From a virus, in IMG/VR virus record IMGVR_UViG_3300046460_000419, positions 1-37,278 of that record: 37,278 nt of DNA. The stretch is one strand, 5' to 3'. The notes under the pieces are model-generated. The model was not told the DNA's origin and did no database searches. It worked only from the letters and a program-made list of their open reading frames with translations. This document shows positions 1 to 37,278 of the stretch, in pieces. The position numbers were made by a program, and so were the translations under genes. Numbering within the stretch: position 1 is the first letter of the stretch; each line of letters starts with the position of its first letter.

Positions 1-465
1 CTAGGGCGCGAGCAAGTCGGGATAGGCGTCGGAGAAAGCCCCTTTCGCCGCCAACCAGGCGCTGGCGGCAGGCAGATAGCCGCCCGAGGCCGGGGTGTAG
101 GCGTCGGCCGCCGGCTCATACGCATCCGCTGCGGCGGTGTAGTCGGCCACGGCGGCGGTGATGGTCGGACCCGGAACGGGTACGGCTGCGGCATAGAGGT
201 CGAGCGCGATCTGGGCCTTGGCCAGCAGCGTGTCGCCGGCCGTGACCAAGGTGTCGCCCGCGTCGATCGCTTCGCCGCCCAGGCCCAAGGCCGCGTCGGC
301 CGCCACGGCGGCGGTCAGCGCGGCTTCAAGCTTGGTGTCGATGATCGCACGGTCCACGGCCGAGACGATCCTGGCCTGGGGCACGCCCAGGCCGTGCAGT
401 TCGTTGAACAGGCTGGCGACCAGGTCGAGCCGCTTGGCGGCGATGGCGTCGGATATGGTGGTCAT
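1..465 (-). CDS. Alanine-rich hypothetical protein, last gene of leftward operon
   Basis: A 154-residue protein of no family I recognise. The N-terminal third (about residues 1-50) looks like an ordinary helical domain (ISDAIAAKRLDLVASLF). The rest is very rich in Ala, Asp and Tyr, with loosely repeated AADAYxPA-type units near residues 110-135, suggesting a helical or elongated region. No signal peptide or membrane span is evident. It starts 24 bases after the stop of the 490-684 gene and ends at base 1 of the window, so it closes the leftward operon. If the genome is circular it would converge directly with the last lysis gene. Its good codon bias on this strand and operon position support it as real; the function is unknown. 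Confidence 0.6.
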   Translation of the reverse strand: MTTISDAIAAKRLDLVASLFNELHGLGVPQARIVSAVDRAIIDTKLEAALTAAVAADAALGLGGEAIDAGDTLVTAGDTLLAKAQIALDLYAAAVPVPGPTITAAVADYTAAADAYEPAADAYTPASGGYLPAASAWLAAKGAFSDAYPDLLAP

Positions 466-489
466 GCGGCGATCTTTCTCGTTGGTCGC

Positions 490-684
490 CTAGCCAGCGT
501 GGTTACGGATCGCCTCGGCCATAAAGGCCTTGGCTTCGGTCTTGTTGCCTGAGAAGCGGTCATGACCCCACGGAAAGTACAGGGTCCATTCTTCCGGCCC
601 CGTGAGAACGGCTTCGGCTGGGCCGTCGGGCGTGGCGATCTGGAAACTGTCGGTTTTCATGGAGTGTTCTCCCGTGGGGCTCAT
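490..684 (-). CDS. Small hypothetical protein
   Basis: A 64-residue acidic protein beginning MSPTGEHSMKTD and containing EEWTLYFPWGHDRF near its middle; no family recognised. Two starts are plausible. ATG at 684 overlaps the upstream stop as ATGA and has AGGAG about eight bases ahead. The in-frame ATG at 660 (56 residues) has GGGAG at similar spacing. The longer in-frame extension up to 807 overlaps the upstream gene and has shadow-like composition, so I leave it out. It belongs to the translationally coupled leftward operon. Function unknown. Confidence 0.5.
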   Translation of the reverse strand: MSPTGEHSMKTDSFQIATPDGPAEAVLTGPEEWTLYFPWGHDRFSGNKTEAKAFMAEAIRNHAG

Positions 685-989
685 GCCTGCTGCTCCTGTG
701 GTCGAGGACCGCCGAACTGCACCGCTCGCCCGTTCACATGGGTGACGTGGCGGGCGCTGATGTCGTCGAGTGGTAGGGCGGGCACTTCGCGGAAATCCCA
801 CCACCATTTGATATGATCGCGGAGGCGTGGCGCCGCCACGATCCAGTTGCCGTCCCAGCCGGTGAAGCGGCGGATTTCTATCAGACCACCACAGCGCGTG
901 AAGCGAATGCGATCGCCGGGCTTGAGGGTGGCCTTCGCCTGGATCGTCGCCTTCAGTACATGATCGCGGTTGGCTTGGCTGACCGGCAT
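681..989 (-). CDS. Hypothetical protein with Trp-rich segment
   Basis: A 102-residue protein. The N-terminal half (ATLKPGDRIRFTRCGG) resembles a small beta-barrel or SH3-like fold; this is a visual impression only. The middle contains the aromatic run IKWWWDF near residue 60. No catalytic motif or membrane segment is seen. It starts by a TGATG overlap with the stop of the ASCH-DHH gene and ends in an ATGA overlap with the next gene, so it is translated as part of the leftward operon. Possibly a regulator or a small host-takeover protein; function unknown. Confidence 0.55.
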   Translation of the reverse strand: MPVSQANRDHVLKATIQAKATLKPGDRIRFTRCGGLIEIRRFTGWDGNWIVAAPRLRDHIKWWWDFREVPALPLDDISARHVTHVNGRAVQFGGPRPQEQQA

Positions 990-2488
990 CAGGCTATCCC
1001 TTCTGACCGCTGGGGCCAGGGACGGGAGGCGCGGCGAAGGCCTTTAAGCTCAGCCAGCAGCACCTCGACTATTTCGTGATCGTCCTCACCGACGCTGGGC
1101 GGGATGTCCGCGATGGTCTTGGCCACCCTGCCTGCGGCCTCGACCAGATCGCGGATGCTCTCAGGCGCGCCGTCCCCCTCCCAGCCCTGCGGCGCCGTGA
1201 ACCCGGCCGCGCCGGCGTGGCCGCCGCCGCCATAGGCCGCCGCGATCAGCGAGACGTCCTTGCCGTAGATCTCGCCGCGCGAGCGCAGGGAGAACTGCCG
1301 CCGGCCGTCGTCGCGGTCGTAGTAGGCGGCGGCGAAGGGGTTGCCCTCGGCCAGCTGGCCCGCGACTTCCGAACTCAGGATCTTAGGCGCGTTGGCGACC
1401 GGCACGCGGAACCCGCCGATGACCATCCAGCGCAGGGTCAGGTCGCAGATCTCGTCCACGTCCTTGCGTTCGCGCCGCAGGATCGCCTGGCCTTCGCGGG
1501 CGAGCCGATCGACGCCGCGCGGCGAGTTGAAGCGTTCGGCCAGATCGTCCCAGATCTCGAAGTCATGGTCATAGGACGAGATCGCCGCCGAGAAGGTGCG
1601 CGTGTCGTCCAGCGCGAACCGCCAAAGGTCGCGGTCCTGGACGACTTCGACCAGCTGGGGCGCGGACGTGTCGGGGTGGGCGAACTGCCACGCCATCATG
1701 GCCCCCGACCGGTTCATGTCGAACTCGGCGCGGATGTTGTCCAGGCCCGCGCCCGTGAACACCTCGAGCTCGGCCTGGGCCGACTTGTGGTGATCCAGGA
1801 TCGTGATGCTGGCGGCGTCGCGGCCCAGGGCCTCCAGGGCCGGGCGCTTGTACGAGAAGTCGACGATCAGGACATGCTCGCCGCTGGTTATCTGCGGGGC
1901 GGGGTCGCCGTATTGGCCGGCGACGAACAGGCAGTCGGGCCAGCGCTTCCACACCGCCCAGGCCGCCGTGAACCCGTCGGTGCAGTTGTCGTGGTAGATG
2001 CAGACGTCGGGCCGATAGGCGGGCAGGGTGGGCGCGGGCGCGGCGGTGGACCTGGTGGCGGCAAAGCCGATGACTTCGCGTTCGATGGTCTCGCCGGGCG
2101 CGCAGCCGCCCTTGAGCCCGTCCTGTTCCGCGTGCCACGCGACCATGGTGGCCCAGTCGGCGAACCCATCCTGGACGGCCAGCTTTTCGCGATGCTCTTC
2201 GGCCTGATAGGAGGCCTGCTCAGCCGCGGCGAACAGCCGGGCGATCTTGTCGCCGTCGCCGATCCACGTGGCCTCGGACACGCGGGTCAGGCCGCTCTCG
2301 TCGAAGGTGATCTTGGCGCGGAACACGCACTGGGCGGTGGCGAACACCGGGCCGGTGCGGCCATCGCGCAGCTGCAGGGTCTCGCCGACCCGGGCGTGGC
2401 GCTTCTTGCCGGTCTTGCGCAGGGTAAAGGGTTTGGCGCCCGACAGGATGTTGCCGTGGTGACGTTTTTCGCAGCTGTAGGCGACCAT
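989..2488 (-). CDS. ASCH domain fused to DHH/DHHA1 phosphoesterase
   Basis: A 499-residue protein with two recognisable modules. Residues about 1-140 look like an ASCH (PUA-like) RNA-binding or hydrolase domain: GNILSGAKPFTLRKTGKK, then a basic GETLQLRDG strand and a C-terminal DGFADWATMVAWHAEQ segment typical of phage ASCH proteins. Residues about 160-440 form a DHH-family phosphoesterase: HDNCTDGF with D167 and D171, the DHH signature ILDHHKSA at D232-H233-H234, and a DHHA1-like GGGGHAGAAGF near residue 424. DHH enzymes of the NrnA/NrnB type use metal ions to degrade short oligoribonucleotides or cyclic nucleotides. A cytoplasmic nuclease acting on small RNA or signal nucleotides is therefore likely, with ASCH giving RNA or modified-base specificity (inference). 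It lies in the leftward operon, four bases after the HTH-like gene. Confidence 0.8.
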   Translation of the reverse strand: MVAYSCEKRHHGNILSGAKPFTLRKTGKKRHARVGETLQLRDGRTGPVFATAQCVFRAKITFDESGLTRVSEATWIGDGDKIARLFAAAEQASYQAEEHREKLAVQDGFADWATMVAWHAEQDGLKGGCAPGETIEREVIGFAATRSTAAPAPTLPAYRPDVCIYHDNCTDGFTAAWAVWKRWPDCLFVAGQYGDPAPQITSGEHVLIVDFSYKRPALEALGRDAASITILDHHKSAQAELEVFTGAGLDNIRAEFDMNRSGAMMAWQFAHPDTSAPQLVEVVQDRDLWRFALDDTRTFSAAISSYDHDFEIWDDLAERFNSPRGVDRLAREGQAILRRERKDVDEICDLTLRWMVIGGFRVPVANAPKILSSEVAGQLAEGNPFAAAYYDRDDGRRQFSLRSRGEIYGKDVSLIAAAYGGGGHAGAAGFTAPQGWEGDGAPESIRDLVEAAGRVAKTIADIPPSVGEDDHEIVEVLLAELKGLRRASRPWPQRSEGIA

Positions 2489-2492
2489 GGGC

Positions 2493-2846
2493 TTAGGCCC
2501 TTCCTTGCATGAGGGTGACGAGTTCGGCGCGATCCCGCTTCAGACGCGGATCACGGGCGACGGTGGCCGGCGCGGACGGCGGCGGGGCGGTGTCGCCCAC
2601 CTGGTAGCGGCGGGGCGACAGCGCGCTTTCGCGTTCCAGCTTCCACTGGGCGATGGCCGAGGCGCGCCAGGCATAGGAGCCGCGCTTGACCCCTGGCGGG
2701 GGCATGCGGAACGGCATGGGGAAGCGCTGATAGGTGGCGCTGTCCGGATCGGCCATGTCACGCCAGGCCTTGCGGAAGGTTTCGTAGGCGTAGCCGGCCT
2801 CGGCGGCCGCGCGGCGTAGGTCCAGCGTGTCGGGTTCGCGGCTCAT
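2493..2846 (-). CDS. Small HTH-like DNA-binding protein
   Basis: A 117-residue protein starting MSREPDTLDLRRAAAEAGYAY. Residues about 8-65 resemble a winged-helix or AlpA/excisionase-like reader: a helix-turn-helix AAEAGYAYETFRKAWRDM, then PFRMPPPGVKRGSYAWRASAIAQW, the pattern by which such proteins read a key from a configuration line. The C-terminal part is basic and proline-rich and probably disordered. The start overlaps the preceding stop as ATGA. In this position it may regulate early genes or assist excision, but no integrase is present to pair with, so I only call it a probable DNA-binding protein. Confidence 0.55.
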   Translation of the reverse strand: MSREPDTLDLRRAAAEAGYAYETFRKAWRDMADPDSATYQRFPMPFRMPPPGVKRGSYAWRASAIAQWKLERESALSPRRYQVGDTAPPPSAPATVARDPRLKRDRAELVTLMQGRA

Positions 2847-2956
2847 GACGCGCGCTCCATGGCGACGCCGGCCAGCTTGAACAGGACGGCCCAGGCCGTG
2901 CAGTGCGCGGCCAGCTGGATGATGAGGCCCCAGCCCCGGCGCGAGATCCGGGGCAT
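2843..2956 (-). CDS. Tiny single-span membrane peptide
   Basis: A 37-residue peptide (MPRISRRGWGLIIQLAAHC...) with a basic N-terminus and one hydrophobic stretch at about residues 9-31, i.e. one likely inner-membrane span with the N-terminus inside. The ATG at 2956 shares its T with the upstream stop (TGATG), and its own TGA overlaps the next start (ATGA). Both overlaps argue that it is translated rather than a gap between two genes. Small hydrophobic peptides in early phage operons often act on host membrane processes or superinfection, but nothing here fixes a function. Confidence 0.5.
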   Translation of the reverse strand: MPRISRRGWGLIIQLAAHCTAWAVLFKLAGVAMERAS

Positions 2957-3318
2957 CACGCGGCCTCGCTGACGGCGGGGGCCATGCGCGCCCGAGCGGC
3001 CTTGATGGCTTCGGGCATCAGGGCTACGGCCGACATCGAGCCTTCGCCCTCGCTGAGCTGGGTGACACGCACGGCCATTTCGGTGAGCTGCAGCCAGTAG
3101 CGCACGCCCTCGACGGTCAACACGGGGTGGTCGAACCGCAGGTCGCCGCGCAGGAACGGCTCTGAGAACGAGCCGTCGGGCAGGAAGCGCACGGTCACCA
3201 CCAGCAGGGCGCCGGTCATGCGCGCGTGAACTAGGCCGCCCTCGGGCAGGGCTCCGGTGGCGACGGCCGATCGCCAGTTGGCCTGGAAGCTCTTGGCCAG
3301 GTCGTAGCGGGCCACCAT
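2956..3318 (-). CDS. Hypothetical protein
   Basis: A 120-residue protein of unknown family starting MVARYDLAKSFQANWRSAV. The middle has alternating hydrophobic residues (GALLVVTVRFL, VLTVEGVRYWL) suggesting a beta-sheet core, and the end is an Ala-rich helix (IKAARARMAPAV). The ATG at 3318 overlaps the upstream TGA as TGATG; a GTG one codon earlier is less likely. Second gene of the leftward operon. No catalytic or DNA-binding motif is visible. Confidence 0.55.
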   Translation of the reverse strand: MVARYDLAKSFQANWRSAVATGALPEGGLVHARMTGALLVVTVRFLPDGSFSEPFLRGDLRFDHPVLTVEGVRYWLQLTEMAVRVTQLSEGEGSMSAVALMPEAIKAARARMAPAVSEAA

Positions 3319-3473
3319 CACAGCACCGCCGAAATGATCGCGCCCGCCAGCAGCGCCGAGGCGATGACCAGGCCGACAAGCCAGCGCCAGGTCAGCGGCC
3401 GGCGGAACTCATTCTCGGCCGGGCTGAACGCCCCGGCCGGATCGACACCCTGTGAAGCTGTGTTGGAACGCAT
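3318..3473 (-). CDS. Small membrane protein, first gene of leftward operon
   Basis: A 51-residue protein starting MRSNTASQGVDPAGAF. It has a soluble N-terminal half ending in RRPLTWR, followed by one clear transmembrane helix at about residues 31-51 (WLVGLVIASALLAGAIISAV). The ATG at 3473 follows a strong ribosome site, GGGAGG, about six bases upstream. It is the first gene behind the leftward promoter at 3506-3535, so it should be strongly made when the repressor is absent. The stop overlaps the next start. Candidate roles (inference only) are superinfection exclusion or host membrane modulation. Confidence 0.6.
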   Translation of the reverse strand: MRSNTASQGVDPAGAFSPAENEFRRPLTWRWLVGLVIASALLAGAIISAVL

Positions 3474-3505
3474 ATCGCCCTCCCGTGGTTGAAATCACCG
3501 ACGGA

Positions 3506-3535
3506 ATGTAAGGGACGATTTGTCCTAATTGGCAA
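3506..3535 (-). promoter_or_regulatory. Leftward early promoter
   Basis: Read on the minus strand, TTGCCA (3530-3535) and TTACAT (3506-3511) form a sigma-70-like -35/-10 pair separated by 18 bases. The start of the leftward operon (ATG at 3473) lies 32 bases downstream of the -10. The spacer is filled by the inverted repeat described for the operator, which is the usual geometry for repression by occlusion. Confidence 0.6.
3512..3525. promoter_or_regulatory. Left operator, GGGAC-N5-GTCC
   Basis: An inverted repeat GGGAC GATTT GTCC sits exactly in the spacer between -35 and -10 of the leftward promoter, followed by TAATT. The pattern GNGAC-N5-GTC recurs at 4346-4358 and 4378-4391 on the other side of the repressor gene, and a single arm (AGGAC, 3565-3569) occurs nearby. 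The likely ligand is the repressor encoded at 3681-4295. Confidence 0.55.
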
Positions 3536-3680
3536 TGACATTGTGACGCATGGTCGCGCGAACTAGGACGATCGGCGGTGTGCGCGGTGTGATTTTGAGC
3601 TGTCAGGTGGGCGGCGGGCGAGCGCCAGCGACGCGCAAAGCTCCGCCCGCCCGAGAATTCAGGGATCGTTTAAGGTGAAG

Positions 3681-4295
3681 CTAGAGCTTGAAGGCGACGG
3701 CGTGGATGGCGCGGACGGTCGTTCCGAAATAACCAACGACCTTGCGGTCGTTGTATTGCTCGACGAAAACTTGGCCGCTGCTTTGGCCTTTGTAGGTTCG
3801 CACCATGGCGGTGCCGTCCGTGAACTCAATCAAGGCGTCGCGGCCATGCGCCGGCGGATAGTCGCGACGCACCACCAGGGTTTCGCCGGGAAAAATGCGC
3901 GGCTCCATAAGCGAGCCTGGTGGCCGGGCGACGAAGTACTCACCGGGGCCGAGGGCCAGGCCCATGGGCAGTTCCAGGGTGTCGATCGCCTGGCCGGGGG
4001 CAAAGTGGATGCGGTCTTCCTGATCACCGGCCACAGGGCGGGCGTAGACTTCGAGCCGTCGGCGATCGATCAGTGGCTGTGTGGGCGCTGGAGCTTGGCC
4101 GAGGAATTCGCGGATCGCGCGGGCCTGGGCTTCGGTGGGTTCGCCCCGGCCTCTGAGCTTCCGATACAGAAAGCTCGAATTCATGCCGAGGTGCCCGGCC
4201 AGCTGATAGGCCGCGCCGCGTCCACGCAGCGCGAGCTGTTCGCCGACGGTCTTCCAAGTGAGGGCTTCTTCCATGACGTCATTGAATGACGGCAT
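3681..4295 (-). CDS. CI/LexA-like phage repressor lacking S24 catalytic residues
   Basis: A 204-residue transcriptional repressor. Residues about 14-66 form an XRE-type helix-turn-helix (KTVGEQLALRG...AYQLAGHLGMNSSFLYRKL). Residues about 110-204 match the LexA/S24 dimerisation fold: GSLMEPRIFPGETLVV, DALIEFTDG, AMVRTYKG and a final VRAIHAVAF strand. In canonical S24 proteins the motif is GDSMEP and a Lys follows in the VVKRL strand. Here the aligned positions are L129 (GSLMEP) and R166, so the Ser/Lys dyad seems missing and RecA-stimulated self-cleavage is unlikely. An upstream extension to 4343 would need a TTG start; ATG at 4295 is better, though its ribosome site is weak. The gene lies between matching operators and divergent early operons, so it should maintain lysogeny. 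Confidence 0.8.
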   Translation of the reverse strand: MPSFNDVMEEALTWKTVGEQLALRGRGAAYQLAGHLGMNSSFLYRKLRGRGEPTEAQARAIREFLGQAPAPTQPLIDRRRLEVYARPVAGDQEDRIHFAPGQAIDTLELPMGLALGPGEYFVARPPGSLMEPRIFPGETLVVRRDYPPAHGRDALIEFTDGTAMVRTYKGQSSGQVFVEQYNDRKVVGYFGTTVRAIHAVAFKL

Positions 4296-4345
4296 CGGAG
4301 AAACTCGGGTATTGACCGAATAGGCCAAATCAGCAGACCCCAATA

Positions 4346-4358
4346 GGGACGGACCGTC
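4346..4358. promoter_or_regulatory. Right operator 1, GGGAC-N5-GTC
   Basis: GGGAC GGACC GTC, with the same arm sequence and five-base spacer as the left operator. It lies between the divergent repressor and Cro-like genes, where both the rightward promoter and the repressor's own promoter must be, so it could serve repression and autoregulation. I could not pick a convincing -35/-10 pair for the rightward operon. Confidence 0.4.
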
Positions 4359-4375
4359 ACAGACGAGAAGGCCCT

Positions 4376-4657
4376 ATGCGACAAATTGTCCTAAACGGCA
4401 AGGCCCAAGCTGCAGCTGAACGCGCTGGGCGCGCCATGACCCCAGTCGAGAAAGTGTTGAACACCTTCGGCGCCGCAAGAGCGGGCGCCTTGGTCGGCCT
4501 GACCACTGAGGCGGTCCGGAAATGGAACCGGTCACAGTCGACGGGTGGCGGCGGCGGGCTGATCCCGTCGCGGTATCAGGACATCTATCTGCAGGCGGCG
4601 CGCTCCGAGGGGTTGGCGCTTACGGCTGCGGACTTCATCGCGGCCCCCAAGCCGTGA
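4376..4657 (+). CDS. Cro/YdaS-like HTH regulator
   Basis: A 93-residue protein, first gene of the rightward operon. Residues about 21-60 contain a helix-turn-helix of the Cro/YdaS type (VEKVLNTFGAARAGALVGLTTEAVRKWNR), with a glycine-rich wing after it. Small proteins of this kind opposite a CI-like repressor normally act as the lytic switch by occupying the same operators. The ATG at 4376 has GAGAAGG upstream; an in-frame ATG at 4436 would give a 73-residue protein that keeps the whole HTH. If 4376 is used, one operator copy (4378-4391) lies inside codons 1-6, so binding would block elongation. The stop overlaps the next GTG start. Confidence 0.7.
   Translation: MRQIVLNGKAQAAAERAGRAMTPVEKVLNTFGAARAGALVGLTTEAVRKWNRSQSTGGGGGLIPSRYQDIYLQAARSEGLALTAADFIAAPKP
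4378..4391. promoter_or_regulatory. Right operator 2, GCGAC-N5-GTCC
   Basis: GCGAC AAATT GTCC followed by TAAAC. The stretch TTGTCCTAA is shared exactly with the left operator at 3520-3528, and the core GACAAATTGTC is a perfect palindrome. It lies at the very start of the Cro-like gene, 32 bases (centre to centre) from right operator 1. Confidence 0.5.
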
Positions 4658-5016
4658 GCCCGCGCGCCACCGCCGCCGACATCGACGCCTGGACGCACCT
4701 GGTGGTGCTGACAGAGGCGGCGGTGAAGCGCCCGGCCTCGTCGCCGGTGAACCTGGAGCGCGCCGCGTGGAAGGCGTTCAAGGCCTGCCTGCCCTGCGAG
4801 CCCTTCTCAGCCTCCAACCCCTACGTGGCGATGCTGAAAGAGGTGCAGGGCTATGTCGGCCTGCTGGCGGTCGATCGCACGCGCCACGCTGACCGGCTGT
4901 CGTCCGCGCTGGACGCGGCCATGGCGCACCATCGCCTTGGCTTGCCCGCGACGATCCCGCCGCCGCCCGAACCGGAGCTGCCCGCGCGGCCGTTCCGCGC
5001 CGACATCGACGGGTAG
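4654..5016 (+). CDS. Hypothetical early protein
   Basis: A 120-residue protein starting (GTG) MSPRATAADIDAWTHLVVL, largely helical by eye, with a Pro-rich stretch (IPPPPEPELPARPF) near the C-terminus. The start is chosen because GTGA overlaps the preceding stop. A longer in-frame extension from 4522 runs through the Cro-like gene and is unlikely. It has one CLPC pair but no zinc-binding set. Second gene of the early right operon; no function can be assigned. Confidence 0.55.
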   Translation: MSPRATAADIDAWTHLVVLTEAAVKRPASSPVNLERAAWKAFKACLPCEPFSASNPYVAMLKEVQGYVGLLAVDRTRHADRLSSALDAAMAHHRLGLPATIPPPPEPELPARPFRADIDG

Positions 5017-5021
5017 ACGTC

Positions 5022-5447
5022 ATGGGGCGGGGGCATGGACAAGGCGAACGGGTTCACGCGCGGCAGGCGCGCCAGCGCCAGTTGCGGGCGCGTGGCGCGT
5101 GGTTGATCGCGGCCGACCTGGCGTCGGGCATGACGGGCGCCGACGTGCGCACGGCGCTGAAGACGCGCGGCACGGTCGGCCGGGGCGCGGACGCCATGAC
5201 CGCCAGGGCGCGCAAGATCGCGCTCTATCTGGCGGTGACGGTGGCCAACTGCAGGGCGGCCGAGGTCGCGGCGGCGATCGGCATGGACCCGGCGACGGTG
5301 CGCCAGCATGTCGGCTGGGTGGCCGAGCGCATGGACGATGACCTGACCCTGACGCGGGAGGTCAACGAGCTTGAGGCGAAGATGATCGAGACCGCGACCC
5401 TGTTGTCGATGGCCGCGCTGTGTCTCGAGATACCGGAGGCGGCATGA
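5022..5447 (+). CDS. DnaA domain IV-like DNA-binding protein
   Basis: A 141-residue protein with a very basic N-terminus (residues 1-30, many Arg and Gln) and a C-terminal domain at about residues 60-108. The pattern there is ARKIALYLAVTVANCRAAEVAAAIGMDPATVRQHVGWV, which resembles domain IV of DnaA: a basic helix, a helix-turn-helix with the -ATV- recognition start, and a following helix. DnaA domain IV binds TTATCCACA-like boxes. Free-standing versions occur in some phages and prophages, where they may recruit or interfere with host initiation. It lies directly upstream of replication and methylation genes and ends in an ATGA overlap. Repeated TTATCC-core sites elsewhere in this genome are possible targets (inference). 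It could instead be a generic HTH protein. Confidence 0.55.
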   Translation: MGRGHGQGERVHARQARQRQLRARGAWLIAADLASGMTGADVRTALKTRGTVGRGADAMTARARKIALYLAVTVANCRAAEVAAAIGMDPATVRQHVGWVAERMDDDLTLTREVNELEAKMIETATLLSMAALCLEIPEAA

Positions 5448-6286
5448 ACGCGCCCTGGAGACCGGCCCTGCGCTACATGGGCGGCAAGTGGCGGCTTGCG
5501 CCTTGGATCATCGATCTGATGCCGCCCCATCGGACCTATGTCGAGCCCTTCGGCGGCGCGGCCAGCGTCCTGCTGCGCAAATCGACTTCGTACGCTGAGA
5601 TCTACAACGACCTCGACGGCGAGGTGGTCAACCTGTTCCGCGTGCTGCGTGACCGCGACATGGCGCTCGAGCTGGTTCGGCAATTGGATCTCACGCCCTG
5701 GGCGCGCGATGAATTCGAGGCGACCTATGTGGTCGCGCCGGATCCAATCGAGAATGCGCGGCTGCTGGTGGCGCGCTCGTTCATGGGCTTTGGCTCCACG
5801 GCGACGGCGTTGCGGCGAAAGACCGGTTTTCGGGCTGACAGCAATCGAAGTGGCAAGCACCCGGCGCAGGACTGGACGGGCATGCCGCCGGCGCTGTTGG
5901 CGATCAGCGATCGCCTGAAGGGCGTAGTGATCGAAAACCGGCCGGCGTTGGACGTCATGGCGCGGTTCGACGGCGAAGACACCCTGATCTATGCCGACCC
6001 GCCCTATGTGCATTCGACCCGTTCGGGCAAGCGGATCCACGGCGGGCTGGAGCACGCCTACAAGCACGAGCTGACCGACGATGACCACCTCGAGCTCCTG
6101 ACCTGGCTGGCCGGGTGCAAGAGCATGGTGATGCTGTCGGGCTATCCGCACCCGCTCTATGAAGAAGCCCTGCCGGGCTGGCGTCGGGTGGATGTGGCCG
6201 CCCTGGCCGACGGAGCGCGCAAGCGCACGGAAAGCTTGTGGATCAACCCTGCGGCCCAGGCCGCCACGGTGGGGTTGTTCTCATGA
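5444..6286 (+). CDS. Dam-family (D12) adenine-N6 DNA methyltransferase
   Basis: A 280-residue alpha-type adenine methylase. Motif X is YMGGKWRLAPWI (residues 11-22), the SAM-binding motif I is YVEPFGGAASVLL (about 32-44), and the catalytic motif IV is DPPY at D185-Y188. The length matches the D12 class (Dam, DpnM type), which usually methylates GATC or a related site. No restriction enzyme partner is present, so it is a solitary methylase, probably protecting phage DNA or timing replication and packaging. The start at 5444 overlaps the previous stop (ATGA) and follows GGAGG four bases upstream. An in-frame GTG at 5420 is rejected. The stop again overlaps the next gene. Confidence 0.88.
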   Translation: MNAPWRPALRYMGGKWRLAPWIIDLMPPHRTYVEPFGGAASVLLRKSTSYAEIYNDLDGEVVNLFRVLRDRDMALELVRQLDLTPWARDEFEATYVVAPDPIENARLLVARSFMGFGSTATALRRKTGFRADSNRSGKHPAQDWTGMPPALLAISDRLKGVVIENRPALDVMARFDGEDTLIYADPPYVHSTRSGKRIHGGLEHAYKHELTDDDHLELLTWLAGCKSMVMLSGYPHPLYEEALPGWRRVDVAALADGARKRTESLWINPAAQAATVGLFS

Positions 6287-7389
6287 CCGCCCCCGCCCGC
6301 CGAGAACTGCCCCACGCCCCCGACCGCGTGCGCGCCGAGCTGCAGAGCCGCGTGCTGTCGCTGTTGCCAGCCCTGGGGATCAACGACCAGGCCCGCGCGG
6401 GGATCGTCACGCCGCTGAACCCGACGCGGGTCGACCGCAAGGCCGGGTCGTTCGTGATCTGGACGCAGGGCGACGCCATCGGGGCTTGGCAGGACTACGC
6501 CACGGGCGAGAAGGGCGATGTGTTCGACCTGATCGTCTATCTGGGCCGCCTGGCCCGGTGGATCGACGCCTATTGGTGGGCTTGCGAATTCCTGGGCTGG
6601 GGGCGGGGCGAGGTGCGCGCCGCCGGCAGCGGCCAGCTGGACCGCGAACGGATGGAGCGCGAGCGCAAGGCCGCTCTGGCGCGCCAGAAGGCCGACGACG
6701 CCCAGGTGGCGCGCAAGGCCAAGGGGTTCTGGCTGTCGGCCGCCGAGGACATCCGGGGCACGCTGGCCTGGACCTATCTGACCCAGGCGCGGGGCCTGCC
6801 GCTGGACAACCTCAAGCGCGTGCCCGGCGCTTTGCGGTTCGCGCCCCAGCTGGAGCACGTCGAGCGCGAGACGGGCGAGATCACCGAATGGCCGGCGCTG
6901 GTCTCGGCGATGAGCCATTGGGAAGGCGGCGACATCCGCGCCGTGCACCGTACCTATCTGGCGGCCGACGGCCTGGGCAAGGCCCCGGTGGCCACGGCCA
7001 AGAAGATGCTGGGCGGCGCCCGAGGCTGCGCCATCCGCGTGTGGAAGGGCGAGGGCGACCTGTCGCCGGAACAGGCGGCCAAGGCGGGCAAGACCGCGCC
7101 GCTGATCATCACCGAAGGCATTGAAGACGCCCTGACGGCCGCCATCGCGCGGCCGCAGGATCGCGTCTGGGCGGCGGGCTCGCTGAGCCTGCTGGGCACG
7201 CTGGGCTGGCCCGCTTGCGCCAGCGCCGTGGTGCTGGTCGCCGACAACGACTGGGAAAAGCCCCAGGCCATGGCCGCCTTCGAGAAGGTGCTGGGCCACT
7301 GGGAAAGCATGCGCGGCGGGCGACCCCTGAAGGTGGTGCGCGCCCAGGCCGGCAAGGATCTCAACGACTGGGCTAGGGGAGTGGAATGA
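6283..7389 (+). CDS. TOPRIM-domain primase-like protein
   Basis: A 368-residue protein. The N-terminal region (about 45-95) has the GSFVIWTQGDAIGAWQDYATGEKGDVFDLI pattern common in phage primase-like proteins just before the synthesis core; no clear zinc finger is visible. The C-terminal region (about 272-350) is a TOPRIM fold: LIITEGIEDAL with acidic E278, and VADND with D321 and D323, ending in GKDLNDWARG. TOPRIM proteins of this type make RNA primers or act with a helicase at phage forks. Here the SF3-like helicase at 9043 is the likely partner. The ATG at 6283 overlaps the methylase stop (ATGA), and its own stop overlaps the next ATG. Confidence 0.8.
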   Translation: MTAPARRELPHAPDRVRAELQSRVLSLLPALGINDQARAGIVTPLNPTRVDRKAGSFVIWTQGDAIGAWQDYATGEKGDVFDLIVYLGRLARWIDAYWWACEFLGWGRGEVRAAGSGQLDRERMERERKAALARQKADDAQVARKAKGFWLSAAEDIRGTLAWTYLTQARGLPLDNLKRVPGALRFAPQLEHVERETGEITEWPALVSAMSHWEGGDIRAVHRTYLAADGLGKAPVATAKKMLGGARGCAIRVWKGEGDLSPEQAAKAGKTAPLIITEGIEDALTAAIARPQDRVWAAGSLSLLGTLGWPACASAVVLVADNDWEKPQAMAAFEKVLGHWESMRGGRPLKVVRAQAGKDLNDWARGVE

Positions 7390-7838
7390 CCACCATGTGG
7401 GTATTGCTGGCTGTGTTGCTGGCCCTCGCCGTTCTCGCCTGGGTCGCGGCTGTGATCGACGAAGAAGAATATGGACAGCCGAGCCGTTTCAGCCGAGCGG
7501 TCGCCGCCGGTGTTGAACAGGCGCTGCAGGACGCCCAGCGGCCTGGAGGCCTGTTCGATCAGGCCATCAACGACGTGCTGGTCCAGGAAGCGAAAAAGAA
7601 TGCGCCCGTCGTCGGGCCTTTGAACCTGGTGCAGTTCGTCTGGCAGATGGCCTTCGAGTTCATCCGCGCCGGCGATCTGAAGGCGGACGACGCCAGCAAG
7701 ATGGCGATCGACACCCTCAAGGAATTCCTGCGCGCCGAGAAGATCCGCTTCGGAGACCCCGGCTATGCCTGGGATCAGTCGGCGGCCGTCATCTTGGCTC
7801 GCGAATGCGCGATCGACTACTGGGAAGCGGTCGCATGA
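7386..7838 (+). CDS. N-terminally membrane-anchored hypothetical protein
   Basis: A 150-residue protein with a clear hydrophobic helix at residues 4-24 (MWVLLAVLLALAVLAWVAAVI) followed by an acidic EEE and a soluble helical domain. The topology is probably one inner-membrane span with the bulk on one side, or an uncleaved signal anchor. No family recognised. It overlaps both neighbours by ATGA and sits between the primase-like protein and other early genes, so it might tether replication or host-takeover functions to the membrane; that is only inference. Confidence 0.6.
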   Translation: MTTMWVLLAVLLALAVLAWVAAVIDEEEYGQPSRFSRAVAAGVEQALQDAQRPGGLFDQAINDVLVQEAKKNAPVVGPLNLVQFVWQMAFEFIRAGDLKADDASKMAIDTLKEFLRAEKIRFGDPGYAWDQSAAVILARECAIDYWEAVA

Positions 7839-8092
7839 GCAAGGTCATCCACCTGACCAAGGTTCAGCGCCTGCAGGTCGAGGCGATCGAGGCCGAGCTG
7901 AAGCCCTGGGGCCTGCGCTCGCAGCTGGTCAACGAAGGCAAGCACATGTGCCTGAAGGTGTTCGGCCCCAAGGGCGGATGCTGGCGCATCACCTTCGCCG
8001 GCACGCCCCGCGACGAGGGCTCGGCGGTGAACATCAGCCGCCAGAAGGCCAAGCGCCTGATTAGGGACATCAACGCGAGGGCGGGGCTGTGA
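7835..8092 (+). CDS. Small basic hypothetical protein
   Basis: An 85-residue protein starting MSKVIHLTKVQRLQVEAI. The middle reads KHMCLKVFGPKGGCWRITFAGTPRDEGSAVNISRQKAKRLI, a beta-beta-beta-alpha pattern slightly reminiscent of dsRNA-binding or HicA-like folds, but without their signature residues. The ATG at 7835 overlaps the previous stop (ATGA), and the next gene starts on its stop (GTGA). Probably a nucleic-acid-binding accessory protein; uncertain. Confidence 0.55.
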   Translation: MSKVIHLTKVQRLQVEAIEAELKPWGLRSQLVNEGKHMCLKVFGPKGGCWRITFAGTPRDEGSAVNISRQKAKRLIRDINARAGL

Positions 8093-8760
8093 GAGTTCTC
8101 GTCGGCTGCGAGACCAGCGGAGTGGTCCGCCGGGCATTTGCTGCTCTAGGCCATGACGCATGGTCGTGCGACCTGCTCCCGGCCGAGGACGGTTCAAATC
8201 GTCACTTTGTGGGCGACCTTCGCGATTTCCTTAGCGGTGACTGGGATCTGCTCGCCGTGATGCATCCGCCGTGCACCCGCCTTTGCAAGAGCGGGGTTCG
8301 GTGGCTGCACGTGCCGCCACCGGGGCGGACCTTAGAGGAAATGTGGAGCGAGCTGGACGAGGGCGCCGCCTTCTTCTCAGCTTGCTGGAATGCTCCGATC
8401 GAGCGGATCTGCATCGAGAACCCCCAGATGCACCGGTACGCCAGGGAGCGCATCAGGAACTATCGCCGGCCCGCGCAGTACATCCAGCCTTGGTGGTTTG
8501 GCGCGCCCTTCTTCAAGGGCACGGGTCTTCATCTGAAGAACCTGCCGGTACTGATCCCGACCAACAAGCTTACCCCGCCCGCGCCGGGGACGCCTGAACA
8601 CCGGGCCTGGGCGATGATCCATCGCGCGCGTCCAGGACCGGATCGCTGGCGGGTGCGTAGTCGCACGTTTGATCCAGTCGCGGCTGCTTTTGCAGCGCAA
8701 TGGGGCGACCTAGACGGGATGACGCCGACACAGCGTGACCTGTTCGAGGGTTGCGCATGA
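8089..8760 (+). CDS. Cytosine methyltransferase-like Rossmann protein
   Basis: A 223-residue protein starting (GTG) MRVLVGCETSGVVRRAFAALGHDAWSCDL, a class I SAM-binding strand-loop like that of C5 cytosine methylases, followed by the acidic DLRDFL and a VMHPPCTRLCKSG segment that resembles the catalytic PPC motif. The protein is shorter than full C5 methylases and lacks an obvious target-recognition domain and motifs IX-X. It belongs to a phage family often labelled DNA methyltransferase without proof. By eye its G+C is lower than that of its neighbours, suggesting separate acquisition. GTGA and ATGA overlaps tie it into the early operon. Activity and target are unknown. Confidence 0.6.
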   Translation: MRVLVGCETSGVVRRAFAALGHDAWSCDLLPAEDGSNRHFVGDLRDFLSGDWDLLAVMHPPCTRLCKSGVRWLHVPPPGRTLEEMWSELDEGAAFFSACWNAPIERICIENPQMHRYARERIRNYRRPAQYIQPWWFGAPFFKGTGLHLKNLPVLIPTNKLTPPAPGTPEHRAWAMIHRARPGPDRWRVRSRTFDPVAAAFAAQWGDLDGMTPTQRDLFEGCA

Positions 8761-9053
8761 CCTGGACATCTCGCGCCACCCAACCGCCCCAAGGCAACAC
8801 GTTCGCGTTCGGCCATAACAGCTGGATCTGGGCGCAGTTCGATCTTCTGCCGCAGCTGGTCCGAGACGTCATCAACTACGCGCCCCTGCAGATGGGCACC
8901 GACCGCGCGACTAAGGCCCTGCAGGGCGGCGCGTCCGTCGATGTCGTGGCGCGCCAGGAGGTGCTGCTGGCCAAGCGCTTCATTGGCGAACTGACCCTCG
9001 ACACCTACGGCCCCGACCATCCTCAAGCGCCGAGATCCTATCGTGACGCGTAA
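8757..9053 (+). CDS. Hypothetical early protein upstream of helicase
   Basis: A 98-residue protein starting MTWTSRATQPPQGNTFAFGHNSWIWAQFDLLPQLVRDVINYAP. No domain is recognised. The C-terminal half has regular helices (VVARQEVLLAKRFIGEL). ATG at 8757 overlaps the methyltransferase stop (ATGA); a TTG two codons earlier is less likely. Its last 11 bases overlap the GTG of the helicase gene, implying coupled translation and perhaps a shared role in replication. Confidence 0.55.
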   Translation: MTWTSRATQPPQGNTFAFGHNSWIWAQFDLLPQLVRDVINYAPLQMGTDRATKALQGGASVDVVARQEVLLAKRFIGELTLDTYGPDHPQAPRSYRDA

Positions 9054-10956
9054 GACCCCCGACCCCTTCGACGAAATCGGCCTGGCCCTGGCGATCGAGG
9101 CCGAGGATCTGGAAGACCTGCGCGAGATCTCCAAGGCCGATCCGCAACAGGGCTTCGCGATGGACATTCGCGACGCCATGGGCCGCATCCTGGCGACCGA
9201 CATCGGGCCAGGCGCGTGGCTGGGCTACGAAGACCCGCTGACGGCCCTGCCGCCCATGTGCCCGGTGGTCCCACTGGGCAAGAACGAGGACGTCTATTTC
9301 TTCCTCAACACCCTGGGCGCGATCGAGGCCTTCAAGGCCAATTCCAGCGGCAAGGGGCCGATCGGGTCGATCTTCGCCGGCCGCTCGCGCTGGCTGGAAT
9401 GGGCTTGGCCCCGCTTTGGCAAGCCGACCAAGGGCGGCCCGGCGCCGGTGCAGGGCTGGGACGCCGACGACGCCCGCCAGGCCCTGCAGGATGCTTGCGC
9501 CTATATCGGCGTGTTCGACGACACCGACCGCGTGCGCGGCCGGGGAGCGTGGAAGGACCACAATGGCGGGCTGATCTATCACGCCGGTGACCGCGTGCTG
9601 TTCCGCGGCCGCTGGTTGCCGCCCGGCCGACATGGCGAGTGGGTGTTTCCCGCGCGGCCGCCGCTGCCCAGGCCCTGGCCTGACAAGGTGGCGGTCGAGG
9701 ACGGCTATGGCCCGGCGCGCGAGCTGCTGGAGGTGTTCGAAACCTGGAACTGGCGACGGCCCGAGATCGACGCCAAGCTGCTCTTGGGCTTCACGGCCAT
9801 GTCGATGCTGTCGGGCGCCTTGGCCTGGCGCTCGGCCTGCTACCTGACCGGCGAGCGCGGATCGGGCAAATCGACCCTGCAGGAGGTGCTGGGCGTCGTG
9901 CTGGGCCGCGCCCTGCACAAGAGCGTCAACACCAGCGGGCCGGGCATCTATCAGAAGCTGCGGCACGACTGCACGCCGGTGTGGGTGGACGAGCTGGAAG
10001 CCCAGTCCGAGAACAACATGCGCAAGGTGATCGAGATCATCGAGCTGATCCGCACCGCCAGTTCGGGCGGGTCGATCAACCGGGGCTCGTCCGAAGGGAT
10101 CGCGCGGGAGTATCAGTGCCGCAGCCCGTTCATCGCCTCGTCGATCAACATCCCGCCCATGCGCGGCCAGGACCAGAGCCGGTTCGCGGTGCTGCAGCTG
10201 CAGCCGTTCCCCGAGCTGCCCGAGGGCGAGGAGCCCAAGGATCTGTCGTTCGAGGAAAGCCAGCTGGGCAAGATCGGCCGCCAGCTGCTGCGACGGATGA
10301 TCGACGGCTGGCCGCGCTGGCCGGCGGTGCTGAAGGACTTCCGCCACGCCCTGATCCGCGCCGGTCATGACCCGCGCGGGGCCGACCAGTTCGGCGTGCT
10401 GCTGGCCGCCGGCCACATCGCCGCGTCGGACGATGCGCCCGACCAGGCCACGCTGGAGTTCTGGGCCAAGGCCCTGGCCCCCCAGAACCTGGCCGAGACC
10501 GCAAACAAGACGGAAGACTGGCGCGAGTGCCTACACCACATGCTCGACGTCGTGCCCGAGGCCCTGAAGCACCGCACGGGCGGCTCCAACAGCATCGGCG
10601 GCATCCTCGCGGCCTATCGCAAGGGTCACACCGAGCACATGACCGAGGATGTCGAGCGGGCGTGCGCCCAGGTCGGCCTGGCGATCAGCTGGCCCAGAGG
10701 CGAAACCCCGACCTGGGAGAGCGCGCGGCTGTTCGTCCCAGGGTCGCACCCCGAGGTGCGCAAGCTGTTCGCGGGCACGACATGGCAGGGGCTTTCTGGC
10801 GCCACCGGCGTCTGGGCCTCGACCCTGCAGCGCGCGCCGGCCGAGATCGCCGAGACGGGCAATTGCGGCAAGGGCTTGGACAAGAAGCGCTGGGGCGTCT
10901 TCATCCGCCTGGCCAAGGCCTATCCTGACGATGGCCCAGCCGAAGACGCGGTTTAG
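9043..10956 (+). CDS. SF3-like replicative helicase ATPase
   Basis: A 637-residue protein with a central ATPase core of superfamily 3/D5 style. Walker A is GERGSGKST (G270-T278, K276), Walker B is VWVDELE (D316, E317), and a motif C-like SSINIPP (N369) is followed by the RF...LQLQPF strand. The N-terminal 230 residues carry no recognised polymerase or primase motif, and the C-terminal 200 are probably helical and DNA-binding. SF3 helicases act as origin-binding ring helicases in phages such as P4 and in small eukaryotic viruses, so this is the likely initiator or fork helicase, partnered by the TOPRIM protein at 6283. The start is GTG at 9043, overlapping the previous gene by 11 bases. Last gene of the early right operon. 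Confidence 0.75.
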   Translation: MTRKTPDPFDEIGLALAIEAEDLEDLREISKADPQQGFAMDIRDAMGRILATDIGPGAWLGYEDPLTALPPMCPVVPLGKNEDVYFFLNTLGAIEAFKANSSGKGPIGSIFAGRSRWLEWAWPRFGKPTKGGPAPVQGWDADDARQALQDACAYIGVFDDTDRVRGRGAWKDHNGGLIYHAGDRVLFRGRWLPPGRHGEWVFPARPPLPRPWPDKVAVEDGYGPARELLEVFETWNWRRPEIDAKLLLGFTAMSMLSGALAWRSACYLTGERGSGKSTLQEVLGVVLGRALHKSVNTSGPGIYQKLRHDCTPVWVDELEAQSENNMRKVIEIIELIRTASSGGSINRGSSEGIAREYQCRSPFIASSINIPPMRGQDQSRFAVLQLQPFPELPEGEEPKDLSFEESQLGKIGRQLLRRMIDGWPRWPAVLKDFRHALIRAGHDPRGADQFGVLLAAGHIAASDDAPDQATLEFWAKALAPQNLAETANKTEDWRECLHHMLDVVPEALKHRTGGSNSIGGILAAYRKGHTEHMTEDVERACAQVGLAISWPRGETPTWESARLFVPGSHPEVRKLFAGTTWQGLSGATGVWASTLQRAPAEIAETGNCGKGLDKKRWGVFIRLAKAYPDDGPAEDAV

Positions 10957-11038
10957 GCGTAGAGCCATAGGCTAGGCTGGCCACAGCAGCGATAATCGGG
11001 CAAAACCTCCTCCGCGTGTATTGCGTCAGGGGGTTAGC

Positions 11039-12397
11039 TTGTCCGTTGTTCAATCCGTTCGCCAGCCCGCAGGCGTGAGCCGCGAAGCGCCAAAGTCTGA
11101 CGTCGTCCCTCTCCGCGCTGGTGACAAGCTCGCGCTGACCTTCGTCCTGGCGCCCGCCGTCATCGACTATCGGTTCGAGAACCCCAACGGGTTCACGCTC
11201 GGCTTTTATGGCCTCCTGACGGTCCTGGCGCTGTTTGGGTCTCTGTCGCTGGTGAAGTGCTACGGCCTCAAGGCCGGATCCTGGTCGAACAAGGTCGCGC
11301 TGGTCGCCTTCCTGTTCCTGCTGGAGACGTCCCTGGTGGGCATGATGCGAGGACAGACGTTCTTCGCCGTCTTCCGCGCCATGCCGCCTGTGCTGTTCTT
11401 CCCCCTGGGCTTGCTCGCGATCAGCGCCCTGCAGAACTCCGGGCAAGATTGCCGGGCGGTCTGGCGTCATGTCGTCAGGGCGTCGGTGATCGCTCTATTC
11501 GTTCAGCTGGCGATGGCGATCTTCGTGCGCGGGGTAGACCTAGCCACCGTCCGCTACCAGGTGCTTAGCGGCGCGGCTCCCCTACTCACGGGCTATGCGG
11601 TTTGGGCGCTGTTCTTCGGCGGCCTGAGCGCGGCCACCATGGGCGTGATCGTGCTGCACGTCAGCGTCATTCTGCTGTCGGTCACCCGGACCCAAGTCGC
11701 GATCGGCGCGGCGGCCGCCCTGGCGGCCGTGATTGGCTCCAAGGGGCAGGCGCTGAACCTTCGCCGCCTAGGCCCCGCGCTCCTGGGCACGATGGTGCTG
11801 CTGCTCGGGATCGTCGGCGTGGGATCGGTCTTGCCCGGCGCGCCGCTAGAACGATGGGCCTATCGCCTGTTCGAGGTGCAGGGCGCGCACCATGGGCTGG
11901 ACATCACCGCCGTGACGCGTGAGGGCGAGGCGCGCTACCAGATGTCGCAGATTTCGAGTTCGACCAGTGGCGCGCTGTTCGGCTTCGGGCTCGCCGCTCC
12001 GACGAAGTTTGACTCTGCCGCTCAGCAGCTCGTCTACTTGATCCTTGGTCGCAAGTATGCCGACTGGAACGAAAGCGGGATCGGGCACAACAACTATGTC
12101 GGCACCGTCTTCGTCGGCGGCCTCTTGTTCGGCGGCGCCCTGATCTTCATGCAAGCCGTGGCGCTGTGGCAGGCCTTGGTGGGGATCGGCCGGATGGTTC
12201 GCCCCACGCTCATGCCGCGCTTTGGGGTCCTGATAGCCGCGCCGCTGGCCTATATCTCGTACCTGGCCTTCGGGATGCTAGGCGGGACACTGGCGGTGCG
12301 GTCGATGTCGATGTTCATGGGGATCACTTTGGCGCTCGCGTGCTGGGTCTATGACGCCAGCAAGCCGGCACAGGCCCCGCAGCGCCCCGGCCACTGA
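11039..12397 (+). CDS. Wzy-like O-antigen polymerase (lysogenic conversion candidate)
   Basis: A roughly 452-residue polytopic membrane protein with about ten or more hydrophobic helices and a large loop at about residues 270-345 containing GHNNYVGTVFVGG, the arrangement typical of Wzy polymerases and O-antigen ligases. These inner-membrane proteins join polysaccharide repeat units in the periplasm. When carried by phages they alter surface glycan linkage and so block adsorption by related phages. The start is uncertain: TTG at 11039 has GGGGG about six bases upstream, with an in-frame TTG at 11021 and a GTG further in as alternatives. It lies 82 bases after the helicase gene, outside the coupled operon. 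GATAAT at 10991-10996 could be a -10, but no good -35 is seen. It resembles a moron gene expressed in the lysogen (inference). Confidence 0.75.
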   Translation: MSVVQSVRQPAGVSREAPKSDVVPLRAGDKLALTFVLAPAVIDYRFENPNGFTLGFYGLLTVLALFGSLSLVKCYGLKAGSWSNKVALVAFLFLLETSLVGMMRGQTFFAVFRAMPPVLFFPLGLLAISALQNSGQDCRAVWRHVVRASVIALFVQLAMAIFVRGVDLATVRYQVLSGAAPLLTGYAVWALFFGGLSAATMGVIVLHVSVILLSVTRTQVAIGAAAALAAVIGSKGQALNLRRLGPALLGTMVLLLGIVGVGSVLPGAPLERWAYRLFEVQGAHHGLDITAVTREGEARYQMSQISSSTSGALFGFGLAAPTKFDSAAQQLVYLILGRKYADWNESGIGHNNYVGTVFVGGLLFGGALIFMQAVALWQALVGIGRMVRPTLMPRFGVLIAAPLAYISYLAFGMLGGTLAVRSMSMFMGITLALACWVYDASKPAQAPQRPGH

Positions 12398-12512
12398 TCC
12401 ACTCACGATAAGCGGCCAGCTCGTCGCGCTCTTGCGCGGCGGGCGGTGCGGCCGCGTGTCCAGCTTGGCGACGAGGTGAGGGCGCGCTGCAGCGCGCTCC
12501 GCTTTCCTTCAC
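12324..12512 (-). CDS. Possible small protein antisense to wzy-like 3' end
   Basis: A 62-residue reading frame starting at GTG 12512, which overlaps the stop of the zinc-ribbon gene as GTGA, the same coupling used throughout this phage. The sequence MKESGARCSAPSPRR is followed by the protein-like segment ERDELAAYREWISGRG. It has no ribosome site of its own. Its last 74 bases lie opposite the end of the polymerase gene, so the two transcripts would overlap tail to tail. It could be spurious; the coupled start and plausible helix are the only support. Confidence 0.35.
   Translation of the reverse strand: MKESGARCSAPSPRRQAGHAAAPPAAQERDELAAYREWISGRGAAGPVPACWRHRPSTRAPK
12482..12497. repeat. 16-bp perfect palindrome between convergent genes
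   Basis: GCGCGC-TGCA-GCGCGC is perfectly self-complementary and lies between the end of the polymerase gene (plus) and the zinc-ribbon gene (minus), inside the possible small minus-strand frame. On the plus strand it is followed by CTCCGCTTTCCTTC, so it may act as a weak terminator of the polymerase transcript. Confidence 0.4.
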
Positions 12513-12853
12513 TGGAGCGGGCGTGAGCCCGCGACATGACAAGCGCGGCCCGCGCCTCGCGCGGGTCGCACCGCCTTTTCTTCCTCGGTGACGCGGTGGC
12601 ACAGGCCTTGGGCGGTCGGGGTCCAGCATTCCAGCTGCCGCCGGTGATAGCCGTCGCGATAGACCGAAACCCCGACCCCAGGATGGCCGCAGGACGGGCA
12701 AACGAACCAGCCTGACCTGGCCAGCTCCTCGACCGTGAACGCCCGCATGGCGGGGCACTGGGCGCGGGCAGGGGTCATGTGGCCGGCGCGGCAAGCGCCG
12801 CAGCCGACATAGAGGCTCAAATCGTGGTCCTGACAGTGGCCGAGGGTGCGCAT
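12509..12853 (-). CDS. Small cysteine-rich (zinc-ribbon-like) protein
   Basis: A 114-residue protein with two CxxC knuckles, CGAC at about residues 18-21 and CPSC at about 52-55, plus further Cys near 7, 33 and 76, consistent with one or two zinc ribbons. Between them lies an ordinary helix (MRAFTVEELARSGWF), and the C-terminal tail is basic. It is the only leftward gene in the right half of the genome, alone or with the small frame after it, between the surface-polymerase gene and the repeat array. Such proteins usually bind DNA or RNA polymerase. The ATG at 12853 has no clear ribosome site. Confidence 0.55.
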   Translation of the reverse strand: MRTLGHCQDHDLSLYVGCGACRAGHMTPARAQCPAMRAFTVEELARSGWFVCPSCGHPGVGVSVYRDGYHRRQLECWTPTAQGLCHRVTEEEKAVRPARGAGRACHVAGSRPLQ

Positions 12854-12991
12854 GGGCGGCTGTTCTACGCTCGCAGCGCGCGGCCGTCACGCCCGCACCC
12901 GGACCCCGCGACGCTTCCTTATCCCGTCCCGGACCCTCGCCCTTACAACCAGCATGAGGCCAAGGGACGTCTTGAGCAGGGTCTGGGGACC

Positions 12992-13233
12992 TTCCAGACA
13001 TTCCACGCGGCCTTCCACCCTAAAGCGAGTGACTTCAACGACTTGACGCCCTTGGAAGGCGTGGAAGGCGTGGAATGTCGTTTCGGCCCTATCACGTGAG
13101 AAAGGGGGATCTGATCACGTGAAAAGCACGCGCTATGGGAACAGGTACATTCCACACCTTCCAGACATTCCAAGATATCCATCCCTCGGAAAACACAGCG
13201 AAAATGATGGAATAAGCGGTGGAAGCCGTGGAA
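12992..13233. repeat. Dyad-symmetric array of twelve TTCCA/TGGAA pentamers
   Basis: Four clusters of three. TTCCA begins at 12992, 13001, 13013 and again at 13150, 13159, 13168. TGGAA begins at 13053, 13062, 13071 and again at 13208, 13220, 13229. Spacings are 9 and 12; 9 and 9; 9 and 9; 12 and 9. All twelve copies map onto each other under a two-fold axis at 13112/13113, because mirrored coordinates always sum to 26225. Both cluster-to-cluster gaps are 35 bases and the central gap is 74. The extended unit is close to a 9-mer, (G/C)RCMTTCCA. Placement 24 bases before the small terminase gene suggests a packaging site; the iteron style also fits an origin bound by the SF3-like helicase. Confidence 0.85.
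13091..13123. promoter_or_regulatory. Paired ATCACGTGA sites
   Basis: ATCACGTGA occurs at 13091-13099 and 13115-13123, 24 bases apart. The inner TCACGTGA is a perfect 8-base palindrome. Both lie in the central 74-base gap of the pentamer array, though not symmetric about its axis. They look like binding sites for a dimeric regulator or architectural protein, possibly acting on the late promoter for 13257. Confidence 0.5.
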
Positions 13234-13256
13234 TGTGAATTAAATAGGGGCTTTTA

Positions 13257-13940
13257 ATGACCGGGGGAGCCGACCTCTTGGGCGCGCCGATCGAGGCCCC
13301 TCGCAAGCGGGGGCGCCCGAAGGGCTCGGGCAACCGACGGGCCAAGGATCTGAAGGGGATCATCGACGCCAGGTATGGCGGATCGGCGGCCCAGCAGTCG
13401 GCTCAGATGTGCATGGTCACCCCGGCCGAGCTGAAGGCGGCCGGCGGATCGATGGCCAAGGCCCAGGTGAACAAGGCGCTCGACCTGGTCAAGCACGTCC
13501 GCGAGGCCCAGGACCGGCGCGACGAGGCCCTTCGGGCGCTGGTGCGCGAAGAGCTGCACGCGATGGCCGAGGTGCTGGACGACGAGGACCGCGACGGCAT
13601 GAAGCTCCGCGCCCAGGTCAGCCTGTTCATCAAGAGGGTGCGCGAGGCGTCGTCGTCGTTCGGGCTGCGCGAGGCGCTCGACCTGATCACGAAAGAGCGG
13701 GCGAACCTTCTGCCGTACACCGACATGCGCCAGCCGCTGGCGGTGGACGTGACCAGCAAGGGCCACGCGCCCAGCGTCGTCATCATGGGCAGCGGAGGCG
13801 AGGGCGGCATGGCGACCATGCCCACTGAAAACGTTGGGGTTTTTGATGGCGCGTTCGAGGTGGTCTCACGCCCGGTGTCTCACGATGCGCCGCAAACCCT
13901 TGCTCTCCCTGGGCTAGAGGGCCTTGCGCCCGGTGATTGA
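13257..13940 (+). CDS. Probable terminase small subunit
   Basis: A 227-residue protein immediately upstream of the large terminase gene. The N-terminus is strongly basic with an AT-hook-like RKRGRPKGSGNRR (about residues 16-28), suited to DNA recognition. The centre (about 65-140) is a run of charged helices (ALRALVREELHAMAEVLDDEDRDGMKLRAQVSLFIKRV) that could oligomerise. The C-terminal 60 residues are Gly/Pro-rich and probably contact TerL. ATG at 13257 follows AGGGG about seven bases upstream. By position and architecture it should recognise the packaging site, and the pentamer array ends only 24 bases before its start. The family could not be confirmed from sequence alone. Confidence 0.65.
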   Translation: MTGGADLLGAPIEAPRKRGRPKGSGNRRAKDLKGIIDARYGGSAAQQSAQMCMVTPAELKAAGGSMAKAQVNKALDLVKHVREAQDRRDEALRALVREELHAMAEVLDDEDRDGMKLRAQVSLFIKRVREASSSFGLREALDLITKERANLLPYTDMRQPLAVDVTSKGHAPSVVIMGSGGEGGMATMPTENVGVFDGAFEVVSRPVSHDAPQTLALPGLEGLAPGD

Positions 13941-13948
13941 AAATCAGC

Positions 13949-13983
13949 GGGCCTAGGCGGGCCGCACCCCCCTAGGCCCTTTT
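13949..13983 (+). terminator. Rho-independent terminator after TerS gene
   Basis: GGGCCTAGG (13949-13957) and CCTAGGCCC (13971-13979) form a perfect 9-bp stem with a 13-base loop, followed directly by TTTT. It begins eight bases after the stop of the small terminase gene and would stop or attenuate transcription before the large terminase. Confidence 0.75.
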
Positions 13984-14064
13984 CCGACCCCCACCCCCCA
14001 AACGCGACACGGGCCTCAGGCCCCTTCCATGGTCGTTCCGGCAGTTATGCGGGCCTGACCCCCG

Positions 14065-14086
14065 GCTTATCCTCGAAAAGAGGGGC
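14065..14086 (+). repeat. 22-bp element, copy 1 (upstream of terL)
   Basis: GCTTATCCTCG followed by AAAAGAGGGGC; an identical 22-base copy lies at 28413-28434. It sits in the 196-base gap between the small and large terminase genes, 50 bases before the terL start. CCTC and GAGG can pair around GAAAA. The first bases, GCTTATCC, are shared with the second repeat pair at 22714 and 33691. Possible promoter, regulator site or recombination linker. Confidence 0.6.
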
Positions 14087-14136
14087 AGCCCCAAACTCAC
14101 TGACGCGACAAAGGGTCGGGGTTGGGGAGAGAGCGC

Positions 14137-15639
14137 ATGTCGGATGATGTCTGGGCGCAGCGCGACTATTCGAAATACGCCGGTCCTGTCGCGAGGGCCT
14201 ATGGCCACTCTCAGGCAGACGTCGCCGTCATCGTTGGTCCAACAGGTGGGGGGAAATCGACGGAAAGCGCCCGTCGTGTCCTCCGCGCCGCGCAATGGCA
14301 GCACCGTAGCCCACGCGACGGTTTGCGCAAGTGCCGCGTGGCGGTGATCGCGCCGACCTATCGGCGGCTCTGGGACCAGGTGATCCCCAGCTACAAGAAG
14401 GAAATCAACCCGGCCTGGGGGCTGGAGCCCGGCAAGTCGGGCTTCACCGGATCGAAGGGCGACCCCGCCGACCACGTGTTCATGGCCCGCTGTCCCGACG
14501 GCACCCTGGCCAGGATCGAGGTCTTGTTTCGCGCCGTCGGCGACGCGGACCTCGAAGACTTCTTCCGGGGCTTCGAGGTGACCGCCTACTGGCTCCCTGA
14601 AATGGACACCCACGCCAGCGGCGACATCCTGTCCTTCGCCGCCAATCGGGTGGGGCGCTATCCCGAGCCGGAAGACAGGCCCGAGAACCCGCCGCATCCG
14701 TCCTACGCGGGTGTGTGGGGCGACGCCAACGCCCCGGAAATCGACGACTGGTTCTACAACCGCTTCTGGCTTCCCGGCGGGCGGATGGAAGGCGATCAGG
14801 TGTTCATCCAGCCGTCGGGCTTCTCGCCCCAGGCCGAGAACATGCAGAACCTGCGCAAGATCAGGACCGACTATTACGAGCACAAGAAACGCTCACACGA
14901 GAGCTGGGCGGTGCGACGGTTCCTAGAGAACCGGCCGGGCTACAGCCGCCACGGCCTGCCGGTCCACGATCACTTCGACATCCACCGGATGGTGACGGAA
15001 CACTCGTTTGCGGCGATCGAGGGCTTCCCGCTGGTGATCGGCGCCGACTGCGGCAACACCCTGTCGCCCGCGGCGACCTTCATGCAGCGGCTTATGCGCC
15101 AGATCCGCTGCATGGCCGAGGTCATGACCCCGACGCAGATGGACCTGGTCGAGTTCGCGCACGAGATCAAGACCATCCGCGAGACCAAGTTCGGGCACAT
15201 CAGCGACGCGTTCATCGTCGCCGATCCGTCGGCGATCACACAGTCGGTACTGAGCCGGGGCACGTCCCTGGCGGCCATCCTGCAGGCGGAAAGCGGGATC
15301 GAGGTCGTGCTGGCCCCGTCGAACGATCCGCTGGCGCGCCGATCGGCCACCGACCAGGTCATGAAGCGCAACGCCCTGCCGGGTGAGCCGGGGTTCATCG
15401 TCAGCGGCCCGGACTGCCCCAACCTGATCAAGGCCCTGGCCGGCGGCTATCACTTCGAAAAGAAGGGAGCCAAGACCTCGACCACCCCCAAGAAGGTCCA
15501 CCCGTGGTGCGATATCGCCGAAAGCGCCCAGTACGGCGTGCTGGGATTGGAGGGCCTGGGCGGCGCGGTGGGGGCGGTTATCCACGAGACCTCGGGCCAG
15601 CGCGATGATGGCGATCACAGAGCCATCCTGCAGGACTAG
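14137..15639 (+). CDS. terL: Terminase large subunit (packaging ATPase and nuclease)
   Basis: A 500-residue packaging motor. The ATPase half has Walker A GPTGGGKST (G34-T42), the VAVIAPTYRRLWDQVIPS segment typical of TerL proteins, and a Walker B-like VTAYWLPEM with E155. The C-terminal RNase H-like nuclease half shows VIGADCGN (D304) and AFIVADPSA (D363), the usual metal-binding acidic residues. It cuts concatemeric DNA and pumps it through the portal at 16977. ATG at 14137 is preceded by GGGGAGAGAG; a TTG at 14122 is not needed. The gap upstream holds a terminator and a 22-bp repeat, so terL may have its own promoter. Confidence 0.92.
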   Translation: MSDDVWAQRDYSKYAGPVARAYGHSQADVAVIVGPTGGGKSTESARRVLRAAQWQHRSPRDGLRKCRVAVIAPTYRRLWDQVIPSYKKEINPAWGLEPGKSGFTGSKGDPADHVFMARCPDGTLARIEVLFRAVGDADLEDFFRGFEVTAYWLPEMDTHASGDILSFAANRVGRYPEPEDRPENPPHPSYAGVWGDANAPEIDDWFYNRFWLPGGRMEGDQVFIQPSGFSPQAENMQNLRKIRTDYYEHKKRSHESWAVRRFLENRPGYSRHGLPVHDHFDIHRMVTEHSFAAIEGFPLVIGADCGNTLSPAATFMQRLMRQIRCMAEVMTPTQMDLVEFAHEIKTIRETKFGHISDAFIVADPSAITQSVLSRGTSLAAILQAESGIEVVLAPSNDPLARRSATDQVMKRNALPGEPGFIVSGPDCPNLIKALAGGYHFEKKGAKTSTTPKKVHPWCDIAESAQYGVLGLEGLGGAVGAVIHETSGQRDDGDHRAILQD

Positions 15640-15645
15640 CGCGCC

Positions 15646-16536
15646 ATGAAGGTCCAACCTGATCCCGACTACGACGGCGACTGGCCGCTGGCGCTAGGCG
15701 CGGCCTCGGCCGCGCACCAAACCGAGGTCATCGGGACCAAGGCTCCGGGGGCGGCCGCCGCGAAGTCCATCCTGACGGGCGGCTGCTACAACCTGGCGGC
15801 CCTGACCTTGGCCGACGGCGAGCAGGCGGCGACCCAGCTCGACAGCCGTGGCATCCTGAAGATCACCGGCGGTGTCGCCAACGCCGCGACCGACAGCGGC
15901 GCGCCGGTCAAGGTCGGCGGCGTCTATCGCCTGACCCAGACCACCCTGACCGACGGCCAGCGCGGCGACGTGGCCATGACCACACGCGGCGAGATCGGCG
16001 CGGCCATGGTCGGCCTGTCGGCGGCGGCGGCGGACGGCATCTCCAACACGCTGAACTACACCGCCGCTTCGGGTGGGTTGAACAGTCCGGGCCGCGCCTT
16101 GGCCGTGGCCGGCGGCGTCTTCAACGGCTCGACCTGGGACCGCATGCGCGGCGACGTCAACGGCCTGATCGTGCAAGCCGACGCCCCGGCCGCCTCGCGC
16201 TGGGCCTATGCCGCCGGCTCGGCCGGGATCGTCAACTCCGCTGCAGCGGTGACCTTCATCGCCGCCGCTGGCGCGGGCGTGCGCAACTACTGCAAGTCCG
16301 CCGAGATCACGGCAGAGGCCCTGGGCGCGGCCACCGAAATCGCCATCCGCGACGGTGCCGGCGGCACGGTGCTGTGGCGCTCGAAGATCGGCACGGCCGG
16401 GTGGCCGAACGGCCGAAACATTCGCTTCGACCCGCCCCTCAGGGGCACGGCCAACACGCTGATGGAAATCGTCACTCTGTCCGCCAGCGTCACGGGCGCG
16501 GTCTACGCCAACCTCCAAGGCTATCAGGCGACCTAA
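15646..16536 (+). CDS. Putative head decoration or fibre protein
   Basis: A 296-residue, Ala/Gly/Thr-rich, low-charge protein with many short beta-strand patterns, starting six bases after the terL stop. The N-terminal part (about 45-130) has AAKSILTGGCYNLAALTLADGEQAATQLDSRG. The C-terminal part (about 225-296) has a beta-rich AEITAEALGAATEIAIRDGAGGTVLWR unit followed by IRFDPPLRGTANTLMEI, a pattern I associate with virion surface proteins. No enzyme motif and no signal peptide. Position between TerL and portal, together with composition, suggests a capsid decoration or head fibre protein; this is inference. Confidence 0.5.
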   Translation: MKVQPDPDYDGDWPLALGAASAAHQTEVIGTKAPGAAAAKSILTGGCYNLAALTLADGEQAATQLDSRGILKITGGVANAATDSGAPVKVGGVYRLTQTTLTDGQRGDVAMTTRGEIGAAMVGLSAAAADGISNTLNYTAASGGLNSPGRALAVAGGVFNGSTWDRMRGDVNGLIVQADAPAASRWAYAAGSAGIVNSAAAVTFIAAAGAGVRNYCKSAEITAEALGAATEIAIRDGAGGTVLWRSKIGTAGWPNGRNIRFDPPLRGTANTLMEIVTLSASVTGAVYANLQGYQAT

Positions 16537-16538
16537 TC

Positions 16539-16769
16539 ATGAAATACGCCATCCTCGTCCAGACCATCACCCTGGAACCCGTCGAGATCGAGCTGGCCGA
16601 GGGCCAGGAAGCCCCGCCGCCCGTCGAGGTGACGCGTTGGACCGACACTGGCGAGGTCTTCGAAGAGAAGCCCGCGCCGGAACGGACCTTGGGCGGTCGC
16701 CTGCTGGAGCTGGAGCACCTGACCGGCGCGCCGCACGCGGCCCAGGTGATCCCGGAAGTCGAGGCCTGA
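16539..16769 (+). CDS. Small acidic hypothetical protein
   Basis: A 76-residue protein starting MKYAILVQTITLEPVEIELAEGQEAPPPVEVTRW. It is a short beta-rich N-terminus with many Glu residues followed by a helix. ATG at 16539 comes three bases after the preceding stop, while the longer frame from 16374 overlaps that gene. It sits between the decoration-like protein and the portal, so it may be a small head or head-fibre accessory. No family recognised. Confidence 0.55.
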   Translation: MKYAILVQTITLEPVEIELAEGQEAPPPVEVTRWTDTGEVFEEKPAPERTLGGRLLELEHLTGAPHAAQVIPEVEA

Positions 16770-16774
16770 AGCCG

Positions 16775-16975
16775 ATGAGCTTCCGTCGCCCCAAGATCGT
16801 GCAGGCCGAACCGGCCCCAGCCGCTGAACCGGTCGTGCCGCCCCAGGGCGGCGTGGCCCCCGCGACCTCGCGCAAGAAGCGTCTGGCGAGCGGTGGGGTG
16901 CAGGGCACCTTCCTGGGCGGCCTAGGAGGGCCGATCACAGCCCCGGCGCCGACGCTGACGGGCGTGAGCGGCTAA
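16775..16975 (+). CDS. Small pre-portal protein
   Basis: A 66-residue protein starting MSFRRPKIVQAEPAPAAEP, with a proline/alanine-rich stretch, the basic SRKKRLASGG in the middle and a glycine-rich C-terminus. Many podophages have a small disordered protein like this just before the portal. The stop is immediately followed by the portal start. Possibly a minor head protein; function unknown. Confidence 0.55.
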   Translation: MSFRRPKIVQAEPAPAAEPVVPPQGGVAPATSRKKRLASGGVQGTFLGGLGGPITAPAPTLTGVSG

Positions 16976-16976
16976 G

Positions 16977-18668
16977 ATGGCGATTTCGGTACAGCCGGCC
17001 ACCTTCAAGGAACTCGACCGCGAGTTCGACGATAAGAAACAGGCGCGCCTGCAGCGTGAGCCTGAGTGGCAGCTGATCGCGGACGTGTTCTTGCCCCGCA
17101 AGGACTTCACCCTGGCCCAGAAGCCGACCGAGCTGCGCAAGCGCCGCCTGACCAGCAGCGTGCCCGCCATCGCCTTGCGCCGGGGCGCGGGGCTCCTGAC
17201 CGCCTACCTGATCGACAACACCCGGCCGTTCGTCAAAGCCAATGTCGAGCGCGGCTTGGTGGCCGCCGGCCGATCCACGGATCTGGAAGCCGATGCCAAG
17301 GACTATCTGAGCGAGGTCGAATGGGGCGTGTTCGACCGGATGATGTTGCCGCAGTCGGGGTTCCTGACCGGCGCGGCGCGCCTGTCGATGGAACTCTACG
17401 CCTTCGGCAGCGGCGTTCAGTGGACGGGCCGCAAGCGCGGGTTTGGACCCAGCTATCAGACGCGGCCACTGCGGGCGTGCTGGTTTTCCGAGGATGAGGA
17501 AGGGCGGGTCAACTCCCTGTACTTCCAGTTCACCCTGCCGCTGTGGAAGGCCGTTCATCGCTGGCCTAATCACGGCATCGAGCGGTGGCGCAAAGCGATG
17601 TCGGACACCACCGACGCCCAGGCCCGCCAGTCGGTGACCATCGTCCATGCCGTCTATCCTCGGATCGGCGGCGTCGAGGGCGCGGAGGCCCGCGCCAAGC
17701 CGTTCGCCGAGGTCTATTTCAGCGGCCAGGACAAGACGATCCTGGACGAGAAGGGCTATGACACCTTCCCCTACGCCGTGCCGCGCCTGGACCCTGAAGA
17801 GGGCAGCGCCTACGGCACCGGCCTGGCCTGGTGGGTCCTGCCCGAGGCCCTGGTGCTCAACTCCCTGCAGCAGGGGATCGAGACCGCCGTCGAGCTGAAG
17901 AACAATCCGCCGCTGCTGATGCCCAAGCGCATGTTCGGCAAGCCGCTGGACCGGCGCGCCGGGGCTGTGAACGCCTATGACGCCGCCGGCCTGGGCTTTC
18001 AGAACGCCAGCCAGGCCGTGCAGAAGCTGGAGATCGCGGGCGACGTCGCCGTGGCCGCCAACTACATCCAGCGCCTGGAAACCAACGTCGAGATGGCGTT
18101 CTTCACCGACTGGATGCGCCTGCGCGACAGCGGCAACATGACCGCCGAGGAAGTGCGCGAACGCCGTGACCTGCGCGTGCGGGCCATGTCGTCGTTCGTG
18201 CCGGGCGTCGATCGCGACTGGATGGGGCCGACCGCCGACCGCACCCTGATGGTGATGGGTGAAGAGAGCCAGCTGGCCCCGCCGCCCAAGTCGCTGTCGG
18301 GCGCCGAGGTCGATTGGGACTATAACGGCCCCCTGGCCATCGCCCAGCTCAAGGGCCAGGTCGATGCGGTGACCACGGCCTATGGCATCGCCATGCAGGC
18401 CAAGGAACTGGACCCGACCGCACCCTATGTGTTCGCCGTCGAGGAAGGCCTTCGCGTCGTCGGCGAGGCGCTGGCCCTGCCGCCCGAGACCATGCGCAGC
18501 CGCAAGAGCGTGGCCGAAATGCGCGAGCGAGACGCCCAGGCCCAGCAGATGGCCAACGATCGCGAGACCATGAACGCCGCCGCCACCGCCTTGCGCGATG
18601 GCGGCCAAGGCGTCGCTAGCCTGACCGGCGCTGAAGCCCAGGCCAACGGACAAAGGAGAGCCGCATGA
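16977..18668 (+). CDS. Portal (head-tail connector), T7 Gp8 type
   Basis: A 563-residue protein of the podovirus head-tail connector family. The N-terminus (FKELDREFDDKKQARLQREPEWQLIADVFLPRKDF) gives the family's opening helix and the early PR-x-DF segment. RRGAGLLTAYLIDNTRPF and TGAARLSMELYAFGSGVQW follow, and LPEALVLNSLQQGIETAVELKNNPPL near residue 300 is the usual crown/stem region. Its length is close to T7 Gp8. Twelve copies would form the ring through which TerL pumps DNA and to which tail tubular A attaches. The stop overlaps the next gene (ATGA). Confidence 0.88.
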   Translation: MAISVQPATFKELDREFDDKKQARLQREPEWQLIADVFLPRKDFTLAQKPTELRKRRLTSSVPAIALRRGAGLLTAYLIDNTRPFVKANVERGLVAAGRSTDLEADAKDYLSEVEWGVFDRMMLPQSGFLTGAARLSMELYAFGSGVQWTGRKRGFGPSYQTRPLRACWFSEDEEGRVNSLYFQFTLPLWKAVHRWPNHGIERWRKAMSDTTDAQARQSVTIVHAVYPRIGGVEGAEARAKPFAEVYFSGQDKTILDEKGYDTFPYAVPRLDPEEGSAYGTGLAWWVLPEALVLNSLQQGIETAVELKNNPPLLMPKRMFGKPLDRRAGAVNAYDAAGLGFQNASQAVQKLEIAGDVAVAANYIQRLETNVEMAFFTDWMRLRDSGNMTAEEVRERRDLRVRAMSSFVPGVDRDWMGPTADRTLMVMGEESQLAPPPKSLSGAEVDWDYNGPLAIAQLKGQVDAVTTAYGIAMQAKELDPTAPYVFAVEEGLRVVGEALALPPETMRSRKSVAEMRERDAQAQQMANDRETMNAAATALRDGGQGVASLTGAEAQANGQRRAA

Positions 18669-18925
18669 CGACTGGAAGCGTCACGCCCACCGCCCCCACG
18701 GGGCCGACCTGCAGCACCTGCATGTTTCGCCTGGCGACGCGCTGTCGGCGGTTCCCGCCTGTCGCCGCCATCGGCGCGCCGGCCATCTGGCCGAGCACCA
18801 AGGAAGACGATTGGTGCGGCGAGCATCCGGGCCGAGCGCTCATCGAGATAAACAGCGAAGCCGAGTTTGCGAAGGGGGCGGCAATTCAGCCGCCCCCGAC
18901 GGGCAAGCGTCGCCGGCAGCGCTGA
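18665..18925 (+). CDS. Small four-cysteine protein
   Basis: An 86-residue protein with Cys at 16, 19, 27 and 51 (CSTC, RCRR, DDWCGE), a pattern that could bind zinc or an Fe-S cluster, and a basic tail (TGKRRRQR). Starts by ATGA overlap with the portal gene. Small four-Cys proteins of this form occur in many phage genomes with unknown roles. Its place inside the head operon suggests a minor head-assembly role or a passenger gene. Confidence 0.6.
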   Translation: MTTGSVTPTAPTGPTCSTCMFRLATRCRRFPPVAAIGAPAIWPSTKEDDWCGEHPGRALIEINSEAEFAKGAAIQPPPTGKRRRQR

Positions 18926-18927
18926 CC

Positions 18928-19326
18928 ATGGCCGATCAAAGCGCGTCGCAGGCCACTGGCCTGCCGGACTTCGACACCCATGCGGTGCTGGCCAAGCTGA
19001 GAGGGCAGGGCGACGACGCCGAGGCCGCCATGAAGCAGGCCTATCGCATCGTGTTCGCCAACGAGCTGGGCCGCCTGGTGCTCGCCGACATCGCGGCCCA
19101 GGCCGGCGTCGGCCGCCGCTTTGGCTCCCCCGAACTGACCCCGCACACCCTGGCCTATCACCAGGGCGGCCATGACGTGGCGTGCGAGATCCTGGACCGT
19201 GCTGGGTTCGACCCGGCCAGCGCGGTTCTGATGACCATGACGGGCCACCTGGAAGGAAGAGACGATGAACGTTCGAGCCATGCTGATGATGAACACGTCG
19301 CGCATCTTGATGATGCCCCCGACTGA
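18928..19326 (+). CDS. Bbp19-like phage structural protein
   Basis: A 132-residue protein. Residues about 35-100 follow the Bbp19 pattern: AYRIVFANELGRLVLADIAAQAGVGRRFG, then a His-containing loop, then AYHQGGHDVACEILDRAGF. Bbp19 was named from Bordetella phage BPP-1, where it lies between portal and scaffold genes, the same place as here. Its exact role in head assembly is not settled. ATG at 18928; the longer frame back to 18811 overlaps the previous gene. The acidic, His-rich last 20 residues are encoded in a 62-base overlap with the scaffold gene. Confidence 0.75.
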   Translation: MADQSASQATGLPDFDTHAVLAKLRGQGDDAEAAMKQAYRIVFANELGRLVLADIAAQAGVGRRFGSPELTPHTLAYHQGGHDVACEILDRAGFDPASAVLMTMTGHLEGRDDERSSHADDEHVAHLDDAPD

Positions 19327-20233
19327 CGGCGGCGGCGGCGAAGCCGGCGCTGGTGCGGGTGACGCGGGCGCCGGTGATGCCGCCGCTGCAGCTGCAGCTG
19401 CAGCGGCGGCCGGCGGGGCCGGTGGCGAGGGCGGCGAGGCCGCGCCTTGGTATAGCGAGCTGCCCGACGATCTGAAGGCCAGCCAACTGGTGCTGCGCAG
19501 CAAGACCCTGGTCGATGCCCTGACCGCCGGCAACGCCGCCGAAAAGCGGCTGGGCGTGCCCGCCAACGAGCTGATCCGACTACCGACCAAGCCCGAAGAC
19601 GTCGAGGGCCTGAAGGCCGTCTACAAGGCCCTGGGCGCGCCTGACACGCCCGACGGTTACAAGATCGACTGGGAAGGCTCGACCGACGAGGACAAGGCCG
19701 TCGTCGGCGAGTTCGCTAAGTTCATGCACGAAAAGGGCCCGTTCCCGCCGGCCGCCCTGGCCGCCGCCGCCGAGTTCTGGCGCGGCAAGATCTCGGCCGA
19801 GGACGAGGCATTCGCCAAGGCCGACGAGGCCGCCAAGGCGACCACTGAAGCGGCTCTGCGCGCCGAATGGGGCGCGGCCTATGACCAGCGGAAGACCGAG
19901 ATCGGCAAGCTGATTACCGAGATCGGCGGCGAGGACGTGGCCAAGGAGCTGAACGCCGACAGCGTGCTGGGCAACAGCCCTGCCCTGGCCAAGATGCTGG
20001 CCAAGATCGTCGACATGCGCGCCGAGGGCGGGCCGTCGGGGGACGGGCAGACCGCCGTCGTCGGCGACCGCAAGATGACGCCGGGCCAGGCCCGCGTGAA
20101 CCTGGCGGCTCTGGAAGGCGACGAGCGCAAGTCCAAGGCGCTGTTCGACGCCGAGGACCCGATGCACGCCGCCGTGGTCGAGGAGCGCAACAAGCTGCTC
20201 GCCATGGCGAACCCCCAGCCCGTCAAAGCTTGA
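19265..20233 (+). CDS. Scaffold / capsid assembly protein
   Basis: A 322-residue acidic protein, Ala/Gly-rich at the N-terminus and helical later on, the usual look of T7 Gp9-type scaffolds. After a flexible segment (residues about 20-60, with a run of 11 Ala) it contains LPDDLKASQLVLRSKTLVDALTAGNAAEKRLG and LPTKPEDVEGLKAVYKALGAPDTPDGYKID, a module I recognise from podophage capsid-assembly proteins, then long charged helices. It directs capsid polymerisation around the portal and is then removed. ATG at 19265 follows GGAAGGAAGAG and overlaps the Bbp19-like gene by 62 bases. The poly-Ala tract is encoded partly by a GCAGCT microsatellite. Confidence 0.8.
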   Translation: MNVRAMLMMNTSRILMMPPTDGGGGEAGAGAGDAGAGDAAAAAAAAAAAGGAGGEGGEAAPWYSELPDDLKASQLVLRSKTLVDALTAGNAAEKRLGVPANELIRLPTKPEDVEGLKAVYKALGAPDTPDGYKIDWEGSTDEDKAVVGEFAKFMHEKGPFPPAALAAAAEFWRGKISAEDEAFAKADEAAKATTEAALRAEWGAAYDQRKTEIGKLITEIGGEDVAKELNADSVLGNSPALAKMLAKIVDMRAEGGPSGDGQTAVVGDRKMTPGQARVNLAALEGDERKSKALFDAEDPMHAAVVEERNKLLAMANPQPVKA

Positions 20234-20466
20234 CGGCGGGGGCAAATCAGAACAGTCGATGGTCAGGCGGCGCTCTTCGGAGCGTCGCCACCTCGCCAGC
20301 CGGGAGCCCTGCCAGACAGGTCCGGTGGGCGGCGAGGTCGCCGGGAGGCGTAAACCCCAGGCTTGCGTCCGGTCTTCGAAGCCGGGGGTCGCTGCCGATC
20401 AAACCCCTTCAAATTTGATCGAGAGCCCGTGCGCGCGTGTCGCCGCCGGCTCGCAGCGAGGCCACC
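20234..20466 (+). promoter_or_regulatory. Structured leader upstream of major capsid gene
   Basis: A 233-base gap without a gene but with marked RNA-level structure. 20266-20275 pairs with 20280-20289 (10 bp, one G-U) around a cUUCGg tetraloop. ACCTCGCC and GGCGAGGT further down are complementary. 20396-20403 (CGATCAAA) pairs perfectly with 20414-20421 (TTTGATCG) around a 10-base loop. The first hairpin has no T tract, so mRNA processing, stabilisation or attenuation before the most abundant virion protein is more likely than simple termination. Confidence 0.55.
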
Positions 20467-21381
20467 ATGTCCAACGAAGCAGACCAGTACGTCCCGGGGT
20501 TCGTCGCGAACCTCCGCCTGAAGCCGCAGCAAACCGCCTCGCGCCTGGTTTCCTGCGTGGACGCCGACCTGAACTACACCACCCCCGGCAAGCTGTTCAA
20601 CGCCGACGACATCGACGCCGATGACGATGAAGTCGAAGTCGTCACCCGCGCGCCCAACAGCCCGGAAAGCTTCGCCAACCACCTGCGCCGCGTCGGCTTC
20701 CTGAAGTCCTCGGCCAAGGGTCGGTTCATCGAAAGCCTGGACAAGGTCCGCATGCTGACCGACCCGACCAACACGGTCATGGCCGGCATGATGGCGACCA
20801 AGAACCGCGCCAGCGATGACAAGATCATCGAAGGTCTGTTTGGCAGTTCCTACAACGGCGAGAACGGGACCACGGTGACCGCCTTCCCGTCGGCCCAGGT
20901 GATCGCCGTCGATAATCGCGACTTCCTGCACGACGCCGAAAGCGTGCCGGCCTCGGGCAACCTGCCCCTGACCGTCGGCAAGTTGATCAAGGCCAAGGTC
21001 ATGCTCGACCAGTCCGAGATTGAGGGGCAGCGCTACTTTGGCGCATCCGCTATCCAGCTGGGCAACCTGCTGGCCACCACGGCCGTGACCAGCGCGGATT
21101 ACAACGGCATCAAGGCCCTGGTGAACGGCGAAACCAACACCTTCATGGGCTTCACCTTCGTTCGCTCCGAGCGTTTCCCTGTCGCCTCCAGCATCCGGTC
21201 GTGCGCGGCGTGGATCAAGGGCGCCATGCAGTATCGCGAACGCCCGATCGAGAACGCCCGCATCGCCCAGCGCCCCGATCGCAGCTTCCGCTGGTACGCC
21301 TATTACGAGGTCGAGCGCGGGTCCCTGCGCCGCTACGACACGGCCGTCGTGAAGGTCAACTGCAGCGAGGTGGTGCTCTAA
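20467..21381 (+). CDS. Major capsid protein
   Basis: A 304-residue protein directly after the scaffold gene, the place and size of a HK97-fold podovirus capsid protein. It starts MSNEADQYVPGFVANLRLKPQQTASRL and contains VVTRAPNSPESFANHLRRVGFLKS, KVRMLTDPTNTVMAGMMATKNRASDDKIIEGLFG and a C-terminal RRYDTAVVKVNCSEVV strand. I recognise these as features of a phage capsid family found with Bbp19-like neighbours, but identification rests mainly on gene order. ATG at 20467 follows CGAGG at good spacing; the frame extends back to 20437 without a better start. It is preceded by a structured leader and followed by a hairpin, fitting separate high-level expression. Confidence 0.8.
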   Translation: MSNEADQYVPGFVANLRLKPQQTASRLVSCVDADLNYTTPGKLFNADDIDADDDEVEVVTRAPNSPESFANHLRRVGFLKSSAKGRFIESLDKVRMLTDPTNTVMAGMMATKNRASDDKIIEGLFGSSYNGENGTTVTAFPSAQVIAVDNRDFLHDAESVPASGNLPLTVGKLIKAKVMLDQSEIEGQRYFGASAIQLGNLLATTAVTSADYNGIKALVNGETNTFMGFTFVRSERFPVASSIRSCAAWIKGAMQYRERPIENARIAQRPDRSFRWYAYYEVERGSLRRYDTAVVKVNCSEVVL

Positions 21382-21394
21382 GCACCGCCTGACC

Positions 21395-21418
21395 GGGCCG
21401 CCTCTGACCGGGCGGCCC
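21395..21418 (+). terminator. Hairpin after major capsid gene
   Basis: GGGCCGCC (21395-21402) and GGCGGCCC (21411-21418) form a perfect 8-bp stem with an 8-base loop, followed by ACCTTTCC. The weak T tract suggests partial termination or 3'-end protection. A second small stem (CGGGC/GCCCG) follows at about 21429-21443. Confidence 0.55.
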
Positions 21419-21483
21419 ACCTTTCCATTCGGGCCTGAAGCCCGCCGGCCGCCGAGGGCGCCGGAAGTCGAAAGACCAAGACC

Positions 21484-21963
21484 ATGACCACCTACTACGG
21501 CTCCAAGGTCGGCAGCGTCATCAACAGCCTGCAATCGACCCCGCTCGTCGCCCAGGCCCACAAGGGCGGCCAGCAGTACATCCTGGTTCGCGACACAATC
21601 GAGCTGGTGACCGCCTTCGCCCAGAACGATCTCATCAGCCTGGGCAAGCTGCATTCGGACAGCGTCATCGACCCGATCGCCAGCGTCATCTGGTTCGATG
21701 ACCTGGGCACGTCGATCACGATGGACGTCGGCTCGGCCGCCACCGAGAACGCGCTGGTGGCCGCCCAGGACGTCGCCACCGCCGCCGGCTCGTGCAGCGT
21801 GCTGAAGAGCGTCGATGTCGCCAACTACTGCAAGCCCCTCTGGGAAATCCTGGGGCTGGCCAGCGATCCGGGCGGCTTCATCGAGCTGTTCGCCAAGCTG
21901 GAAGGCGGCGACCCCGGCACCGGCACGGTGTCGTGGCAGATCGTCGGCCGCCGGCTCGGCTAA
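21484..21963 (+). CDS. Capsid cement/decoration protein candidate
   Basis: A 159-residue, beta-rich, weakly charged protein starting MTTYYGSKVGSVINSLQSTPLV. It contains ISLGKLHSDSVIDPIASVIWFDDLG and a C-terminal GGFIELFAKLEGGDPGTGTVSWQIVGRRLG. In BPP-1-like phages the gene after the major capsid encodes a cement protein (Bbp16 family) that locks capsomers. Position, size and strand-rich pattern fit that role here, although I cannot confirm sequence homology. It stands alone between two hairpins (21395-21418 and 22012-22080), so its expression level is probably set separately. Confidence 0.6.
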   Translation: MTTYYGSKVGSVINSLQSTPLVAQAHKGGQQYILVRDTIELVTAFAQNDLISLGKLHSDSVIDPIASVIWFDDLGTSITMDVGSAATENALVAAQDVATAAGSCSVLKSVDVANYCKPLWEILGLASDPGGFIELFAKLEGGDPGTGTVSWQIVGRRLG

Positions 21964-22011
21964 GGCTTCGGCCGCCGCCCGCGCTGCGCAACATCGCAAG
22001 CGGCGGCTGAT

Positions 22012-22046
22012 CACCCCTCGCCCCGGCCTAAGGCCCGGCGAGGGTG
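22012..22046 (+). terminator. Hairpin 1 after cement-like gene
   Basis: CACCCCTCGCC (22012-22022) pairs with GGCGAGGGTG (22037-22046) with a single bulged C, and the loop contains a further GGCCT/AGGCC pairing. No T tract follows; it is stacked directly against the stronger hairpin at 22049-22080, and together they form a compact double stem. Confidence 0.5.
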
Positions 22047-22048
22047 CG

Positions 22049-22080
22049 CGGGGCGGGCGGTCTTCCAGGCGCCCGCCCCG
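22049..22080 (+). terminator. Strong terminator-like hairpin before tail tubular A gene
   Basis: CGGGGCGGGCG (22049-22059) and CGCCCGCCCCG (22070-22080) form a perfect 11-bp G+C stem with a 10-base loop, followed by TTTGCATT. Probably a partial Rho-independent terminator that separates the abundant head genes from the lower-copy tail genes. Confidence 0.7.
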
Positions 22081-22101
22081 TTTGCATTCTGGGACCCCAT
22101 C

Positions 22102-22713
22102 ATGACCCTGACCGCCAAGCACGAAGCTCTCAATCAGGCGATGGCCCATCTGGGCGAGCCGCCGTTCGACGCGATCGACACCGACCCGCCCGGCGCGCGC
22201 CTGCAGAAGGTGCTGGCCCAGCTAGACGGCCGGGCGGGTGTCGAGCAGTGGGTGCTGGCCCGCCGGCCCTGGGCGTGCGCCATGCGCTACGCCACCCTCT
22301 CGCCCTCGGACGCCCTGACGCCGCCGTGGCGCTTCAAGTACGCCTTCGTGCTCCCGACCACGTGCGTGAGCCTGTGGATGGTGGACGGAAACCCGGCCTA
22401 TCACCAGGGCACGGCGACCGTCAGCGCGACCATGCGCAAGGTCATCTACTCCGACGAGGCCAGCCTGAACGTCGCCTATGTCGAGCAGCTGGACTATGAG
22501 GCCTATACGCCTGACCTGTTGGGCGTGATCGCCTGGGAACTGGCGGCGCGGACGGCGGGGCCTTTGCAGAACAAGACCGAGGGTGTGGTCATGCGCCTGC
22601 AGAAGAAAGCCCGCGACGCCCTGATCGAGGCCCAGAGCGGCGAGTTCGGCGCGTTCGTCGATGACGACGCCTTCGTCAGCGGTTTCGCCGAGCTGAGGTT
22701 GTCGGCTGGCTAG
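22102..22713 (+). CDS. Tail tubular protein A (gatekeeper), T7 Gp11 type
   Basis: A 203-residue protein starting MTLTAKHEALNQAMAHLGEPPFDAIDTDPPGARL, the typical opening of podophage tail tubular A proteins. VEQWVLARRPWACAMRYATLSP and PPWRFKYAFVLPTTCVSLW follow, then a C-terminal helical segment (LLGVIAWELAARTAGPLQNKTEGVVMRLQKKARDAL). It forms the ring that links the portal to tail tubular B. Size is close to T7 Gp11 (196). It starts 22 bases after the strong hairpin. Confidence 0.85.
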   Translation: MTLTAKHEALNQAMAHLGEPPFDAIDTDPPGARLQKVLAQLDGRAGVEQWVLARRPWACAMRYATLSPSDALTPPWRFKYAFVLPTTCVSLWMVDGNPAYHQGTATVSATMRKVIYSDEASLNVAYVEQLDYEAYTPDLLGVIAWELAARTAGPLQNKTEGVVMRLQKKARDALIEAQSGEFGAFVDDDAFVSGFAELRLSAG

Positions 22714-22731
22714 GCTTATCCACGCCTCGCG
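22714..22731 (+). repeat. 18-bp element GCTTATCCACGCCTCGCG, copy 1
   Basis: The exact 18-mer GCTTATCCACGCCTCGCG occurs here, directly after the tail tubular A stop, and again at 33691-33708. TTATCCACG differs from the DnaA box TTATCCACA at one base. The first eight bases match the 22-bp pair at 14065 and 28413. All four copies are in plus-strand gaps just before a gene. Confidence 0.6.
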
Positions 22732-22752
22732 AGCGCGCGCGATGCTGCTGGC

Positions 22753-24948
22753 ATGGAATTCACCGGCTATCTGAACAACTTCACCTCGGGCGAGCTGGGG
22801 CCTGACGTCTGGGAGCGCAGCGACCTGGCGCAGTATGCGACCGGTTGCGCCGAGGCCTTCAACTTCCTGGGCTTGCCGACCGGCCCCAACGCCTCGCGCG
22901 GTGGCTTGCTGGATGTCGGCTCGCCCAAGGCCCAGGACAAGGCGCGCCGGTCCTTTCCGTGGTTGCGTGGCGACGGCGAGGGACTGGTTCTGGAGTTCGG
23001 CGACCTCTACGCCCGCGTCTGGACGGCGCGCGGCGCGAAGGTGTTGAACGGCGGGACCCACGTCGAGTTCGCCCAGCCCTATTCCGAGGCCGACCTGGCG
23101 AGCCTGCGTCTGCATCAGATCGGCGATATCGGCCTGGTGACCTCGGCCAGCGGTCTCCTGTTCATCGTCATCAAGCGCCTGTCGGATATCAGCTGGACCG
23201 CCGGCACCTATGACCTGCGCGACGGCCCCTGGCTGGCCGAGAACAGCGACGAGACCAAGACCTTGGCCATGACCTTGGCGGGCAGCACCTGGACCGCTAC
23301 GGCCAGCGCCGCGATGTTCACGGCGGCCCATGTCGGCGCGACCTTCCGCATCCGCCCGCCCGGCGGCTTTCCCGGCTACAGGAGTTGGGCGCCGAACACC
23401 GCCAGCACGGCGGGCGACCTGTGGATCAGCGCCGGCCGGGTCTATGAGAACATCACGGGCGCGACGACAGGCAACACGCCGCCGGCGCATGATCGCGGCG
23501 AGGTCAGCGACGGCGGGGTCAGCTGGGCTTTCCGGCATGACGGGGCCGGGATCTTCAAGATCACCGGCTATAGCAGCTCGACCGTTGTCACCGGCGAGGC
23601 CGTTACCGAACTGCCGCTGGCATCGGGCGACGTCACCTCGAACTGGTCTGAGGTCGCGCTGTCGGCGGCCAAGGGCTGGCCGACCGCCCTGGCGGCCGTG
23701 CGCGAGGAACGCCTGGTCCTGGCGGCTTCGACACCGACCGCGCCCGACACCATCTATCTGTCGCAGACCGCCGGCTTCGACGCCAATGGCGCGAGCTTCA
23801 AGCCCGGCCTGGGCACCGGCGAGGTGGCCGATGACGACGCGGTGCGCGTTGGGGTCGGCGACAAGCGCGCCCGCGTGGTGTGGCTGGTGGACGCCATCAA
23901 CCTGATCGCCGGGACCACGGACGGCGAATACGTCGTCAGCGGCGAGACGGTGGAAGATCCGTTGACCCCGGCCGGGTCCAAGCCGCGGCGGATCTCGGGC
24001 CATGGGTCGTCGGACGTGCCGCCGGTCGTGGTGCAGGGACCGCCCGTTCTGCTGCTGCACGTGGCGCGCGGCGGCACCACCCTGCGCGAGCTGCAGCTGT
24101 CGGGCGGGGTGATCGAGCCGCAAGGCCGGGACCTGTCGATCCTGGCCCAGCACGTGTTCGGCCTGGGCGTGAAGGAAATGGCCTGGTGTCGCCCCGACAA
24201 CCACCTGTGGCTTCGCCTGGCCGATGACAGCCTGGCCTGCCTGACCTACCATTTCGAGCACGGGGTGCTGGGCGTGCGTCGCCAGCCGATCGCCGGGGGC
24301 TGGAAGGTTGAAGGTCTGTGCGCCTCGCCCGACCCGGACGGCCGCGACCGGCTGCACGTGGCGGGCTATCGCACCAAGGGCGGTTCGCCCCAGCGCGCCA
24401 ACTTCGTCCTGGCCACCCGCGAGGCCGGCGTATGGGCCGACTGCGCTCAGCAATATAGCGGGGCGGCGACGACGACGATCACGGGCTTGTCGCGGCTGGC
24501 GGGCGAGGCCGTGGCGGTGATCGCCGACGGCGCGCGGGTCTCGGGTCTGACGGTCAGCGGCGGCGGATCTCTGAACCTGCCCAACCCGGCCGAAGAGGTG
24601 ACGGTGGGTCTGCCGATGCTGCGTCGGCTGAAATCCTTGCCGCTGGATCCGGACCGCAGCGGCGGGATGACGGGCAAGAAGACCCTGCCGACCCACGCCT
24701 GGGTGAGCTTTCGGTGCGTCGAGGCCCAGGTGTACGCCCAGCCCGAAGACGATCCGGACGAAACCACCATCTACAGCGAGACGATCAGCAGCACCCGGCC
24801 GAGCGACCTGGTCCCGGTCGTGCGTCGCAAGCGCGAGAAGGTGGCGCTCAACACCAACGCTGACCGCGACATCCGCATCGTGGCCGAGACGTCGGAACCC
24901 TTCGACCTGATCATCGACGCCTTCCGCTATGTGGTCGAGGCTCAGTGA
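22753..24948 (+). CDS. Tail tubular protein B (nozzle), T7 Gp12 type
   Basis: A 731-residue beta-rich protein that begins MEFTGYLNNFTSGELGPDVWERSDLAQYATGCAEAFNFLGLPTGPNASRGG. This is the diagnostic start of podophage tail tubular B (N-F-x-x-GE-x-SP/GP, one copy of the R-x-D-L-x-x-Y pattern, and the R-G-G segment). Later come NNFxxGE-like beta modules and WTAGTYDLRDGPWL near residue 155. It builds the tail nozzle beneath tail tubular A and anchors the fibres. Size is near T7 Gp12 (794). The start has only a weak ribosome site. The stop overlaps the next start (TGATG). Confidence 0.9.
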   Translation: MEFTGYLNNFTSGELGPDVWERSDLAQYATGCAEAFNFLGLPTGPNASRGGLLDVGSPKAQDKARRSFPWLRGDGEGLVLEFGDLYARVWTARGAKVLNGGTHVEFAQPYSEADLASLRLHQIGDIGLVTSASGLLFIVIKRLSDISWTAGTYDLRDGPWLAENSDETKTLAMTLAGSTWTATASAAMFTAAHVGATFRIRPPGGFPGYRSWAPNTASTAGDLWISAGRVYENITGATTGNTPPAHDRGEVSDGGVSWAFRHDGAGIFKITGYSSSTVVTGEAVTELPLASGDVTSNWSEVALSAAKGWPTALAAVREERLVLAASTPTAPDTIYLSQTAGFDANGASFKPGLGTGEVADDDAVRVGVGDKRARVVWLVDAINLIAGTTDGEYVVSGETVEDPLTPAGSKPRRISGHGSSDVPPVVVQGPPVLLLHVARGGTTLRELQLSGGVIEPQGRDLSILAQHVFGLGVKEMAWCRPDNHLWLRLADDSLACLTYHFEHGVLGVRRQPIAGGWKVEGLCASPDPDGRDRLHVAGYRTKGGSPQRANFVLATREAGVWADCAQQYSGAATTTITGLSRLAGEAVAVIADGARVSGLTVSGGGSLNLPNPAEEVTVGLPMLRRLKSLPLDPDRSGGMTGKKTLPTHAWVSFRCVEAQVYAQPEDDPDETTIYSETISSTRPSDLVPVVRRKREKVALNTNADRDIRIVAETSEPFDLIIDAFRYVVEAQ

Positions 24949-25400
24949 TGTCAGGGGTCGAGGATCTGAACGGCTATTCGTATCTCGGCCGCACGATGGC
25001 TTTGTTCCCCTATCGTGCTGGCGACGAGAACAGGTTCAAGGCGCGGGGCGACTTCGCGAAAGCCTTCGCCGCCGAGGGGCGTTTGCCGGACGGTTTGAAG
25101 TGGACCCTCAAAGAGGGTGCGACCGTTTGGGCGGTTGGTGGTTTCGAGCCCCTGGGCGATGGCCAGTGGGGCGCCTGGGCTTACGCAGCCGATATGCCGC
25201 CCCGCGCCTGGGTCACGGGGGCACGGATGGCGCGGGGCGCGCTGCTCTGGATGTTCAAAACTTTCAGGCCGACGAGGGTGGCCGCCGAGGCCGCGCCGTT
25301 TCCCGCCGCCCGTCGACTGCTGGCCCGCATCGGAATGCGGCAGCTGGGCGGCGTCTCGTCCGACCTTTTCGCCATGACCTCTTCCTCGGGGCTGTCCTGA
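24948..25400 (+). CDS. Gp13-like GNAT-fold virion protein
   Basis: A 150-residue protein in the slot of T7 Gp13. It resembles the GNAT acetyltransferase-like Gp13 family: GATVWAVGGFEPLGDGQWGAWAYAADMPPRAW corresponds to the substrate strands and the end AAPFPAARRLLARIGMRQLG resembles the last GNAT motif. The pyrophosphate-binding signature (R/Q-x-x-G-x-G/A) is not evident, so acetyltransferase activity may be lost and a structural or assembly role kept. ATG at 24948 overlaps the upstream stop; the GTG one codon earlier is less likely. TGATG overlap with the next gene. Confidence 0.65.
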   Translation: MSGVEDLNGYSYLGRTMALFPYRAGDENRFKARGDFAKAFAAEGRLPDGLKWTLKEGATVWAVGGFEPLGDGQWGAWAYAADMPPRAWVTGARMARGALLWMFKTFRPTRVAAEAAPFPAARRLLARIGMRQLGGVSSDLFAMTSSSGLS

Positions 25401-25846
25401 TGCTGCAATTCCTGATCCCGATCGCCGCCGCCGGCCTGGGGGCGCTAGGCAAGATCTCGGCCGGCAAGGCTGAGAAGAAGGCCGCCTATGCCCGCGCCCA
25501 ACGCCTTGAAGAGGGCTCGCGCCAGCGCCTGCAGGAAACCGGCCTGCAGGCGTCAATCGACAGCGAGGAAGCCGATCGTCTGATGGGGACGGCCGCCGTC
25601 CATGCGGCGGCCGGCGGGGGCGGCGGGCTGCGCGGCTCGGCCCTGGACGTGCTCGGCGACCTCGAGCGCCAGAGCCTGGCCCGCACGCGCAACACGATCT
25701 ATCGCGGAACGAGCGAGGCGCGCGCCATGATCCAGGACGCCGCCGCCTCGCGCACCGAGGGCAAGAGCGCCTTGCGGTCCAGCCTGATTTCGGCCGCCGG
25801 CACGCTGCTGGGCGGCTTTGGCCAAGCTTATGCGGCGAGGGGCTGA
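25400..25846 (+). CDS. Internal virion protein B-like (T7 Gp14 type)
   Basis: A 148-residue protein starting MLQFLIPIAAAGLGALGKISAGKAEKKAAYARAQ. It has one N-terminal hydrophobic segment (residues about 3-17), a long charged helix or coiled coil (about 20-60) and a glycine-rich C-terminus (SLISAAGTLLGGFGQAYAARG). This is the usual design of Gp14-type ejection proteins, which pass through the tail and form an outer-membrane pore for DNA entry. Position between the Gp13-like and giant internal proteins supports it. TGATG start overlap; the next gene begins two bases after its stop. Confidence 0.7.
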   Translation: MLQFLIPIAAAGLGALGKISAGKAEKKAAYARAQRLEEGSRQRLQETGLQASIDSEEADRLMGTAAVHAAAGGGGGLRGSALDVLGDLERQSLARTRNTIYRGTSEARAMIQDAAASRTEGKSALRSSLISAAGTLLGGFGQAYAARG

Positions 25847-25848
25847 CC

Positions 25849-28410
25849 ATGGCGAGACTTCCCACCGTCCTCGACCAAGGCTCGACGCGCGGCGCGACGC
25901 CGTCGACCAACGTCGCCCGTCCGGTCACCGGCGCGCTGCAGGATCTCGCCCAAGGGATCAGCACGGTCGGCAAGGCCCTTGAGGTCGTCGACGACAAGCA
26001 GGCCAAGAAGATCCTGCTGGCCGAGCAGGCGACGTTCGAGCCGACCCTGGCCGAGAGCGCCGCGCGCTATGACGGCCGCCAGAGCGGGTTCGCAGCCCAG
26101 GCCACGGAGGCGTTCGACCAGCACTTCAAGGGGGTGATGGAGCGCGAGGACATCCCCGGCGGGGTGCGCCTGGCCTTGCGACGTCAGGTGGACGCCTACA
26201 AGGCCGACGTCGGCGGGCGCGCGATCGGCATCGAGAGCGAGAAGCGCGCGGGCGTCATCGCCGGCCAGGAACAGGTCAAGCAAGCCCAGGCCGTCGGCGC
26301 CGGGTTCGCGGTGTTCCAGAAGAACTATGGCGAGGCGTATCAGTCGCTGTACGACAACTACGACGGCAGCGAACGCAACCTGGTCACCGGCGCGGAGCGG
26401 ACTTTCGAGGCCGCCCGCCAGGCCGCCCTGGAAGCTACGCCCGAGGCTCAGCGCCCCGCGCTCGAAATCCGGCTCGCCGCCCAGCGCCCGCAGATCCTGG
26501 CCCAGGCCATGGAGGCCCAGGATCAGGGCCACACCGCCTATGTGGCCTCGAAGGTCAAGGAAACCGGCGAAGCGACGCTGAACAGCGTGCTGACCAACCC
26601 GGCGGGCTACGCCATGGCGGCGGGCAATGCCGAGGATCTGGCGGCCGGTTTGCCCGCCCGCCTGCGCAAGCCCTTCCTGGATGAGTATCAAGGCCGCCTG
26701 GCCAGCGCCCGCGTCGAGGGCTTGATGTTCCGGGGCGACCTGAACGGGGCCAAGGCCGAGCTGGACAGCGGCAAGTACGACAAGATCCTGCCGCCCCAGC
26801 GCAAGGAAGCGTTGATCGGCGAGGTACAGGCCAGGTCCGCGAAACAGGCCTCGGACATGCTCGAGGCTTTTCGCTATGGCGGCGACGTCGATCCGGGCGC
26901 GCTGCGCGCCGCCGTGGCGGCCAGTGGCGACGCCGGGCTGAAGGCCCACGCCGAATACGCCATCGCCGTCGGCGCGGGCGAGGCTGGGGCCTTGGAGAGC
27001 TTGGCCGGCGGCAAGAAGAGCGCCGGTTTCCAGTCGGCCGTGAATTTCGTCATCGACAAGAACGAGGGCGGCGACGCCCTGGTCGTTGACGACAATGGGC
27101 GCGGGCCGTCGCGCTTCGGGATCAATCAGGGCGCCAACCCCGATCTGAATGTCACCACGCTGACGCGCGGCCAGGCTGTCGGCCGGTACCGTCGCTACTG
27201 GAATTCGATCGGCGGCGAACGTCTGCCCGACGCGCTGGCGCTGGTGGCCTTCGACGCCGCCGTCAACCAGGGCGAGGGTACGGCCAAACAGATGCTGGCC
27301 CAGAGCGGCGGCGATGTCGGCCAGCTGCTAGCCCTGCGCGAAGCGGCGTATCGCGACCTGGCCAAGGAACCGGGCCAGGCCAAGAACCTGAAGGGTTGGC
27401 TGGCGCGTCTGGACAAGGTGCGCGGTGAGGCGGCGCGCCTGCAGGCGTTCGCCAATGTCGAGGACGGGCTGTCCAGCGATCCGATCAAGTTCGCGCTGGG
27501 CGGCCCCACGCGGTCGGCCCTGGCGGCCGTCCCGCCCTTGCCTGATCAGATCGAGGGCGCGGGCTTCGCCACCGCCTTGCGCGGTCGCCTGCAGGTCGGT
27601 CAGACCATGAACCGCACCTATCGCGCGCCGCTGCGACTGCTGACCAATGCCGAGGCGACCTTCTACGGCGACATGATCGCCCGCGACCCCGTCAAGGCGG
27701 TGGACTTCGCCGAGACGTCCCTGGCGGCCGTGGGGCCTCAGGCAACGCGCGGCCTGCTGTCGGAGATCGGCCAGAAGGGCGATGTGGGCACCACGCTGCA
27801 CCTGGCCCAGCTGGCGGCTTCCGGTCTCGACACCTTCGCGCGCCAGGCCGCCAAGGGGCTGGCCTTGAAGGGGGGCGGCCAGAAGCTGGAAAAGCCACAA
27901 GCCGATGAGATCACCGCCGAGGTCAAGCGGGTCGAAACCGTCTTCCATGGCCAGCCTGAATTGCGCGCCGCCGTGGCCCAGACCGCCGAGGGCGCCATGC
28001 TGGCCGACCGTCTGAGCGGCGTGGAGAAGACGGCGGAAGCCTATGTCAATTCGGCGCTGGGCGCGACGGCGCGGGGCGGCCGGCGCTTCGGCGGCGTGGT
28101 GGACCTGAACCACGGCAAGACCGTCATTCCGCCGTGGCTGGACGCCGGCTATGCCGATGACGCGCTGGAGATCATGGCGCGCTACTGGGACAGCACCGGC
28201 ACGGGGCCGGTCTATACGAACGGCAAGCCCATCCCGGCGCGGGCGATGAGCCAGCTGCAGCTGCAGCTGACGCCCTCGGGTCGTTACCGCATGCTAGACC
28301 GCCAGGGCGCGGCGATGGTCGATAAGCGCGGCAAGGTCTTCGACTTCGACTGGGACGACGCCAAGAGCGGACTGCGCGCCCAGCTGGGCGGCAAGGTGGT
28401 GGTCCAATGA
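25849..28410 (+). CDS. Internal virion protein with GH108 muramidase domain
   Basis: An 853-residue, largely helical protein that should be ejected with the DNA. Residues about 1-390 are long coiled-coil-like helices. Residues about 395-525 match the glycoside hydrolase 108 fold: NFVIDKNEGGDALVVDDNGRGPSRFGIN with catalytic Glu E406, then LTRGQAVGRYRRYWNSIGGERLPDALALVAFDAAVNQGEGTAKQ. GH108 enzymes cut the muramic acid-glucosamine bond of peptidoglycan. The remainder is again helical with a terminal beta segment (YRMLDRQGAAMVD). T7 keeps its wall hydrolase in Gp16; here it lies in a different internal protein, so the local wall opening at infection is probably done by this gene product. It starts two bases after the Gp14-like stop. 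Confidence 0.82.
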   Translation: MARLPTVLDQGSTRGATPSTNVARPVTGALQDLAQGISTVGKALEVVDDKQAKKILLAEQATFEPTLAESAARYDGRQSGFAAQATEAFDQHFKGVMEREDIPGGVRLALRRQVDAYKADVGGRAIGIESEKRAGVIAGQEQVKQAQAVGAGFAVFQKNYGEAYQSLYDNYDGSERNLVTGAERTFEAARQAALEATPEAQRPALEIRLAAQRPQILAQAMEAQDQGHTAYVASKVKETGEATLNSVLTNPAGYAMAAGNAEDLAAGLPARLRKPFLDEYQGRLASARVEGLMFRGDLNGAKAELDSGKYDKILPPQRKEALIGEVQARSAKQASDMLEAFRYGGDVDPGALRAAVAASGDAGLKAHAEYAIAVGAGEAGALESLAGGKKSAGFQSAVNFVIDKNEGGDALVVDDNGRGPSRFGINQGANPDLNVTTLTRGQAVGRYRRYWNSIGGERLPDALALVAFDAAVNQGEGTAKQMLAQSGGDVGQLLALREAAYRDLAKEPGQAKNLKGWLARLDKVRGEAARLQAFANVEDGLSSDPIKFALGGPTRSALAAVPPLPDQIEGAGFATALRGRLQVGQTMNRTYRAPLRLLTNAEATFYGDMIARDPVKAVDFAETSLAAVGPQATRGLLSEIGQKGDVGTTLHLAQLAASGLDTFARQAAKGLALKGGGQKLEKPQADEITAEVKRVETVFHGQPELRAAVAQTAEGAMLADRLSGVEKTAEAYVNSALGATARGGRRFGGVVDLNHGKTVIPPWLDAGYADDALEIMARYWDSTGTGPVYTNGKPIPARAMSQLQLQLTPSGRYRMLDRQGAAMVDKRGKVFDFDWDDAKSGLRAQLGGKVVVQ

Positions 28411-28412
28411 CC

Positions 28413-28434
28413 GCTTATCCTCGAAAAGAGGGGC
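28413..28434 (+). repeat. 22-bp element, copy 2 (upstream of ParB-like ejection gene)
   Basis: Identical over 22 bases to 14065-14086 (GCTTATCCTCG then AAAAGAGGGGC), placed two bases after one stop and seven bases before the next start in a 31-base gap. Its GAGGGGC end also lies where the ribosome site of the 28442 gene should be. See the first copy for possible roles. Confidence 0.6.
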
Positions 28435-28441
28435 GCTGAAG

Positions 28442-30685
28442 ATGCCGACCTTCGGAGCGTTTGGAAAATCGGCGCTGTCAAGTGATTTGCCGGGACCGGT
28501 CGGCGCTGTCGCCCCGACGCCGTTCTTTGATGCGGTCGGCGCGGGGGCCGATTACGGCTGGAACGTCATGCGCGGCGGCGCGCGGGGTGATGAGTATCAG
28601 CATGAACTGCTTAGGCGGCATGCCCAACTGGAGAAGAGAACAGGCCAGAAGATCAAATGGTCTTCCCAGATGTTCGGCCAGGACAAGCTGTCAGAGCGCA
28701 TGCTGGGCGCTGTCGTCGATCCGGCGATGCGCGCTATCGGGGTGCAGCAAAGCGACGAAAGCTACGAAGCCCAGGTGGCCGCCCTGAAGGCTGATCATCC
28801 CGGCGCGCTCGATGACATCGAAAGCTCAGAGCAGATCCTAACGCGTCTGCAGGGGAAATGGTCGGCGAAGGGCCAGAAGGTCGCCGAGGCCAGCTACTAC
28901 CGGACCGGAGCGGCGGGCGTGTTTGTCGGCCAGACGGGCGCAAGCATGGCCGAGCCCGAGAACGTCGGCGCCATGATCGCGACCGGGCCTCTCGGCGCGG
29001 GACGCAGCCTCGCGGTCCGCATGCTGGCCCAAGGGGCTGCAAATGCTGGCGTCGAGGCGACGTTGGTTCCGCAGCGGTTCGAGGACGCCAAACGCTTTGG
29101 CGGGCCGCAATACACCGCCGGACAGGCCACGCTGGATATCGCAGGGGCCGGACTGGGCGCGGCGGGGTTCGAGGCCCTTGGTGCGGGCGTGAAGGCAGGC
29201 CTTCACCAGCTGCGCGGCCTGCGTGGCGCGGTCTCGGCCGATCCCGCGATGCGAGGCGCGTTCGACGTCGTCGAGACAGCCGCGCGCGACGACGCCATCC
29301 TGGGCGACCTGGGCGGCGCGGAACACCAGCTGGCGCTGGACGCCCTATCGCGGGGCGCGCCGCCACCGCGCCTGGAACCCGACCGCGACCTGGGCGAGCT
29401 GTTCAACGGCGGGGCCTCGTCGGCCGACTACAAGGGCCGCACGATCGCCGTCGAGAGCTTCGACCCGGCGACCCTGGCCACCGATCCCGCGCGCTTCCAG
29501 TACAAGGCCGACGCAGACGCCCAGGGCGTCACGGCGCGCCTGAAGGGCGTCGAGGCCTGGGACCCGCTGGCCGCCGGCCGCGTGATGGTGTTCGAGGATC
29601 AGGGCGGCGCGCGGTTCATCGCCGATGGTCACCAGCGTTTCGGCCTGATCAGCCGTCTGAACGATGATCGTGGTTTCGCCCACCAGCTCGACGGCTTCCT
29701 GTTCCGCGAGGCCGACGGCTGGAAGGCCCAGGACGTGCGGGTGTTGGCCGCGCTGAAGAACATTCGCGAGGGCTCGGGCAATCCGCTGGACGCCGCCAAG
29801 GTGTTCCGCGACGCGCCCCAGGCCCTGCAGGATCGCAGCCTGCCGGTGACGGGGGAATTCATGGCCCAGGCGCGCGGCCTGGCCAGCCTGTCGCCCGAGG
29901 CGTTCGGCGCCGTGGTCAACAAGGTTCTGCCCGAGCGCTACGCCGCCGAGATCGGCCAGCTGGCCGACGGGCGTCCCGATCTGCACATGGACATGGTGCG
30001 CCTGCTGAAGGTGGCCGACCCGTCCAATGGTGACGAGGCGCGCGCCCTGGTCATGGAAGCCCTGCAGGACGACTGGATCAAGGGCGAGGGCGAGACGGCC
30101 GACCTGTTCGGCCACGATCCCTCGATATCGGCCATGATCGGCCGCGCCAAGGTGGCGGCCAGCGTCAAGCGCAGCCTGGCGCGCGACGCCAAGCTGTTCG
30201 GCCAGCTGGTCAAGCACGCCGACGCGATCGAGGCCGGCGGCAACGCCCTGGCCCGCGACGCCAACCAGGCTCGGCTGGCCACCGACCGCGCCGCCCTGGA
30301 AGTGACCGCCAAGCTGGCCTTGCGCCATGGCCCGATCGGCGAGGCGATGGCCGAGGCGGCCGGGCGGGTGGCGAAGGGCGAGAACCCGGCCTCGGCCGCC
30401 AAGGCCGTGCTGGCCCGCGTGCGCGAGGCCCTGGAGGCCGGGGAGCGCCTTGACGAGACGCGGGGCGTCGCCCTGGACCCGCAGGCCCCCACGGCCTCCG
30501 GCGAGGCCCTGTTGAAGGGCTTTGACGACCCGACGGGGGAGGGCGCGAAGGCCCAGGCCAAGGCCGCCCCTGAGGACGCGGAATTCGAGGCCGAGGGACC
30601 GCCCGGCCTGTTCGACGATCTGCCGCAGACCGGCGGGGCCGCCAAGGCTCGCGACGCGCTGCTGGCGTGTGTTCCTGGGGAGTGA
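28442..30685 (+). CDS. Internal virion protein with DdrB/ParB-like domain
   Basis: A 747-residue giant protein of the ejection module. Residues about 350-470 match the DdrB-like branch of the ParB superfamily: FQYKADADAQGVTARLKG, WDPLAAGRVMVFED, then FIADGHQRFGLISRL, the GHQR box conserved in ParB/Srx-type nucleases. Such domains occur in large phage internal proteins and may bind or nick DNA or hydrolyse nucleotides. Residues about 180-260 are Gly/Ala-rich and hydrophobic, possibly membrane-interacting. The C-terminal 200 residues are Ala-rich helices. By eye the first 200 codons have lower G+C and unlike codon use, suggesting N-terminal module exchange next to the 22-bp repeat. The stop overlaps the next gene (TGATG). 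Confidence 0.75.
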   Translation: MPTFGAFGKSALSSDLPGPVGAVAPTPFFDAVGAGADYGWNVMRGGARGDEYQHELLRRHAQLEKRTGQKIKWSSQMFGQDKLSERMLGAVVDPAMRAIGVQQSDESYEAQVAALKADHPGALDDIESSEQILTRLQGKWSAKGQKVAEASYYRTGAAGVFVGQTGASMAEPENVGAMIATGPLGAGRSLAVRMLAQGAANAGVEATLVPQRFEDAKRFGGPQYTAGQATLDIAGAGLGAAGFEALGAGVKAGLHQLRGLRGAVSADPAMRGAFDVVETAARDDAILGDLGGAEHQLALDALSRGAPPPRLEPDRDLGELFNGGASSADYKGRTIAVESFDPATLATDPARFQYKADADAQGVTARLKGVEAWDPLAAGRVMVFEDQGGARFIADGHQRFGLISRLNDDRGFAHQLDGFLFREADGWKAQDVRVLAALKNIREGSGNPLDAAKVFRDAPQALQDRSLPVTGEFMAQARGLASLSPEAFGAVVNKVLPERYAAEIGQLADGRPDLHMDMVRLLKVADPSNGDEARALVMEALQDDWIKGEGETADLFGHDPSISAMIGRAKVAASVKRSLARDAKLFGQLVKHADAIEAGGNALARDANQARLATDRAALEVTAKLALRHGPIGEAMAEAAGRVAKGENPASAAKAVLARVREALEAGERLDETRGVALDPQAPTASGEALLKGFDDPTGEGAKAQAKAAPEDAEFEAEGPPGLFDDLPQTGGAAKARDALLACVPGE

Positions 30686-31005
30686 TGACGATGCGGCTTC
30701 TGGACCTTGAGCCCCAATGGATCAACGACGGTTGCGGGGTAAGGATCGGCTTCATGTTCCGCTGTCCTACCAATCCCGAGTTTTGGCAGACTTGCTTCCG
30801 TGAGAGCCCTCAGCGTCGGGTTCAAAGGGAGATCTTTGAAAGGATGTTCGGCGAGGACAACGACCATGTAGTGCAGGGCTGCACGCCCGGCACGCGCTGG
30901 TCCTGGTCTACCGAGGACTTCGCGACCATCTCCGTCACGCCGTCGATTGACGGCAGTCCCGGTGGTCTCTGGCACGGGTTCGTCACCGATGGTGATATCC
31001 GGTGA
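30685..31005 (+). CDS. DUF6527-like small protein inserted in ejection module
   Basis: A 106-residue protein starting MTMRLLDLEPQWINDGCGVRIGFMFRCPTN. The C-terminus carries VQGCTPGTRWSWS, ISVTPSIDGSPGGLWHGFVTDGDIR, which I recognise as the DUF6527 pattern (PSI...GxWHxFI..G.I). The Cys and His residues hint at metal binding, but the function is unknown. By eye its G+C is below that of its neighbours. It is flanked by overlaps (TGATG at the start, GTGA at the stop), so it is translated between two giant virion proteins, yet it does not look structural: a likely passenger gene. Confidence 0.65.
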   Translation: MTMRLLDLEPQWINDGCGVRIGFMFRCPTNPEFWQTCFRESPQRRVQREIFERMFGEDNDHVVQGCTPGTRWSWSTEDFATISVTPSIDGSPGGLWHGFVTDGDIR

Positions 31006-33680
31006 CCAAGTTCCTCGGCTGCATCGAAGAGGCCATCACGGGCGGCGAGGTCGATAAGGATCTCGCGGCCGAACTGCGCGAGGCCTATGGCGACGCCTTT
31101 CAGTCGGCGTCCGAAGCGCTCGGCCCGGCCGAGGCCGACCGCATGGCCGGCAAGGCCGTCGTCGCGGCGCTGGACCGCGCCGTCCTGCGCGAAACCCGCC
31201 TGCGCGCCATGTCGGTTCGCACGCGCCGCGCGGCGCTGGAGAACCTGGCGGCGTTCAAGAAGAGCCGGGGCTATACCGGCGTCCAGACGCTGGGCGGCGG
31301 CAAAGGCAAGGGCCCGCCCAAGGATGGCTGGGTGCAGGGCGGCGCGCCGCCCCCCAAAGGCCCCTACGCCAACGGCAAGGCAGCGGCCGATTACCTGATC
31401 GAGCTGGTCGACGGCCAGGGCGGCCTGGCGGGCGCGCCCGGCGCCAGTGTCAAGGGCCGCTATCAGGCGGTGCGCGGCCAGTTCGACGCCATGATGGCCG
31501 ACCTCATCGAGAAGTTCGAGACGCGGACGGGCTTCGATACGCCCGGCAACGCCTCGTTGGAAAACATCGTTCGCGAGGCGTTCGGCGAGGACAGCGGTGA
31601 CCAGGCCGCCAAGGCCATGGCCCAGGCGTTCGACGGCACGGCCGAGCATGCGCGCCGCCTGTTCAACGCGGCCGGCGGCGAGATCGGCAAGCTGGACCGG
31701 TGGGGCTTGCCCCAGACCCACGATCCCATGGCGGTGCGCCGCGCCGGCCGCGACAACTGGGTCGAGGCGATCGCGCCGCGTCTGGACCGCGCGCGGATGA
31801 TCGACCGCGTCACCGAAATGCCGTTCACCGACAAGCGCCTGAAGGCGGTGTTGGGCGACGTCTGGGACACCATCGTCACCGGCGGACTGGACGCCCACGC
31901 GCCCGGCGAGCGCCTGGGCAAGGGCAAGCTGGCCAACCAGCGGCAGGAACACCGGTTCCTGATGTTCAAGTCGGCCGACGACTGGATGGCCTATCAGGGC
32001 CAGTTCGGCACGGCCGACCCGTTCGCGGCGATGATCAACCACCTGGACGGCATGGCCCGCGACATCGCCCGCCTGCAGGTGCTGGGTCCCAACCCCGATA
32101 ACCAATTCGCCTGGCTGTCGGCGTTCGCCGAGCGCGAGGGCGTGCTGGAAGCCCGCGACGGCGCGAACAAGGCCGACGCCAACGCCCGCCACGCCGTGGC
32201 CACGGCCCAGACAATGTATCGCACCTTCACCGGCGAGACCGCGACGCCCTATGGCCGCAACGTCGTGGCCGCCGTCGCGGGCGGCGCGGTGCGCAGCTAT
32301 CTGACAGCCGCGCAGCTGGGGTCCGCGATCATCCTGGACGTGACCAGCAACCCGATCTTCGCCGCCCAGACGCGGGCCTTCACCGGCCTGTCCAAGCTGG
32401 GCGATTTCCAGGCCTGGCAGGGCCACGTGTTCTCGAAAGACGTCCGCGCCACGGCGGCGCGATCGGGGTTCATCGTCGAGACCGCCCGCGCCCAGCTGCA
32501 GTCGTCCAGCCAGGACGTGCTGCGCATGCACACGGCCGGCGGCAAGGCCCTAGCGGGGATCAACGCCTTCACGCGCCGCCTGCCCGTCGCCGTCATGCGC
32601 GCCCAGGGCCTGGCCGGCAATATGGCCGCCACCCGGTGGGCCTTCCAGCATGAGTTCATGGGCGCGCTGTTCGACCGGCGCGGAAAGACCCTGGCCCAGC
32701 TGCTGAAGGGCGACGCCGAGGACGTTGAGTTTGGCCAGGTGCTGAAGGCGCGGGGGTTCAGCGAGGTCGACTGGGCCAAGATCCGCTCCACCGACCCCGA
32801 GACGCCCGCCGACGGCGTGTCGTTCCTGTCGCCCACGAAGGTCGGCGCGGCGCATGGCGACGAACTGGGCTGGCGGCTTTCGGAAATGATCGAGCGCCAG
32901 ACGCGCCTGGCCGTGCCCGAGGCGTCGCTTTGGGCGCGCGCGCACCTGATCGGCGACACGCGGCCGGGCACGGTGCAAGGCGAGATCCGCCGCAGCCTGG
33001 CGGCCTATCGCTCATTCACCGTGACCCAGACCTTCCTGTGGGGGCGCGAGTTCACGGCGCGGGCCATGGACAAGCCGAACTGGGGCCTGGCGGCGGCCGG
33101 CGGGGTCGCGCCGCTGGTGATCAGCCTGACCTTGGGCGCCGCCCTGGGCATCGGTCTGCGCGACATCGTCAAGGGCAATGATCCGCGGCCGATGGATGAC
33201 GGCAAGTTCTGGAGCGCCGCGCTACTGCAGGGCGGCGGCCTGGGGATCATGGGCGATTTCTTCTACGCGGCCCAGGCGCGCAACGGCAAAAGCTCGGCCC
33301 TGACCAGCATGGGGGCGGGCGCGGCGCTGATCTCGGACGCCTGGGACCTGACCGGCGGCAATGTCGGCCAAATCGCGGACGCCATGGGCGAGGGCGACAG
33401 CTTCGGCGACGCCCTGGACAAGGCCAAGCCCGGCCGCGACGCCGCCAAGTTCGCGGCGCGATACTCGCCAATCTCGTCGCTGTGGTGGGCGCGGGCGGCC
33501 TATGACCGCATGGTGGTCGACCAGCTGCAGAAGCTGCTGGACCCCGAGGCCGAGGAGGATTTCGCGCGCCAGAGCCGCCGCATGGAGCGCGACATGGGCC
33601 AGGGCCAGTGGTGGCCCGAGGGCGACGCTCTGCCCGAGCGCGCCCCGAACGTGGCCACGGCGGCCGGCGCGCAACCCTAG
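31002..33680 (+). CDS. Large internal virion / DNA-ejection protein
   Basis: An 892-residue protein, the largest ejection candidate, in the T7 Gp16 position before the tail fibre. It is mostly long helices, with hydrophobic, potentially membrane-spanning stretches near residues 685-725 (GLAAAGGVAPLVISLTLGAALGIGL) and about 745-760. I see no transglycosylase motif; the wall-cleaving domain sits in the 25849 gene instead. It probably extends with its partners into a periplasmic channel for genome entry. The start is GTG at 31002, overlapping the previous stop (GTGA). The stop is followed by a gap with a repeat and a hairpin before the fibre gene. Confidence 0.75.
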   Translation: MTKFLGCIEEAITGGEVDKDLAAELREAYGDAFQSASEALGPAEADRMAGKAVVAALDRAVLRETRLRAMSVRTRRAALENLAAFKKSRGYTGVQTLGGGKGKGPPKDGWVQGGAPPPKGPYANGKAAADYLIELVDGQGGLAGAPGASVKGRYQAVRGQFDAMMADLIEKFETRTGFDTPGNASLENIVREAFGEDSGDQAAKAMAQAFDGTAEHARRLFNAAGGEIGKLDRWGLPQTHDPMAVRRAGRDNWVEAIAPRLDRARMIDRVTEMPFTDKRLKAVLGDVWDTIVTGGLDAHAPGERLGKGKLANQRQEHRFLMFKSADDWMAYQGQFGTADPFAAMINHLDGMARDIARLQVLGPNPDNQFAWLSAFAEREGVLEARDGANKADANARHAVATAQTMYRTFTGETATPYGRNVVAAVAGGAVRSYLTAAQLGSAIILDVTSNPIFAAQTRAFTGLSKLGDFQAWQGHVFSKDVRATAARSGFIVETARAQLQSSSQDVLRMHTAGGKALAGINAFTRRLPVAVMRAQGLAGNMAATRWAFQHEFMGALFDRRGKTLAQLLKGDAEDVEFGQVLKARGFSEVDWAKIRSTDPETPADGVSFLSPTKVGAAHGDELGWRLSEMIERQTRLAVPEASLWARAHLIGDTRPGTVQGEIRRSLAAYRSFTVTQTFLWGREFTARAMDKPNWGLAAAGGVAPLVISLTLGAALGIGLRDIVKGNDPRPMDDGKFWSAALLQGGGLGIMGDFFYAAQARNGKSSALTSMGAGAALISDAWDLTGGNVGQIADAMGEGDSFGDALDKAKPGRDAAKFAARYSPISSLWWARAAYDRMVVDQLQKLLDPEAEEDFARQSRRMERDMGQGQWWPEGDALPERAPNVATAAGAQP

Positions 33681-33690
33681 GGCGGGGCGC

Positions 33691-33708
33691 GCTTATCCAC
33701 GCCTCGCG
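33691..33708 (+). repeat. 18-bp element GCTTATCCACGCCTCGCG, copy 2
   Basis: Exact copy of 22714-22731, 20 bases before the tail-fibre start. Here its end (CCTCGCG, 33702-33708) also forms the left arm of a hairpin that covers the fibre ribosome site. Confidence 0.6.
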
Positions 33709-33721
33709 CCCCCGCGCGAGG
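33702..33721 (+). promoter_or_regulatory. Hairpin masking tail-fibre ribosome binding site
   Basis: CCTCGCG (33702-33708) pairs perfectly with CGCGAGG (33715-33721) around a six-base loop. The GAGG that serves as ribosome site for ATG 33729 is the end of the right arm, so folding of the mRNA would hide it and lower fibre synthesis. Confidence 0.5.
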
Positions 33722-33728
33722 ATGGCCC

Positions 33729-35861
33729 ATGACCGTCGCCACCGAATATCCGCGCACGCTGCTGAGCCCCACCGTCCCGACGGGAACGTTCGTGGTTGGC
33801 TTCTCGTTCGCCGACGACGCCGACCTGGTGGTGACCGTGACGCCGACCGGCGGCAGTCGTCTGGATCGGACCCTTGGGGTCCACTACATCGTCACCGGAG
33901 ATTACCTGGCGGGCGGCGGCCAGGTCGAGTTCGTGCCCGCCTACTGGCCGCCCGCCCACGCCCAGGTCGAGATCCTGAGGCGGACCCCGATCGAGCAGCC
34001 CAGCGGCTATGGCGACGTCAGTCGGTTCATGCCGCGCCAGATCGAAGCCAGCCTTGATCGCCTGACCCGCGCCCAGCAGGAAGCCCGGCTGGCGGCCGAG
34101 ATCGGCGTGCGCGGCGAGAAGGGCGACCCCGGCGAGCCGACCGACACCGTGGGCACCGCCCTTGAGGTGCCGGGTCTGGCCCTGGCCGGCCGCCACGCCA
34201 TCCGCACCACTGGCCGCGCCTCGGCCGGAGATCGGGGCGACGGTCTGTTCGGCCTCAGGTCCGGTTTGCCGGCGCACTCGGGATATGTGGTGTCATCCGA
34301 CGGCGTCGTGTTCGAGCTGGCCGACCCGGTCGTGCGGCCCCAGCAGTTCGGCGCGGGCGCGGCGGGGTTCGCCTCGGCCTTCGCCCTGGGGCGCGCCGTC
34401 GAGGCCTCGGGCCTGACCTATGCGGTGACCTCGTCTCTGGCGGTGCCGGCCGGTGCGCGGCTGGAAGGCCGGGGCGGCCTGATCAGCGGCCAGACGGGCA
34501 CGGCGCTACGGTTCGACGGCGACGACGCCGTCGTGGTGGGTCTCTCCATGACGGGCGTCTCCACGGACCAGGTCATCGGGGCCAGCGCCGGGGCGAATGT
34601 GACCGTGCGCGACGTGCGCATCGACTGTTCGAGCAGCTCGGCCGCCGGCCACGGCGTGCAGATGAACGTCGGCGCCCTGGACGCCTGGACCCTGGACGGC
34701 CTGGATATCGTGGCCAAGGGCTTTGGCCTGCTGGTCAACACCAATGCCGGCGGCTCTGACGGCCTGATGGTGCTGGGCGCGCGGCTCATCAGCGAGACCG
34801 GCGACGCGATCGAATACAACGCGCCAGGCACCGCGCTCTACCACGTGCTGACCTGGGGATGCGTGTTGACCGTCAGCGGCGGCAGCAGCGTCAATTCCGG
34901 CTTCGGCCTGGGCATGGCCCATGTGCAGGGCTTCGTGGCCGGCGGCCTGGTGATCCGTCGCAGCCGCCAGGAGGCGCTGCACTTCGAGGACGGTTGCCAT
35001 ACCGGTGCGATCGTCGGCGTCGCCGGGCGGAACGTCGGCGGCGATGGCGTGCGCCACCTGATCGGCATCGCCAACAAGACCGAGAGCGCCCCGCTGGCCT
35101 TCGTGGGCCTGGCCTTCGAAAGCGTCGGCGGGGTGGCCAACAGCTCGGGGTTCCGCAACGTCTGGGACACCAACGGGGTGCAGACCCGCAGCCCTTTGGT
35201 CGCGGGTGTTTTTCGAGGCTTCAGCTACGGCGCGTGGCTGGACGGACCGGGCCTGTACGCGGCGACCTATCTGAGCTTCCAAGGGATCACCACGGCCCTG
35301 TTGAAGGTGGCCAACGCGCGGACCTTCACTCAGGTGCCGGGCGACTTCTTTTCAAAGGATGCGCCGCTGTTCGTGGAGTGCAGTGACGGTAGCGGCTTCA
35401 CCCTGCCCAAGTTCCACGAAGAAAACTACCTGCCCAACCCCATGGTGACGCGCCTGGCCACGCGCCGGGTACCGGGCATCAAGCTGCGCGGTTTCTCGGG
35501 GCGGTGCCCGGACTTCACCAACAGCGCCGGGGTGGGTGCGCAGTGGGTGCCGCTGTTCGCGGCCCCGGTGCGCATGCGCGGCGCGCTGACCCTGTTCATC
35601 CAGTGGGCCGGCAACGGCTTCGGGATCTTCTGGGAAGGCGATGTTCTCTACACCGGCTATCTGGTCGACGGGGTGACCGCCTCGACCGCCTTCCTGCCGG
35701 CGACCAACGTCATCAAGGATCTGACCTCCGACTTCGACGTCGCCACCGGCGCGCCGCTGCGCATCAATAGCGGCATGGTCGAGATCTCGCTCTACTTCTC
35801 CAACGCGGCAAGCCGACTGGCCCGGATCTGGGTCGAGTTCGAAGGCGCCTACTATGTGTGA
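33729..35861 (+). CDS. Tail fibre/spike with T7 Gp17-like N-terminus
   Basis: A 710-residue host-recognition protein. Residues about 1-120 match the T7 fibre attachment domain: FVVGFSFADDADLVVTVT, LDRTLGVHYIV, QVEILRRTPIEQPSGYGDVSRFMPRQIEASLDRLTRAQQEA. A short collagen-like GVRGEKGDPGEP follows near 127-138. Residues about 190-480 look like a right-handed beta-helix (repeated V/I-x-G-x-N/D turns such as VTVRDVRIDCSSSSAAGHGVQMN), typical of polysaccharide-binding or -cleaving spikes. The C-terminal 150 residues are probably a beta-sandwich trimer or receptor domain. It attaches to the tail nozzle and probably reads a surface glycan, which the Wzy-like gene of the same phage could alter. Confidence 0.85.
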   Translation: MTVATEYPRTLLSPTVPTGTFVVGFSFADDADLVVTVTPTGGSRLDRTLGVHYIVTGDYLAGGGQVEFVPAYWPPAHAQVEILRRTPIEQPSGYGDVSRFMPRQIEASLDRLTRAQQEARLAAEIGVRGEKGDPGEPTDTVGTALEVPGLALAGRHAIRTTGRASAGDRGDGLFGLRSGLPAHSGYVVSSDGVVFELADPVVRPQQFGAGAAGFASAFALGRAVEASGLTYAVTSSLAVPAGARLEGRGGLISGQTGTALRFDGDDAVVVGLSMTGVSTDQVIGASAGANVTVRDVRIDCSSSSAAGHGVQMNVGALDAWTLDGLDIVAKGFGLLVNTNAGGSDGLMVLGARLISETGDAIEYNAPGTALYHVLTWGCVLTVSGGSSVNSGFGLGMAHVQGFVAGGLVIRRSRQEALHFEDGCHTGAIVGVAGRNVGGDGVRHLIGIANKTESAPLAFVGLAFESVGGVANSSGFRNVWDTNGVQTRSPLVAGVFRGFSYGAWLDGPGLYAATYLSFQGITTALLKVANARTFTQVPGDFFSKDAPLFVECSDGSGFTLPKFHEENYLPNPMVTRLATRRVPGIKLRGFSGRCPDFTNSAGVGAQWVPLFAAPVRMRGALTLFIQWAGNGFGIFWEGDVLYTGYLVDGVTASTAFLPATNVIKDLTSDFDVATGAPLRINSGMVEISLYFSNAASRLARIWVEFEGAYYV

Positions 35862-35903
35862 CGCCGCCGCGCCCCTTTCCAAACCCGAGGGAGGCCTAGG
35901 CCG

Positions 35904-36392
35904 ATGATCCTGGAAACCGCGCTGGGCGGAGTGTTCGGCGGCGTTCTGCGCTTTGCCCCCGAAGTCTTGAAGTTCATGGACCGCAAGGGCGACCGCACGC
36001 ACGAGCTGAAGATGTTCGGCCTGCAGCTGGAGGCCGACAAGCTGAAGGGCGACCAGGCGCTATCGCTGGCGCGGACCCAGGCCGAGGCCTCGGCCGACCA
36101 GGGCGAGATCAGCCTGTTGCTCAGCGCCATCCAGGCCCAGGCCAAGCCCAGCGGCGTGCCGTGGGTGGATGCGCTGTCGGTGTCGGTGCGGCCGATCCTG
36201 ACCTATTGGTGGTGCGTCGGCCTGTATAGCGCCGCCCTGATCTGCCAGTACCTGGAAGCGCGCCACGCGGGCGCCGGGAACATTCAGGCCGTGCTGGGCG
36301 TCTGGGGCGGCGACGAAAAGGCCATTGTCGCTTCCATGCTCGCCTTCTGGTTCGCCGACCGCACCCTGCGCAAGCGCGGGATCGGCAAATGA
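35904..36392 (+). CDS. 3TM-type holin
   Basis: A 162-residue protein with three hydrophobic segments: ALGGVFGGVLRFAPEVL near the N-terminus, then a charged amphipathic helix, VRPILTYWWCVGLYSAALICQY at about 93-115, and AIVASMLAFWFADRTL near the end with a basic tail. This matches the 3TM holin family common in phages of alphaproteobacteria. It forms inner-membrane lesions that release or activate the endolysin at a set time. ATG at 35904 follows GAGGGAGG about nine bases upstream, a strong site. The stop overlaps the endolysin start (ATGA). Confidence 0.8.
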   Translation: MILETALGGVFGGVLRFAPEVLKFMDRKGDRTHELKMFGLQLEADKLKGDQALSLARTQAEASADQGEISLLLSAIQAQAKPSGVPWVDALSVSVRPILTYWWCVGLYSAALICQYLEARHAGAGNIQAVLGVWGGDEKAIVASMLAFWFADRTLRKRGIGK

Positions 36393-37000
36393 GCCTGCTG
36401 AGCGACATCGTCGAGCTGATGAAGCCGATCTGTCGCCGGTTCGAGGGGTGGCGGTCGCAGCCCTATCTGTGCCCGGCCCGCGTCTGGACGCAGGGCTATG
36501 GCCATACCGGCCCCGAGGTGACGGCGACGTCGCCGGTGTGGACCAGGCCCAAGGGCGAGGCGGTCCTGGGCTCGGACGCCGAGATCTACGCTCGCGCGGT
36601 GCTGGCCCTGTCGCCGAACCTGCGTCTGCAGCCGGCCGAGATCGGCGCGGCCCTGGGCGACTTCTGCTTCAACCTGGGCTCCACCCGCTACAAGGCCTCG
36701 ACCTTGCGGCGCAAGGTGGCCGAGGAAGATTGGGAAGAGGTCATCGAGCAGCTGGGCAAGTGGGTGTTCGGCGGCGGCAAGCGCCTGCCGGGCCTGGTCG
36801 CCCGGCGGGCGGCGGAGGGCGAGCTGATCCGCGCCGCCTTGGCGCAGAACGACAACGCGAAGGGGGTGGCCGCGCCGGCCGACCCGCGCGCCCAGCTGGC
36901 GGCCGAACTGCGCAAGCTGATTGAAACCAGCCAGGACCCGATCGCGGATCTCCTGAAACTCCTGCAGGCCAACGCGGCCGCAGGGCAACGCGCAGCGTAG
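36389..37000 (+). CDS. GH24 lysozyme endolysin
   Basis: A 203-residue muramidase of the GH24 (T4/P22-type lysozyme) family. FEGWRSQPYLCPARVWTQGYGHT gives the catalytic series E19-(8)-C28-(5)-T34, Cys replacing the more usual Asp. ALGDFCFNLGSTRYKASTLRRKV and LPGLVARRAAEGELI are the family's later motifs. The N-terminus is not a signal-anchor helix, so release should depend on the holin encoded just upstream. The last 60 residues (from about 145) are an extra helical tail beyond the usual lysozyme domain and may aid wall binding. Coupled to the holin by ATGA. Confidence 0.9.
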   Translation: MSLLSDIVELMKPICRRFEGWRSQPYLCPARVWTQGYGHTGPEVTATSPVWTRPKGEAVLGSDAEIYARAVLALSPNLRLQPAEIGAALGDFCFNLGSTRYKASTLRRKVAEEDWEEVIEQLGKWVFGGGKRLPGLVARRAAEGELIRAALAQNDNAKGVAAPADPRAQLAAELRKLIETSQDPIADLLKLLQANAAAGQRAA

Positions 37001-37011
37001 AGGGGGCGTTT

Positions 37012-37278
37012 ATGTCGGCAGGAGGCCAGACCATGGCGGAACGTCTAGCGCGGGCTGAAGAGTGGATCGACGGTCACGAGCGCCGGTGCGAAGAGCGCCA
37101 GGTCGCCATGGGGCGCGAGATCCGCGACCTGAAGGATAGCACGCAAGGCCTGACCAAGGGCGCTTGGGGCGTGGTGCTGGCCCTGCTGGCATGGATGGCG
37201 GTGCAGCTCTACAGCGACCTGAAGCATCCCCCGCAAACCCAGTCCACGGCCGTGACGGTGACATCGCCGCAGCGGTGA
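37012..37278 (+). CDS. XhlA-like membrane protein of the lysis cassette
   Basis: An 88-residue protein (81 from the internal start). The N-terminal amphipathic or coiled-coil helix (MAERLARAEEWIDGHERRCEERQ...REIRDLKDS) is followed by one transmembrane helix (WGVVLALLAWMAVQLYSDL) and a polar C-terminal tail, the layout of XhlA/hemolysin-type proteins that assist holins. Two starts compete: ATG 37012 with a G-rich site upstream, and ATG 37033 with a perfect AGGAGG seven bases ahead, which I favour as the main start. Last gene of the window, 11 bases after the endolysin. It could instead be a small holin or holin regulator. Confidence 0.65.
   Translation: MSAGGQTMAERLARAEEWIDGHERRCEERQVAMGREIRDLKDSTQGLTKGAWGVVLALLAWMAVQLYSDLKHPPQTQSTAVTVTSPQR

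Follow-up and report, generated by a model that had tools for sequence, protein, structure and literature searches.

A twelve-site dyad array beside the terminase genes of a phage-like genome is a probable replication origin read by the phage helicase

An array of twelve pentamers, 242 bases long, lies between the helicase and terminase genes of an IMG/VR virus record of 37,278 bases, called the window here. This array is probably a replication origin (we put the probability at roughly 80%), whose iterons would be bound by the phage's own self-loading AAA+ helicase, most likely via the C-terminal domain of that protein. The original prediction had set two possible readers side by side, a helicase acting at an origin and TerS acting at a packaging site, and the former is well supported by the way in which the array follows the helicase gene, by the AT-rich gaps within it and by the helicase fold.

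Self-loading hexameric helicases such as SaPI Rep, P4 alpha, the D5-type enzymes and SV40 T antigen must load two facing rings on duplex DNA, and how origins dictate this is still being worked out in the field. With ∼93 nonredundant members that share a recurrent geometry while their word varies freely, the arrays described here are a natural system for studying helicase loading, one in which the roles of site count, spacing, orientation and specificity can be tested directly. Origins could also be located computationally from this design in similar phages, and the evidence from the arrays argues against annotating such arrays as packaging sites.

The array in the window and its symmetry

No DNA similarity to phage records was found for the window, which, to judge from its predicted genes, appears to be a short-tailed phage or prophage whose packaging and head genes are of the BPP-1/BcepC6B type. 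The closest cellular relative found is a Phenylobacterium sp. (L093), which makes a Caulobacterales-like host plausible. The gene order is Toprim primase, helicase, membrane protein, array, presumed TerS and TerL, and the genes on which the argument turns are as follows:

6238–7389, + strand: separate Toprim primase (DUF7146 and Toprim_3), likely the partner of the helicase
9043–10956, + strand: self-loading-type AAA+ helicase (phrog_21086/35358), the proposed reader of the array
13257–13940, + strand: presumed TerS, from position and synteny; no family model matched
14122–15639, + strand: TerL of the BPP-1/BcepC6B type (phrog_2; match to the BcepC6B TerL)

The protein encoded between the helicase and the array (11021–12397, + strand) is a multi-pass membrane protein of 458 aa with no family match; by eye it resembles an O-antigen polymerase, and its gene is possibly one for lysogenic conversion. 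In the early region, the primase gene lies between two DNA methyltransferase genes (5420–6286 and 8089–8760, + strand), and a DHH-family phosphoesterase (989–2488, − strand; phrog_4771, DHHA1) is encoded on the strand opposite to the phage modules.

All positions were confirmed for the twelve copies of TTCCA or TGGAA that had been reported at 12992–13233 as four alternating clusters of three. The array divides into the following parts, in which each copy is given by its start:

12992–13017, + strand: left outer cluster, TTCCA at 12992, 13001 and 13013 (spacing 9, 12); design kept in relatives
13018–13052: left inter-cluster gap, 35 bases; family mean GC ∼18 points under genome
13053–13075, − strand: left inner cluster, TGGAA at 13053, 13062 and 13071 (spacing 9, 9)
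13076–13149: central core, 74 bases, around the dyad axis 13112/13113, with two CACGTG palindromes
13150–13172, + strand: right inner cluster, TTCCA at 13150, 13159 and 13168 (spacing 9, 9)
13173–13207: right inter-cluster gap, AT-rich (GC ∼42% vs 68% for the window); candidate unwinding element
13208–13233, − strand: right outer cluster, TGGAA at 13208, 13220 and 13229 (spacing 12, 9)

This is the single TTCCA array in the window, with no second cis element of the kind that P4 has in ori1 and crr. The next gene, the presumed TerS, begins 24 bases past its end. That the array touches TerS while lying 2.0 kb from the helicase gene counts against an origin, and the distance arises because genes are inserted between the two. 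The palindromes in the core lie at 13093–13098 and 13116–13121; CACGTG is present in 10 of the 93 nonredundant arrays described below, and CACGCGTG in 4 of them.

Under an order-3 Markov model, 0.45 pentamers are expected in 242 bases, as against the 12 observed (Poisson P ∼9e-14), and the density of the array retains a P of ∼7e-9 once corrected for windows and for the 512 5-mers. The exact mirror symmetry that had been described about 13112/13113, including the 12-base steps in the outer clusters, was borne out as well: the start of one copy and the end of its partner sum to 26225 in six of six mirror pairs, and the dyad about 13112.5 is therefore exact at base level. When spacings were shuffled, all 12 copies came out exactly mirrored in 0.16% of cases; simulations that retained the alternating design of four clusters of three with natural spacings gave 0.07%.

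The exactness in the window is nevertheless partly luck, and it is the architecture, not the exactness, that is conserved among relatives. The two nearest relatives have helicases with 74% (L006) and 73% (L093) identity to that of the window. In L006, one side has an irregular step of 11, TAGAA stands in for the pentamer at one site, and the axes of the outer and inner pairs differ by 1 base; in L093, 10 of the 12 sites are mirrored. The sequence between the pentamers had been called not conserved, a description that holds in part: the whole 242 bases, pentamers included, are 51% self-complementary (124/242), but close relatives retain some of the stretches between pentamers (CCCTATCACGTGAGA in L006 is one), and an AT-rich gap is common to the whole family.

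A family of arrays that follows the helicase

With an alignment of the helicase as query, we recovered 80 viral and 45 prophage loci (125 distinct, L006 and L007 being one contig). Arrays were called with a de novo detector that is blind to motif and looks within ∼300 bases for any short word that recurs on both strands, its same-strand copies being 7–13 apart; matches to low-complexity GC-rich 5-mers and to coding tandem repeats were thrown out. A single array of this kind was called in 107 of the 125 helicase-encoding loci, and named phages have arrays too. Certain prophages are represented by both an IMG/VR and a genome locus, and 93 of 116 arrays are nonredundant.

Twelve sites is the modal count among these (47/93), in clusters that alternate in orientation. 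The spacing between same-strand neighbours peaks at 8–9 in inner clusters and at 11–12 in outer clusters, while gaps between opposite strands peak at 40–45 and 51–57 bases. The mirrored fraction averages 0.70, vs 0.41 when spacings and strands are shuffled, with p ≤ 0.01 in 49 of the 93 arrays, and all copies are mirrored within 2 bases in L046 and L069 (CTAAC), L039 (GGAAC) and phage phi1422 (GGTAAC). The word itself varies by lineage, as GTTCC, GTTAC, GTTAG, GTCCC and others, and the geometry stays. A literature search, conducted mostly without subscription papers, found no description of this phage array.

No array was called in 18 of the 125 loci. Arrays of such design are absent from L021, L070, L126, L129 and L131–L137; in L047, L060, L068 and L072 they occur only below the detector threshold, and in L018, L029 and L033 the sequence ends within 1.9 kb of the helicase. 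The lack of an array beside distant helicase homologues of the Methylobacterium group counts against the origin reading. Distant homologues are encoded in L131–L137 (Methylobacterium and others), where L133 has only GTCCTG pairs ∼100 bases apart.

Base composition within the arrays is uneven. The right gap, on the far side from the helicase gene, has GC below that of the genome in 85 of 85 arrays (mean deficit 28 points), and the left, near-side gap does so in 76 of 78, by a mean of 18 points, while the core is on average only 5 points below its genome. Because the core is also intergenic, the gaps are not explained by general intergenic AT-richness. The core of arrays from high-GC phages is barely AT-rich, which counts against an origin; the cores of phi1422, PY223, KLER1-1 and MQ-4 carry TTATTATTATA-like or TATATATA-like stretches. 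GC skew makes no turn at the window array; it tracks gene direction and is uninformative.

The original prediction's other reading was a two-fold symmetric pac or cos site, read by TerS to initiate packaging. In the window, L006 and L093 the presumed TerS gene directly adjoins the array, and over ∼70 loci the distance from array to TerL is fairly steady (∼0.7–1.75 kb) while that from array to helicase ranges from 59 to 4116 bases. Genes inserted across relatives lie mostly on the helicase side of the array, which again counts against an origin. In PY223 and ZRG1 the arrays are closer to TerS than to the helicase, but the terminases there are GpA. Since BPP-type phages have the array between the helicase and TerS, their synteny cannot decide which of the two is the reader. 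Loci with other arrangements tell against packaging. In L071, a helicase and array of the window's type occur with a lambda-type GpA terminase; in MinM1 the array starts at the end of the helicase gene, before an unrelated terminase; and in the Bdellovibrio phage phi1422 a fully mirrored array of 12 copies lies 11 bases after the helicase gp23, with TerS 7.2 kb away. The expectation of spaced clusters upstream of TerS homologues thus agrees with the steady distance to TerL, but such clusters also occur far from TerS and with unrelated terminases, provided that the helicase is present.

Arrays lie downstream of the helicase gene family-wide, at 27 bases in L130 and likewise downstream in MQ-4, the exceptions being Acjo_20 (just upstream) and L017. 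In the converse comparison, nine phages with this TerL type and no match to this helicase were scanned within 3.5 kb of TerL, and eight of them had no array there. The divergence of the motif correlates with helicase distance at a Spearman coefficient of ∼0.33 and with TerL distance at ∼0.23, a slight and indecisive difference between two weak correlations. Used as single-protein scan queries, TerS and TerL found no relatives, and the TerL alignment was too diverse to serve as one. Taken together, these loci associate the array with the helicase and not with the terminase, and the AT-rich gaps of the array suit melting, not packaging; a packaging site is quite unlikely on this evidence.

Three loci have peculiarities of their own. 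The ninth phage, VA-RY-3 (Vibrio; L139 1363–1647), which has no match to the window helicase, carries 12 AGGAT/ATCCT copies without dyad symmetry upstream of its BPP-type terminase. In L017, where the helicase gene has the unusual position of adjoining the gene for the major capsid protein, a fully mirrored CGTTC array (903–1194) lies ∼3.6 kb upstream of the helicase gene. In L006, a 3.3-kb insert (9900–13025) that includes a RadC/JAB gene separates the helicase from the array.

Two further explanations invoke other DNA-binding proteins. The array might be an operator through which a phage regulator controls the late operon from TerS on; it does lie where the early genes give way to the late ones, and in BcepC6B a small annotated repressor gene stands between array and TerS. 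A conserved 12-site dyad of ∼250 bases with AT-rich gaps and a helicase-linked distribution would, however, be unusual for an operator, the array is away from the terminase operon in Acjo_20 and phi1422, and a non-systematic look noticed no conserved regulator alongside it, all of which makes this account very improbable. We give hardly any credence to a parS-like partition centromere bound by ParB or a ribbon-helix-helix protein. Annotated ParB-like genes are present in PY223, ZRG1 and phi1422, but the array has no recognisable par gene beside it in the window, in L006, in L071 or in most loci examined; partition is not needed by integrated prophages, and the dyad and its AT-rich gaps track the helicase.

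The helicase and a route to origin opening

The AlphaFold2 model of the helicase (60 homologues) has a pLDDT of 91.9, and its top Foldseek matches in the PDB are ASFV PrimPol, SaPI5 PriRep (E 1.5e-8), NrS-1 and D5/E5. A second structural comparison placed SCCmec Cch first (Z 15.6, rmsd 6.5, 427 residues spanning 62–630), tied within 1 Z with many MCM chains, whose match covers the AAA+ core only. By the fold of the model, the helicase belongs with the Rep/PriRep-like AAA+ helicases (SaPI5 PriRep, D5, Cch); the earlier label of 'SF3-like' was roughly right, as the nearest folds to the model are SaPI5 PriRep, D5, ASFV PrimPol, SCCmec Cch and MCM AAA+. Family matches at the sequence level are weak (DUF927 in 2/60 and DUF5906 in 5/60 helicase members), and profile comparisons with P4 alpha, the BcepC6B primase and solved structures linked the Walker A region or nothing convincing; with P4 alpha, hhalign aligned the Walker A stretch only, at a probability of 12%.

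The C-terminal domain, at about residues 500–637, is the candidate DNA-binding part. It is modelled with a pLDDT of 86 and has weak winged-helix-like neighbours (best Z 3.1), and searched alone it gave no confident fold match. The array could also be an origin whose pentamers are read by another initiator, of phage or host, that recruits the helicase: this would accord with the lack of a confident DNA-binding fold match for the C-terminal domain and with a motif divergence that shows no preference for that domain. Such an intermediary is unlikely, as no other conserved gene was seen with the array in the loci examined, and SaPI Rep, Cch2 and P4 alpha all bind their iterons themselves (PMC7581432; PMC4234260).

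If the helicase is itself the reader, it would bind the pentamers directly, most likely by its C-terminal domain. In the simplest mechanism, the six sites of each dyad half (three outer and three inner) would seat one hexamer, so that two oppositely oriented hexamers, six subunits and six, would form across the core, in the manner proposed for the origins of SaPI and SV40. Opening of the duplex would probably begin in the AT-rich gap of the right half, and the separate Toprim primase (6238–7389) would prime afterwards.

A more specific form of this proposal is possible, although we hold it at somewhat less than even odds: the dyad may be a 12-site code for loading the double hexamer, in which the six iterons of each half place six subunits and the spacings of 8–9, 11–12 and ∼43 bases set the geometry of assembly. 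On this view, that geometry would have persisted through dozens of changes of iteron sequence, and the fork that opens first would be set by the AT-rich right gap. If this were true, tailed phages would contain a large natural library of helicase–origin pairs.

Comparison with known origins

Smaller arrays of related layout occur in BPP-1, BcepC6B and Acinetobacter 4316, as inverted pairs with a spacing of 9 that stand 71–81 bases apart:

26610–26707 of BPP-1 (L087): minimal array
32341–32435 of Acinetobacter 4316 (L091): minimal array
across the record start of BcepC6B (L005): minimal array

These are like the window array in lying between a D5-type primase-helicase gene and TerS and in having an AT-rich core, but they have 2+2 main sites only, and their helicase, as shown for BcepC6B, is of the D5_N/AEP type and not of the window's family. 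The minimal pairs are candidate origins, unannotated in these three model phages.

The closest parallels in anatomy come from satellite elements. In PICIs, the origin immediately follows the 3′ end of the initiator (rep) gene, and its two sets of iterons flank an AT-rich stretch (PMC6092414). The iterons of SaPI origins are recognised by the C-terminal domain of Rep, which appears to bind as two hexamers (PMC7581432), and SaPI origins have been likened to that of SV40 for the head-to-head loading of hexamers (PMC9894130). The arrays described here share with SaPI/PICI origins short, oppositely oriented iteron sets that lie mostly 3′ of the initiator helicase gene, an AT-rich candidate melting stretch between sets, a helicase of the same fold group and the proposed two hexamers (PMC9894130). 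They differ in having four clusters of three in a dyad where SaPI/PICI have two iteron sets, and in an AT-rich stretch that is mainly between the right-half clusters, whereas it is central in SaPI/PICI. They also sit in tailed-phage genomes, mostly of Alphaproteobacteria, with a primase that is often a separate or fused Toprim protein. In SCCmec, Cch is the highest-Z whole-chain fold match to the helicase and Cch2 binds direct repeats downstream of its gene, but only three iterons are reported for Cch2 and replication has not been demonstrated in vivo.

P4 offers a likeness in spacing. Its 8-base repeats form oppositely oriented groups spaced 9–11 with one 43-base step; crr lies directly downstream of alpha with a repeat spacing of 9, ori1 has spacings of 10, 11 and 43, and one relative of the window, L042, is alone in using GTTCACC, the core of the P4 repeat TGTTCACC. 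In contrast to the TTCCA of the window, however, the type-1 repeats of P4 are TGTTCACC, its sites are split over two elements ∼5 kb apart with no such dyad, and the sequence link between the helicase and alpha is the weak one given above.

At the SV40 origin, dyad pentamers are read by a viral AAA+ helicase, the large T antigen, and there are four of them, bound through an N-terminal origin-binding domain. The window array is like it in its dyad pentamers and unlike it in pentamer number and in the domain proposed to read them. The large T antigen forms a double hexamer (PMC9894130).

By anatomy, then, the window array resembles the origins of SaPI/PICI, P4 and SV40, and this kind of origin is already known. 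The statement that no phage site of this exact design was known is a fair one, but the design is common and belongs with the SaPI/PICI and P4 origins; what appears to be a new design is the near-perfect dyad of four clusters and 12 sites, widespread in tailed phages.
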